From positions 1 through 64,000 of the forward strand of contig NW_023365801.1 of the NCBI RefSeq assembly GCF_000003815.2: a stretch of 64,000 nt of DNA. Reading direction: 5' to 3'. The translations under genes were made by a program, and so were the position numbers. The notes beneath the pieces were generated by a model. That model saw only the letters and a list, made by a program, of their open reading frames with translations, was not told the DNA's origin and searched no databases. The stretch comes from Branchiostoma floridae (lineage: Eukaryota > Chordata > Leptocardii > Amphioxiformes > Branchiostomatidae). Shown here piece by piece: positions 1 through 64,000 of this stretch; the stretch's first letter is position 1; each line of letters begins with the position of its first letter.

Positions 1-44
1 ATCTGAATTAGACCGGAAAAGTTAGTCAAAGGGAGCATACTCAC

Positions 45-200
45 GAAGACTTCCTTGTCCCGGGTTATGGTGATGGTGGACCCATATAAGGTAAACTCTA
101 CTTCATCCACAAACGACACCCGCATGTTGTTTCTCCTGTTGTAGTTTCTGGCAGCGATCGTGAAATCCTTGCCTCTGGACAGCACGTACTTACAGTTGCC
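45..200 (-). CDS. Exon: VWD domain core, second copy
   Basis: A 156 bp phase 0-0 exon encoding the same 52 residues as 6515-6670. The flanking intron is also nearly the same for at least 30 bp on the donor side. It directly continues the GDPHY exon at 839-905. The gene runs on past the left edge. Confidence 0.85.
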
Positions 201-3200
201 CTGAAAATAAACAGGTGAGATACAGGTAAGTTATAGGTGAACACCTGGTTCTATTTATACACCTCGGGACAGCACGTACTTACAGTTGTCCTGGAAACAC
301 GCAGGTGAGATACAGGTGAGATACAAGTGAGATACAGGTGAGATACAGGTGAGATAGAGGTGAGATACAAGTGAGATACAAGTGAGATACAGGGGAAATG
401 CAGTATCTGTATCTCACATGTATCCCACGATACATGTGAGATACAGGTGGGATACACATGGGATACAGGTGAGATACAGGTGAGATACAGGAGAGATATT
501 ACGTGTGGTATCACGTGAGATACAGGTGAGATACAGGTGAGATACAAGTGAGATACAAGTGAGATACAGGTGAGATACAGGTGAGATGCAGGTGAGATAT
601 AGTGAGATACAGGTGAGGTACAGGTGAACTCCTGATTCTATTTGAAAACAATAGTTGGTAAGATTTACTTACAGTGTACAGTCTGCATTACCTGACATGA
701 GTCAAACACAGCATATCAGTTTATGAACAAACTCAAGTAGATAATTTTACAAGTAATTTACAAAAAGCTATTAAACGAACATGACACAAATTTATACTAA
801 AGATGAAAGTGGCAAAGTCAAGCGTCAAGACTCCTTACCTGGAAATTGAACCTTTTTCCGTCGAAAGTGTTGTAGTGAGGGTCTCCCCTGGCAGAGCACG
901 TGACCCTGTCTATACACAAATGTGATAAAATACGGTTTATCATTTATTTTAATAATTCTAAAAAAATACTTGGGACTCCTCATGAGATCTTTGTGGGGTC
1001 ATGTGTGACTCATGGACTATGTTAAGCAGGTTATCTAGTTTCTTTGTGTTTTAACATCAGGTGAACATTCGTGTTTTCAACGCAACGTTAAGGAAGATTT
1101 TCTTCTTTGCTATCAAATAGAAACGTTACATTTTGCACAATCACTACAAAGAGATATATGGCAGATAGAAACATTGTGAATACCTACCTCCACACCATAC
1201 GTCTCCGAGACATTCGTTTCCAATATTCACTACATCGTTGGACACTGTGACAGAAAGGGAATTAGCATACCCGATTTATTGTTCTGTATAATTAGAACAG
1301 TCTAGACAAAAGCTATCTACACTTGCTATGTAATTTTGACAGACATTTACGATCACAAGACCTCTATATACTCCCCGATTGACTTCCTTGTTCTAAGCAG
1401 AAAGTCAGTGTTACATCTACCACATACCTATCCCTACAAGATCAATAACAAAATATGTTCCATAATCCAAATAGTCCGACAGACCTGAACGAAAGTGCTA
1501 AGTGATAATCTCTTATACATGACACATTATACATGACATATGATTAGTTGTTATATAAAACACCATACAAGTGGCACATAGAATGACTGCACGAGGTGTG
1601 ACTTTGACAATTGCATTACGTATACACCAAATGTGACGTTTGTAGATGTATGACGTGTGCTTGAAGTGTGACGTAATGTGACGTATGTGGATGTATGACG
1701 TGTGCTTGAAGTGTGACGTAATGTGACGTATGTGGCTGTATGACGTATGCTTGAAGCGTGACGTACTAGGTGCATCCTCTTGAGGTGTTACAGGTTTCAT
1801 GGTGGTTGTTTGCTGCGCGGGAGTGGGGAGAGAAGGCGGCGTTGGGGTTGTGGTTGGCTTGGGTGTTTGGGTAGTAGTTGTTGTCGGCTTGGGTGTTTGG
1901 GTTGTAGTTGCTATTGGCTGCAACGTTGGAACTGTAGCAAAATTAAAATGGTATTTAGAATGAACAAACACTGTAAAACAAAGCCTCGCCAAAATAAACT
2001 TACGAAACGCCAAAAAAGGAATGAAAACTCCCATTTCCACTTACCTTGGTGACAGCCATAGACGCCGTCCTGTAGACTCCACTCAGCCCCAGGCAGACAG
2101 GACATCGGGGCGCAGTTGGCTTGGAAGTTCGGCTGACACTCACAGAACTGACCGTCTTCTGTTCCCCATTGTTCTCCTAGCTACATGTGATAAGATACCA
2201 TAAAAGATCATACAATATTGTTAGCTTGTTATTTGAATGGACAGAGTTTGTGCTAGGTTAACACTGTAATATTTACAATTATAGTTCATCCATAGTTTGC
2301 TCCTTTCCATATGAAGAAAAGGTCCTCTTGCAGCTTGAAGTTAAAACTTTTGAAATTTTGAGTATGACCTAAATCACATCTCATGGCCTTAAAATTGCTA
2401 CCGTGAAGCTATTTAGGGGATAACAGATCATCGTATCAAAAAGAGCTTGAGGGGTTCTGAATTGAACAAGGTTCAGCCAACAAAGACAATTGGGGGGGGG
2501 GGGGGTACAAACTTGACGGAACGTTTACTTACTCCTTCAGTAATGTTTTGGTATGATCACATGTCTTTAGCACCTGTAAAACTACCCTGACAAAATCCAT
2601 AGGTCCATCCAAATTCAGTCAAATATTAAAGGGGTGCTAAAACATTAGTCCAAACTAATTTTGACAACTTGCTGGAAACCAATGAGACGTTTCACAATGC
2701 ACTAATAAAAGATTGCCACATACCGCATGGTAGTTCCCTTCGTGCAGACATCCGCAGTCCTTGGGTTCGACACACGTCATGCCGCTCCAGATGTAGCCTG
2801 GGTCACACTCACAGCCCTCCACATTGGGCAGGCCGCACGTGGAGGAGGCAGTCGGGGTCCGGCAGCTGTCCTGGCAGGCCGAGGTGGAGTAAGAGTAGTG
2901 GGCGTTGGGGGGACACTGAAGGGCTGCACCGTAACATGGAACAAAAGATCCATAAATCAAAACAGGTCCCATTAGAGAGGTGTGGGTTAGGGTAAAGGTT
3001 AGGGTTAGCAATAGGTTTTAGGGGTCTGGAGTTGGGTTGGGGTTAGTCTTTAGGGGTTAGGGTTACGGTTACTTTTTTCTCCGGTTTAATAACTTAAAGC
3101 CTAAGCCTAAGCCTAAAAGATAAATGAGATAATGAGATAAATGCAAAAGACACATACCAAATACAAACACGAACAAAGTGTTTTTACAAAAATGCAATTA

Positions 3201-6200
3201 AAGCTCACCACAGCCGGTTTGTTCCCTCCAGCCTTCCAAATGAATACCGGCTGCTGCACATTCTTGGACGTAACCCTGAAGAAAAGAAACGGAACATCTC
3301 ATGTAAGAAAAATGTCCATCTGGAGTACGTAATATTTAAGAATGTACACTTTTGTTGTATTAGAAAGCAATTACTTTATGTGTTATTTTGTATTCAATCT
3401 CAAGATAAGCCCCTAATAATAGCCAATGGCTAGATGGGTAACATTTAATGATTGTACACAAGCAAGCAGATGAATTAATAGATAAATAAATATTAAGTTT
3501 ATCAAATCTTCTGATGACATCTTATTGGCATCAAAAAGTTGTATTCTGCCGGAAGGAGGCATTTATGGAACAGTCTCTTACTCTGTACAAATTCAATCCT
3601 GTCGCAAGGCAAAGAAAGGAAATAATTTTTCAAACTAGTTTCAGTAGCCTATGGCGCCCACCGTCAGAGTTTTTCAACCATCCATGAACATAGACGATTG
3701 GTGCAATAAATTTACTGCTTCTTATGATCCACTGCTCACTTAGTCACGTGTCAATCTGCATAACGTGACGTTACAGCAGCAGTGGATTGTTCATTCCTTT
3801 ACAAAGACTGGTGCTGTTTAAGTTACAATTTGGGGGAGTCAAAAAGTTAAGTCAAACTTTTGTTGAATTGAGGTCACCTCAAAGTCATCACACATGAGGG
3901 TGGTGTCTCTGGTGTTTCCAGACGCCGCCATATCGTAAACACAGTCCTCAATAAAGGCCACAGGTTCCACCGCAGCGAAACAGGGGCTGAAGGGACTGTT
4001 GGTGTCCTGCAGATGTCCGCAGAACTGCTGACTCTCCAGCTCCTGTACAAACGCCTGGTCAGCCTGGGCGATGTCAAACTGCTGGTCAGCAAGAACTGTA
4101 GGGCAACTGGAGAAAGAAGTAGAAGGTTATCTGAATATCTGGAATTTTTAAAGGGTTGACTGCCTCTCAAGGATGTGGCTGCAATAACGGGTTCGTAAAG
4201 AGAAACGTGATACACATGTTGTATCAGACATAGATTCTGGTCATCTGCAGCCTTCATCGCTATTTGTCAACTATTTTTAAGCTATTGGTATCGGAACAAC
4301 ATGTCTGTATGCCAAACTGCTTGTCAGCCAGAACTGTGGGGGAAGTGGAAACTTATTTGAATATTTTACTTTATCAAGGTCTTCTGTCTGTCAAGGATGT
4401 GGCTGCAATAACGGGTTTGTAAAGAGAAACGTGATACACATGTTGTATGAGACATAGATTCTGGTCTTCTGCAGCCTTTATCGTTGTTTGTCATCAATCT
4501 TTAAGCTATGGTATGCAGCTACATGCCAGACTGCTAGACTGCTCCTCTGGCTATTGGGCAGAGTGAGTGAGTGATCGAGTAAGTGAGTGAGTGAGTGAGT
4601 GAGTGAGTGAGTGAGTGAGTGAGTGAGTGAGTGAGTGAGTGAGTGAGTGTGATGCCAGATCCTTTGATGTGAGAAAATGTGTCAATGATTGCAAACGTGT
4701 GCACTTAACAAAAGACAACTTGCATTTACGCTACGATTTGGCAACCATTAGTAATTCTTAAAATAGCTATTATTGTTCAAAATAAAATATGTGGCGGCAC
4801 AATGATATTGCTAGAGAGGTTTTTATTTCTTTGCCGTGTGTTAATTGAAATACGAAGAGTCCAAACCTCATCATGTCGTCAGGAGCCACCCAGCTGTTAC
4901 CGAACTCCACAGCGTCCGTAGCCGGGGTCGTGTCAGGTTTGACCAGGTCGTCTCCTTGGATACCGTTAGCGTTGCCACACATACCGTGAACCAGACCGGC
5001 AAGATGCGCCGGCAGCTCGACTATAACGCTGGAATTGACGTGGGAGGTTTAAGCTAGACCAAGAAGAGCACCAAGATATATGAACGCACTATGGTACTAT
5101 ATTTTGTTTGTGATTTGTAATGATGTTAGATTATTTCACTGATATAGATGGCTTGAATTTTTTAGTAATAAGTACATTATAAATAAACCTGACCATAACT
5201 ACAACTATGGCTACGATAAAGGCCAACGTCTTCTTCTACTTACTGGTGGTTCGCACCAAATTTGACTGTAATGCCCAGAATGGTGTCAATCACGATGTAG
5301 TTGCCCTGTTGAGTGATGGACGCGAAACCTCCGATACAGCAAGGCAGAGCCCACTTTACTCCGTTCACCTATGGTAAGCATGAATTAAGGGTTAATGACC
5401 CGCCCCGAATAAAACCACCGATGTGAGCGAAGCGAACGAGGTGGTTTTATGAGGTGGTTATAGCAAAGGACCAGGCGTTATGATACCATGTACACCGAGG
5501 AACAGGCGGTTCATTAACGTTATTATCATATAGCCTACCCAAACTTGCAAACTCCTGTATGACGCATAGATCTCTTGGTACTATACGTGTGAATTCCTTT
5601 GTCAAATTTCTGAAAATTCACATTTGTTCTTTGGTACATGCATATGTAAGGAGATTACACAATGCATTTTGAAACCAAAAATTTCCACAGAAAATATTCG
5701 AAACATTGCAGGCTTTTTAGAACAACAAAACTCATTATCAATGTTAGATGGAGCCATCCCCCCTTGCAGTCTGTACTTATTCCCTCTACTCTGGCATATG
5801 TTTTGCTCCTTTTTATTGGTCAATGCCTGCATATACCTTACTTTCTTGTGTGTAAAGCTACTTTTGATTGGTCAAAATGAATCGACTGGTGCCGGTGTCG
5901 ATGCAAATCGACACCGGTGCCGGTGTCGATTCATTCTGACCAATCAGAGGAGCGATACACACCTGCCTGGCCTGAATCTTTGTGTTACGGCGTCATAACC
6001 AACGTGGAACGGGGACTTCTGATTGGTCCGCGGGGCCTGGCTATATGATAATCATGTTTCTTAGCTACACAGTGAAACAATGTTACATGTATATGCCTAT
6101 GTTTTAACAATATTTTAGCTGAGATCTCCTCATTTCTTGAAAGATCAACATATATAAACAGTCCACTTCCCTCTGTTCACCTGTGGTGAACAGGAAACAT

Positions 6201-6670
6201 GCTTCATCAATATACACATCTTAGCTAGCTCTGTGCCAAACAATGTTATATGCCGATGTTTTCATCATCTTCCAGCTAAGATGTGCGTAAAGTATCCATA
6301 TACTGGGACATACAAGTACTTGTTTTGACCATCTTCCAGCTAGCCTAAGATGTCTCCAGTGATTAAAGGATCAATGTAGACATTTAAGTACTTAATAAAG
6401 AAACAAAGCAAACATAAATAGCAGACTGCACCTGGCCTCAGACAAAGCATAGAGGGCCTGCCTTGCTCGTCCTGAAATTAAACCGGAAAAGTTAGTCAAA
6501 GGGAGCATACTCACGAAGACTTCCTTGTCCCGGGTTATGGTGATGGTGGACCCATATAAGGTAAACTCTACTTCATCCACAAACGACACCCGCATGTTGT
6601 TTCTCCTGTTGTAGTTTCTGGCAGCGATCGTGAAATCCTTGCCTCTGGACAGCACGTACTTACAGTTGCC
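45..6670 (-). CDS. Secreted VWD-C8-TIL modular protein (IgGFc-binding protein/zonadhesin/mucin type), internal part
   Basis: This gene-level entry joins eleven exons, in transcript order 6515-6670, 5244-5368, 4867-5028, 3878-4106, 3209-3275, 2724-2923, 2045-2180, 1767-1931, 1184-1244, 839-905 and 45-200. Every junction has AG/GT borders and the phases chain without a break. The product runs VWD (second part), C8, TIL, an E-like Cys-rich piece, a Thr/Pro-rich linker, then a new VWD beginning SARGDPHYNTFDGKRFNF. Proteins with this order (VWF, secreted mucins, zonadhesin, FCGBP, SCO-spondin, tectorin relatives) are disulfide-rich extracellular polymers. No signal peptide or terminus is in view. 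The gene continues off the left edge, and the exon that should precede 6515-6670 was not found before the lone N at 7073. The exact orthologue cannot be named from this fragment. Confidence 0.85.
295..625. repeat. 11 bp minisatellite (GAGATACAGGT)n
   Basis: About 25-30 imperfect copies of GAGATACAGGT lie between the VWD exons 45-200 and 839-905. Each unit reads as a splice-donor consensus (CAG|GTGAGA) on the plus strand, opposite to the gene. Shorter runs of the same unit occur at 6771-6900. Confidence 0.9.
839..905 (-). CDS. Exon: start of the next VWD domain
   Basis: A 67 bp exon in phase 2-0 encoding VTCSARGDPHYNTFDGKRF. GDPHY.TFDG.RF is the hallmark opening of a VWD. The donor is CAG|GTAAGG. 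It joins in frame to exon 45-200. Confidence 0.88.
1184..1244 (-). CDS. Exon: short linker before next VWD
   Basis: A 61 bp exon in phase 1-2 encoding a short segment with NIGNECLGDVWCGG, leading straight into the VWD start. Two donors are possible: 1188 (GAG|GTAGGT) and 1184 (GTAG|GTATTC). Only 1184 keeps the phase of the next exon, so it is used here, although its splice score looks weaker. Confidence 0.6.
1631..1765. repeat. 45 bp tandem repeat x3, rich in TGACGT
   Basis: Three units of 45 bp (1631-1675, 1676-1720, 1721-1765), each with about three TGACGT half-CRE motifs. The array sits immediately downstream of the donor of the Thr/Pro-rich exon. Confidence 0.85.
1767..1931 (-). CDS. Exon: Thr/Pro-rich mucin-like linker
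   Basis: A 165 bp exon in phase 1-1 (about 55 residues), made largely of Thr and Pro, with QTPKPTTT present twice. Such PT-rich stretches between VWD modules are typical O-glycosylated mucin spacers. The donor is A|GTACGT. Open frame continues past it only because a 45 bp minisatellite in the intron happens to lack stops. Confidence 0.7.
2045..2180 (-). CDS. Exon: Cys-rich E-type segment after TIL
   Basis: A 136 bp exon in phase 0-1. It starts LGEQWGTEDGQFCECQPNF and ends GVYGCHQ. The G..W....C.C......C....C pattern is the short module (VWF E-like) that follows TIL. The start at 2180 (acceptor atgtag) was chosen because the alternative AG three bases later breaks the frame. The donor is GTAAGT. 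Confidence 0.78.
2492..2505. repeat. Poly-G run
   Basis: Fourteen G in a row inside an intron of the VWD gene. The length may be inexact in the assembly. Confidence 0.9.
2724..2923 (-). CDS. Exon: TIL (trypsin-inhibitor-like Cys-rich) domain
   Basis: A 200 bp exon in phase 1-0 starting ALQCPPNAHYSYSTSACQDS. Nine cysteines are visible with TIL spacing, including GCECDPGYIWSGMTC and DCGC. With the TGC of the previous exon this gives the ten expected. TIL follows C8 in VWF, mucins and FCGBP. The donor is GTATGT. Confidence 0.87.
2983..3070. repeat. Degenerate telomere-like GGGTTA repeats
   Basis: About a dozen imperfect GGGTTA/GGGGTTAG units (the metazoan telomere hexamer) lie in the intron between the TIL exon and the C8-end exon. 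Confidence 0.65.
3209..3275 (-). CDS. Exon: C8 domain end
   Basis: A 67 bp exon in phase 0-1 encoding GYVQECAAAGIHLEGWREQ plus TGC. It matches the C8 ending of the type YaqaC..aG....WR...C. The acceptor is cttttcttcag and the donor GTGAGC. Confidence 0.85.
3726..3790. repeat. Dispersed palindromic repeat (ATCCACTGCT family)
   Basis: ATCCACTGCT and AGCAGTGGAT face each other around CACGTG- and CACGTTA-containing sequence, followed by a conserved tail of about 50 bp. An inverted copy lies at about 30105-30210. Confidence 0.6.
3878..4106 (-). CDS. Exon: C8 domain, first part
   Basis: A 229 bp exon in phase 2-0. It starts with a Cys-Pro pair and carries FCGHL, SPCFAAVEPVAF, EDCVYDMAA and LMCDDFE, the usual spacing of a C8 domain. 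The cysteine that normally follows CVYD is an alanine here. The first 30 or so bases of the exon and about 170 bp of the upstream intron are repeated at 4317-4515. Confidence 0.85.
4317..4515. repeat. Duplicate of the C8 exon 5' end and upstream intron
   Basis: This repeats 4075-4275 at roughly 85-90% by eye. It includes a copy of the C8 exon's 5' end (in minus sense, GTTCTGGCTGACAAGCAG) but not the rest of the exon, so it is a pseudo-exon start. Confidence 0.75.
4561..4648. repeat. (GTGA)n microsatellite
   Basis: About 20 tandem GTGA/GAGT tetranucleotides with one interruption (atcgagtaa), inside an intron of the VWD gene. Confidence 0.95.
4867..5028 (-). CDS. Exon: VWD domain end
   Basis: A 162 bp exon in phase 2-2. 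It encodes VIVELPAHLAGLVHGMCGN and then a GDD..P..T block ending FGNSWVAPDDMM. The usual VWD motif CGLCGN appears as HGMCGN, so the first cysteine is missing. The donor is ATGAG|GTTTGG, a weak site chosen because only it keeps frame with the C8 exon. Confidence 0.82.
5244..5368 (-). CDS. Exon: VWD domain, continuation
   Basis: A 125 bp exon in phase 0-2. It encodes VNGVKWALPCCIGGF and then IVIDTILGITVKFGANH, the part of a VWD that follows the RDKEVF strand. The donor is GTAAGT. The acceptor (ttaccatag) has a poor pyrimidine tract because a foldback MITE ends about 20 bp upstream of it (5389-5518). The frame joins perfectly to the exons on both sides. Confidence 0.82.
5389..5518 (-). mobile_element. 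Foldback MITE (GGGTTAATGACCC family), deleted copy
   Basis: It starts GGGTTAATGACCC and has a central inverted repeat built from AATAAAACCACC and GGTGGTTTTAT. Compared with the longer copy at 13040-13215 it is inverted and lacks about 50 bp of one arm. It ends about 20 bp from the acceptor of the VWD exon 5244-5368. No transposase is encoded. Confidence 0.75.
5740..6056 (+). mobile_element. Dispersed repeat with multiple CCAAT boxes
   Basis: It shares order and sequence with 12176-12425 (inverted): a GGAGCCATCCCCCC start, several ATTGG/CCAATCAG words, GTTACGGCGTCATAACCA, and a GGCTATATGATAAT end. This copy has an inserted GGTGCCGGTGTCGAT palindrome at 5888-5932. The class is unknown and no coding potential is seen. 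Confidence 0.65.
6471..6670 (-). repeat. Duplicate of 1-200 (exon plus flanks)
   Basis: From about 6481 to 6670 the sequence matches 11-200 almost base for base, intron included. This fits either a young tandem duplication of one VWD module (unit about 6.47 kb) or a collapsed or haplotype-duplicated assembly. The flanking minisatellites differ in copy number. Confidence 0.8.
6515..6670 (-). CDS. Exon: VWD domain core, first copy
   Basis: A 156 bp phase 0-0 exon of 52 codons, starting GNCKYVLSRGKDFTIAARN and ending ITRDKEVF. This is the VWD strand region that follows the GDPHY segment. The acceptor is tttccag and the donor is GTGAGT. It looks the same, base for base over the exon, as the exon at 45-200, 6,470 bp away. 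The preceding GDPHY exon expected upstream is absent from 6671-7073, so this end of the gene is incomplete in the assembly or has been lost. Confidence 0.8.
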
Positions 6671-7072
6671 CTGGAAACATACAGGTGAATTACAGGTAAG
6701 TTATAGGTGAACACCTGGTTCTATTTATACACCTCGGGACAACACGTACTTACAGTTGCCCTGGAAACACGCAGGTGAGATACAGATGAGATCATGTGAG
6801 ATACACGTGAGATACAGGTGAGATATCACACGAGGTATCACGTGAGATATAGGTGGGATACACATGGGATAAAGGTGAGATACAGGTGAGATACAGGTGA
6901 ACACCTTGTTCTATTTATACACCTCGGGACAGCACGTACTTACAGTTGCCCTGGAAACAAACAGGTGAATTACAGGTAAGTTATAGGTGAACACCTGGTT
7001 CTATTTATACACCTCGGGACAGCACGTACTTACAGTGCCCTGGAAACATGCAGGTATAGAAAAGGTGAGATA
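6671..7072 (-). repeat. Minisatellite carrying copies of the VWD exon start
   Basis: A block of acceptor, the first 22 bases of exon 6515-6670 and a short intron piece is repeated at about 6731-6770, 6921-6956 and 7011-7046. One further copy lies at 261-296 beside the twin exon. Each copy gives a decoy 3' splice site followed by GNCKYVLSRGV and an in-frame TAA. Confidence 0.75.
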
Positions 7073-7073
7073 N

Positions 7074-8221
7074 ATTCTCTGGGGGCCTGACTATCTGCAT
7101 TTCAAAAGAAATCGGTAGTCACTAACTATGAGAGCATGCAACAGGACTTGAGAGCTATGGACGTTACGCCTGTCAAGAAAACTACACGAGAGACCGTCTC
7201 TTTTAAGTGTTGAGGCAGCACAGCTCAAGAAGCTTAAAGGCGCAATAAGATGGCTGCCCCAGAAAACCGCATTCAGCATCTACGGGAGTCATCATGTTAT
7301 ATACAAAAATTTTGTAATTGGGGCTACCAAAGGTCACAGGCAGCGTAAGACTCATCATTGTGCTTTTGTTACATTGGAGGCATGATCGAGAAGTCAAACA
7401 AGATACACTATCGTGGAGTCAGGGAGGCCAACGTAGTGTGTTGGATTACTAAGTCGCAACTTGTTTACTTTGAAATTCTACCGCTTCGGTATACCCACGG
7501 TTCGAGGTATTTGATCTTGTAGAAATATTTAAAAAGTAGTTTTCCCCTTTTTTGGCCAAGAATGATCACTGTATTACACAGATAGGCTATATAGTAAACA
7601 TACAGAGGCATGGGCCAGCACAGATGCAAACGAAACTATTCCTACTGCAAATTGGTGCTGTTAAATGGTGACAACAACCTAACATTATCGACACTTGTCT
7701 TTAAACTACTCCTATTTGCTAGATAATAGCCGGAACCTCAACACGGAAAGAGATGCAGATATTGATCATCAGGAGGAATGTGCAATTGTCACTATGACCT
7801 ACCACCCGTTATATAACATTGACATCATCATCATCACGGAAGAGTTGCCCGGAACATCTCTACTCTATCCTTCCAGAAATCTCTGCCCCACATAGCGTTC
7901 TGTAAATCCCCGACCCGCAACCCCACATCACGAGCATGTTGAACTATAACGCCAACAGTGTTGCTTAATCCACAGCCATAGGAAAAGGTATTGCCTAAAT
8001 AGCAATCGCAATCAGCCACTGGCTATGAATAGCACAACAGGTAAGCTCTTTGGCCTATAGTCTGTCACATCAAAAATTAAGACTGTAGGTCGACTTTCTT
8101 TCACTTTCTTCGTCAGCGAAGCTGTAGGGTAATGGTTTGCCAAGCCTTACTAACATACTGTGATGTTATCAAGAAGAACGTCTTTGTGTTTGTAAAGTGA
8201 AGATGGCTTTTTCCGTAACCG
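7074..8221. other. Gene-free stretch right of the lone N
   Basis: I see no exon with family similarity, no long open frame and no clear repeat. The character changes sharply at the single N at 7073, which looks like a contig join. Confidence 0.5.
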
Positions 8222-9347
8222 TTTCATTATATTTCAGCCATACCATAGGTATGGTGAAATATATTGTATTCGTAATGTTTCTTTCTTTCTTTCTTTCTCC
8301 TGTCAAATCTTCAAATCGAATCAACTCCGCCATTTTTTAACCGATTGACTTGAAATTTGGCACAAAGGTAGAGTAAGCCAATACCCTCAGGTGTTTTTTT
8401 CATTTTTTTCATATCTGCCTTTAAAATGATTTTATTGAGGTTATTGTCAATTTTTATGTATATTTCGGGCTCCTGTACCCTGGTATTACAGCCGAATGAC
8501 ATGAAATTTGATACAGAGGTGCCTTGATCATATGCTCACCTAGATTCAATAACAGTTTTGGCATACGGTACAACAAAATGCTTAATTTTGCGATTTTTGG
8601 CCATTTTTTGACCAAAAAAGGACATTTTTGGCCCCTGTAGCCTCGTTTTACAACCAAATGATCTGAAATTTGGTATAAAAGTGCTCTTCAATTATGTGCA
8701 CATAAATTCAATAAAAGTTTTCCCATACGGTACAACAAAATGCTTAATTTTGCGATTTTTTGACCCAAAAAGGACATTTTTGGCTCCTGTAGCCTCGTTT
8801 TACAACCAAATGATCTGAAATTCGGTATAAAAGTGCCCTTCAATTATGTGCACATAAATTCAATAAAAGTTTTCCCATACGGTACAACAAAATACTTAAT
8901 TTTGCGATTTTTGGCCATTTTTTGACCAAAAAAGGACATTTTTGGCTCCTGTAGCCTCGTTTTACAACCAAATGATCTGAAATTTGGTATAAAAGTGCCC
9001 TTCAATTATGTGCACATAAATTCAATAAAAGTTTTCCCATACGGTACAACAAATGCTTAATTTTGCGATTTTATGGCCATTTTTTGACAAAATTTTGACA
9101 TTTTTGGCTCCTGTTCCCTCGATTTACAACCTAATGACCCGTAAATTGGTAAAGGGGTGCTCTAGATATTTATTCAAATGACCCATGTATATTTTTTGGC
9201 ATGGACCACTTTAAAATGATATATTTGGGGGTTTTTGGGTCATTTTTGAATGGCCAAAGGGGTCAACGACCTCAAGGCCTATTGTTGCATGAGGGAGATG
9301 GCTGAAATATGCTGTATTTGCTCTCAAGCAAATGTCGGCCTTTCTAG
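8222..9347 (+). mobile_element. Candidate Helentron-associated (DINE-1/HINE-like) nonautonomous element
   Basis: The architecture, in order, is: inverted repeat ATATTTCAGCCAT (8229-8241), a CCATACC/GGTATGG foldback, a (TTTC)n microsatellite (about 8279-8299), about four tandem units of roughly 155-160 bp (8500-9110), the inverted partner ATGGCTGAAATAT (9298-9310), a 7 bp stem-loop ATTTGCT-CTCA-AGCAAAT (9316-9333), ten bases, then CTAG (9344-9347) followed by T. Inverted subterminal repeats, microsatellite, minisatellite, 3' hairpin and a terminal CTAG are the described features of DINE-1/Helentron-derived elements. No Rep/helicase ORF is present. The 5' boundary is approximate. Confidence 0.6.
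8500..9110. repeat. Tandem satellite, unit about 155-160 bp, about 4 copies
   Basis: The word TACGGTACAACAAA recurs at about 8565, 8727, 8879 and 9040. Units share AATTTTGCGATTTTTGG, a CTGTAGCCTCGTTTTACAACC block and a TGATCTGAAATT block. One unit lacks about 11 bp. The array lies inside the DINE-like element. Confidence 0.85.
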
Positions 9348-12175
9348 TTTATTTCAAATTACTGATACCAGGTACTGGAAGTTAAACAAAGCTAGTAAAC
9401 CTTAACTTCTGAGCTCGCTTTCCTTTAGACACCGGCCTTTTGAATAATCAGCTGTGATTGTTATCTTGTTAACATATGTAAATTTTACCTTGATACATAT
9501 ACATATACAATTATAACGTTGTGTAACGTAACGTGTGTATTCATGTTAGATTGTAACGATTCCCTAGTTCTACATTTAAGTTGGTGTTCAGTCCAGTAAA
9601 CAATTCGGCTTTGATTTCCATTTCTGGACATTTTCACCTATTTGCTCAATAAACCCTTCATCATATGGTGAGAAAGGACAACTATACATTGTACCCTCTT
9701 TGACTACCATGGAAATTTCTTGCAGTTGCCATCAGTCTTTCTTCACAGACAAACGTGTTAAAATTTATAGTCAGACCTGCATGAAATAAGGGCTTTACCG
9801 TACGGCGTGCTATCTGCTATCTCACTCCAACAGACAGCTAAGCAGACGTCAGCACACAAGCTGAAATAGAACTAGACTTAGCAAGTAGACATCGCCTTTG
9901 ACTATGTTATCCGAAATACGAAATCCTTCAATAGGGCCTTAAGTAATCCCAAGAGAAACCAGAGAAATATAGATGGCTGTTTGTAAGATTAATCCAATTA
10001 GAATGTTTCCTACAAAACACTATTACTAACCATATCAATCATTCCTGTTGACAGTTAATAGGCGCCATGTAAGTTCAACAACCGTGGATTTAAAATTCAG
10101 CTGCTTCAATCCCTTATAAATTATGTTGAAAGAAAAGACGCGTCTTTAGTGGCGCCGCATTGCTCAAACATTTCGCAAGATAGTTGTAGAAGAAATAACT
10201 CTCCGTACTTTTTAAGATATGGATGAGACGACTTCTACTACTTAGGTTCGATGGTTTCCCCCTTTAAGAATAAAAGGCGCGCTCTGGGAGGTTTTCTCTC
10301 CCGGTGGAATAAACTGAAGCTGAAGGCAAGATGTATTGAGTAATTGGCTACTGCATACAGATACCGGAAATCCTTAGGGCACAAATTCACACAATTGTCT
10401 CTGAAGTGAAACGTAATCTGCATCTTATGAATATTTATGTCTCCCAGAAAGGAAAAAATCTTGCTCTTCTTCTTCTTTCACATGTAGTCATCATGGCTTA
10501 GACTGGATATTACCTGTTATTGTAAACATGATATTTTTTTTAGATATTTGCACACAATACTACGAGTTTTGACAAATGGTGTAGTATTCTGTGCGGCTAG
10601 TTTGACAAAAGGCTATATGCGAGAAATCATTCTGAATTCCCGCGAAAAATTTTGCCTTTTAGTCTAAGGCAATTTTGCAGCAATGACAGGGAATGTAGCC
10701 TTAAGATTCGCAGCCTCGATTAGAGGTCTGAGGATACATATTATTGCCCGAGTGTAATGTCTATCTAACTACAATTCCAATTAAACGTGAGTTTGACACA
10801 GTCTAAGCTATAACTACTTCACTTGACGAACGTGTTTGAGAATCAGCGCGTACCCTCTAGCTCTAGCCATTTGTGTCGCAAAGCTGCTATATTTCAGCGC
10901 TTCTTTTTTTTTTCAAGACACTTCGCATCTTTCTGCAATACTTATAGTACGGTAATTGGGTAATAAAGCGAGTCCGCCAGGAGGAAAAATCTTTATTTCA
11001 TTATTGTTGTGTTAAGGGTTCCCCGTACATGGCGTCAGACTAAATGCCAAATATAATGTGATCAAACCACGGTGGTGTAGGACACAGCGTGTACAATAAT
11101 TGCATGGAAAAATAAATTTGCCGAGGAGCATCAATGATTGAGGTCACTCAAATGACGGCTCTTGGTCGCATATTTTAGCACATACACATGATGACAATTA
11201 CAAGTTTCCGCACAAAATACGTTGGTGTTTTTGACAGCACACATATACATGTAAGGCTCGAGAGGCTCGGTGGGCGTCACTCCAAAGCTCTACAAGTTTC
11301 GCCACATCGACACCACACTGATTTATTTTAATTTTCTAATTGTCAGAATTTACTTCTAGTTTAATCTTTCTTCAAAAGTGAAAACAATACTTCATAGACA
11401 AATAAATAAATAAATAGACCTGGATTGACAGAAAAATGTATCGACGATTAGGGTCTTGAAAATATCATGGTCGGTAGATTGCGATCCTCTTCTTTTTCTC
11501 ATAGGGTTTGACGAAGCGGTTCCCCAAAATAAGGTTGGAAAAAAATAGGTATAACATCGAAATACATAGAGATATTTGGTATTTTTAATCATATAAAGAA
11601 ATTTGAATTTTACAATCACAATCTTCTACTGCAGCTAAATGTGTTTAAGAAAAACAATTCTAAAACACAGATGTCGACATGTCAGATCAAAACTGAGATG
11701 CCAGCAGTCGACCACGTCCTCATAAGTCTAGGGTCAGCAGGTTTCTGCTAGTTTCAGGTAACAAAAAACACAGCATTTCTTTATAGACTTAGACACCCAC
11801 ATCGAAAAACTTTTCGTGCGAGGTTTAATGAAGAATACGAAGTATTACCAAGATAGACGTGTAGAGTCCTAGAAACCAATTGTGGCGTACGTTGCCAAGT
11901 CCATTACGTGCTTCCTAATGAGATTCATTTTTACAGATTGCATTTCACTGTCTATACCGGTGCTCTTAATTGAATACACAGCGACAATGATACTTTAAAC
12001 CGGGTAAGGCTCTCAATAAAAAAAAACACGGATGTACTTCTGACTAATGAGTGACATAAATACAGTCTAGATAAGGCTGTTAGATAAGGCTAAATGATGG
12101 TGTAATGTCAGGGATGTGCATGCAGTTAATGTTGTAATAGTTCCATAAAGGTTAAGAATCCATTAACTTCCATTA
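9348..12175. other. Gene-free stretch
   Basis: AT-rich with no recognisable exon, RNA gene or repeat beyond a short AAAT run near 11400. All frames are short and show no family motifs. Confidence 0.45.
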
Positions 12176-12425
12176 TCATATAGCCAGGGGACGTGGGCCA
12201 ATCAGAAGGCCCCATTTCATGCTGGTTATGACGCCGTAACAGCCGTGCATTAAATTTTTGATTATCACATATGTGATAAAACTTTTGAAAGTTTAAACCA
12301 ATCAGGAGGACAGACAAACAGGACGCTGGCCAATCAGAATGAGATATCCAGGAATCGTCCATCTGCCAAGATAGGGGGATAAGTACAGGCATGGCAGGGG
12401 GGATGGCTCCCTCTATTAACATCGG
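12176..12425 (-). mobile_element. Second copy of the CCAAT-box repeat
   Basis: In minus orientation it reads GGAGCCATCCCCCC, CCTATCTTGGCAGATGG, three CTGATTGG words, GTTACGGCGTCATAACCA and GGCTATATGATAATGG, matching the copy at 5740-6056. It centres on an ATCACATATGTGAT palindrome where the other copy has GGTGCCGG. Confidence 0.65.
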
Positions 12426-12621
12426 TAGTGCGTGTTTCTTTGTTCAAAGAAAACATTTGCTGTCTTAAAAAAACATTGAATTACCTATAATATTTAAGAC
12501 AATAAAATCTATTTCACGTCATGTCCAATTTAAACTGCAAATGGAAAATACAATTATTTGCACCCCCGCCCATTCAAGTTCAGACGACAATAACACCACG
12601 GTCCGCCATTGAGTAGCGGTC

Positions 12622-12825
12622 ATGGCGCTGGAGGACCAAAATGCTACCTTTCTTCGGAGAAGACGTGTCTGAGTTCGTAGTGAACGAGATTCTCAAGAGC
12701 TGTGAAGCACAGGGATCCCGGAATACCTCAGGAAAGCCGGCAGAGATTTAGCGCCTGATACGAACGAATTCGACAAACTGGAGAATGGGCGAGTGGAGAA
12801 ATACGGAGCGTGCAACAGTTTGTAA
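12622..12825 (+). pseudogene. Small frame-broken coding relic (unrecognised)
   Basis: An ATG at 12622 starts MALEDQNAT. The sensible reading then shifts frame (FFGEDVSEFVVNEILKSCEA) and shifts back (IPEYLRKAGRDLAPDTNEF), ending at a TAA at 12823-12825. An AATAAA lies about 45 bp downstream. Two compensating shifts within about 100 bp suggest a decayed coding sequence or assembly errors in a small exon. I do not recognise the protein, and chance is possible. Confidence 0.3.
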
Positions 12826-13039
12826 CATAATGAATCGACTTTGTTCTTATTTTAAGCCTTGGAACAGAAATAAAATTCACGTACAAGTTTTATGTTGTTC
12901 AAATTCACTTTTCAAATGTATGTACTGAATAAAAGATGTATGTTTAAGAAAAGAATTTGTCGCTCCTACTCAACTGGAAACTCTACTCTACTCTAATCTA
13001 CTCTTAAATGGGTCAGTGTGGGTAGGCTATATGATAATA

Positions 13040-13215
13040 GGGTTAATGACCCACCTGTTCCTCGGTATATAGGTGTCATAACGCCTGGTCTTTTGCTATA
13101 ACCACCTCATAAAACCACCTCGTTCGCTTCGCTCACTCGGTGGTTTTATTCGGTGGTTATAGCAAAGGACCAGGCGTTATGACACCATATACACCTCGGG
13201 GCGGGTCATTAACCC
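13040..13215 (+). mobile_element. Foldback MITE (GGGTTAATGACCC family), full copy
   Basis: A nearly perfect 176 bp hairpin. GGGTTAATGACCC opens it and its complement closes it, with long paired arms (AACGCCTGGTC, TTTGCTATAACCACC) around a GTTCGCTTCGCTCAC loop. It is nonautonomous. Both copies are flanked on one side by the shared word GGCTATATGATAAT. Confidence 0.8.
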
Positions 13216-13479
13216 TTAATTAGCAAGCTCGCCCTGAATGAAGGGACCAAAGTGTGCTTACATTAAGAGCTTACTGTCTTCTAAACATAAATATGTGCGC
13301 ATCCTTGACATACTACTGAAGGAGTAACAGGTCTATCTCAATCAGAAGTAGGAAATGAGCTGGCGCTTCTAGAGAACATATCATTTCTGGACATAATGAA
13401 TATCACACCTTTACCATTTCATTTGCAAAGATTCAGGATCGTAATTACCATCTAAATCTTATACAAACAGCAACTTTAA

Positions 13480-14040
13480 ACTGACCCAAATAAATTTTGT
13501 AGGCAGCAATTCTACAAAAGAATTGTAAGTTTTTGATTTTTCATGATGCCATACTAACAGGTTTTTGACTGGCATATTTTGCCAAATTTAATAATTTTGG
13601 TTTAAACAATGAGGTTTATTCCTTAACTAGAATTGTTTTCCTATATCAGTAACATCTTATGTAATTGTATGAAAAATTTATGATCAAATGATCATAATTT
13701 ATGCTGATTTGATTATGTCATCGGTCAAAGTCCAAGATGGCTGACCATATCATGAGTGACTTTATAATCAGATGATTTTAACTCAAATTTCTCCAATACA
13801 TTCTATTTTCATACAAAAGCTATTCATTAGAATGTGTTTTGCGAAAACTTGAGAAATCTTTAGAACATTCAAAATTGCCGATTTAAGATGGCGGACATAT
13901 GACGTCATTTTCTGATGTCATTTTGAAGTCATTGTGGTGATCATGGGCAACAGAAGTCTCGGCAGACTAAAACATTAATATGGCATCGTTAATGTTTTGT
14001 TTGGTACCTAAAAGTATAACGGAAACTCCCTGTGTAGACG
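13480..14040. repeat. Diverged relic related to the piggyBac-type element
   Basis: The stretch around 13675-13745 (CATAATTTATGCTGATTTGA, then CCAAGATGGC) matches the reverse complement of 18580-18660 in the piggyBac-type element. Further along are AAGATGGCGGAC with TGACGTCAT words. I see no termini. Confidence 0.4.
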
Positions 14041-15082
14041 GTTTTAGCCAATGAAATCGCATATACTGATGTCAGAATTACAGAAAAGATGAAACTTTAC
14101 GAGTACATCATCCCCTGCAAGTTGGTGATCGCAAACTAGGCCGTTTTGAAATTATGAAGGAGGGTCGAAAAAGGTACCAGCCCAAGGAATAAAACAAACG
14201 GATTTAACTATACATTAGGGATGTAAGATTAGGGATATAAGGATTAAACTATAGAATTAACCAAAGTTCATTACCGCCATGCGCACTACTGATATTGAGT
14301 TGACAATCTGTCTGTCTGAAAGCATCAGTATGGCATCCACACATGACATGTGTAATTCTCCCAGTGTTTCTGCATATGATTACCAGACATCAGAAGCAAT
14401 TGCTTTTTTACTAGTTTCTATTATTTAGTCGCGTTCTTTTCATCATTAAGTCAGTGGGTTTTAAGATATTAATAAACTATGCGTTCTTGGGTTAGACATG
14501 GGCCTCGTTTCCTTTTTTCGTCTTGCTCACATTTGCATTGTCACCTACACTTCAATGCCCTATCTATATAAATAAACATCTTCACGTATACGATAAAAGA
14601 TTAACGGACTTATAACGTGCACTGTTAAGATTGTCTCTATCAAAAGCTTTAATTAATGACAACAGCTTTATGTAAAATAATAATAGGGAGCCTGTTCTTG
14701 AACAACAAACAGACATTTATCTAAATAACTGCCAGTGAAAACGATCCGAGTAAACCAGCTATAGATTGTTTTCCGATGTCATGTAAAATACAATTTAAAA
14801 ATAGAAGTTGGAAATGGTTGTTTTTATTACAACTGTTATCATGAGCATATCGAATTCAATCAAACGAAACATCCGCGGTTCTGATAAACCCTAACAAAAA
14901 ACGTGGTCTCCATGGACAGATCATGTTGCCTTATTACCTACATGCTATAATTATGTGTGTTAATAATATGCACCTTCTTATCGATCTACACCGCATTGAA
15001 TCCTAAAAACATTATTTATCATCAAATGGTATTTACTCGATTAGGGACCAATATGATAGCAACTTTGTTGATTAAGGAAACC
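14041..15082. other. Gene-free stretch
   Basis: AT-rich with no exon-like segment or repeat that I can support. Confidence 0.4.
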
Positions 15083-15204
15083 CAATTTCTCCAGGCATCA
15101 TGAGATTGAGGTATGGCCTAAGACGTCAATCTATGTTTAGTACAAACTTGCAGTTTATCATGTACATGTCACCGAAGGTTCAGTTTCCTCTCCTGCAACG
15201 GGCT

Positions 15205-15240
15205 TGCTGCCTACACCCTACACCACTGCAGTGTGAAGCA
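15205..15240 (+). other. Conserved hairpin in duplication copy A
   Basis: CTGC...GCAG and TACAC...GTGTG can pair around a CTACACCACTGC loop. The matching segment in copy B (25161-25199) can pair CTGTC/GACAG and TACACC/GGTGTA, with changed bases on both sides. It may be a small structured RNA or chance. No known miRNA seed was recognised. Confidence 0.25.
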
Positions 15241-18200
15241 GACAGTGTGTGACCGTGTATGACTGAAATCATTCTTTAATGGCGAAAAGATTGATACTTC
15301 TACATACTAACAAGAAAACAAATGAACTCAGGGGCAAGCATTCGTCTTCAATAGTCAATGTAATACACTTTTCACATCCGAAAACAAACTGTAGAGATAC
15401 ACTAATGTAGATTCCGTACTCTATGAGGTATGCATACATACTGGAATATCCAGTTACATCCCTGAAGTTGCCTTGATTCAGTTCATCTTTTTTCACTTGT
15501 ATTCATGTAAAATTGTAATTAAAAAATAAATCAAAGTTAATGTTTTTCCTTCTGATTATACACAGATACCTTTGATAAAACTAGTCATAATATTTATACA
15601 CTTAAAGCATTGGCATCAAAATAACACTTTTAGAAGCCAGAGTCAAAAGCTCAAAAGTTGCTTAACTTACGATGGAAGTATCGATAACGTAGAGCCATTA
15701 TACACACTTAACGATTTATTGAGCAGTTTAGGCGACGGTATATACCTGGTGGAAATGTTGCCAGCTTTTTCTTCTTGTCAGACTTAAAAGAGTGGAATCG
15801 ATTTAGCTTGTGAACACGTCTACATGTACATACCTTTGGGTAGAGTTGTACTAAAAACGCACTCGCAATTACTTCACTACAGAGTCTGCCTACAGCGGCA
15901 TTAGAGATGTAGTACTCCATGTCAATGATGGTGGATGGTGAAGTTAGAGTTAGAGTGCCAAAACAAGGGATGCATGTCTCTAATGCACCAAGCTTGCGTG
16001 CCAGAGCTGTCAGCAACAGCATGGGCCCTCTACAGTTATGGGGGATATATAACTATGGGTGAATAACGATTGTAATTGTAATCTTATACATGTTATAGCT
16101 TGAATCTAACATTTTCTTCTTCTTTTTTTCTTCTTTTTTTCTGACTTTGAAAAGCCAGTATGAATACATATTTCAACATTGCTCTTTGCGTTTTTACGAA
16201 GTTTCAATAGGTCACAGTTGTTTTATACAATCACTAAAATGTTTATTTCTGTTGCCACATAATGTAATTTCGCTTATAAACCAGGAAAGAACTTCGACCG
16301 AGGTCATTGAAATAGATATTTACATCACATGAACCTATGTATTGTATGCGTTCATAATATGAGGCCAAGTTCAAGGAGTATTGCTGCAATCATGAAAGAT
16401 TTCCAACATCTTCAACACTAATCTTTTATACATTTTGAACATTTTGACAGAGCTGTGTCAGACCGTACTATACATACTGCAAGATGTGCTTTGTAATAAT
16501 ATACTGCAGGATATGCTTTTAGGGCTACTAGACTTGTGGTTTAATCTTCAAAGTCAGTCCTTCAAAGCAAGGAGCTTCAGCTCCTTGTTCAAAGTCAGTC
16601 CCGAAGACAAGATGGCGACTCTAGAATTTTAACGATCTGATATGCGTCTGTGTTTCAAAGACATTTTGCTTGAATCAAGGTCTTCCACCACATTCTTTCC
16701 TAAAGACCATCACCGTGCCAAATGATAACCATCTTGCTTGAGCTAGACATCGGGTTTCTGAAGAGTTGCAAATAGAAAACGAAATTGACAGTAAGGACAT
16801 TTAAATGTGCAGATATATCAGAGATGTATGACATTTTATTACATATAAGAATTATTTATGATGACTAAAGGCAAAATTACTTTATCACTATGACAGGTTT
16901 CATCACGCCCCAGTGCCCCTACTGCTTGCACTAGTTACATGTGGCCCGTAATTATCGCCTTAAGGCCTTCAGAATAACTCGCTACCATAGCCGTACAGCA
17001 TGAATGTAATTATCAAGATTGTGTTCTTTTGATCTTGCCTGTATTGATTGGCTTTAACATGACAACATTATGGAGGAAAAGCCTTGGTTCCATCACATCT
17101 GGATATTGGTGGTGGCAGTGACAAATGTGACAGGAGAACATGTCTGACATAGTCATAGTTTCATTCTAGGTTTTGAGCTATTTTGATAATCTAATTTTCT
17201 TAAGATTGTCGCAATAAATTCCGCTATCGTCTGGTGTACGTGCTTTCGTGCTCTGAAAATTGATCTGTTGAGTAAATGTTAGAAAAAGAGATTCATTATG
17301 ATAATATGAACATTACAGGTATTTTGCAGACGCTAGCAGGGAAGGGTGCCTTCATATCGTTAAGTTCTGACGTCTCTTGACAAGGAGATTGGTGTTCGTG
17401 ACAACTTTATCAACTAATTCAGTTTCTGATGTCGACATGGGGTGTTAAAAGAAACTTTCTCGTGGACTATTTTCAATTTTGCTCATCTCGCCAGTTTGTT
17501 TGTCTCTTTTTGTCTTAGAGTGGGAGCGCGTTTTACTGTGCCAATATGCTGAATCGCACCAACGATTTCCTCTGATTTTCATTTGATTTAATTATAGTGG
17601 AAGAACGCACCTGCAAGGCCTATAAGGTAATGATAAAGGGTATTTGACGCATGAAAGGCATTAAAACGAGTTGATCTCAGCACACTGCGCATGTGTTAAT
17701 GATCTGAGAGCCAAAGGCCATGAACTCTCTTTCAAGATCTTCTTATCGTTCCACAGTTCAGTTCGGAAACCTGTAAGTAGCAATAATAGGTACAGGATCT
17801 TACAGCACAGTTTTTAGGTTTTTATGTTGGTATTCGTCTGAATGGATCAGTAAGTAAAAATTTCTGATCCCTGTCTAAGATTTTAAAGTTTTGCACTTTG
17901 CCCAGCACTTGGCGCGTCAGCAAGGCTTTAACGTTATGTGTAAGCAAATAATTTTCAGATCAAATCGGTCCTGATGGTAACTTCTTTGGAAGTATTAGAA
18001 TCCGACATCATAGAAGCCAGTTTAAGTAGGTAAAAGTTGGCATCCATTGGGCACAGCTGGGGATTTCTTTAGCACAATGTAGTAAAATTATGGTGAACAG
18101 ACGTGCACGCATTTCATGATATGCACATAAACGCTGGACCACTCGTTTGGTGTTCTGCACATCAATTTTGACTATCATTTTCATGCAGGGAATAGTCCCA

Positions 18201-18843
18201 TTTAACCCTCAAACCACCGTATGGGGTCAAAACTGACCCCAGGCGTATATCGATGTGTGCCATTATGGCATTTCTGGTCGAAAACAAATTTCCTTTCATG
18301 AGTTTGTTTGTATATATGTCCTATAACTTCTCATACATTTTTACCGAGATTGGCTCATTGTTGATTAAGTTATCCTAGAAAGTTTATGCATGGTCCAGTG
18401 GGGTCAAAACTGACCCCAGCATTTTTTTAAACAAACTTTTGCGACCCACACCTAAACTACTTATTGTAGGATCACGAAATTTTCAGAGAATGATGTACTT
18501 GTAAGCCACAGTTATGGTAACAACTTTTGTGCCTTTATCATGTTATATGACGACATTATGACGTCATCTAGGTAATCTCGGCCGCCATCTTGGATTTTGG
18601 CTGATGACGTCATCAAATTAGCATAAATTATGAATATTGAGTCATGAAATTTACGCTGAATTTCATAAGATGTGATAAACAATTGTTATTTGCTAAGAAA
18701 ACCTTAAAACTTAAGAGCGAATGTCTGTAAGGGTCAAACAATGGTGGCACCGGTCAAAAAATAGATTTGGCTCATTTTTTGCACAGTGATAGTACTTGGT
18801 ACACAACCCCTCAAAATAGCTTTCTTTCTTCTCAGAACCCCTC

Positions 18844-18857
18844 GTTGCCATGGCAAC
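18844..18857. promoter_or_regulatory. RFX X-box-like palindrome
   Basis: GTTGCCATGGCAAC is a perfect 14 bp palindrome matching the RFX-factor X-box consensus. It recurs in the other arm at 21924-21937 and once more outside the arms at 22124-22137. Function is untested, and the palindrome could simply be part of the transposon. Confidence 0.4.
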
Positions 18858-19197
18858 AGGCCAAAGAAGTTTGGGGGCCATTTTGCCGGATTTGAGCATT
18901 TCAAAAACATGAAAATTGGCTAACTTAAGGGCACTATCACTGAACAATGCTTTAACTAAACAACAAAGGCAGAATATGCTGATCAGAGCAATGCCTAAAC
19001 TTGTATGAAATAGCAGTAAAGTTAATCTCCTGTAAATTCTAAGGCCCTGGGCAGCCTGAATACAATACACTGTTTTCAGGTTGTAAAGAATCTGAAATTT
19101 TGCCCAACTTCAAAGCACTGAAAGTCCATAAGTATAAAATATTTTCGCTTGCAATTTACTGCAAATAATAACCTACTATAGGGCTATTAGATGAATG

Positions 19198-19760
19198 CTA
19201 GCAAAGTTTGGGTTCTTGTTTTGTTGCTATGCAATCGTCCGTCGAAGTGGGTCAAATTTCATGATTTTGATAATATGTCATTTTGTGCTCTCTTTAAACA
19301 ATCATAAGTCCCATACCAAAGTTGCTCTGCAATTAAAACTCACATGGATTATAAACCAATGTATTGTCTATCAAATGCATGTTTGTAAAGTTTGGGTTTT
19401 TGTTTCGTTGCTACGTAATTGTCCTTTAAAGTGGGTCATTTTTTATGATTTTGATAAAATACATTATTTTGCATCATCTTCGAACAATCATAACTCACAA
19501 GCCAAAATTGTTCTGTAACTAGAATTTACCTGAAATGTAAACCAAGATATTGTTTCTCAAGGTCATGCTTGTAAAGTTTGGGTTCTTGTTTTGTTGCTAA
19601 GCAATTGTCCGTTAAAGTGGGTCAATTTTCATGATTTTGATGATATATCATTTTGTGCTCTCTTTGAACTGTAATAAGTTGCAAAGTAAATTTGTTCTGA
19701 AATTGAAATTAACAAGGAATACAAACGAATAGATTGTCTATCAAATGCTTGTTTGGACAG
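19198..19760 (+). repeat. About 184 bp tandem repeat x3 in the palindrome arm
   Basis: AAAGTTTGGGTT recurs at about 19204, 19388 and 19572, each followed by TTGTTTTGTTGCTA-like and AAGTGGGTCA words. The mirror array lies at about 21020-21585 in the other arm. Confidence 0.85.
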
Positions 19761-20077
19761 TTCGAGTTCGGGTATTCTAACAGTGAATGTACATGTTCCT
19801 GAAAGTAGGTCGTATTCCACTGACTTTTCCACAAATCACGTTCTTGACAACAGTGATACACATGTCACAGTCTTTGTTTTTATAGAACCGATGTAGCAAT
19901 GTGCTATCACCATAACAAAACATTTGTAGGGATTACATTCTACACAATGTCATATTTATGTTTAATGTCAGATTAATCCACTCTGAACTTTCAAACATTC
20001 TGCTAGTTTTACTGCTAAGCATGATGTATGACCACAGTCTTGAACATGTTTGCATCCCCACAATATGGCGACTTATT

Positions 20078-20733
20078 NNNNNNNNNNNNNNNNNNNNNNN
20101 NNNNNNNNNNNNNNNNNNNNNNNNNNNNNNNNNNNNNNNNNNNNNNNNNNNNNNNNNNNNNNNNNNNNNNNNNNNNNNNNNNNNNNNNNNNNNNNNNNNN
20201 NNNNNNNNNNNNNNNNNNNNNNNNNNNNNNNNNNNNNNNNNNNNNNNNNNNNNNNNNNNNNNNNNNNNNNNNNNNNNNNNNNNNNNNNNNNNNNNNNNNN
20301 NNNNNNNNNNNNNNNNNNNNNNNNNNNNNNNNNNNNNNNNNNNNNNNNNNNNNNNNNNNNNNNNNNNNNNNNNNNNNNNNNNNNNNNNNNNNNNNNNNNN
20401 NNNNNNNNNNNNNNNNNNNNNNNNNNNNNNNNNNNNNNNNNNNNNNNNNNNNNNNNNNNNNNNNNNNNNNNNNNNNNNNNNNNNNNNNNNNNNNNNNNNN
20501 NNNNNNNNNNNNNNNNNNNNNNNNNNNNNNNNNNNNNNNNNNNNNNNNNNNNNNNNNNNNNNNNNNNNNNNNNNNNNNNNNNNNNNNNNNNNNNNNNNNN
20601 NNNNNNNNNNNNNNNNNNNNNNNNNNNNNNNNNNNNNNNNNNNNNNNNNNNNNNNNNNNNNNNNNNNNNNNNNNNNNNNNNNNNNNNNNNNNNNNNNNNN
20701 NNNNNNNNNNNNNNNNNNNNNNNNNNNNNNNNN
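20078..20733. other. Assembly gap (656 N)
   Basis: A run of N at the centre of the palindrome, so the loop of the element, and any transposase in it, is unseen. Confidence 0.99.
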
Positions 20734-22071
20734 TGTTCAAACATGTTCAAGACGGTAGTCATACGTCATGCTTAGCTTTAAAACTAGCAGAATGTTCAGA
20801 GTGGATTAATCTGACATTAAACATAAATATGACTTTGTGTAGAATATAATCCCTACAAATGTTTTTTTTTCCATGGTGATAGCACATTGCTACATCGGTT
20901 CTATAAAAACAAAGACTGTGTATCACTGTTGTCAAGAACGTGATTTGTGGAAAAGTCAGTGGAATACGACCTACTTTCAGGGACATGTACATTCACTGTT
21001 AGAATACCCGAACTCGAACTGTCCAAACAAGCATTTGATGATAGACAATGCATTTGTTTGTATTCCTTGTTAATTTCAATTTCAGAACAAATTTACTTTG
21101 CAACTTATTACAGTTCAAAGAGAGCACAAAATGATATATCATCAAAATCATGAAAATTGACCCACTTTAACGGACAATTGCTTAGCAACAAAACAAGAAC
21201 CCAAACTTTACAAGCATGACCTTGAGAAACAATATCTTGGTTTACATTTCAGGTAAATTCTAGTTACAGAACAATTTTGGCTTGTGAGTTATGATTGTTC
21301 GAAGATGATGCAAAATAATGTATTTTATCAAAATCATAAAAATGACCCACTTTAAAGGACAATTACGTAGCAACGAAACAAGAACCCAAACTTTACAAAC
21401 ATGCATTTGATAGACAATACATTGGTTTATAATCCATGTGAATTTTAATTGCAGAGCAACTTTGGTATGGGACTTATGATTGTTTAAAGAGAGCACAAAA
21501 TGACATATTATCAAAATCATGAAATTTGACCCACTTCGACGGACGATTGCATAGCAACAAAACAAGAACCCAAACTTTGCTAGCATTCATCTAATAGCCC
21601 TATAGTAGGTTATTATTTGTAGTAAATTGCAAGCGAAAATATTTTATACTTATGGACTTTCAGTGCTTTGAAGTTGGGCAAAATTTCAGATTCTTTACAA
21701 CCTGAAAACAGTGTATTGTATTCAGGCTGCCCAGGGCCTTAGAATTTACAGGAGATTAACTTTACTGCTATTTCATACAAGTTTAGGCATTGCTCTGATC
21801 AGCATATTCTGCCTTTGTTGTTTAGTTAAAGCATTGTTCAGTGATAGTGCCCTTAAGTTAGCCAATTTTCATGTTTTTGAAATGCTCAAATCCGGCAAAA
21901 TGGCCCCCAAACTTCTTTGGCCTGTTGCCATGGCAACGAGGGGTTCTGAGAAGAAAGAAAGCTATTTTGAGGGGTTGTGTACCAAGTACTATCACTGTGC
22001 AAAAAATGAGCCAAATCTATTTTTTGACCGGTGCCACCATTGTTTGACCCTTACAGACATTCGCTCTTAAA
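20734..22071 (+). repeat. Right arm of the 1.3 kb palindrome
   Basis: The inverted partner of 18711-20077. A 119-codon open frame is the same in both arms (18711-19070 minus, 21711-22070 plus) but resembles no family I know. Shared frames are expected from the near-identical DNA and are not evidence of coding. Confidence 0.9.
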
Positions 22072-23786
22072 TGTTTAATACAGATTTATAAAATTTCGTA
22101 ATAAATATGTCTGTCAGAATTCCGTTGCCATGGCAACATGAGAAATCATGAACATACTTTGTTCACTGAAAATGTTTGCTTTCAACATTTTCTAAAAAGT
22201 TACCAAGTTTAGTGGCCCTAGCATAAGCTATTCAGGCGCTACACGACATTGAAGTTGGTACAGGCATCAAAAACCTCCTTCCCGGTCTGAATAGCGTTGG
22301 TGCAAAATGTGGTCCTCATGATCTTTTGCATAAATTATGATAATGAGCTAGAAGTATTCTCACCTAATCATGTCAGACTGTCTCACATAGATTAATGAAA
22401 CTATACATATATACAAATCACAAAAAGAGTCACCAAAAAAACTGTATTCGTACAAAACGTTTTGGGGTCAGTTTTGACCCCATACGGTAATCTACGTCAC
22501 AAAAAAGCTACGGTGGTTTGAGGGTTAAGGTGAAGAATTATGTTCTGAATCCTTCTAATATTGCCATAACATTACAAGCACACTGGAATAGCTGTAAAGT
22601 CAATGAGATGTCTTTCAGGAATACCATCTTTCCTTCAATCTTTACTTTTTGCAGAATGTCGTAAAAGTTAAAGATTTTTCTAAATCTACTTCAACCTAAA
22701 AAAATCGTACAAATTTATACATGTCGTGTAAGAAGCACAATTCTGGATAATAACTGGTCATATGGCTGTTATAAACAGATATGCCAAATGTTGTTTTACA
22801 TTGTTCGATGATAAAGTCAATTTGATTTTTGATATGCTCAGCTCCGGACTTAGAATAAATACGTAGTCAAAAGTTCTGACGTCAGTCGTGCAAAACATGA
22901 AATACTTTTGGGAAATGGTTCTACTCATTACCCTTCATATCTAACTATCATTACCTATTGATTTCTAACAAAATATTATCCACAATGTAAAAGAATTCTT
23001 TGAAAAATAAGAAAAACATGAAACTTACACGATTCTTTATCAAAGAAATTTGATTGCTCAGCAGCCGCCAGGAAAGGTGCATTAGGCTATATCGACGTGA
23101 CTACGTGAAAAATAATGATAATGATAGTGAGATAATGAAGATGAAATTGTTACAACTTACTTCTTAAGCTTATATTGATTTAATCAAGCCTCATTGCCGG
23201 GTTGTAATAAGACTCTGCTTAAGTGATAATTTGTCTCCTTGACTCCTTCATCAGTTAGTACGATTGATGAACACCTCTGGCCCAATCAATAGGTATAAGA
23301 TTTACACATTAACCAGATAGCACAACGTTAACCCTCTGGAAACTAATTCATTAGACATATAGTCGCATTTCGTACGCCAGTCAATACTTCGTATAAAATT
23401 CATGCCCTTTACTTAGGACATGGAACCATCAAATACGCATAATGGAAGGGAAAGGCTTGAATGAACATGTACATTGTGTATATGATTATATCGATGTATA
23501 TATGCTGAGCAGCACAACTGAACTAAGTTCACTGATGAAGGATAGGTTGGAGTGGAGAAGGAGGGTCCGGCATGCTTCCCGTGTTGGCATCTGATGATGT
23601 CCTCGACTGACTGTTATGCTGAATTATGATATAGTTTGGCTGTGTGACAACACTTTTATCTGTTCAAGGACATTTATACTGACATTTGTACTTTTGGCCG
23701 GCTGTGCCTTACTATTAATGGTGCTTGGAAGCAGTTATTATTATCATTGTTATCGCAGACACCACCTGCGGTCATATCAAATCATA

Positions 23787-24852
23787 ACGGGGGCCGCCGT
23801 AAGATGCCCCCCTTTTTTACGCGCTCGAACTCACGGCGCTCCATCACTAGTTGCCAAAGAGTGGTCAAGTTTTGATCAATGAATTTTTAACACATTCATC
23901 TAGAGACCATACTTAAATAAGGAAGGCATCCATACTGTTCATGAACCCTTCACCCTCCGCGTTACAACTGGAAAACACCGGCGAGGACGTTATTGTGAAT
24001 ATAAATTCCGATTTTGAGCCGCGTTAAACAGTGCGCCCTAACTTGCCCCGCTTTTGGAATTTGCTCTCTTCGGAAGCTGCTGACCAATTTAGACAAACAT
24101 AAATAAAAATTCTAATTTTATGATATATTAGCTTTCTTTTGACAGTAGAATTGTGATTGTGTGTGCTTCTTGTCTCCCGCGAGGAGGGCTAAATCATTCA
24201 CAATCCAGGTCGTGTTTTCATGGGAAATGGGCGAAATGCACTGAATGCGGCGGCCCGAATAACAAAATCATTACAAAAAACGACAACATCAAAATCACAA
24301 AAAAACTCTGTGTACGTATTGGGAAACATATTAGACATCACTCTGTGAAGTTTCATTTTCATAGACGGTACGAATCATTTTTAAAGTAACAAATCTTTTG
24401 GGCGTTCGCTCGTCTGCCACCTGCGGGGCAACGCTCCCTGAGGAAAACAACGGCGGTGATGCTTATGTTTTTTTTTTATGGCCTGTCTTCTACTCAACAA
24501 ACATTTGAAGACCAATATTTGTAGTGTTTTATGTGTATGACAGTTGTGTGGCTGTTTTTTATTGGTTGTTTATTTATGGCCACGAGCCACCAATACCTAG
24601 TAACAGGTGACCACAGTGATTCGGCAGTACCAACATTCATTATTGTGAAAATTATGTCTTCCAAAAAAAAAGGGGGAAGTGAACATGTGTAAAATATATT
24701 TTATTAGACAAAAAAGGTATTTGTTTGGACTTGGCTTATTTACCTTTCTAATTATCATAGTCAGTGGCACAAACATGGCGTACTTGTGCATAATAAGATC
24801 AGCAAAAAATCTGGGCATCTTAGGACAGGGGGCTTCTTAGGGCGGCCCCCGT
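23787..24852. mobile_element. 1,066 bp TIR element with TA target duplication
   Basis: Terminal inverted repeats of about 26 bp with roughly three mismatches: the left starts ACGGGGGCCGCCGTAAGA, and the right complement starts ACGGGGGCCGCCCTAAGA. TA flanks both sides (23785-23786, 24853-24854). The size and TA duplication fit a nonautonomous Tc1/mariner-like element. The interior has no transposase signature such as D,D(34)D. The superfamily assignment is tentative. Confidence 0.65.
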
Positions 24853-25059
24853 TACATACTGATATTATGTACTATGTATCCGGCAGGCGCAAATGGTGTG
24901 GAAATGGGTCCCCGTAAACCGTGTAATATGCACTTTTTATCGATTTTTACTGCTCATATCCTTTCGTCACTCAACTAGCGACCAATGTGGAAGTGGAGAA
25001 CTTTGTTACTTAGGGAAACACAATGGATAAGTTCACTCAATCACCACTCAAGGCGTCTT

Positions 25060-28000
25060 GGGATGAAAATAATGGTGTGAAACTACATTCCATGTTTCCA
25101 ATCTATCTGTATTATGTGCATGTCATCGAGCCTTTACGTTCATTTCCTGCACCAGTCGTGCTGTCTACACCCTACATCATTGCGGTGTAAAGCCGACAGT
25201 GTGAATGACGTCAATTGTAAGAACATGATTGATCTTCAGGGGAGATAATAACTTCAAAATCTCTTGATACATACCACAGAGCATAGAATTAAAGTACCCA
25301 TAACATGAAAAATTCTGAGGAAATATGAACGGTAGTTGTTTGGAGTTTTAAAACGTGAAATGTAAAAATACAGTCCAATGGTAGGACTTCGATACCTAGT
25401 GGAGAAGCAATTGATGAGTAACGTTACATGTATCTCATTTAAAGATTTTAAACAGCAGATTATCATGAAGCGCTTATCTTTGCCCACCCTTTACATGTTA
25501 TATAACTAGTCTGACTAGTAATTGCTTGGGGAGGGGTTGACGAATCAACTCCAACAACACACTGACGACTAAGTAGCGAAAGTGCCACGACAATGTGGGG
25601 CCACAGGTAATCGCTGGCGCAGACAACGTCGCTTTGGCGTCCGAAACATTAAATGCCAAACCTCAATCACTCGATATATCATGCCAAAAAGGAGTACATC
25701 TTCGCCTTTAAGTGCAAAGATAAAGCTATTGGCATACAGATTGGTTAGCTATTAAGAAGCATCTAGCATTCATTGCATGGCATTTTAACACCTTGATTAT
25801 GATTTTGTTCAAGAATGTTCGATGAGCCAAATAACCATTTATCTCACCATTTAAGACTGACAAGGAAATATAACTCACTGTACCCTTCGAACAAAACGCC
25901 CGTAGTGCCGAGGACAGGAAAAGGGCAAAATATGGAGATTTATTAAATGAAATTGACATGCACAGCACCTACAAATCTACTCTTGTCACTATTGAAATTG
26001 GTAGTAGGGGATAGGCTAACAGTGAGAACTGCTGTGTTAAAATCTCTGTGTGTTGTAAGCCACAAGGAACGCGAAGTCCGCCAGCTGAAACGCAAGCTAG
26101 GAAAGTGTGCAGTATGCACTTCATATGTTATATATTGTTCAAGAAATACAGTTGGGTGGGAAAAACCTCTGGGTCTATTCTCAAGCTGCTGATAGCTATA
26201 ACTGTTACATGAAATAGTGCAATATGCAATTAGTGCAATATATTAGTTTTGCCGTTTTTGTGTGCAAATAAGTTTAAAGAGTTTTAAAACAGTCTGTATC
26301 TCAGCAGTCCGACGCACACTATTGTTCGTTTTAATATGTCTTACCTTGCGCCCTCTGAACGTCGTAAGTCCAGAAAAAGGGTTGACCTAGGTATTTTAAT
26401 CTTTCATCTTGTATTTGTATGTCTAAAGCTCAATAAAGATGATTCTGATCTCTCCAGCAGACACCGATAACGCATCTTTGTTCAAGTTCTACTTGGACAT
26501 TCTAGGTTTATATATGTGCCTCAATTCAATCACTTTTGTAAGTCAATAAATCATTGAAAAATTCAACCAACCATCATGAGAAACACATTGACGTAAGATG
26601 AACTCACGTAAAATAACGTAGGAATTCATAGTAACAGGCCAAGAACTGTTGCCAAAGACGTGGCTAAACTTACTTTGAAGACAAGTATAAGCTCCCTAGG
26701 AAATGTGTTACCAACTTGAAGTTAACTTAAGGGACCACTCTAAAAATTCACCAATACATACGGCAGCCGAACCGGGCATCTAGCTTGCATAGGTACCGTC
26801 AGCTTTATATGTGTCCCCTTGATTGCTAGCACGACAATGATTGTTTTTCACTGCGATGTACTTTGATGCTGTCCCTTGTTGTGCCAGGTATCTACCAAGT
26901 GAGATATATGTTTCAAGCTTTATTTTCAAATACAACTTCAAAGAGTCGCTTTGATTATTAATGAGCTTAATCAACATTGAATACGTAGGTTTTGATAGAT
27001 AACGTTAGATCGCAATGCGGAGGATAGTTTCTTGATCTTCAAAGTGATTCATGATTCATTGAAAAACAAGCTGGCAGATCAAGGGTGTCAGAGACTTGGT
27101 GTGCGTCTTTGCCTCTGAATCAAGGGCACTCAGCTATATAATGCCAAAGGTGTCNNNNNNNNNNNNNNNNNNNNNNNNNNNNNNNNNNNNNNNNNNNNNN
27201 NNNNNNNNNNNNNNNNNNNNNNNNNNNNNNNNNNNNNNNNNNNNNNNNNNNNNNNNNNNNNNNNNNNNNNNNNNNNNNNNNNNNNNNATCTGTAATGAAC
27301 ACTTAAACATTTTTTATACAGTAGTCGCCTTTTTTAGACTCGATCTAATATGCATTTGGACGTGAAACATTTGGCACACTGCGCTCTACTCTTTCATTTT
27401 ATGATAATCAGTTCTTGTATAGGGTCTATAAGGTATGTCTATAGGGTCTATAAGTCAAGTAAGTCAATTTAGGGAAAGCAGGTGTTTGACGCATGGTAGG
27501 CCTTAGAGCGAGTTGATTTCAGCGCACTGCGCATGTACAAATGATCTCGGAGACAAATGCCACGAACTCTCCTGTAAAATCTTCTTATGGGACCATAGTT
27601 CAGTCCTGAAACCTATTAGAAAGCAACAGTAATAGGTACAGGGGTTTGTAACACAGGTGGAAGATGCACATGGCTACATTAAGGTAAATGTGCTAACCAT
27701 GTTTACACTGCTTCATCCGTACTGATCAGAGCAAAAAGGGCACGAGGTGCTGATCTCCATCCTATAACCCAAATAAGGCCATGTTGACTTAATGGATGAC
27801 GTCCACGCGAGCATCAATTTTCGGCTGTTTCCAAACTAGACATAAAAACCCAACCATACCCTAAATCTGAATCTTCAGAATAAGCAAATATATGCCGTGG
27901 ATTGAAAGAATAGATTCATAATGACAGCAATCTTATGTCATTTTTTTATTCGCACGCTTGCATCGGTGTTTGGATCCCCAGAGTTTGTCATCCATATACT

Positions 28001-28530
28001 CAAATCAACATGGCCTAAATAAGGAGAGAAAAAAAATGTCTGCATAAACGCTCGTATAAGTTCTCATATATCTATTTTAAACATCAACTTTTATACGGGG
28101 ATGTGCTCCTTGCATTTAACGGAGAACGATTATGCATTCCCATTTAACTGCGCATACACTCACTGAAATAGCTGTACAACTAACATTCTAATGGGTGGGC
28201 TTTCCACAGAATGTCATAAAAGTTATTAAAGATTTCCGAAGACTACTTCAGCCTTGTTGTAAAAAAATTACATCCATCCGATAATAAAATCCTACAAACT
28301 CAAATGACATGCCATAAGCACACAGGATAACTACTCATGTGCACATGTACTTACTGTAGATGATGAGTCTGGTAAAGCTCCATGGAGAATTTTATAGGTT
28401 ACGGCCAATTTATCTTTGCATCTGCCCCGGGACCCGTAATCAGCATTACTTCGTCACACATGTGCACAGGTCAAGTTCAGGCTAGTAAGTAAAACGAAAA
28501 GTTCTGTTGGGAAATGATTGGGCTCCTCAC
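25060..28530. repeat. Segmental duplication copy B
   Basis: The diverged direct copy of 15083-23060 without the 4.3 kb insertion. It keeps a single TTAA (28144-28147) where copy A carries the piggyBac-type element, and so provides the empty site. It contains an N-gap at 27155-27287. Confidence 0.6.
27155..27287. other. Assembly gap (133 N)
   Basis: A run of N inside duplication copy B. Confidence 0.99.
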
Positions 28531-30074
28531 AATAATTAGGTCCCCTATATTCCACCAGACGAAGATCTCGCCGCGATTTCACTGCGATCTATAAAGGATT
28601 TGTATCCTTTGAATTCAGAGTTTGAATATCATACAAAACTTAAATCAAGGACAAAAAGACAACGAAACCCAAAAAGCGTAAAAATATTCGTGAAATTAAG
28701 TATGAAGTATGAAATTCGTTGAGTCTCGGTGCAGTCAAATGACTCAGTCGCAGAGCAGGTGTAGCGAGGTCGTCGCACTGGCTAAATGAGGATATTACGA
28801 AATCGAATGACATGAATCATTAAGCGCCAATCAGAGCTGCAGTAAAGCATTTACATGTGATCTGTTTATAGCGATCTACAGACAGATGATTGGGCGGTAA
28901 ACCAAATATTTTCAGATAGGGGAACTGAAATGCCATGATGACATCTGCAATGAGCTTGAAACAAGGTCGAAATTTGTAATCAACTTTAAACGTTGTGCTG
29001 ATCATTATTTCAGGATATATATTCCTATATTTATTTCAGGAAAGGACGGACAAATATAGTCACACTCCAATATTGTGGTCGATGCCACGCAGAAAGTTTA
29101 CCACGAAGCCAGAGAAAGCAAACTAAAATGTGCTTGGAACAGCACATAAATGTTAATGTGTAAGTAAGAGCCCTACCCACATTAAATTGCGACCAGCACA
29201 CATCTCAGTTTCCATGCATAGCCCTTGATGCAGTTGTGCTAGTAACGCAGCAAGAGGCTAGCACCATGGTGACCAAACAAGGTCACCATATGCTAGCACG
29301 TGGTAGTGGGGCGTTTTTTGTTTCCACGCCATTTCCTCATTTTTTTTCAAATGTAGCAGTGACGTATCATCTCATAATTATTCATGCACCTGAAATCTAC
29401 TTCATATCTGATGATGCACTGGCACAAGCATCGACTTCCACATTTTAAAGTTGGGGACCTATAAGACAACCTCTTTTGATTCTATGTTGAAAATCGCCAC
29501 TTTCATCCCTGGAATTACTATAAAACTTTTCCTACCTGGGCACCCATGCAACCCCCGCGAAAAGGAATGGTTTGTCCAATGTATTTGGTCTGGACCGATC
29601 GCGGCACATAAGAGATATCATTCGGCATAACAGGATGCTAGAAGCCGACGTATATTTTTACCCGGGTTGAGCTGTTCCTATTTATTCATTTCAGGCTGAT
29701 TCCAATGTCAATCTGGACCATGAGTATACATGGAAGATATGCTGTAAGTACTTATAATTTGCTCAATTTCTTTAGATTAGATTTTTGCTTCGTCTAACCT
29801 TCAGAGGTTTCGATTGAAACATTGTTATTCGTCTCCATTTTCATTCTATAGGTATTACGACTAAATATAACAATTCGTTGTGTTTTTTTCTTTTAATAAT
29901 AATAATAAAATTTATTGTAAATACTTGCCCGTGGGCTAATTGCAGGTAACATGAGACAATATGTTGAAAGTAACACTTAAAAAGACGTTGTTATGAGATA
30001 CAAGATTTGGGTAGCAGTTTTATCAATACCATTAGCAGTTTTATTAGTATTTCTTGAAATAGTTAAACTGTAAT
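28531..30074. other. Gene-free stretch with a possible retroelement tail
   Basis: No exon recognised. At 29895-29912 a short (TAA)n run is followed by a TTTATTGTAAATACTTGCCC segment that may be the 3' tail of a small retroelement. This is weak. Confidence 0.35.
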
Positions 30075-30212
30075 TTCCAACACCAAAATTGGACTCACCC
30101 AAATTTTCGACTGTACAGCATCAGTCTTTGTCAAGGAATGAACAATCCACTGCTGTTGTGACGTCACGTTATGTAGATAGAACACGTGACTCAGTAAGCA
30201 GTGGATTATAGG
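30075..30212. repeat. Second copy of the ATCCACTGCT palindromic repeat, inverted
   Basis: The reverse complement matches 3726-3840 well, including the flank that reads toward AAATTTGGGTGAGTC. The shared flank shows that this is a dispersed repeat family rather than a chance palindrome. Confidence 0.6.
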
Positions 30213-30507
30213 TTGCAGGAAGTCTATTTCAAGAATGACTTATACCAACACAGATGAACTTTCAAGTTAAGTTTTATTAGTAGCATTAGAGCCATAAATG
30301 TAAACAATTGAGCGGTGCCCAATATCACCCATTTACAAGAACATTTACGTATACAGCAAAAGCTAGGTTGAAGAAATTTTCCAATCGTTTTGAGTTATCC
30401 CAGCAGGACACCAAGTAAAGTGTCATGATGGATTTGAAAGATGGACTATCATTGACCTGGATAACGTATTTATTAAATTATCTATTTATTTATCAACATA
30501 TGACTAT

Positions 30508-30597
30508 CATTGACCTGAATAACGTTAAGAACAACACCATTGACGTGGATAACGTTGAAAACAGCAGCATTGACCTGCATAACGTTAAGAACAACAA
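30508..30597 (+). repeat. 30 bp tandem repeat x3 (open in frame)
   Basis: Three 30 bp units each read as a decapeptide: IDLNNVKNNT, IDVDNVENSS, IDLHNVKNNK. They sit inside an open frame at 30425-30655. Without splice or family support I list it as a repeat, not a gene. Confidence 0.6.
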
Positions 30598-31045
30598 ATT
30601 GTTCCGAAAAGTCTCGGTAAAAAGATACATCCCAGTTTTATTTGGCTGTATGTAAAGGCTATAAGTTAACGGTATACGCCAGCAATACGCCCAGTGTATG
30701 CCGATGATGCATTCGATAATCCCTACAGCAAGCACCTCAAAAGACTCCTCCGCTGATTAGTCGGGATCAACAGATTACTCACGGGTAACTTATAAACTGA
30801 TATTTCTTTCAATTTCTACACAGAAACGTAGCACCTTATACAATAGATAATATACATGGGAAGAGACAATGAAATATAAACTTATATTCTTAGAATATTC
30901 TGAGACATAAATTCCGCGTACAGATATCAGTAATTTTTATTGATTAACAACGAGGTAAGAACAATGAACACGTTAGTGATATGCCCAACTAACATAGTAA
31001 CTTCAATCTCATTGATTCTTTTTCTTCCTCTTCTTTGCCCCTTTT

Positions 31046-31206
31046 CAGTTGGGCCAGCATTACTTGTAGAATTCCAGAATAGACATCAGGTTGCCCACTC
31101 TCAGCCATCTTGGGTGTGTATTCTGAAATGTGTATGGTAAGTAATGCTGTGAGGGATGCACGTTGTACTCTGGCTGGTGCGTAAGCATTGATGCACTGAT
31201 TAGTCT
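31046..31206 (-). CDS. Possible small exon or ORF (MAESGQPDVYSG...)
   Basis: On the minus strand an ATG in good context (CCAAGATGG) starts MAESGQPDVYSGILQVMLAQ and runs into a KRGKEEEEKES stretch, ending in LKLLC about 60 bp further left. The plus strand has a strong acceptor (ctttgccccttttcag) and a GTATG|GTAAGT donor over the same bases. So this could be an exon on either strand, or a decayed gag/transposase fragment. No family recognised. Confidence 0.25.
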
Positions 31207-32111
31207 GGCTTTGGATGACCACTCAAGCAGAAAAATTAATTATGCCAAGGTTACAATCAATCACCATAGGCGTATAGACTTTACTTACTTCATACTTGCT
31301 TGATACTTAATAAGGTCTCCTCAGGGTTGCGCAGATCTGCCTTCACTCGAACAGGGAGGAGCATTTCAATTCAATAAAGGTGTCTCTGCCCCTCCCTGTG
31401 CTATATTAACAGCTACGCGAATTTTCGAGGTGCTAATGATTTTACGAGCAATTTATATCTTTATTGGGACAAGTTCATTGACCCGTGCACATCACTGTAG
31501 GAGATCCGGGCCATACAGGAAGAAGGGCAATTAACACCTACACAGCAAGCACAGTTTGATTAGACAACAATTGGATGTTAATAGCCTTTGTTGACACCGA
31601 GTGAAGCCAGATCCTACGGGAAGTTTGATACTATACATTACGCACCGTGGATCTGGTTGGAGATTAAATGAATGTATGAGTTTTGTTCTCTCTATGGTCG
31701 ATATTAGCGCTTTCACTGAAACTGCTAGACCTTTTCATGCACCCCTGTTCATAGTGCTATCTCAAGATGACGAAACACGTTTTGGTAATTGAATTTGAGT
31801 TCGTAGTGAATATAAGTCAGAAATGTGATGCCTTTGTGGATAGTCTCATCATGTTGTACATAAATGGATAATAGACTTCTTTGTTGCATTTTCCTTGAGG
31901 AAGGTTATAAGATTAAAACTACTGTACGGAACCTGAAAACTGATTGATATCTGTTGTATTCTAAAGTCTTTAATTGGATTTAGGACCAAACAGGGCTTTA
32001 TACCAGTTTTAAGAATCCTAAGTTCTGTTCCAGCAAGTCCTTCACAATAAAATGAATCGTGACTTTTGCTCCAAGCTCTGCTCAGTGGAAATGATCAAAC
32101 GCTTACATTAG

Positions 32112-32282
32112 GAGACTGTATTCATGTCTCATATTGCTGATGTCTACAAAGCCGGAATGAGACCCTGGGAGCCGTGGGGCCTTCCCAAGGACTCGACAAA
32201 GACTCTAACATTCCATCCTGACTATAACAGCTTCGGTGTTTCAGCGGACTATAAGTCGTTTATAGAGCCAGTTTTCTTGTAA
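32112..32282 (+). CDS. Possible terminal exon (unrecognised protein)
   Basis: After an acceptor-like ttacattag, 57 codons stay open to TAA at 32280-32282. An internal ATG lies at 32124. The reading contains GMRPWEPWGLPKDSTKTLTF and DYNSFGVSADYKSFIEP, which look protein-like in composition. I cannot place it in a family, and no upstream exon is evident. It ends about 110 bp before the LINE, so the LINE may have landed in its 3' UTR. Confidence 0.35.
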   Translation, partial: ETVFMSHIADVYKAGMRPWEPWGLPKDSTKTLTFHPDYNSFGVSADYKSFIEPVFL

Positions 32283-32750
32283 TTCCCCATGTCTAATCGT
32301 ACAATGATACCTTTTAGCGTTCATCGGTCACCTATTACGCCGAGTCGTACTTTTATGTGTTTAGTGTATACTATCATATATCAAAAATGTTTTTTATTTT
32401 ATTTTATTTTTTTATTTATTGTATTTTCAATTATTTACACACAGAACAAAGAAGAACCTCCCTTTGAATATAAAGCTAAATGTCTAAACAGCCACATTGT
32501 ATACATTATTACAGATCACATCATATAAATATTATTATGTCATTATTCTCGTTATTCATTTTCGCTATCAAAGCATTACTTCATATAATTTTATCATCAC
32601 ATTGTAACACATTATATCATAAGACCATATTAACATGATATTAGATCATTGTACATCGTTTTATCGTGTTATTGTAACATATTAATCAAATATCATTCTC
32701 GTATCGTATTTATATTATTTCGTAATTATTTCTACCTTTTTAAATTCAAA

Positions 32751-33335
32751 TCAAAAACACAAGGTTCCCCACTTACCCCGATGCTTCTCCAGCTTCCCTC
32801 TCCGAGATGCAATAAGACGTTCAGTTTTTTCAAAAGTATATATCAGTTTTTTAAAGGCCTGAAAGTTAATCATTTTAAAGCGTCTACACCGGAAAATAAA
32901 AACTTTACCTAACAAAATAATCAAATTTTTCAGTGGGGGCGCATCGTTACATGTATCTCCAAATATGATGATAAAGGCGTTTAGGTCAAAATCTATAGAA
33001 GTTTCCACTCGTAACCAACTTTGTACATCATTCCAAAAGGATACAACATGCGGACACTCCCAGAAAACATGAGTATAGGACTCTACATCATCGTGACAGA
33101 AAGAACAGGAGTTAGAGTCTATTAATTTCCATATATGTAGAATTTTGTTACAAGGTAAGAATTTATTAATTAAACGGTATTGAAAGTATCTAGCACTAGG
33201 ATCAATAGTACATCTGTATAAATTTGTAAATACTTCTCGCCATGGTATAGGTTTGTCAAAATGATAAAACCAAGAAAGTCTAGTATTATGTGCAAGACTG
33301 ACATCGTTCATGGACGTAAGAAAGTAGATATACAT
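32751..33335 (-). CDS. LINE ORF2 C-terminal part with Cys-His knuckle
   Basis: The frame continues ORF2 beyond the gap. It has FYHFDKPIPWREVFTNLYR, KFLPCNKILHIWKL and the C-terminal knuckle CSFCHDDVESYTHVFWECP (CxxC...H...C), which is conserved at the end of L1/Tx1 ORF2. The apparent start Met at 33335 is only the first ATG, not a true start. Confidence 0.8.
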   Translation of the reverse strand: MYIYFLTSMNDVSLAHNTRLSWFYHFDKPIPWREVFTNLYRCTIDPSARYFQYRLINKFLPCNKILHIWKLIDSNSCSFCHDDVESYTHVFWECPHVVSFWNDVQSWLRVETSIDFDLNAFIIIFGDTCNDAPPLKNLIILLGKVFIFRCRRFKMINFQAFKKLIYTFEKTERLIASRRGKLEKHRGKWGTLCF

Positions 33336-33394
33336 GCTTTTGTTGATTTTTATGTTTCGTAACCATTTATAATTTTTTTGAAAGGGCAGGCACA

Positions 33395-33566
33395 NNNNNN
33401 NNNNNNNNNNNNNNNNNNNNNNNNNNNNNNNNNNNNNNNNNNNNNNNNNNNNNNNNNNNNNNNNNNNNNNNNNNNNNNNNNNNNNNNNNNNNNNNNNNNN
33501 NNNNNNNNNNNNNNNNNNNNNNNNNNNNNNNNNNNNNNNNNNNNNNNNNNNNNNNNNNNNNNNNNN
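33395..33566. other. Assembly gap (172 N)
   Basis: A run of N inside LINE ORF2. Confidence 0.99.
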
Positions 33567-33585
33567 TCTATGAAAGAACTAAGGC

Positions 33586-35055
33586 CTACGATCTATTTCT
33601 ACCATCAATGATAATTTTAGAGTTTAAACAAATTAATTGCTGTCGTATATTTGCCGGCGTCGTGGGCTCTACTTGCTGAAATTTAAACCAGGCCATAAAA
33701 ACTTCAGAAAAAAATCCTTTTAAACAAAGGTTTTTCACTGAGGACAGTTGGTAAAAAGGAAATAAACTATGACTAAGTTGAGGATGAAAGACTGTTACCC
33801 AAGAGGAAAACCATTCGGGATGGGAATAAAGTTTAGGTACCCATGAAGCTTTTATAGAAGAGTTAAATGCACGTAAGTTTTTTAAATTAAGTCCTCCATT
33901 TTCAAATACATTGTATAATACCTTCCGTGCAACTCTTTCAGGACCGTCGTCCCAAATAAAAGAAAATATCTTCTTTTCATATGCTTTGAAAAAGGAATCG
34001 TCAGGGGATGGTAAGACTTGAAATAAATTCGTAAACTGGGGAACCACCAAGGTGTTAATAATAACAATTTTACCATACAGGGACAAATATTTATTCTTCA
34101 TAGGGCGTAATAGTCTATCTAGTCTTTCCAGACGGGGTTCGAAATTAACGTTTGTGATTAAGTTTAAATCAACAGGAATATTGATGCCCAGTAGGTCAAC
34201 ATCCCCGTCAACCCACTGTATCGGTAGATGGGTGGGCAAACGAAAATTAGATAACTTCAAGGGACCTAGTCGTAATATTTTGCATTTATCTACATTTAGA
34301 GAAAGACCTGAGATATTAGAAAAACGCTCTAGATCCGACAACAAGGCATAAAATGATTCTAACTTTGGTTCGAAAGGAAAATTTGAATCGTCGGCGTATT
34401 GTGATATCTTTGTAGTTTTTTCGTATATCTTTAAACCCCGTATAGAATGATTAGACCTGATCTTAATAGCAAGCACCTCAACCGCCATGAGAAAAAGATA
34501 AGGGGACAATGGACATCCTTGGCGAACTCCGCGACTTAAAATGAAGGGGTCTGAAATATAACCGCTGTTTATAACGCAACTCGTTGTTTTTTCATATAAG
34601 ACCTTTACCCATGTAATTAGCTGTGGACCAAAGTTGAAGAATTCTAAAGCTTTAAATATGAAATCCCACCTTAACGTGTCAAATGCTTTTTTAAAATCAG
34701 CCACAAATATTAACCCAGGTTTACTCTCTTGATCATAATGTTCTATTGTGTCTATTAGTCTTCTAATATTGTCGCCTATATACCTATCCTTAATAAACCC
34801 TGTCTGATCCTGTTCAATTATGTCCGTAATTACATGTTTGATTCTCAAAGATATGCATTTGGAAAGTATTCTTGTGTCACAACCTAAAAGGGTAAGGGGG
34901 CGCCAATTCCCCATGGCAGTTGGGTCCTTGTCTATACCTTTACTGTCTTTTTTGAGTAGCAATGAAATAAGTCCTTTTCTTTGAGTTTCTGAGAGACATC
35001 CATTACCAAATGAATAATTAAAACATGTTAACATTGGTTTTTTTAAAGACATCAA
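33586..35055 (-). CDS. LINE ORF2 middle part: reverse transcriptase
   Basis: A frame of 489 codons with non-LTR RT blocks in order: NWRPLTLLGCDTRILSK, GFIKDRYIGDNIRRLID, ADFKKAFDTLRW, GVRQGCPLSPYLF, the catalytic YADD (about 34384-34401), GLSLNVDKCKIL and LLGINI. The DN in block 2 and the RT type fit L1/Tx1. It overlaps the endonuclease frame at its start, in a different phase. It ends at a TAG just before the N-gap, so a second break there is likely. Confidence 0.9.
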   Translation of the reverse strand: MMSLKKPMLTCFNYSFGNGCLSETQRKGLISLLLKKDSKGIDKDPTAMGNWRPLTLLGCDTRILSKCISLRIKHVITDIIEQDQTGFIKDRYIGDNIRRLIDTIEHYDQESKPGLIFVADFKKAFDTLRWDFIFKALEFFNFGPQLITWVKVLYEKTTSCVINSGYISDPFILSRGVRQGCPLSPYLFLMAVEVLAIKIRSNHSIRGLKIYEKTTKISQYADDSNFPFEPKLESFYALLSDLERFSNISGLSLNVDKCKILRLGPLKLSNFRLPTHLPIQWVDGDVDLLGINIPVDLNLITNVNFEPRLERLDRLLRPMKNKYLSLYGKIVIINTLVVPQFTNLFQVLPSPDDSFFKAYEKKIFSFIWDDGPERVARKVLYNVFENGGLNLKNLRAFNSSIKASWVPKLYSHPEWFSSWVTVFHPQLSHSLFPFYQLSSVKNLCLKGFFSEVFMAWFKFQQVEPTTPANIRQQLICLNSKIIIDGRNRS

Positions 35056-36526
35056 AACAAATCTTATAGACTTCTATAGGTATACCATCAATCCCTGGTG
35101 CTTTCCCAGCCTGAAATGAATGTATTGCATTTTTCAATTCTTCTTCGGTTATTAGACCTTCACAAAGTTGCTGTTGCTCATCTGATAAACGTTTACCATA
35201 GTCCTCGGGGAAAAAACCATCACAATTTACATCAGAAAGAGGCATTGGAATATCTTCAAAAGAGTACAGTTCAGAATAAAAATTAACCTGATCAGAAAGA
35301 ATGTCTTTTGGGTTAGAAGTTACCTCCCCCGAGGGCCTTTTGAGTCGTTGTATATTTTTTCTTGTATAATTACGGTGAATTAGATTTATAAAATATTTAG
35401 TGCACTTTTCCCCCAGCTCCATCCAACGTGATTTTGACCTTAACAAGATACCATTGAGACGTTCATTATACAAAGATTCTAATAACTTTTGTTTATAAAT
35501 TAATTCATCTAGTTGGGCGGGTGGGGGAGAGGCGACACTATCAATTTGACTCTGCAACATATTAATTTCGTCAATCAGTTCTTTTTCTTTCATCAGGTAT
35601 TGTTTTTTTCTCCAGCTACTAAATTTAATACAGTGACCACGAAAAAAGCACTTTGCCGTATCCCAGACAATTTGAGGATTTGCGGTGTTGACGTTATTTT
35701 TAAAAAATTCTGACATAATTTGTTTGGTCTGTACAAGAAAAAGTTTGTCATCAAGAAGGGATTGATTAAATTGCCAGTAGCCAGGCCCTCGTGGGAAATC
35801 CGCCGTAACAAAAGACAAGGTGATTAAATTGTGATCAGATCTAAATTTGTCTGCAATAGAACACTTAGTAACTCTGTTTAATAATGAAAAGGATATCAGA
35901 AAATAATCTAGTCTACTAGCATAGAGCCCCCGACGCCACGTATACCGAACAACATTAGGGTTTCTAAAACGCCACACATCATGCAAGTCGAATTTTCCTT
36001 TTAGCTCTGAAATAGCTTCTAGTGCGTTAGGGTGATAATTTCGAAGTCGAGCACCTGATCTATCCATGGCTGAATTCTGCACTGTATTAAAATCTCCCAC
36101 CACAACTAAATGTTCATTACTAATCTCAAATGTATCTATAGCTTCTTCTAATTCCTTAAAAAAGGACGGACAGTCATCATTAGGAGCATATAAATTCACA
36201 AGACAAAAATGTAAATTGTCTACCTCGATGTCTAACACAATCCACCGTCCACTTTCATCCGTTTTAACCTGATGAACCTGAACGCTGGCGCTACTCTTTA
36301 TCAAAATAGCTACCCCTCTTTGATTTGAAGTACCATGGGAGAAATATATTTGTCCACCCCATTCGTTCTGCCATCTTTTTTCATCTCTTACAGTTGTGTG
36401 TGTTTCTTGTATACAATATAAGTGGTAAGGTTTGTCACTTAACCAGGTAAAAAGTCCCATTCGCTTGTGAAAATCCCCCAGCCCGTTACAATTGTAACTA
36501 GAAATCCGACACTCTACCTTAGACAT
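35018..36526 (-). CDS. LINE ORF2 N-terminal part: APE endonuclease and linker
   Basis: The 502-residue frame starts MSKVECRISSYNCNGLGDF. AP-endonuclease motifs follow in order: SYNCNGL, CIQETH, LVNLYAPN, VVVGDFN, SRLDYFLIS and SDHNLITLSF. This enzyme nicks target DNA to prime reverse transcription. The rest is a linker rich in Lys/Glu, ending GKAPGIDGIPIEVYK, the RT0/RT1 entry. The frame then breaks at an A7 run near 35038-35045, where the RT frame takes over. It reads as a one-base insertion. Confidence 0.88.
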   Translation of the reverse strand: MSKVECRISSYNCNGLGDFHKRMGLFTWLSDKPYHLYCIQETHTTVRDEKRWQNEWGGQIYFSHGTSNQRGVAILIKSSASVQVHQVKTDESGRWIVLDIEVDNLHFCLVNLYAPNDDCPSFFKELEEAIDTFEISNEHLVVVGDFNTVQNSAMDRSGARLRNYHPNALEAISELKGKFDLHDVWRFRNPNVVRYTWRRGLYASRLDYFLISFSLLNRVTKCSIADKFRSDHNLITLSFVTADFPRGPGYWQFNQSLLDDKLFLVQTKQIMSEFFKNNVNTANPQIVWDTAKCFFRGHCIKFSSWRKKQYLMKEKELIDEINMLQSQIDSVASPPPAQLDELIYKQKLLESLYNERLNGILLRSKSRWMELGEKCTKYFINLIHRNYTRKNIQRLKRPSGEVTSNPKDILSDQVNFYSELYSFEDIPMPLSDVNCDGFFPEDYGKRLSDEQQQLCEGLITEEELKNAIHSFQAGKAPGIDGIPIEVYKICFDVFKKTNVNMF

Positions 36527-37894
36527 ATTGATGATATTCTCTGGGAGTTAAAAACTTCTCGGAGAGGAAAGCTGGGTCAGGTCATCGGAGCACAGGATTC
36601 TCTCAGGTGATACTGCTGGTACATAACTATAAGTAAAATAAACTTGGGGAACCATCAAACATAAACATAAAAATGTAAAGCAGTGAAAATGAATCAGAAT
36701 AAAGATAACAGTAACAAAATAACAGAACAATTCATACAATGATTCAAGTGAACTCAATTGCAAAATCATAAATTTGTAACCATAAATCGTGCAATAAGAG
36801 GCAAAATGAACAAAAATCATAACTGGTATTAGCTCAGTCATGGTTACCATAGCAACCGCTATGAACTCAATGTGGACAAAATGAGGGGTAACGTCAGGAA
36901 CCAGAAATGGAGTTAGCTTGATAACAGAAATGAACTCAATATCAATATCAATTAAGTAGAAACAATAAAGTGCCAACATAAATTAATGTTCAGTTCAACA
37001 GCGGTTGCCAAAATAACAGGAACCAATTCAGTAATAATCAAGCAAGTAACAACAAAATCATGAGACATAACTTGCGTTAGCTTAGAGTTGGTAGCTATAG
37101 TAGATGATATAAAGTCAATATGAATCAAACAAAAGCCATGTAAGAAATGATACATATCGGCTTGAGTTGATTTACTGATAGCTGGAACATTAGTAGGAAT
37201 TAAATCAGTGTAGGTCAAAAGAGAAATAACCGTAACATAAAACTTATTAAGGGTGGCCATGAATACTACAAAAGGGAGGTCTTCATAATAACACCAAAAA
37301 ATAAACAGACAGACAGACAGGGTATCAGCTACCCTGTATAACAAAAGAATATACATAATGGTATACAACTGAGAATCCAAGATCATTTTCTTTTTCCGGT
37401 GGTATCTGGGCATTCGCTCCATTATAATTAATCGTTCAAAACTCAAAGACAGAGGCCCAGTCACTGAGCTCAGGTAAGTTAGCTCAATCATAAACTCGAA
37501 ATAGACTGAACGGAGGTAAACAACACACAAAACAAGAGTTAAGGGAGCAAAAACAAAACTTGTTTCACCCATTCGAATACAGAGTGTTGCGCCTCCCTAA
37601 GCTAGTCTTAAGAAAATTCCACAATTACAAGAGTACCATCGAACGCTGTATTCAAGATTGTTTCTTAATTCCTCAAAAAACTTGGGTGTACAAAAAAGGC
37701 AGATCCTCTGTGAATCCCAAGGAAAACAGAAACGATCGACTTGGGAATCTGGCACCTGCCTTTATCATCCATATACATTAACATAACAACGGGTCGAAAA
37801 ATGTCTCGCAGAAGGCATGCAGATGGCCACTGTACATAACGTTAAATACTCAGTCCAGAATAGATTAACCTGGTCATCTAGTCCAGTTATCCAC
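36527..37894 (-). other. LINE inter-ORF spacer with internal subrepeats
   Basis: A 1.37 kb stretch between ORF1 and ORF2. Degenerate repeats with the words ATGAACTCAAT, GTTAGCT and AACTGGTATTAGCTCAG recur through 36700-37150. Two hydrophobic open frames here (36548-36979, 36952-37572) resemble no family and probably follow from the base composition. A CATAGCAACC X-box-like word lies at about 36848. It could host an internal start for ORF2 translation. Confidence 0.5.
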
Positions 37895-38716
37895 CTAGCC
37901 TGTGGGTAAATCATCTACACATTCAACGTTCTTGGTAGTATCGTCTGATAGCTTAATGATGATTCGGCAGTTGGCGTCGACCCAGACGTCTTTCAGGAGA
38001 TTCTTCCTCTTTGCCGATAAAGCTGCCGAAAAGGTTGTCATGTTCTCACGCGTCAGGTCAGCAGAAACGAGCAATGGTTTTCCCTCGTCGTCACGTTTCC
38101 CCTTTAGTTTAGTCCTGGCACGGAACACTTTGTTGCGATCTTGGTATGAAATAAACTTCACAAGCATGATCCGTGATGAGTTGTTTCCAGTCTTTACGCC
38201 AACACGGTGTGCGCGGTCAATACACTGTTGCAGGATTTCAATACCCAGTTTAACACGACAGAAATTCAAGACTTTCTGAATACAGTGTTCACTTCTTTCA
38301 CCAGCCTCCTCTGGAATTCCTCTGATACGCAAACTATTTCTCCGTGTATATTGTTCCAAAGAGTTAATAGCGTTACTCACGTCGCGTGCGGGTGGGAGGG
38401 GGGTCTTTTCCAAGTCGTGAATCTTATCTTCTACGCGTGACAAGCGATCTTCTAACTCGTCTTGACGATTGAGAATCTTGTCAAGTTCTTCACGCAGTTC
38501 CTTCAATTCACTCGATTTAGCCACCTGCTGTAGTTCAATCTTGATAGGCTGTAGTGCGCTCTCAATGGCGGACTTGATGTCGGAAATAGTAAAGGAGCTC
38601 TCCGCCATGTTGGACTCAGAGTCCTTCGCCTCGTTCAGTTTTTTGGCCGCCTCTTGTAGATTTTCCCCGCTTCCTGACCGTCTTTTCCTCTTTGCGGACC
38701 TTGTCCTCACCATCAA
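37895..38716 (-). CDS. LINE ORF1 RNA-binding protein (L1 ORF1p/Transposase_22-like)
   Basis: A frame of 273 residues. It starts with a basic RTRSAKRKRR stretch, then a long heptad-rich region (about residues 45-130, with ELREELDKILNRQDELEDRL) typical of a coiled coil that forms trimers. A RRM-like segment begins NSLRIRGIPEEAGE, followed by a basic C-terminal domain. This is the order of L1 ORF1p, the nucleic-acid chaperone that coats LINE RNA. The frame is intact. It lies about 110 bp inside the 5' end of the element. Confidence 0.88.
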   Translation of the reverse strand: MMVRTRSAKRKRRSGSGENLQEAAKKLNEAKDSESNMAESSFTISDIKSAIESALQPIKIELQQVAKSSELKELREELDKILNRQDELEDRLSRVEDKIHDLEKTPLPPARDVSNAINSLEQYTRRNSLRIRGIPEEAGERSEHCIQKVLNFCRVKLGIEILQQCIDRAHRVGVKTGNNSSRIMLVKFISYQDRNKVFRARTKLKGKRDDEGKPLLVSADLTRENMTTFSAALSAKRKNLLKDVWVDANCRIIIKLSDDTTKNVECVDDLPTG

Positions 38717-38827
38717 AGTTACCGTGAGGTACTCTGAGTATTTAAAGCTTAAAGGGGAGTGCAGAAAACACTCAGTTAATGGGAGACATCCGCAAGGACG
38801 TCTTCCCTGGTCGCCATCTTGGACACA
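38717..38827 (-). promoter_or_regulatory. LINE 5' leader with YY1-like site
   Basis: Within 10 bases of the element's 5' end is CCAAGATGGCGACC, matching the YY1 site (CAAGATGGC) that sits at the start of mammalian L1 and guides transcription start. The leader before ORF1 is only about 110 bp. Confidence 0.55.
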
Positions 38828-38839
38828 ATCAAAAATGTT

Positions 38840-40440
38840 AACGTAACATTCAAAATGTTAACTTGTCAATTCTTATGCTGTGTTCCGTGCAACATGCGTA
38901 TATATGAAACTGGGAATGCAATATCAATATTAAAAGAAGAAAAAAATGTTAATCATGCATATTTTACCCTCATCATTTACAAAAACAAAATTTGTCAATG
39001 TTTTCATATTTTATTACCTTTTCTATCTTCGTTTTTTCAATTCTCTCTTATCAAAAATGCCCCCAAAACACATTTTTGCGGTGAAAAACAAGGCTGTGTA
39101 AGCAAGAGGAACTACATGTATAAGCCTCGGAATATCGCCGTGCATTTCCATAGGATCGATTCAAGGTACTGTTAAAATCTGCAGTCATGGTCTGCTGTTA
39201 TTGACGTAATGGTATGTAAGTTAATTAGACATATAGAAACTTCGATAACCAAACGTACCATTTAAATCGTCTAAGCCGTACTTCAGTATAGCACTCCCGG
39301 AACGATCTCTAACTGCTTATTTATTTTTTATTTATTTCTGTTTGCTTAGGGTTGACACACTCAACATTTTGCGCACTGCTTTTCAGGCGTGCCCTGTACA
39401 GAATAACATACACAAAATAGAATATAAAATGCTTTTAAAAATGTTCAGGGCAAAATCATGACCACTACGAAGTAAGACTGTGTCTAGCAGATAACATTAA
39501 GGCGCCTGGTCAGTATTTGCGTTTAAGATTGTCTTATCTGTTAATGGATCCTACATTAGTCTGGCACCAAGAAAGGTAAATCGGTGACGCAGGGTAAAAG
39601 ATTTCTTCCTCTTTTTATTGATTGTATAATTGACGGTGTCTTGGGTAAAAGAAGTACAAATTCAAGTTTCAAATAACGGAATGATGGGCATATAGTGCTG
39701 CGTAGTGAGTTACATCGAAATGGTTCAGGCACCTTTACAGTGGTAATGAACACATTTTTCAGTGGAACTAAACACGAATTAAGACTAAGAAAGACATCGT
39801 CTGTATAATAGCACGTGAATGCTTCCTTAAGCACACAAAATTCAGCCATATCTGTCAAGGCTTTTCATAGCACCGTTTTAAATGACACTAATAGCTCTGT
39901 AAATACAGAAATTATTGCAAGGTTTCTGAATATCTCATTTTAGGAAACAGTGATTAATACTTCTGGAGATACCACAGTGTGTGGGAGCTTTCAGAGCTAT
40001 TCCTGGAAAATGGCCTAACATAAAGAGCTTTTGATAGCATTTCATCTACTACAGCTGCCCATGCTGCGGGGGATGCACCTTAAAGTTTGTGCCATCGATA
40101 TATCCTCTCTAAATCATTTCATTCATAGTAAATGAGAAGGCACTAGAAATAAACGAAAATTGGCTTTGACAGGAAATCGACGCCCACTATCAATTTCCAA
40201 CGAGTTATCGGGGACCATTGAGGCATACAAATGAGGCTAACTATTTCCGTACTACCTCTTATGTAAGTCGACTCGCCCTGTGGGCTCGGGGTTGATTTGA
40301 GCGTAAGGCGGCAGGTGGTGGTCGTCTCTAATGCACCTACGCAGATTGTATCGCACCCTTTACAGCCCTGACTGCCACCTGGTCGTCTGCTCTACGGCGT
40401 TCTAGATCATTTTTTTTATAATTTGATTTCTATCTTATAG
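38840..40440. other. Region between the LINE and the GPCR gene
   Basis: No exon or repeat recognised apart from AT-rich sequence. The last few hundred bases must hold the GPCR promoter if exon 1 is the first exon. I see no TATA box that I would defend. Confidence 0.4.
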
Positions 40441-40595
40441 GGCGGTCCGAAGATCACAGCTGCAGGCAACTGATTGAAAATCAGCTCAACGGTCCAGTAG
40501 CAGAGAACTTACACGCTCGATTCCCAACATCTTCAACGGCGTAGGGAAGATTCTTCGCCACAAGTCATTAGAGACGAAGAGGCAGTGGAGACAAA

Positions 40596-40887
40596 ATGGC
40601 CAATCTTACATCGGACACGATGTACAATGAAGGCAACGGCTCCGACATCTTTCTCACCCCAATCCCCTTGTACAAGCACGACACCCCTGTTACCATCGTC
40701 TTCATCATCTCCTATCTCATCATCTTCTTGATGTGCATCGTCGGCAACGTCGGCGTCTGCACGGTGTTGGTGAAGAACCCGAAGATGAGAACCGTCACCA
40801 ACCTCTTCATCCTGAACCTGGCCATCAGCGACCTGTTGGTCGCTGTCTTCTGTATGCCCTTCACCCTTGTGGACAACCTGCTGCACG
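40596..40887 (+). CDS. GPCR exon 1 (N-terminus, TM1, TM2)
   Basis: 97 codons plus one base. It carries an extracellular N-terminus with two N-x-S/T sites, TM1 with GN50-51, the basic first loop NPKMRTVTN, and TM2 with [15 protein letters not shown]. The [17 protein letters not shown] run is the family signature for NPFF/orexin-type receptors. The donor is CACG|GTGAGC. Confidence 0.9.
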
Positions 40888-43800
40888 GTGAGCGTTTTTA
40901 TATCCTTACAAATACCAAACAGATCTACGGCTTCTAACCCTGTTGTCTTTCTATAGATTCCATGCAGTATTTGAAAAACCCATTTGTAGTTTGTAAAGTC
41001 AAGTGTTGTTTCACAATTTCTCATGGTACTCGAAGACATCCACATGAAAAAAAACCACGATGTTACCAAGTTGCTATCTGAAGTGCGCATAACTCGAGAA
41101 TAACCAATGCTGTGAGAGTAAATCTCTTAACATTCGCATTTAGTCAATGAAGTTGTGTTTGGGTGTCCGTTGGAATCATGAGAGGTGACGTTACATGGAA
41201 CAAATTGTCTCTATTGACAACGGACAACTTCGTCATCCAAAAAAATCTTAAGGATACTTCTAAGAAATTGTCATTTAAACGCAGCATGTGAGAACATATG
41301 GTAGCATGGATGAGAGCTTTGAAAAATAATAGGAATATTTGGAACGTTTGTCTAAGACATTTTTCTCTTATATTTTCAAGAGCAAATTGTTTTTATTTGT
41401 ATTGACGATCAAACATATAGATACAGTGGCCTTACCACATATGGTAGGGTGTTTATTGTTTTATAGGACGTATTTGCTAGCAAAATTGTTACAATGTGTA
41501 TTTAAGTCATGATTTAAGTCCTATTTCTAGAAAAGTGAAACAGACACCTTTTTTGCACTTTACAATTGTCAGTGAATGCAATGATATAGCCCGTGGCTCG
41601 TTGAATAGGAAAGAAAGAAACATCACATGCATTCTAATGTATCACGAACAAGGCATTCACCACATTCTATGTGCCTTATCTGCCTTTCTACCACATCTTA
41701 CTAACTGTCATGATAACGATTTTAAATTCTGAAGCATGCACACAAGCTCTCATATAAGAAAGCTTTAAAGTTATCTGTTGTCAATGATGATATATTTCAA
41801 AGCATCTCTCTTAATTGATCACTCTATACCGTGTTGTCAATGTTGATATATGTCAAAGTATATTTCTTCATTGATCGCTCTATTGTATTGAAAAATTATA
41901 CCGCATGCCTCAATAGTTCAATCCCATTAAAAGTAGTTCAGTTTAAGCTTGAGAGCAACAGCAAACCATCGTTCAATCCTTGACTTTGAAGTAACCTATC
42001 CTTCCATCGACAGTTGCTATGCTTATTCTAGTGGAATACTCCTTTTCCGTCACGGTTTGTGTAATGGCGCTAACGACGACGGAGTCACAGGTGGCAGAGT
42101 GTAACAACAGGATGTAGTGAAGGTTCTTTGAGTATCGTCTGTACTGCCCTTGTAAGCTATTTTGGTTGATAATCTGAGCTGAGTGGACGTGCAACCTAAT
42201 CGAATATCTAGCTGGCTGCGGCTGCTGACTAATATTTTGTGTATTCAAGGCGAATGCTGAGGCTATCTAGAAGCACTACAGATTGTCATATGGTACTGAC
42301 GTGTACAAATTGCCTTTTTCATCCACAGAATATTGACCATATACTATCTGACGCTCAAAAAAATATCAATCTTTTTTTTGTCTGGGCATGCCAGTGTGCC
42401 CTTTCCTCCACATTTTCATGAACCCTCACCTTATGATCAGTTTGCCCATATGCCAAGTAATTTTCCTGGACAAGCTTCGATGACCCCTCCTTGATATCTA
42501 CCTTATATATAGGTTGTTGCAGCAGCTTGTTGGGCGGCTGTGCGGTGGCCTTCACATCCAAACCATTACATGTATAATCATTTTTATATTGGATAGTTTA
42601 TAAAAAGATTGCAGTTATAATCTGTACAGCCTTGACTTACGTATTTCGATGTTTGTACATTAACCGGAAAGAAGATAACTAAGAAAACCTCAATCATCTT
42701 CATATGACGTAAAACAGAATGTGATATGACGATGATTAAGGTTTTTTAGTTAACTTCTTTCCGGTTAATATACAGATATCAAAATACGTAAGTCAAGGCT
42801 GTACAGATAACTGTAATCGTGCATATGAGCTACAGAACTCTGTACTTTACCATACTAAAGTACTAAAGTCGTCAGTATACAGTAATTTGAGCATGAGTTG
42901 CAGAGGGGGAGCGCGAAAACAGGACAGGGGGATAATCATAGCTGCATGGACGTCATTGCCGGTTTGCCACATAATCAAAACGCATGTTGGTGGCATTTCA
43001 AAAGGCTCCGGGATGCTATTATATAGTATTAGATTGACACGAATTGCCTTGCCAATCACGGAAATGTAACGCGTAGCTAGCAGGTGTAAGTATTCACAGA
43101 AAAATCTTGGTTGAAACTTCTGACATTCAAAGTAACAAAAATGCTATGTCTGAAAGGTATACGTCCATTTGTTTGATAGTCATATGCAATATGTAGCTGC
43201 GAGTTAACGTCGATCAGTCAAGTTTGTATGTCAATTAAAGCAAAATATTTCGACAAACAAGAGGTCTGATACGTCCATGAAATAGCCGGGCCAGGTAGCC
43301 AAGGCAGAGATGTACACAATGATATGTATGCTATGCAAATGAAGACCTAATTTTCATGATTAATGAGAAACTTATACAAATCTATTATTTTTCATAACTG
43401 GATTATTCAATTAATGTAACACGTTTGATGACTGGAGGAAAATAGACAGATACCAAACATACAAATGATGAACTGTTTTGCATAATTAATGCAACAATAG
43501 CAAAATTGCTTAATCATAAATGATGGAATTTTTTACTTGTGACACGGTGTAAGCTAATCAATGATAAACATCGACATACATAAGTTATGCAAATAAGTAT
43601 GTCATTTGCATAACATCTTCAAAGGCTCTAAATATTTCATGAAGGTATGAGGTCGCCTAACTCTAGTTTCAAATTTTGTTTTGTTTACCATAAGTTTTAC
43701 CGAACAGGCCTCTGTGATACGATTGAATAGCAATAAACTGTATGGCGTTTGTAGTAGAGAGCAACTCATACCTCACACAAATCATATGTATCATTTAATT

Positions 43801-46800
43801 CGTTTGAATAATAATTTTTTTCCTTTTCTATTTGCTTTTGGATAGACGAGGACAATGTGGCACTGCACTCAAGTTTTGTAACTTATATTAACAGTGCCAC
43901 ATAAGGTACAGACAGAAGGTAAATATAGTATTTACCTACCCGACCAAAGTCAGGCACGCATTTTTTTCACCTGGGTGAAGTGAGGAAGGTCGTGTAAATT
44001 GCCTTTCCCAAGGGCACAACGTCGGGGGCACGGCGGGGATCGAATTCAAGACCTCTAGATTCCAAGCCGAACGCTCTACCGGTTACGCCACGACCGACGC
44101 CACAATGAGCAATTAATTGTGTTGGGCATCTATCACCTTTCACGTTACCTTCACTTACACCCTAATCTTGAATAAAAATCTTCATCCATTAAGGTAGGTG
44201 GGTAGGTCGGTATCTAGTTTACAGTACATAAAAATGCACTTGCAAATTGCTCTGGCCGAGAAGCCTGTTTGCGTTGACGTCACACAATCAGATACGAGGC
44301 AGACTGTAATCGATGTATTTAAAGGGTGCTCATGTTACCATTGAAAAAAAAATGCAAGTTACAAGTTGCTTTTTAAAATCACGGGAAAGCAATGTGACAA
44401 AAAGAATCTGCCAGAAATCTTGGTGTATACATCTAGTTGGGTAGCCATGGCGGTACGTCCTTCACAATCACGTTATGAATAATAAGATAGCTAAAATGAT
44501 TGCTATTTTCGAAGAAAATCGTCACAAGACGCGCATTTTTTTGTGAGCATGAAGTAATTCGATCGGGGGTTACAGATGTATGGTAGAGCGCAAAAACAGA
44601 CGTCGCTTGATCCATTACTTTAAAACTGGAAAAGTCTGGAAATGCCTCGGATGCTACTATGAGCCGTGTGTACGTTAGTGCACCTCCGGCGGCATTGCCG
44701 CGTCGTGACTTCTTCTTCGTTCTTTCTTTTTCTGTACCGGGTTGTTTCCAAACGCAAGAGGAATAAAGCTGGACTTGATAAAAGCGCCTGTTGGCCATGG
44801 GGTTATTTCAAAGCGATACTGGGTATCGGGATTCTTGTAGAGGGATAATAGAAATACCTTTTCTCTAAAATAATACATGTGCTGTTACATTATTAACGTC
44901 GGCAATATAGAGTAATCTGATTACGAGTTACCAATACTAGAAGTATGTAATTTGGTTTGTTTTTGTCTAGGAGCGTCGTGAGTACACCTGCGACTTCCTT
45001 TTGCTTGAAATCTCAGCTGCGCACACGTCAGTGCAGCGCGTCTGCTACTTATCGGGACGTTATATCTGAACGCTTGATACTTATTGGGGGCGTTTCAAAA
45101 CGGTACAGGATACTACATAGTAATAGAGGGATAAAAGCACAATAATGTAACAATGTCTAAGATCTTTGCAGATGACACCTCTCCCTTGTTATATAATTAT
45201 GTGCCTTGTATGTTCCGCTGGCGCGGCATACGTGTGTCTATCTGGCATCGGGAGAATGACTGAAAATTTAGAACAATCTCTGAGCAGACATAAGGGTCCT
45301 GATTAGTTCAAGTGTTGTTTTGGTGTTTCTGCAATAAGGTCTATTCAGTCCTATATCTTTTCAGTTCACTATACCACTCTTCAATAGTGAAAAAGTTTCA
45401 TGTCTATTTAAAAAAAAGGTGATCTTAGCCGATGCATCTGCTTTTGGATTGCATTAAGCCAGTCGTAAAAGTTCCGAATTGTATGCTTTTACTTAATGCA
45501 TTTGTTCAGCCTGCAGAAATGCAACATTACGAGAACAAGATCAACCCATAACCACAATCTGAAGAACAAATTCATATTTTTATGAGAAACACTGTTCACT
45601 GACAAACGAATGTAGCTCACAAGATTTAACTCCGTACGGCAAATCTAATGAAGCAAGAACTGGAGAGCTAGCGATGTGTAAAACAAGTTTTTTTGAATAC
45701 GTCAGATCAAAGAGGCAATCTTCTATGAAGTTCAAGTAGCAGTGAAGTATAAGGAAATGATTGGAAAACCAAGCCTTATCAGGACGGATGATAACTGCAT
45801 GCAGCTCTACATGTTAAACGTTTCTAAAACGAGCTTGTTAGTAGATGACAACCAAGGGCTCATGCTTATCCACTTTTGTATGTAGAGTTGCAAAATTGGA
45901 TACAAATGAATATAATTTGTTCATCTGATTGCTCATTGACTTTAAAAAGTTACTCAGAAAAGTTACAATGTGTGACGAGCGGGGGAATCTTTACAATTTA
46001 ACGTCGGGTTCTCTTTTCGTAACAACTAGTTAAGCTTTACCGTAGCAACGTACTGATTGCCCTTCTTCGTGAAAAATAAATACTACGCTTCTGCTGATTG
46101 CAAACAGACTTCAGGGGCGTATTTCTATCCCTTGTGGATTACCATTATGTTTATCCACACAATATCAGTCTTCCAAAAGGCCCAAGACTTATGAACGGTT
46201 TCTTTAGTGCTGATTGCTCACTCCCGGAAAACTGATCACAGATTCTCCCCTTCAGGGCAAGACGTTTCAAGGTAATGGCAGGAGGAATGGCATGTGGCCT
46301 AGTGATTTGAGTGATATGAGTGATATACAAGCCACACTGATTAAACCATATGTATGACCTTCTTAAGGTATCAGAAAAGCTGAAAGAAGCAAGCCAAAAA
46401 AGCAAAAAGTCGGTGACAAATATACCTCTTTTATCAGATCTACGTGGTCAGAGGGGTTGAACGAATGATGGAATATACAGAGCATGGTGCATATACTAGA
46501 CTATAGATTCAGTGAGATGCCCACCTAAGACTGTGATGTATTCTCTACCCGTTTGGATAAACTCACGTGTCGTCAAGATACCCTTGAGTGTAGCTTATAG
46601 AGTATTCTTTATAGAGTATTCACAACTTGCACACGTTCATAGGAAAATTAGGCAATGCATCATGGCTTTGGGGCTGTCATATTATGCGTTTGAAGTGCTG
46701 TTCAAAGTTTAAATAATTGCCACCGCCTTTCCTAGGCTCCGTTTTTGGGAAAGGGACAATGGCAAATCTGAAAACGCCACAAACGAAGACATGATTGCCT

Positions 46801-49800
46801 TGATGGGAAAATAATTGGAAATGGATGAGGACAAAATATTACAATTTTTTGATACATCCCGGCCGTGTAAAGCACTGAGACATAAATGGCAAAGAGTCAT
46901 GACTCCACTGCGTTATTCTCTTCTTCCCTCAATATTTACCACCCACGACGCACTCCACTACTCTTTGGTAATGTCATTCAAATCAAATCTAGTGAACCAT
47001 TTTCATTCGGGAAAATATATGTTGTAGAACTGCACAGGTCTTTGGACTTCAGTCATTGGTTTTAAGACCCCATTCGGTATATGAGGCAACGATTTTTTTT
47101 CATAAAAGAAACTTTGACTGAGTTGAAAATCGATAAGACTAAGAGGGAGCAGAACTGACTGATACCATTCGGTCTCTGCGGAGGCTCCATAATGTACACG
47201 GCTCAACTCTTACCCGTACCAAAGTTTTCTAGAACGGTGCGATGCTTGTATTGCTGATATCATTAAAGTTTTATTTTATTTCATACGATTTTAAGTATTT
47301 CTCAGATAAAAGGCTGTTAATCTACACTAAAAAACGATTGCGTTTCACGAGAGACCATAGCACTAGTGGAGATACAGCTCAGATAAAACAAACAGCTCAC
47401 TCACTCACCCACTCACTCATGGCCCATACCCACGGTGGTCGTAGGGGCTCCACGACACCCATCAGCGGTGATCTTTGCCCAAACAAACAAACAAACAAAT
47501 AAACAAACAAGACATGAATCTTATTGCTTATTCACCCATGATATTATATTTACCCCATGGTATTTATATTCAGCAACATTTTGGTATTCATTTTTTCTAA
47601 TTTTGTATAGTTGGCGGTGGATACCACCCATTCAACGCCTTTGTTTTGCCTGGTACTATTGTGATTGATTTTTCCGTTCCCTTGTCAGCACGAACCGGAC
47701 TTTGTGACATCCGTCTGTCTGTGTGTCATTCGCCAAAACTAATGAAATCAGACAATTTACTTTGTGCAAGACAGTTTCAAATACCAATATACAAACAAGA
47801 GATGAAAATGTTCAGGTACAATTATATACGACTTGCCTTTATACAAATTTCATTTGTTGGAAAGGTATAAAACTACCTCGGGTAGGTAACCAGTTTGGTG
47901 ACGTATAAGAATGTGAGCCAAATTTGTGCTTGCCACAATCTGATACTCTAATGCTTTTATAAAGTAAATTGTACTGGATCCAGCAGTGCCCGGAGCAGTT
48001 TCTCACTACCCGGCATTTATACAAACGTCATTACTTTAGTTAAGTGCTCTTGATGACCCTTAGGTTCAACTCTCAAAGTTTTGAAGGCTAAATCGTTTAT
48101 TCTTTATCAAATCTTGAAGTTAAGAAACACTTAACTTCAAGATTGATAAAGAATNNNNNNNNNNNNNNNNNNNNNNNNNNNNNNNNNNNNNNNNNNNNNN
48201 NNNNNNNNNNNNNNNNNNNNNNNNNNNNNNNNNNNNNNNNNNNNNNNNNNNNNNNNNNNNNNNNNNNNNNNNNNNNNNNNNNNNNNNNNNNNNNNNNNNN
48301 NNNNNNNNNNNNNNNNNNNNNNNNNNNNNNNNNNNNNNNNNNNNNNNNNNNNNNNNNNNNNNNNNNNNNNNNNNNNNNNNNNNNNNNNNNNNNNNNNNNN
48401 NNNNNNNNNNNNNNNNNNNNNNNNNNNNNNNNNNNNNNNNNNNNNGCGAAATGGATGCAAAAGACATTTTCTAGCAAACGCAGGATATGCCCCTCTGTTA
48501 TGTTCTAGACAAATATGAATTTAGAAGTGACATGATCTTTATAGAATAAAAAGATATCGACTCCCCGAATAAAATTATATATGCTACATAATGTTACATG
48601 TTGTTATTTATTTTACATATTATGAATTAGGTACTAGTCATTATTTGATAACACATCAACCATCCTGACTTAGGACTTCTACATGCACAAACCCTTTATT
48701 TATTTGTATTCTCGATAGAACTTCGCCTTTTGCAATCCACATTTCTTACATTCCTGCAATAACTCCCAGCTCATTTGGGCGAAAACAGGAGATGGTGGGA
48801 AGAAAACAAGTTCGACATAAATGTAAATTCCCATCCTTTACAACCGAAAAGTCTGAAACTGACCAGAAATCTAATTTAGCACTTTCACATCTTGCACAGG
48901 TCCTGTGGAACGGGCAATTTACGGGTAAAAGGAGAGATTTGCCATTACATTAACCTTGTACCGACCACTTAGACTTTTGAAAAATTGGTCCAATCTGTCC
49001 TTCACCCCAGGTAACCCAATCTTATCTTCGAATTCCTTTCCTTCTCTTAACCTTGGGTAACTTCGATAGCCTAGTGGGTAGATAACTTATTTACAGTGGG
49101 ATGGTGACCTGCTGGTCAGGGCTGCTGCCCCAGGACCGGGAGATACCGAAGTTGAATTATTGACAGATTCTGGTGTTGTGCTCTTGCAATTGTAAAATAC
49201 ACTTTACACCAATTGCCATAATTGACTCAGGTTCAAATGACAGAGCCACATTTCAAGCACATTAAAATCGAGCCCATTCCAGTGTAAGTGCCTGAAATAA
49301 ATAGACACTTTTTCAGTGGCCATCTCTTCCCCGTTACAGTTGCTACAATAAAAGATTTACATTTTTTTTTTTAAATAAAACGTTAAGTACACACATCAAG
49401 GTCTCAAAAAAAGATTAGCCATAGTCGTTTTAAGATATCTGCCAGGGGGTCGAAACTTCACCCCTTTCTGTTACAAAAGCCACATACTTTTTAAACAATC
49501 ATGTCCAAATTGCGAGAAATCGAAACCAAGCATTCTGCTGTAGCACAGTAGATAGCCACTAGGAAGCCCATAATCGAACATGACCTTCGATTCCCGAACT
49601 ATTTCCTATATATTATTATATATTCCTAATAATCTACAACTTCAGGAGCAGCAACACAAGCTGAAAACGTTCGGCGAATCATTTCTGCTTTGAAGAAAAA
49701 AATCTCAAAAGAATGGAGGCAACGGCCTACAATTGCTTCGAGACAGCGTAATGGTGGTCCACCTGTACGCAAAATTCAATTTGGCTTGCTGCACTTTTCT

Positions 49801-52800
49801 TTGATTGAGTCTTAAATAGAATCACCCGCCAATGTACTGACGTCATTTGTTCACCTCACTTTTACTTATTCTCTAGCCCTTTGACAAGGTTTACTTGGAC
49901 TATTCTTCATTCTTCCATTTATTCTTCATTATTCCATTTCCTTTTAGAGACACATTTCTGGCTTTTCTTGCTCCTTCATGGACACTAAAATGTTTGTATC
50001 AGGAATATCTATTCACGCTAAGCACGTTACTTCACTTCACTCTAAGCCTTTCTAATTTGATTATAGGGTGCCATTTTCTTGACATTCCGAACTAATAGGA
50101 AGATGGGCAGAAAATATTGCCTTGTAATGAATTGTAAGTGGTTGGGAGGGTTGAACTAATATGACTGAACACACCAAATAGGGTACATCAATCGAAAACA
50201 TCTCTATTTTTGTTCTTTCACACCGTTCTATTTAACTATATATGGTCAGGTGTTTTTTCTGTGCAATTTATGGCAAATATATAGCATTTTGTACACCGTA
50301 TAGCTCTTCATATGTTTAGAAACTTGATGCCAGCACAAATGTCAATTTTCTCAATATATGTCTTATAACCTTTTTCCACTGAAGCGGCAACCGTTATCGA
50401 CCAACGAGTGATCAAAACTTCAAGCAATGGAGACGACTTTTGTTTAAAATTTTTTAAAAAGTTTTATGTGTCTACTAAATCTTAAGTTTACTTCTTGAAC
50501 TACATTGACGGGAAAAAAGATTTCTAGAAATTAATGTCTGGGTAGTGAGCAGGTGTAAATCGTTTAGTCATTTATCCACAGAGTATGATTCCTGTAAGAA
50601 AAATACAGCGTGCTCCGGGTACTATCAGACACCGACTTTTCTTTCTAACTTGAATGGAAAAATATTGACGTACTTTAAATCAAACTAGTTAGAAAAAGTA
50701 TTTGAATCTTCAGGCTAATTATCAGGTGACGTTTTACCACAAAGGCATTTTGGAATCCAGCCGAGTATTAATGTAAACATATTTACTAAAAGGTTAGAAA
50801 CTGCGTCATTTCGTTTTCCTCTCACGTCGAGGCTGGACATCGTACCGTGTAGAGTAGACCACGTAGCAATTTGGCATACACTTAGGACACCATAAATCTC
50901 TTGACAGATAACAATAACCTTTTGTTTTTATATGTTGAGATTGTATGCATGTGATGTATATGGGCGGAAACAATTCAACGTTGTAGAATCTGTAGTATAC
51001 TTCATATATTTGTTAAGAATGGAATCCATTACTCTCCTAGCAGAGATTAGACTTCGGCTGTTTTTTTAAACGTTTTTAGGCGTTCTTATCGGGCTTTCTA
51101 TTTTTCTATGTCTCGCGACCTAACCAGTAAAACTCCACCACGTTTTCCTCTATGCAGATTACAGATCTGTGACTTAGCATGCTGTGGTTCAACTCTTGCA
51201 GACAGCTGTTAATAACGTTATCCGTCTCCAAGTTCGTCTCTATACTCAAATTGTACTTTCTCCAGCGAGATCTTTACCATGTCCAGGCCCTTATAACCGT
51301 CCCTGCATAGAGACGGACGATGCTACAAACATGTGATCCACAGCTCGCTGCGTCAGGTCCAATTTGTCAAAAATGTAGTAGATGCTGTGGCTTCATTCTT
51401 TGACGAAGACTGGTACAGTACGGTCAAGAAGTTGGACAAGTATGATTATCTGTGCTGACCATGAGCTGTCAATGGAATTCGCATCATGTTTGCATTTTCA
51501 AAGGTTAGTTATGCATAGCGGACATGGTATCATTGCCAATAGCATGTTGACGCAACCTTGAATTAAGCACGCAACCGCATGCTGCACACCGCCGAGAATA
51601 ATTGATTCCACCGCACAACAGGAGATACTTTCATCGTGAACCGTCACAGCACAAGACAAAACTGATAGGGTCTCAGTTCGACGCCAACGAAATTCGTTTG
51701 CATTGATTACATCAAAGGCTCCTTTGTGATTCACTCTCGGCTAAGAAGCTGGTAAAGTACATTACCGGAGGCAAAGACCTATACTTTGCATCCAAATATG
51801 TGGCTTCCGCACGGCAATTATTCTTTACAAAGATTCAATTTCCAAGGAAAGCTTAACAAGCGGGTGCAGTTTCATGATATGTAATTACGTTCGACAGCCG
51901 TGGGGGACTTTTTATTTAGTGTTAATGCACCAATTTGCTTGATTTTTGGCATGTTGGTAATTTTTTGCAAAACATTATGATTGTGCCCCCACAGTAGTGT
52001 TTTCAGTTAATGCATAATTACAGGGTGACATCCCCGTACTACAACCAATGCATTGGTATAGTCCACTGCTAATTGATCATCTATTTTGGAGGAAGATAGC
52101 TAGAATTGATGAAGAGGAGAAGGGAGTTAAAATGTCACTAAGGTTTGTGATGGCTAGCGCCGGCTAGGGCATCAAGAAATTACCAATCAAACTGATCTAC
52201 GGTGATACAAGATGTTTGATTTCTTGGTTGATTTCTGTAGCGTTTGCCCGGTCATGTATGCACAAGTATGTATATTATCAAAGTTGTCCAGTTCATTTTA
52301 GATAATAGTATTGTCTAAATTGACTCACTTGATACACAATCGGCTTAAATGTCAACAAGGACTGACGATAAAAAGGGATTTCTGATGCATTACCAAGAGA
52401 AGCCACTAAGAGGCCAGAGCTGAATGTCAACTTTCGTTTTCAATAGATCTATGCAGATGCTCAAATATCATCACAATCATTCCATACCTCACTGAGGTGT
52501 TCTGGCAAAAGTATGCATACTCCCAGACTCACAAAGCACACAAGCTAATTCCAAATGTAAACTTCAATCATTACATAATAGATACTCCTTTCACGGGTAC
52601 ACCTATCCATTATGTTGCAGGTCTTATCATTTGATAATCCAACCATGTGATTCGACAGTCTATTTTGCACCCAGTGACTGTTCTACCTATTTTGATCTGC
52701 TGTTACTACATAGCAGTATATTGTATGATGTACAATATGCACCACTTCAATCACCACAGTCCATTTGGAATCAGATTTATCATGTTCGCCCCATCGGAAA

Positions 52801-55800
52801 CAGGAAGGCAGTACTTAATCGTAATGGAACTTCTATCTATAAACGTACTTTCCTCCCATCGTAAAACGTTATGATTTTCTGTAGTTTGTTGGGAGGATGT
52901 TCTCTGTAGACATTTAAAAGGGGTTCCGCCAGCGTTTACGCATTTCTGATCCCCTTTCCGATACTAAACATGAACAAAATTTACTATATAGTTTGCAATT
53001 GCTAGTGAATTATGTAGGAGTGTTTCAATTGTAATTCTCAGCGAGCATGAAAATACCATAAAGCTGCACCCATGGCTTCCCTAAGGCTATGTCTATGATC
53101 GCGAACTTTTCATTTTTATTTTACGTGGATATTCACTGCATCTCAATGAATTAGAAACATTTTCACTGTCAACAGCATACGTAATTAGTGCTTATCATCA
53201 TAATTTATGCAGAAAGTCGAAAACTGAGTTTTACACTAAAATACTATATTTCTTTCAAAATATTCATCTAAACAACTATAACTTGTTGCTCTAATAGCAA
53301 TGATGAGGAATACCTGTTGTTTTATTGAAATTTCTTGATATTTTACGTAATTTATGATTCATAATTGACTGGGGCCATTTTTGACCCCACAGAACCAGAC
53401 ACAAACTTTCGAATATTATTGTATAAGTAATGGGCAAAACTCAGTGAAAAATTGGTAGTGTTGTAAGACATGTATACGAACAAATTCATGGAAGGAATTT
53501 TTTATCTGATTAAAAATGTTGCTATGGCAGATAAAAATATATGCCTGGGGTCAGAAAATGGCCCTATACGGTCGGATGAGGGTTGACCTTAGCCCTATCT
53601 CAAACGGTAGCCCTGTCCGCAACAGTAACCGTAACTCCACCAATCAAAGGAGCAAAACTGGCTTCCCACCGGGGAAGCACGTCCATACATAGACTCCTAC
53701 AGAGCACGATTCTAGCACTTGACAAGGAGCTTTAAAACGAGCACAAAAGAAAATCCAACGAGAGAAAGCCCTGGAACAGACCCAAATTTCTCTTTGCCTT
53801 GACCCTTGTAGTTTAATCCCTCCTCCCACCACAGTAATGCCCCTTGCCACTTGGAATGAGTCGTTATTGGATTTAACCTCTCTGCTTGACATGAAAATGA
53901 CCTGTAAAATCCTGGCGAATACAACATGTCCAAGTTCTTCCTTTGATCGCAAGCTGGGGTAAATGATTGGGTGCCGACTTTGTGCAACAGCAATCCCACT
54001 GGTAGAATCGAATGATCACTTGCCGAGATAACGATAGAGTTGCCGTTAATCGCATGTTTGAGTCCTTTCATGCGAGTTAACATTTCTTGGAAAGCGATAC
54101 TTGGTGACTTTGAACTTCAACTGAAGTTAGCCCCCTCTTGCACATTCAGGACCTTGCTCCTAAACTTGCACACGATCGTTTCCACGATCGTCTGCACGAG
54201 CAACCTCCATGGAGGAGCTCTGGTTGGCGGTAAGTTGGATGTGTTCAGACCATTTTTGGCCACGTCATGCCGGACAACCATGCTCCAGAGATTTTGCAGC
54301 CATTTTGCAAACCAGTATGAATGACCTACTCCAGTAGTCCCAACCGAGATCCGAACGCTTTCGAGTCAACTCTTAAACACTCCTAACCATTTCGACCTCT
54401 AGACGTCCTGACCTATTGCCACCCGATTGCCAACGCTGTAGGGATCAAAATGCTGACTTACTTCCAAATTTCTCCAACCCATTAACTCTTACTCTCGAAT
54501 GTTAAAAATACTTTGAAACGTTCAAGTCAGCAGCAGCCAACTGCGCCGACCAGTTACCAACCACAGCCGATCTTCCTGCAAAGCAACTTTTTAACATGGT
54601 CTGAGGAAGATTGGGAAAGGTTTTAGACAATGGAAATTAGTGCAAGAGAAAGGAGAAAGAATATAGATAGCGCACTTCAATGGGCATTATGGCACATTCT
54701 GCACATGTAATGGTCCTTGGTGCATTGAGCACGTGAAAACATCGACACGCTTGGCTCTGTATACTTTAGAAAATTGTTCCCCCGGCATCATACTTTGATG
54801 TGTATCAAACCTTTTATCTTTTGCTGTGTGTTGTTTTGCAGGTAACCCTTTTGGAGACGTCATCTGCAAGCTGCAGCCATTGGTTCAGGGTATCTCTGTC
54901 GGTGCCTCTATCTTCTCGCTTACGGCCATAGCGGTGGACAGGTGCGGCATGTTCGCGATGGGGAGGGAGCACGGCTTTTTGGGGTTTTCCTCAGTCACAT
55001 TTCAAAGGGAATTCGCAGTGGGGGTACTCGGACGCCAAGGGACACCGACTTCAAGTTACATCTTGCAGTCACATTTCAAAACCTATGCCACATCCAATAG
55101 TTTATTAGCTGATAAAATAAGGCTGTAAACGACACGGTGGGGAACCGGTTTAGGTTTAGCCGAAATGGATGGTGGATTGTAGACCTTTTATTGTGTAGAA
55201 TACGTTTTTTGTTAATAAGTTTTAAACAATGTAATGAATATTTACATGTTGGGTGGACCGTGGATAACAACAATAGCGTAGTCTAATGGTAGTTGTTAAA
55301 ACATTGAACTAAATTATAAAGAATTTAGATGACCCTGATCATAAAATGGAGTAAGCCTTGCACCTAAGCATTTGGCATTTTAGACAGTCAATCTCTGTGG
55401 TTGTAGCTATGGTGTTTGAGTGGATTCCACCCCGTAACAGAATCCAGGAAGTGTGTCCAGGCGGGCTGCAACATTCGGGGACCAAGATGACCCCAGTACG
55501 CTCACGATGGTCTGGTAACAAGGCTGACCACATAGGACGGGGATAGTTTTGATCGCTAATTATTTTAACTACTTCTGCTGTTGTGTAACGCCCGGGGTCA
55601 CATTTACAAGCCGAGGTCCGACCGGAAAGATTGCGGGAACTAAAGAGTATGGTATACACAAAGACAACAAAACACAAAAAAAGGTTTGTGTTAATAGTTG
55701 GAAAATAATCAGCGTAATCTGTGTACATTTCTTGATAAACACTGTTATCGTTCACGCAACATCCCAACCGGGACCCGGTATAGAAATGTGTCCTTAGCAT

Positions 55801-58800
55801 TGTATCAAGAAGGTCTACGTGGGTAATTTTACAGTTTTGTAACATTCCATTCTTTGATATTCCATCTACACACTCAGGTTCCAGGTCATCATCAATCCAC
55901 GAAAGCCGAAGATGTCAAGATGTCGGTCTGTGCAGATCATCACTGCCATCTGGGTGTTCAGCGCCCTCATCATGTGGCCACAGGCGTTGGTGATCGAGAA
56001 CAAAGAAGAGGTACTACCCGGCTACCAGAACCAGACCATGCAGTTCTGCGATGAGCAATGGCCATCTGTTGAGTACAACCAGGTACACGCCTCTCACAGA
56101 GAGATCATGATTCTTAAGCATGAAAGCGTATCTGGGATAGTAACGTCTGGTTTGACAACAGGAAAATAAGTCACCCAAACAAAGCTAAATAATCGATACT
56201 TCGCTTTTGTCAGTGCCTGATCTAGAATGTTGGTTGGTTGTTTCGTTGGCTGCTTGCTTCTTGGTTATTTGGTTGTCTTATTTCTCTACTGTTTGCTTAA
56301 AGATATTGAATGATTGTTGTTTGGTGGTTTGATTTTTCTTGTTTTTGACCTGGGAAGAGAAATTGGATGGTTTGTGGAATACTCGAAATCTTAGCATTCA
56401 TTCATTTTAGACCTTCTAGATGGACCCAAACTTTTCTCTCAGAAAACGGAAACTTTCCTCTCAGAATACTTCAGAAGATCGATCTTTGTTAATTAACGTG
56501 GCTGAAAATGTATAGCGTGCCCCGGAACATTGATTGTTTTAGATGGAGTGGGATTCTAGAATTTTTCACACCAAACGTGCGTCACACGTTTCGTCAAAAA
56601 GTAATGAGGCCCAGTGCGGTTAACAGATTGGTCCCGAGATGGCTGATTACGTGTATTACCGCCCAGTTGGAGCGTACTGTCTATAGTTCAGTGATCCAAA
56701 TCCATCAATCTGCTACGGACTCAGGTACAGTGAGGACAAAGTTTCCATAACTGGTGTGATGCTGTATATGTAGAAGCATTAAATAATTCGGCATATCCCT
56801 CTTAGCTCACTTGCAGGTAATATAAAACCGGCAGTCTTGATTTTTGGGAGAATACGTACAACACAACCGTCAAAATGAGTTTAAATTTATAGACGTCCAG
56901 AGCAATCGTTTCAGAATTAATTTCAGGGCACAAAGCGTATTGATAAAGACTTGAATCGATGACTGTTATTTAATTATGTACCGCTACAAATGACCAAACT
57001 ACGACTAAAGTCGAAGTTAGAGATGCAGACACTTGCAAAATCCAGCCGCAGGTAGACAGGAAATATCCATTTGTCATTTCCTAAATTCCTACCCTCTAAA
57101 TATTTTTGAAGCCGTTATCTCCAACTGCTTATTCCCTCAAATATCAAATCGAGAATGAAACAGGAGGATATACCTGACATAACTTTTTATCCTCTATCGT
57201 GGGACATTTTCATATGTCGCCTGGTGGATGGGCGGAATAGTTAACAGAGCAACTGAAAAGAAACACCAAGTATGTGTCTTAGGAACTCTGTGTAAGCCCA
57301 TCCCAGTAATCGAAATTCATCAATTTGTTACAGCCCCGATCGGGTAAATGAACTTTAAAGGTAAACATTCCCAACTGTTATGCTGTTAGCAGGTTGTTAA
57401 TTCACTTTATCTTGGGAATGGTACAGGTATAGAAAGGCCCATCCCACTTCTTCCACGGCTTTTTACCTCCCTAACCGAATTTACATACCCATTTACACCC
57501 AAGTGGAGTGATGAAGGTGGTATTTAGTAGTTTTCCCAGAACACAACGTCTAGTCAATTTTAGGAATAGAACGCGTGACGTCTCGATACCGCTTCCGTTA
57601 GCCAAGCCATTTGTAGTTAGCAAGACCTAAGTATGCACGCATGTCATTATATATCATAGTACCGTTTCTGATGCAGTACCAAGTATAGTTGCCAGGAGGC
57701 TCAAACTCGACCTTGAACGTTCCTTTAAAATTCTTATTAAGCTGCTGCTAAGAAAACACATACACATCGACAAACAACAACAAAAACTATTATCTTCATT
57801 TTCTATGGAGATAACGAATGACAAGACAAATTTGTTATTGTTGATTCTACATGTAGGCCTACACAGTCATGCTGTTTATCGTCATCTACATCGGACCTCT
57901 GCTGATTAACGTGTACCTGTACATCCGGATCTCCTTCCGCATCTGGTACAAGCCCAACCCCGCTATGGCCTCCAGCCGATCATCCAAGATGTCCAACCTG
58001 ACGCAGGTAGTGTTTTGCACCTCTGTTTATTGGATGAACACAAACAATAAACGCATGCACAAACACACACACACACACACAGTGACACACACACACACAC
58101 ACAGCCACAAACACAAAACGTATACACACACGCGCACACACGCATAACGTTACACACACAAAACGCAGTATTTCACGCGTCTTTCTGGTTGCGTGCTCGT
58201 AACAGTTCCATGTATCGTGCTTAGTGGACATGCTCAGAATAATGTTCCCGTTGACAACAGTCGTTGGGATTTGCTATTTCAGGTGTCCAAGAAGAGAGTC
58301 CGTGTGATCAAAATGCTGATCACCGTCCTGGTGCTGTTCGCTGTGTGCTGGCTCCCCATCCACGCCTGCCTCCTCATCGACTCCTTCAAGCGCCACAAGA
58401 TGACCATCTGGCAGCGCAGCTTTCTGTACGCCTACATGTTCCCGATAGCGCACTGGCTCCTCTACTTCAACAGCTCCATCAACCCCATCGTCTATGGCTA
58501 CTTCAACACCAACTTCAGACGCAGTTTCGAAAGTCTCTGCGGTGCCGCCTTTCCACTTGAAGACAGCGGCGGTACCAGTGGGAAGGAACTGAGAGGAAAC
58601 GGCCGCCCGGCAAGTGGCCGTACCTATAAAGTGAAAATCGAGATGGCGTCCACGGGAAACGGGTTGACACGGTCGCTTCGTACTGTCCAGCGCGACAGTC
58701 GGCGCAGAAAGTTTTCTCCCCCGAGCAATATGAACGGTATCACCGGTAGCAATGAGGCTGTCGAAGAGATGTCGCAAGAGAATGAAATTGTCAACATGAC

Positions 58801-58816
58801 GGAGACGAGGATGTAA
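40596..58816 (+). CDS. Neuropeptide FF receptor-like GPCR (rhodopsin family), complete five-exon coding region
   Basis: Exons 40596-40887, 54842-54941, 55878-56082, 57857-58006 and 58283-58816 join in frame to 426 codons plus stop. This gene encodes a class A peptide GPCR of the plasma membrane. Landmarks: N-glycosylation sites N3 and N14, N51 (TM1), LAISD79 (TM2), C106 with C188 (disulfide), DRF 130-132 in place of DRY, W156 (TM4), P213 (TM5), CWLP 271-274 (TM6), NPIVY 316-320 (TM7) and a likely palmitoyl C335. The block [20 protein letters not shown] followed by RFQ closely resembles NPFF receptors. These bind RFamide peptides and usually signal through Gi. Related SIFamide or QRFP-type receptors are less likely. 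The ATG has a good context (acaaaATGG). Confidence 0.88.
42607..42818. mobile_element. Foldback (hairpin) element
   Basis: GATTGCAGTTATAATCTGTA, followed by about 75 bp more, pairs with its complement ending at CTGTAATC. The arms are about 95 bp with a loop of about 20 bp, and include GTCAAGGC/GCCTTGAC and AACCGGAAAGAAG/CTTTCCGGTT. The length suggests a foldback MITE; a long hairpin RNA source is also possible. No target duplication seen. Confidence 0.75.
43919..44102 (-). mobile_element. tRNA-derived SINE
   Basis: On the minus strand a Pol III box A (TGGCGTAACCGG, 44079-44090) and a box B-like GAATTCGATCC (44037-44047) are followed by a conserved core GTGCCCTTGGGAAAGGCAAT and a tail GACTTTGGTCGGGTAGGTAA. 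The box spacing is tRNA-like. It is not a functional tRNA. Related copies lie at about 49062-49240 and 57440-57610. Confidence 0.75.
47392..47512. repeat. (CACT)n and (AAAC)n simple repeats
   Basis: A CTCACTCA run at about 47396-47420 and an AAACAAAC run at about 47480-47510, with a short GC-rich piece between. Confidence 0.85.
48099..48154. repeat. Hairpin abutting an assembly gap
   Basis: ATTCTTTATCAAATCTTGAA and the next six bases fold onto the complement with a 5-base loop (AAACA), nearly perfectly. The right arm ends exactly where the Ns start. Confidence 0.85.
48155..48445. other. Assembly gap (291 N)
   Basis: A run of N inside GPCR intron 1, next to a hairpin. Confidence 0.99.
49062..49240 (+). 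mobile_element. Decayed SINE copy
   Basis: TAGCCTAGTGGGTAGA resembles a box A, and GTTGTGCTCTTGCAATTGTA and TACACTTTACAC match the core of the SINE at 43919-44102. It is strongly diverged. Confidence 0.4.
53160..53582 (-). mobile_element. Diverged one-ended copy of the piggyBac-type family
   Basis: Read on the minus strand from 53582 it begins CCCTCATCCGACCGTA, then TAGGGCCATTTTCTGACCCC. It then follows the left end of the 18206 element block by block, including TTTCCTTTCATGAGTTTG-like and TATGTCCTATAAC-like words and the internal GGGG...GACCCC repeat (53369-53389). The flank is TTGA, not TTAA, and the other end was not found. Confidence 0.6.
54842..54941 (+). CDS. GPCR exon 2 (first extracellular loop, TM3)
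   Basis: A 100 bp exon in phase 1-2. It holds [18 protein letters not shown] and ends inside the DRF arginine codon. The acceptor is tgttttgcag and the donor ACAG|GTGCGG. The usual Trp of loop 1 (GWPF in vertebrate NPFFR) is replaced by Asn (GNPF). Confidence 0.88.
55878..56082 (+). CDS. GPCR exon 3 (second intracellular loop, TM4, extracellular loop 2)
   Basis: A 205 bp exon in phase 2-0. It starts [14 protein letters not shown], then has TM4 with [19 protein letters not shown], and a long loop 2 with an NQT glycosylation site at 182 and Cys 188. The donor is CAG|GTACAC. Confidence 0.88.
57440..57610 (-). mobile_element. Decayed SINE copy in GPCR intron 3
   Basis: The TTTTTACCTCCCTAACCG, CCCATTTACACCCAAGTG, TTTTCCCAGAACACAACGTC and GACGTCTCGATACCGC blocks match the SINE at 43919-44102 in order and orientation. 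Confidence 0.5.
57857..58006 (+). CDS. GPCR exon 4 (TM5 and start of third loop)
   Basis: A 150 bp phase 0-0 exon starting [20 protein letters not shown] (TM5 with P213), followed by [13 protein letters not shown]. The start at 57857 (acceptor atgtag) is preferred over the AG at 57866 because it restores the conserved TM5 entry in phase. Confidence 0.85.
58059..58158. repeat. (CA)n microsatellite
   Basis: An interrupted CA/CACACAAA tract in GPCR intron 4, ending about 125 bp before exon 5. Confidence 0.95.
58283..58816 (+). CDS. GPCR exon 5 (TM6, TM7, C-tail)
   Basis: 178 codons including the stop. It begins [19 protein letters not shown], then [12 protein letters not shown] (TM6), [15 protein letters not shown] (TM7) and [14 protein letters not shown] (helix 8). 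A Ser/Arg-rich tail of about 90 residues follows, with likely kinase sites (RRRKFSPP). The acceptor is tgctatttcag. Confidence 0.92.
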   Translation: MSKKRVRVIKMLITVLVLFAVCWLPIHACLLIDSFKRHKMTIWQRSFLYAYMFPIAHWLLYFNSSINPIVYGYFNTNFRRSFESLCGAAFPLEDSGGTSGKELRGNGRPASGRTYKVKIEMASTGNGLTRSLRTVQRDSRRRKFSPPSNMNGITGSNEAVEEMSQENEIVNMTETRM

Positions 58817-60095
58817 CGCGGTGACACAACGTGACGAGGTGACGAAAGTCTTAGTAATACGGAGAAGTCAAACGTATAACCAAATGACAATTACATTTGG
58901 CCCCGCAACATCATTCCGAACATAATTATCTCAGCCATCGTACAGTCAACAGAAATGGGAAACTTGCTATCTTGCACGTATAATGGCAATCAATTACTAT
59001 CTATATAATGATTATCATGATCATTTTCATAATGAAAAACTGTTCGTGAATGTAAAAATGTCAGTAATTTCAGAAGACTGAAAAGCAGTGTCAGTCCAGT
59101 GCGGCTACTAAAGCTATACTGCTGGTTATGATTGCTGATAGTGATAGCACAAGCTGCCGCAGCTTTGGTCTGTATTATCTGGAAGTTCTTCTTAAAATGT
59201 TAGTAAGTAAAGTATTGCTTTTTTTGTAACGTGGTGGATTCTACTCTAATACTTTTATGTGATTGGACAAGTTAATGATTTAACACCTACATGTCTAGAT
59301 GTATATTTAGAATAATTAGTGCTCGATTCTTCTTATCTTCAGTCGCAGACATGCTCGTGACATATCCATCTATGAATCAATTTATCAAAATTAGTAACAC
59401 ATTCATATTGAATTTCATTTCATGAATATGTTGAACCCTTTTTCATATGACTATACCTCATGCATTGTATTTTGGATCATAATATGGTCTTCGACCACTA
59501 TTTCTTGTCAACTTATTAAATGTGTTTGAATTGTTTTTGTGCCTGTAAAAAAAGAATCGGCTTATACACGCAGTGCCAATAACGTAGAACACAATTACAT
59601 AATATAAATGGATAGTTTAGACCTAGTGATTGTAGAGTAAGCCAGGCTATATACTTGGTGTAAGTAACTATCGTGTTATTTGGATACTTATGTCAAAGTG
59701 TATGGAATATCTGTATACAGATGAAACATTATCGATGGTAAATTGATTCTAAAATCATATTGAGAATGATGTCAATATTTTGTTATGTTGTATAAATTTG
59801 TTGACATATGACTTTATGTAGACTTTTTAAAGTTCAGATTACTTTGGAGGTTGAAAACTGGAAAAAAGATGTCAAAGTTTAGAGAAATACTGATCAGTTG
59901 ATGTTGAACTATTGTAGTCTTATAACGTGTATTTCATAACTTGACTTTGCTACGTGAGCTACTTCTGCATGTTATGACTAAAGCATTTTCTTTGCTGTAA
60001 TGTATTTCAAATGTAGTTGTGTACCGTGTGTATGATTTGTGACAAAAATATTCAAACAGATATGGAATAGAAATAAAATGTGATTTGTGATGTAT
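58817..60095 (+). other. GPCR 3' untranslated region (likely)
   Basis: AT-rich, with no coding signal. AATAAA at 60072-60077 is the best polyadenylation signal, giving a 3' UTR of about 1.27 kb. Confidence 0.5.
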
Positions 60096-60375
60096 GTTGT
60101 CTGGCAACGTGGTCATTTAGCTTACTTGAAGTAAGTATGAAACTTTAAAGAGACGATATGCTGTCCTTACAAACATTTGCAAATTGCATTAGAATATGCT
60201 AAATAACTGTGCTGAGTTTAATAGCATTTTTATTCATATCTATATTTTGTCTTTTAATTCCATAAACAATGATGAAGTGTTAACACACATACAATATATG
60301 TGATTTTGGCTCAGAAGACTATCAGCCATACTAGACCATTAGATAAATCAATTGCGAAAGTCCTATATACATGTA

Positions 60376-60654
60376 TAGGGGTGGGTACCGGTACGGTGTA
60401 CCGGTACAAAACCATTTTTTCTTATTGGACGGGTCCAGAAAAACCTGACCTGAAAAAATTCGGTGGACCGGATATTGGACCTATTGGAAAATGAACAGAT
60501 TATATGATCAGACATTTACACGTTTGGGGGCTTAAAAAAAGCGAAAAGTTTTCACATACTGAATCAGGTCCAGGTTAACGTCCGGACCTGGACCTGATTC
60601 TCTGGACCTGAACCGAACCTGGACTTGAATTTTCTGTACCGGTACCCACCCTTA
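60376..60654. mobile_element. Small TIR element with GGTACC-rich ends
   Basis: The left end TAGGGGTGGGTACCGGTAC and the complement of the right end TAAGGGTGGGTACCGGTAC differ at one base over 19. The interior repeats GGACCTG/CCTGACC words. The GGGTGGG terminus resembles some hAT MITEs, but I see no 8 bp target duplication, so the superfamily is open. Confidence 0.6.
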
Positions 60655-61789
60655 ACATTATCTATATATATCATGCATGCATGATGTCTCCGAGCACTTG
60701 TTAGTCCATTGTCTCTTCACAGACTCCGAGACAGCATAATCCTGTATAGCGACAGAGCGTAATCTCGAAGTCGTAAGAACTAAAAGCCCTCACGATTTTA
60801 CGGAAATTTCTGCCATAACGTTTTATTGTCAGTTCCACTCGATGTCTTTAATTAAAAGAGCGCTAAATATCTGTGCGGAATCTGTGCCGAGATTAGTACG
60901 TTTTGAACGGTGAAATAGGATGGCAAATTGTTTTTAGCTGACATCCCTCCTATGGAGTTTCTCTTTAATTTTTTTTCACTGCCGATAGCACGTTTTATTC
61001 AGAATATTTTCATCCGTCAGTCCTACCATGACCTTTCTCTTGTATTCTTCCACAGCTGATTATTCGTGCGTTCTACGCAGGATCAAACAGCGTATATGCT
61101 TTTAGCAGGCAACCCTCTATGATGTGTCTCATTAATTCTTTCCCTGTTGAATATCAGTAGATATTTTACGTAGAATCAAGACAGTGGAAACGCTTTTAGT
61201 GGCCATTCCTCCCATATGATGTTTCCCCCTGTTTGTTTGTGCGTGTGTGTTTAAGCCCCGACGTTGAGCTCCGAAGCAATGATACTGCACCTGTTATCCT
61301 TAATAACGACTGAATAAGATAAAAGGCATACCCAATTTCCATACTCTTTGCAGAAGTACTTCAATTTCAAAGTCTTCATTATCTAGTCCATTTTTTCGAT
61401 GTCCAAACCTCTTTTATGTACGTCTGAAAATGCTTAATTAAGAAGCTTCCCCGAAGCCCAAAATACTACTGCAATGATTTAATGACTTTCATAAGCACAA
61501 TATATAAAAAGTAATTCTTGCGAACTCTCATGCTATTTTTCAACTCAAAGTTTCCAGACCATTATAGCAAATGCTCAACGGTCGGCATTTACTAAAAAAA
61601 GGCTCACTAAAGCTAACGATTCAACAGTACACCCTTTACGACTGCTAAAGTACATGGAATATTGCAAACTCACAGAACATAGTTTACAACCTTGTAGAGA
61701 TTGCTGTTAAGCCCACACGGTGCGGTGAGGAAATGACTGAAGCTTTGAGGTGATGCTTTCAGACGATTCGGTTTTTTGAATTTTAAAAC

Positions 61790-62045
61790 AAAGTCTGGAC
61801 AATCTTCCGGATCTAATGTCTTTATCCAGCCATTGAAGTGAAAAGCCAATTCGCAGACGACAGGAAACCGTACGTGAAGCGGTTGCAATAAACGATTGAG
61901 TGGGCGTAGAAAGCCGAAACATCGCGACGCTTGCAGACTGGGTCCAGTTTTATGCCAGAGGAGACACCGGAACCCTACAACCAGACCTGAATAGAGACGG
62001 AGGATGCCACAGCCGATCTGACACATACAGCGACATATCAAGTTG
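61790..62045 (+). pseudogene. Possible retroelement 3' fragment (GIY-YIG-type tail)
   Basis: A plus-strand reading contains PDLNRDGG and then SRSDTY, resembling the conserved LNRDGG tail found after GIY-YIG endonuclease domains in some retroelement and Penelope-like polyproteins. The frame upstream is broken. This is a weak motif-only call. Confidence 0.3.
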
Positions 62046-62599
62046 TCTAAATTTCACGCTGAGCTTGTCTAGACATACAGCTTACATGCATGTAATATGA
62101 TGTTTATCGCTAGAATATCTCGCATTAACGTTTTATAGAGTTCACATTAACCTAATTTAGATAGACATAAGTTGTTGAGCTTCTTGATCGTTGTTATCTA
62201 GAATTGATTAAATTTGACGAGGGGTAGTCTACTTGATATGTAAATGTCATTAAACTAATCGTCCTACCACAAGACGGCAAGTGCAAATAATCCACCGGAT
62301 ATTAAAGCTTACTTCATCAACACGAATCGAATTAACTTAATATCCTCGTAAGTATTATAAAGGATTATTTCTTAGGAACAAACCTATAACATACATGGAT
62401 GGATGGATGGAGAAGTTCTGAGTCATATGAAAGTTGGGAGTAAAGTTTTCGACCTTAGGTACGACCTTGTGAATATAGTGTTGTGACCGCTTACTGATGA
62501 AGGTAAAGCAGTAGGAGATCAGTCGGTCACAAAGCTAAATGGAAACACAGCACGTCAAAGGGTTTGCTTGAAATGTCATCTTATCCCTACAGAATCAGA

Positions 62600-63400
62600 A
62601 TGAACCCACGTACATTGCCAGTAAGCTGTACATGACAAATGTCTAGGATTTTCAGACTCTTGTAGCAATCGCACGCCGCTCACCAAAGACTTAAAGAAAT
62701 GGGGGGGGGGATAATCCAAGCATGATGATAGCCTTAATTCAAGACAATCATCATGTTGGATTCTGGAGTCATCAGGCATTGATGGAAATTGGATTAACTA
62801 GGCCAACATGATCATGGATCCATAGTTACAATAATCTATACATTGGACTACATGCTTCCTGCTGGTCAAGGGTCATCAGAAGAAGACGCGAGTAGCAATC
62901 GACTGCTGCTTACAAAGACTTCAAGAAACTTAAAGGTAATGGCCAGTGGAGTATTTAAGGAAAGAAAGCCAGTATGATCATGCTCCCAGTCGATTTATTG
63001 TAATGCACTTTGATGACTCGAATTTCAAACGTCGTTAACATTCAATATCCAATAAAGATGATGTTGAACACAGAGTTACTAATAGGTGGCAAAGTGCGAT
63101 GATGGGTTTAGAATCGATGCATCCGTCGATGTATTCGGCATGTTTGCCATAATTTGCAGTTCTAAGCTCACCATAGGGCGTATGGCGGCCGGAGAGGATT
63201 TTATGTAGTACAGCGCGATTATTCAACAGTCGAGGCCTTTAACTACACAACGATGATTTGAATTTCGATCTTAAAAGCCCAGAACATTTCCTTTTGATTT
63301 GTATCTCTAAGGTTACAATAGAACTCGAGGCCAGGATGATCATAGACTGAGACTCGATGCATTATTCTATTTATGTCTCACCTGGGCCGCTTTAACGTAT
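62600..63400. repeat. Diverged tandem duplications
   Basis: TAGCAATCG...CAAAGACTT recurs at about 62655 and 62892 (spacing about 237), and ATGATCAT-containing words recur at about 62805, 62972 and 63338. A poly-G run (62701-62710) is included. No coding signal. Confidence 0.45.
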
Positions 63401-64000
63401 TCCTGATCTTTCGTATCTGTGAATGACTAAATTGCCGCCCTCTATTAGAATGATGTTATTGCCCACAAGCTGAATCCTCTTGAATCTTGATAGCAAACCA
63501 TAGTACAAATCAATTTGTGAATAAAAGAAAAACATTTTACAACATTTTGATCAAAAGGATGACATTCACGTATAGTAGTGGCCATTTTTCTTCATTTATA
63601 AGGGATTCAATACACACAGTTCTTCATGGGATAGATAGCAAATATTGACCGCAGTGAGCATGTAAAAGTAAAGGTTAAGCAGAAGATCAAATGCCTGTGT
63701 TTAACTTGATACCTTGACTATGTGAGATAAGATAGAATGTATGGATCGTAGGTACTTTTCTGAAGAAAATATACTGCGTTGAACCGGGAAAACAGTTTGA
63801 CCACGACTCTTCTATCTGCTTTGCTTCCACGGAAGGAAATCAAACCCGTTGCGTCTCTTCTGCAATGATTTTATGCCTAGATGCAGCGGCGTGTTTCTAA
63901 TCGACATATTTCGTGTGTCACATTTAGAGTACGCATCTAGAGTTTAGCGACCTTAGACTTCCTAAAGTTGTTCAAATGTGCCCCAATTTCGTATTGCATT
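63400..64000. other. Right edge, nothing recognised
   Basis: AT-rich sequence with no exon, RNA or repeat that I can support. Confidence 0.4.

Follow-up and report, generated by a model that had tools for sequence, protein, structure and literature searches.

The passages of the literature cited here describe four systems that are close to parts of the locus studied. The piggyBac element of T. ni carries 13-bp terminal and 19-bp subterminal repeats separated by spacers of 3 and 31 bp at its two ends (PMC2532691). Kolobok elements are characterized by TTAA duplications and, unlike piggyBac, by 5′-RR/YY-3′ termini (PMC9587614, PMC6004289); KolobokP, from three Branchiostoma species, has long terminal repeats that are direct and not inverted (PMC9587614). 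Galileo, a P superfamily element of Drosophila, encodes a transposase whose THAP domain binds sites in the tandem-repeat terminal inverted repeats (TIRs) of the element (PMC3688188), and the variation of these TIRs is treated in PMC4168063. A THAP domain is also borne by Kolobok transposases (PMC6004289). Tetris, a foldback element of Drosophila virilis, is described as apparently non-autonomous, its autonomous partner not having been found (PMC4079207).

We analysed a window of 64,000 nucleotides of Branchiostoma floridae DNA, in which a first-pass annotation had read the interval 18206–22524 as one piggyBac-type element with a large internal palindrome. The ends of this interval do belong to a piggyBac-type element, but the palindrome is a second transposon. 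We consider it highly probable that the locus consists of two nested cut-and-paste transposons with TTAA targets, the inner, foldback-type one being most likely moved by a Kolobok transposase and having its arms kept alike. Nested insertion of two TTAA transposons is ordinary in kind, and together with the intact empty site found elsewhere it resolves the apparent oddity of a giant palindrome in a cut-and-paste element.

Outer element and its empty site

The sequence has a TTAA target-site duplication on both sides of the outer element (18202..18205 and 22525..22528, no strand). Genome search and alignment delimit the element itself as a left part of 509 bp, which takes in the TTAA targeted by the inner element (18206..18714, + strand), and a right part of 454 bp (22071..22524, + strand), giving an empty length of 963 bp (18206–18714 plus 22071–22524). 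Repeat comparison identifies (i) a 16-bp TIR, CCCTCAAACCACCGTA, in a left copy (18206..18221, + strand) and an identical, inverted right copy (22509..22524, − strand), and (ii) a 19-bp subterminal repeat, TGGGGTCAAAACTGACCCC, which adjoins the left TIR with a spacer of 0 (18222..18240, + strand) and lies 26 bp from the right TIR (22464..22482, − strand). A second direct copy of the 19-bp repeat is present at 18399..18417 (+ strand). The flanking TTAA, the 16-bp TIR with its CCC start and the position of the 19-bp repeat at either end had been noted from the sequence before and are all borne out.

The resulting end geometry, 16+0+19 at the left and 16+26+19 at the right, has the asymmetric spacing of T. 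ni piggyBac, 13+3+19 and 13+31+19 (PMC2532691). The piggyBac-like asymmetry claimed earlier thus holds for the outer element, which also shares with T. ni piggyBac the TTAA target, the CCC start, a short TIR and a 19-bp subterminal repeat. Unlike T. ni piggyBac, it is 963 bp long and has no transposase; it is a non-autonomous element with piggyBac-type ends. The piggyBac transposase domain, DDE_Tnp_1_7 (PF13843), has 25 matches in the genome, and an autonomous partner sharing the outer termini, as the first-pass annotation had envisaged, was not found among the three of these 25 loci that were fetched, with 0.6–1.7 kb read on each side.

We searched the genome (513 Mb in 431 contigs) for the outer terminal 20-mer joined to TTAA and obtained 303 + 325 occurrences at ≤1 mismatch; the reversed control gave 0 + 0. 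The outer ends thus recur beyond chance. With positions 18206–18800 as query, 37 of the 41 rows obtained stop at query base 509, which is the inner TTAA. With the right part (22071–22524) as query, the two halves are found to abut elsewhere, as at C12:1668991–1669499, followed directly by 1669500–1669953. The two halves were then joined and aligned to fetched loci, yielding 13 distinct copies besides that of the window. All 963 bp fall within a single uninterrupted alignment in 10 of these 13 copies (94–99% identity); other deletions or insertions interrupt two of the remaining copies, and one is partial. The insertion site is unbroken in all 13, and the insert is present in none. The uninterrupted copies are the empty site for the inner insertion. 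In each of the six distinct copies for which flanking sequence was displayed, a TTAA borders either end.

Structure and copies of the inner element

The arms of the palindrome begin and end at a TTAA pair of their own, recognized by arm alignment and copy comparison at 18711..18714 and 22067..22070 (no strand), and the palindrome is therefore a separate insertion. This inner long-arm, foldback-type element, delimited by alignment and by its copies, occupies 18715..22066 (no strand) and measures 3,352 bp including 656 N. It has GAG...CTC ends, which read GAGCGAATGTCTG ... CAGACATTCGCTC in the window. Two ~1.33-kb arms flank a ~0.68-kb centre; arm alignment places the left arm at 18715..20053 (+ strand, inner limit approximate) and the right arm at 20734..22066 (− strand). 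Aligned to each other, the arms of the window have 1,310 identities in 1,326 columns, with gaps at 32 internal positions and a further 13 gap positions at the inner end, in agreement with the earlier description of two near-identical inverted arms around a gap. The gap itself, 656 N across the centre (20078..20733, no strand, from the sequence), suggests that the centre is hard to assemble. Its size is about right, since the 3,352 bp of the window fall within the 3,309–3,387 bp measured in 15 of 20 fetched copies, five of these 15 having N inside. In copy L068 the centre is free of gaps; the part left after removal of 1,333 bp at either end comprises 676 bp and is partly inverted at its own ends.

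Repeat comparison further revealed ~185-bp tandem repeats in the left arm (19195..19827, + strand) and in the right arm (21039..21693, − strand). The tandem units resemble the inner terminus weakly, an equally high score being reached by 104 of 2000 shuffles and by one of 41 other 30-mers of the arm. The units may provide additional binding sites for a transposase.

The first 501 bp of the arm, used as query, returned 40 scored matches among 395 first-look candidates, two of the 40 being the window's own arms, and 20 further copies of the inner element were fetched. We set their boundaries from the end motif without reference to TTAA, apart from the left end of L058, which was set from the arm alignment. 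TTAA abuts all 42 ends of the 21 copies (20 fetched plus the window's), flanks are unrelated between sites, and all 21 copies have GA...TC termini. Long arms are found again in the fetched copies, with deletions or gaps shortening several of them; N runs occur inside eight of the 20, and L072 and L058 hold other DNA in the centre. Genome-wide, 105 forward and 108 reverse inner ends were found at ≤2 mismatches (controls 0 and 0), which suggests that the genome holds ~105 copies. Paired ends span ~2.0 to 6.4 kb among the 100 places listed. Three copies, L071, L076 and L077, form a second subfamily: they are mutually 97–98% alike over 0.6–1.15 kb, compared with 72–85% against the main family over longer aligned stretches. 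A set of ~105 natural long-palindrome copies in one genome offers good material for studying the persistence and continued likeness of long inverted repeats in eukaryotic DNA.

These copies bear on two other explanations of the locus. A single piggyBac-type element with a giant internal palindrome would agree with the outer ends enclosing the whole structure, but the palindrome is bounded by a TTAA duplication of its own, has termini unlike the outer ones, was fetched from 20 further sites whose flanks are unrelated, and is missing from every one of the 13 outer copies, 10 of them uninterrupted over 963 bp. We regard this explanation as having next to no probability, barring misassembly of the copies compared; as a single composite, the element is ruled out by the existence of the outer element in empty form. 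The same 20 sites speak against the earlier suggestion that aberrant repair produced the palindrome here, as it is not a unique product. Inverted arms created by the assembly are a further, very improbable explanation, to which the N gap at the centre of the window and the N runs in eight of the 20 fetched copies lend some support. Against it, 11 fetched copies, at separate sites on nine contigs, have arms free of N that no deletion truncates, together with a centre that can be aligned. Moreover, the arms differ by point changes and are therefore not one collapsed sequence. As a general explanation, pure assembly artefact, also raised by the first-pass annotation, is ruled out by the recurrence of the long arms, between different flanks, in the 20 further copies fetched.

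For the two nested transposons, which remain our preferred reading, we propose the following order of events. The outer element, non-autonomous and 963 bp long, with ends of piggyBac type, would first have entered a TTAA; later, a ~3.34-kb non-autonomous foldback-type element would have entered a TTAA within it, its transposase, most likely of Kolobok type, having been provided in trans. The 1.33-kb arms would represent the TIRs of this inner element, lengthened by the ~185-bp tandem units, and gene conversion from arm to arm, or else hairpin or gap-repair copying at some stage in the life cycle of the element, may maintain their likeness.

Affiliation of the inner element

The GA...TC termini of the inner element, together with TTAA, agree with the 5′-RR/YY-3′ rule of Kolobok. 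We scanned four longer copies in six frames against Pfam. In L058 (4.16 kb) the scan covered the central part, in L072 (5.07 kb) and L071 (6.4 kb) the interior, and in L077 (4.49 kb) the central 1.9 kb. No Pfam transposase was detected in these regions; two sub-threshold matches, CBM9_2 and Bac_rhamnosid6H, belong to unrelated families. By its termini and target, the inner element is most likely Kolobok-type. PF20700, taken as a putative Kolobok domain, has 40 matches in the genome, and none lies within inner copies when positions are compared by eye with the 100 of 213 ends listed. The element thus resembles Kolobok in its TTAA duplication and 5′-RR...YY-3′ termini (PMC9587614, PMC6004289) and differs from it in the inverted 1.33-kb arms and in that no transposase was found. 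KolobokP was considered as a candidate and rejected, as the terminal repeats here are inverted and not long direct ones.

Alternatively, the inner element could also be of piggyBac type and be moved by the transposase of the outer element. Both elements use a TTAA target, piggyBac-domain genes are present in the genome, and piggyBac elements with TIRs of up to 493 bp are described from bees (PMC10140906). The inner termini are GAG...CTC, however, and not of the CCC or CAC type of piggyBac, and we judge this origin to be improbable compared with a Kolobok-type one.

Very long near-identical TIRs and internal tandem repeats are both foldback features of the inner element. Galileo likewise has foldback-like long TIRs with tandem repeats (PMC3688188) but belongs to a superfamily different from the putative Kolobok affiliation of the inner element; its transposase and those of Kolobok have the THAP domain in common (PMC3688188, PMC6004289). 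In Tetris, the tandem repeats in the long TIRs are ~220 bp (PMC4079207), compared with ~185 bp in the inner element, and the host is a different one; the likeness lies in the structure described. A search of the open-access literature for Kolobok together with foldback returned, at the level of titles, only work on satellite DNA, and Repbase, which lies outside this scope, may hold such an element.

Likeness of the two arms

We examined whether variants are shared between the two arms of a copy in the 12 of 21 inner copies with both arms fully readable, 11 of which could be oriented by the centre for a comparison of left with right. N gaps or truncation removed L055, L057, L060, L062, L064, L065 and L069 from this test, and internal deletions removed L056 and L061. 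Left and right arms are fully separated at none of the 64 informative sites (11 copies). Minor alleles occur 72 times in both arms of one copy and 49 times in one arm alone (12 copies). When right arms are shuffled among copies, the shared count has a mean of 16.1 and a maximum of 53, and none of 1000 permutations reaches 72; the excess holds in all 12 leave-one-out sets (0 of 1000 permutations each). By segment, with L059 excluded, none of 500 permutations reaches the observed sharing in the four outer of six arm segments, and 7 and 9 do so in the two innermost, where a few sites still have left-only or right-only alleles. Variants common to both arms beyond chance point to arm-to-arm homogenisation, and with moderate confidence we infer conversion between the arms or copying during repair.

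The arms could also be alike merely by youth of the copies and with no homogenisation. This is rather unlikely, though it finds support in the ~97% average likeness between arms of different copies (undeleted copies), in 97 copy-private changes confined to one arm, and in the own partner arm being the nearest relative of 11 of the 24 arms only. On the other hand, 46 copy-private changes (18 of them from L059) sit in both arms of their copy, and the permutations did not match the level of sharing. In the diverged copy L071, moreover, the arms are 95% alike over 832 bp while being only 83–85% like the main family, that is, 15–17% off it.

Merging of near-identical arms by the assembler, or descent from few source copies, could account for part of the shared variants; L071 is less open to the assembler objection.

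The inner family is a neat example of a foldback element with signs of arm homogenisation. Tentatively, and with somewhat less than even confidence, we view it as a foldback family of Kolobok type, with ~105 copies in an animal genome, in which the 1.3-kb arms of the palindrome undergo concerted evolution. If so, one arm would repeatedly overwrite the other, through gene conversion or through hairpin or gap-repair copying linked to transposition, and long tandem-repeat TIRs would have arisen twice in THAP-type transposons, in Galileo of the P superfamily and in the inner family.

An earlier and cruder identity test used the 14 copies without N in both 1,300-base ends and gave means of 0.965 within and 0.960 between copies. 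L056 and L061 fell below the between-copy mean, with within-copy identities of 0.857 and 0.795, which is explained by their deletions, overrun by the fixed stretch of 1,300 bases; the other 12 of the 14 copies each exceed their between-copy mean.

A sequence module common to different TTAA elements

The piggyBac-type outer element, a non-autonomous 963-bp sequence with TTAA target sites, carries a stretch around TGATGACGTCATCAGCC..AAAATCCAAGATGGCGG (window 18582-18649) that recurs in inverted orientation at window 13652-13750 with 77% identity. A further inverted match, 69 bp at 90%, lies at positions 64-132 of L077, a member of the second, diverged subfamily of the foldback-type inner element, which also targets TTAA. 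A module is thus common to different TTAA elements.

Longer and diverged copies of the inner element

L071, a 6.4-kb diverged relative from the same subfamily (G000:C14:21046459-21053071, in the searched genome), has the same termini as the inner element, arms that are 95% alike and an additional internal block of ~185-bp units. The centres of two other longer copies, L072 and L058, hold other DNA; the insert in L072 (1464-3680) carries inverted termini of its own, AGATCGTTTTCACA ... GTGAAAACGATC.

Outer-element ends on contig C1

Exact outer-element ends, 32 in number, cluster at G000:C1:29.88-31.02 Mb. The 963-bp spacing is found in only 3 pairs, and 26 ends are without an exact partner among the ends listed, which comprise exact ends and leave partners with mismatches outside.

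Other features of the window

A non-LTR retrotransposon occupies 32751-38857 on the reverse strand. Its reading frames include an endonuclease (PF03372) and a reverse transcriptase (PF00078); the frame at 37895-38857 in this region had no match in Pfam. On the forward strand, 58148-58816 holds a reading frame whose match to PF00001 covers the C-terminal portion of a 7TM receptor of the rhodopsin family; this frame is probably a host gene exon. Repeats comprise a tandem array of ~152-162-bp units (8468-9151) and an inverted repeat of 67 bp at 91% with a 55-bp loop (42620-42808), perhaps another small element.
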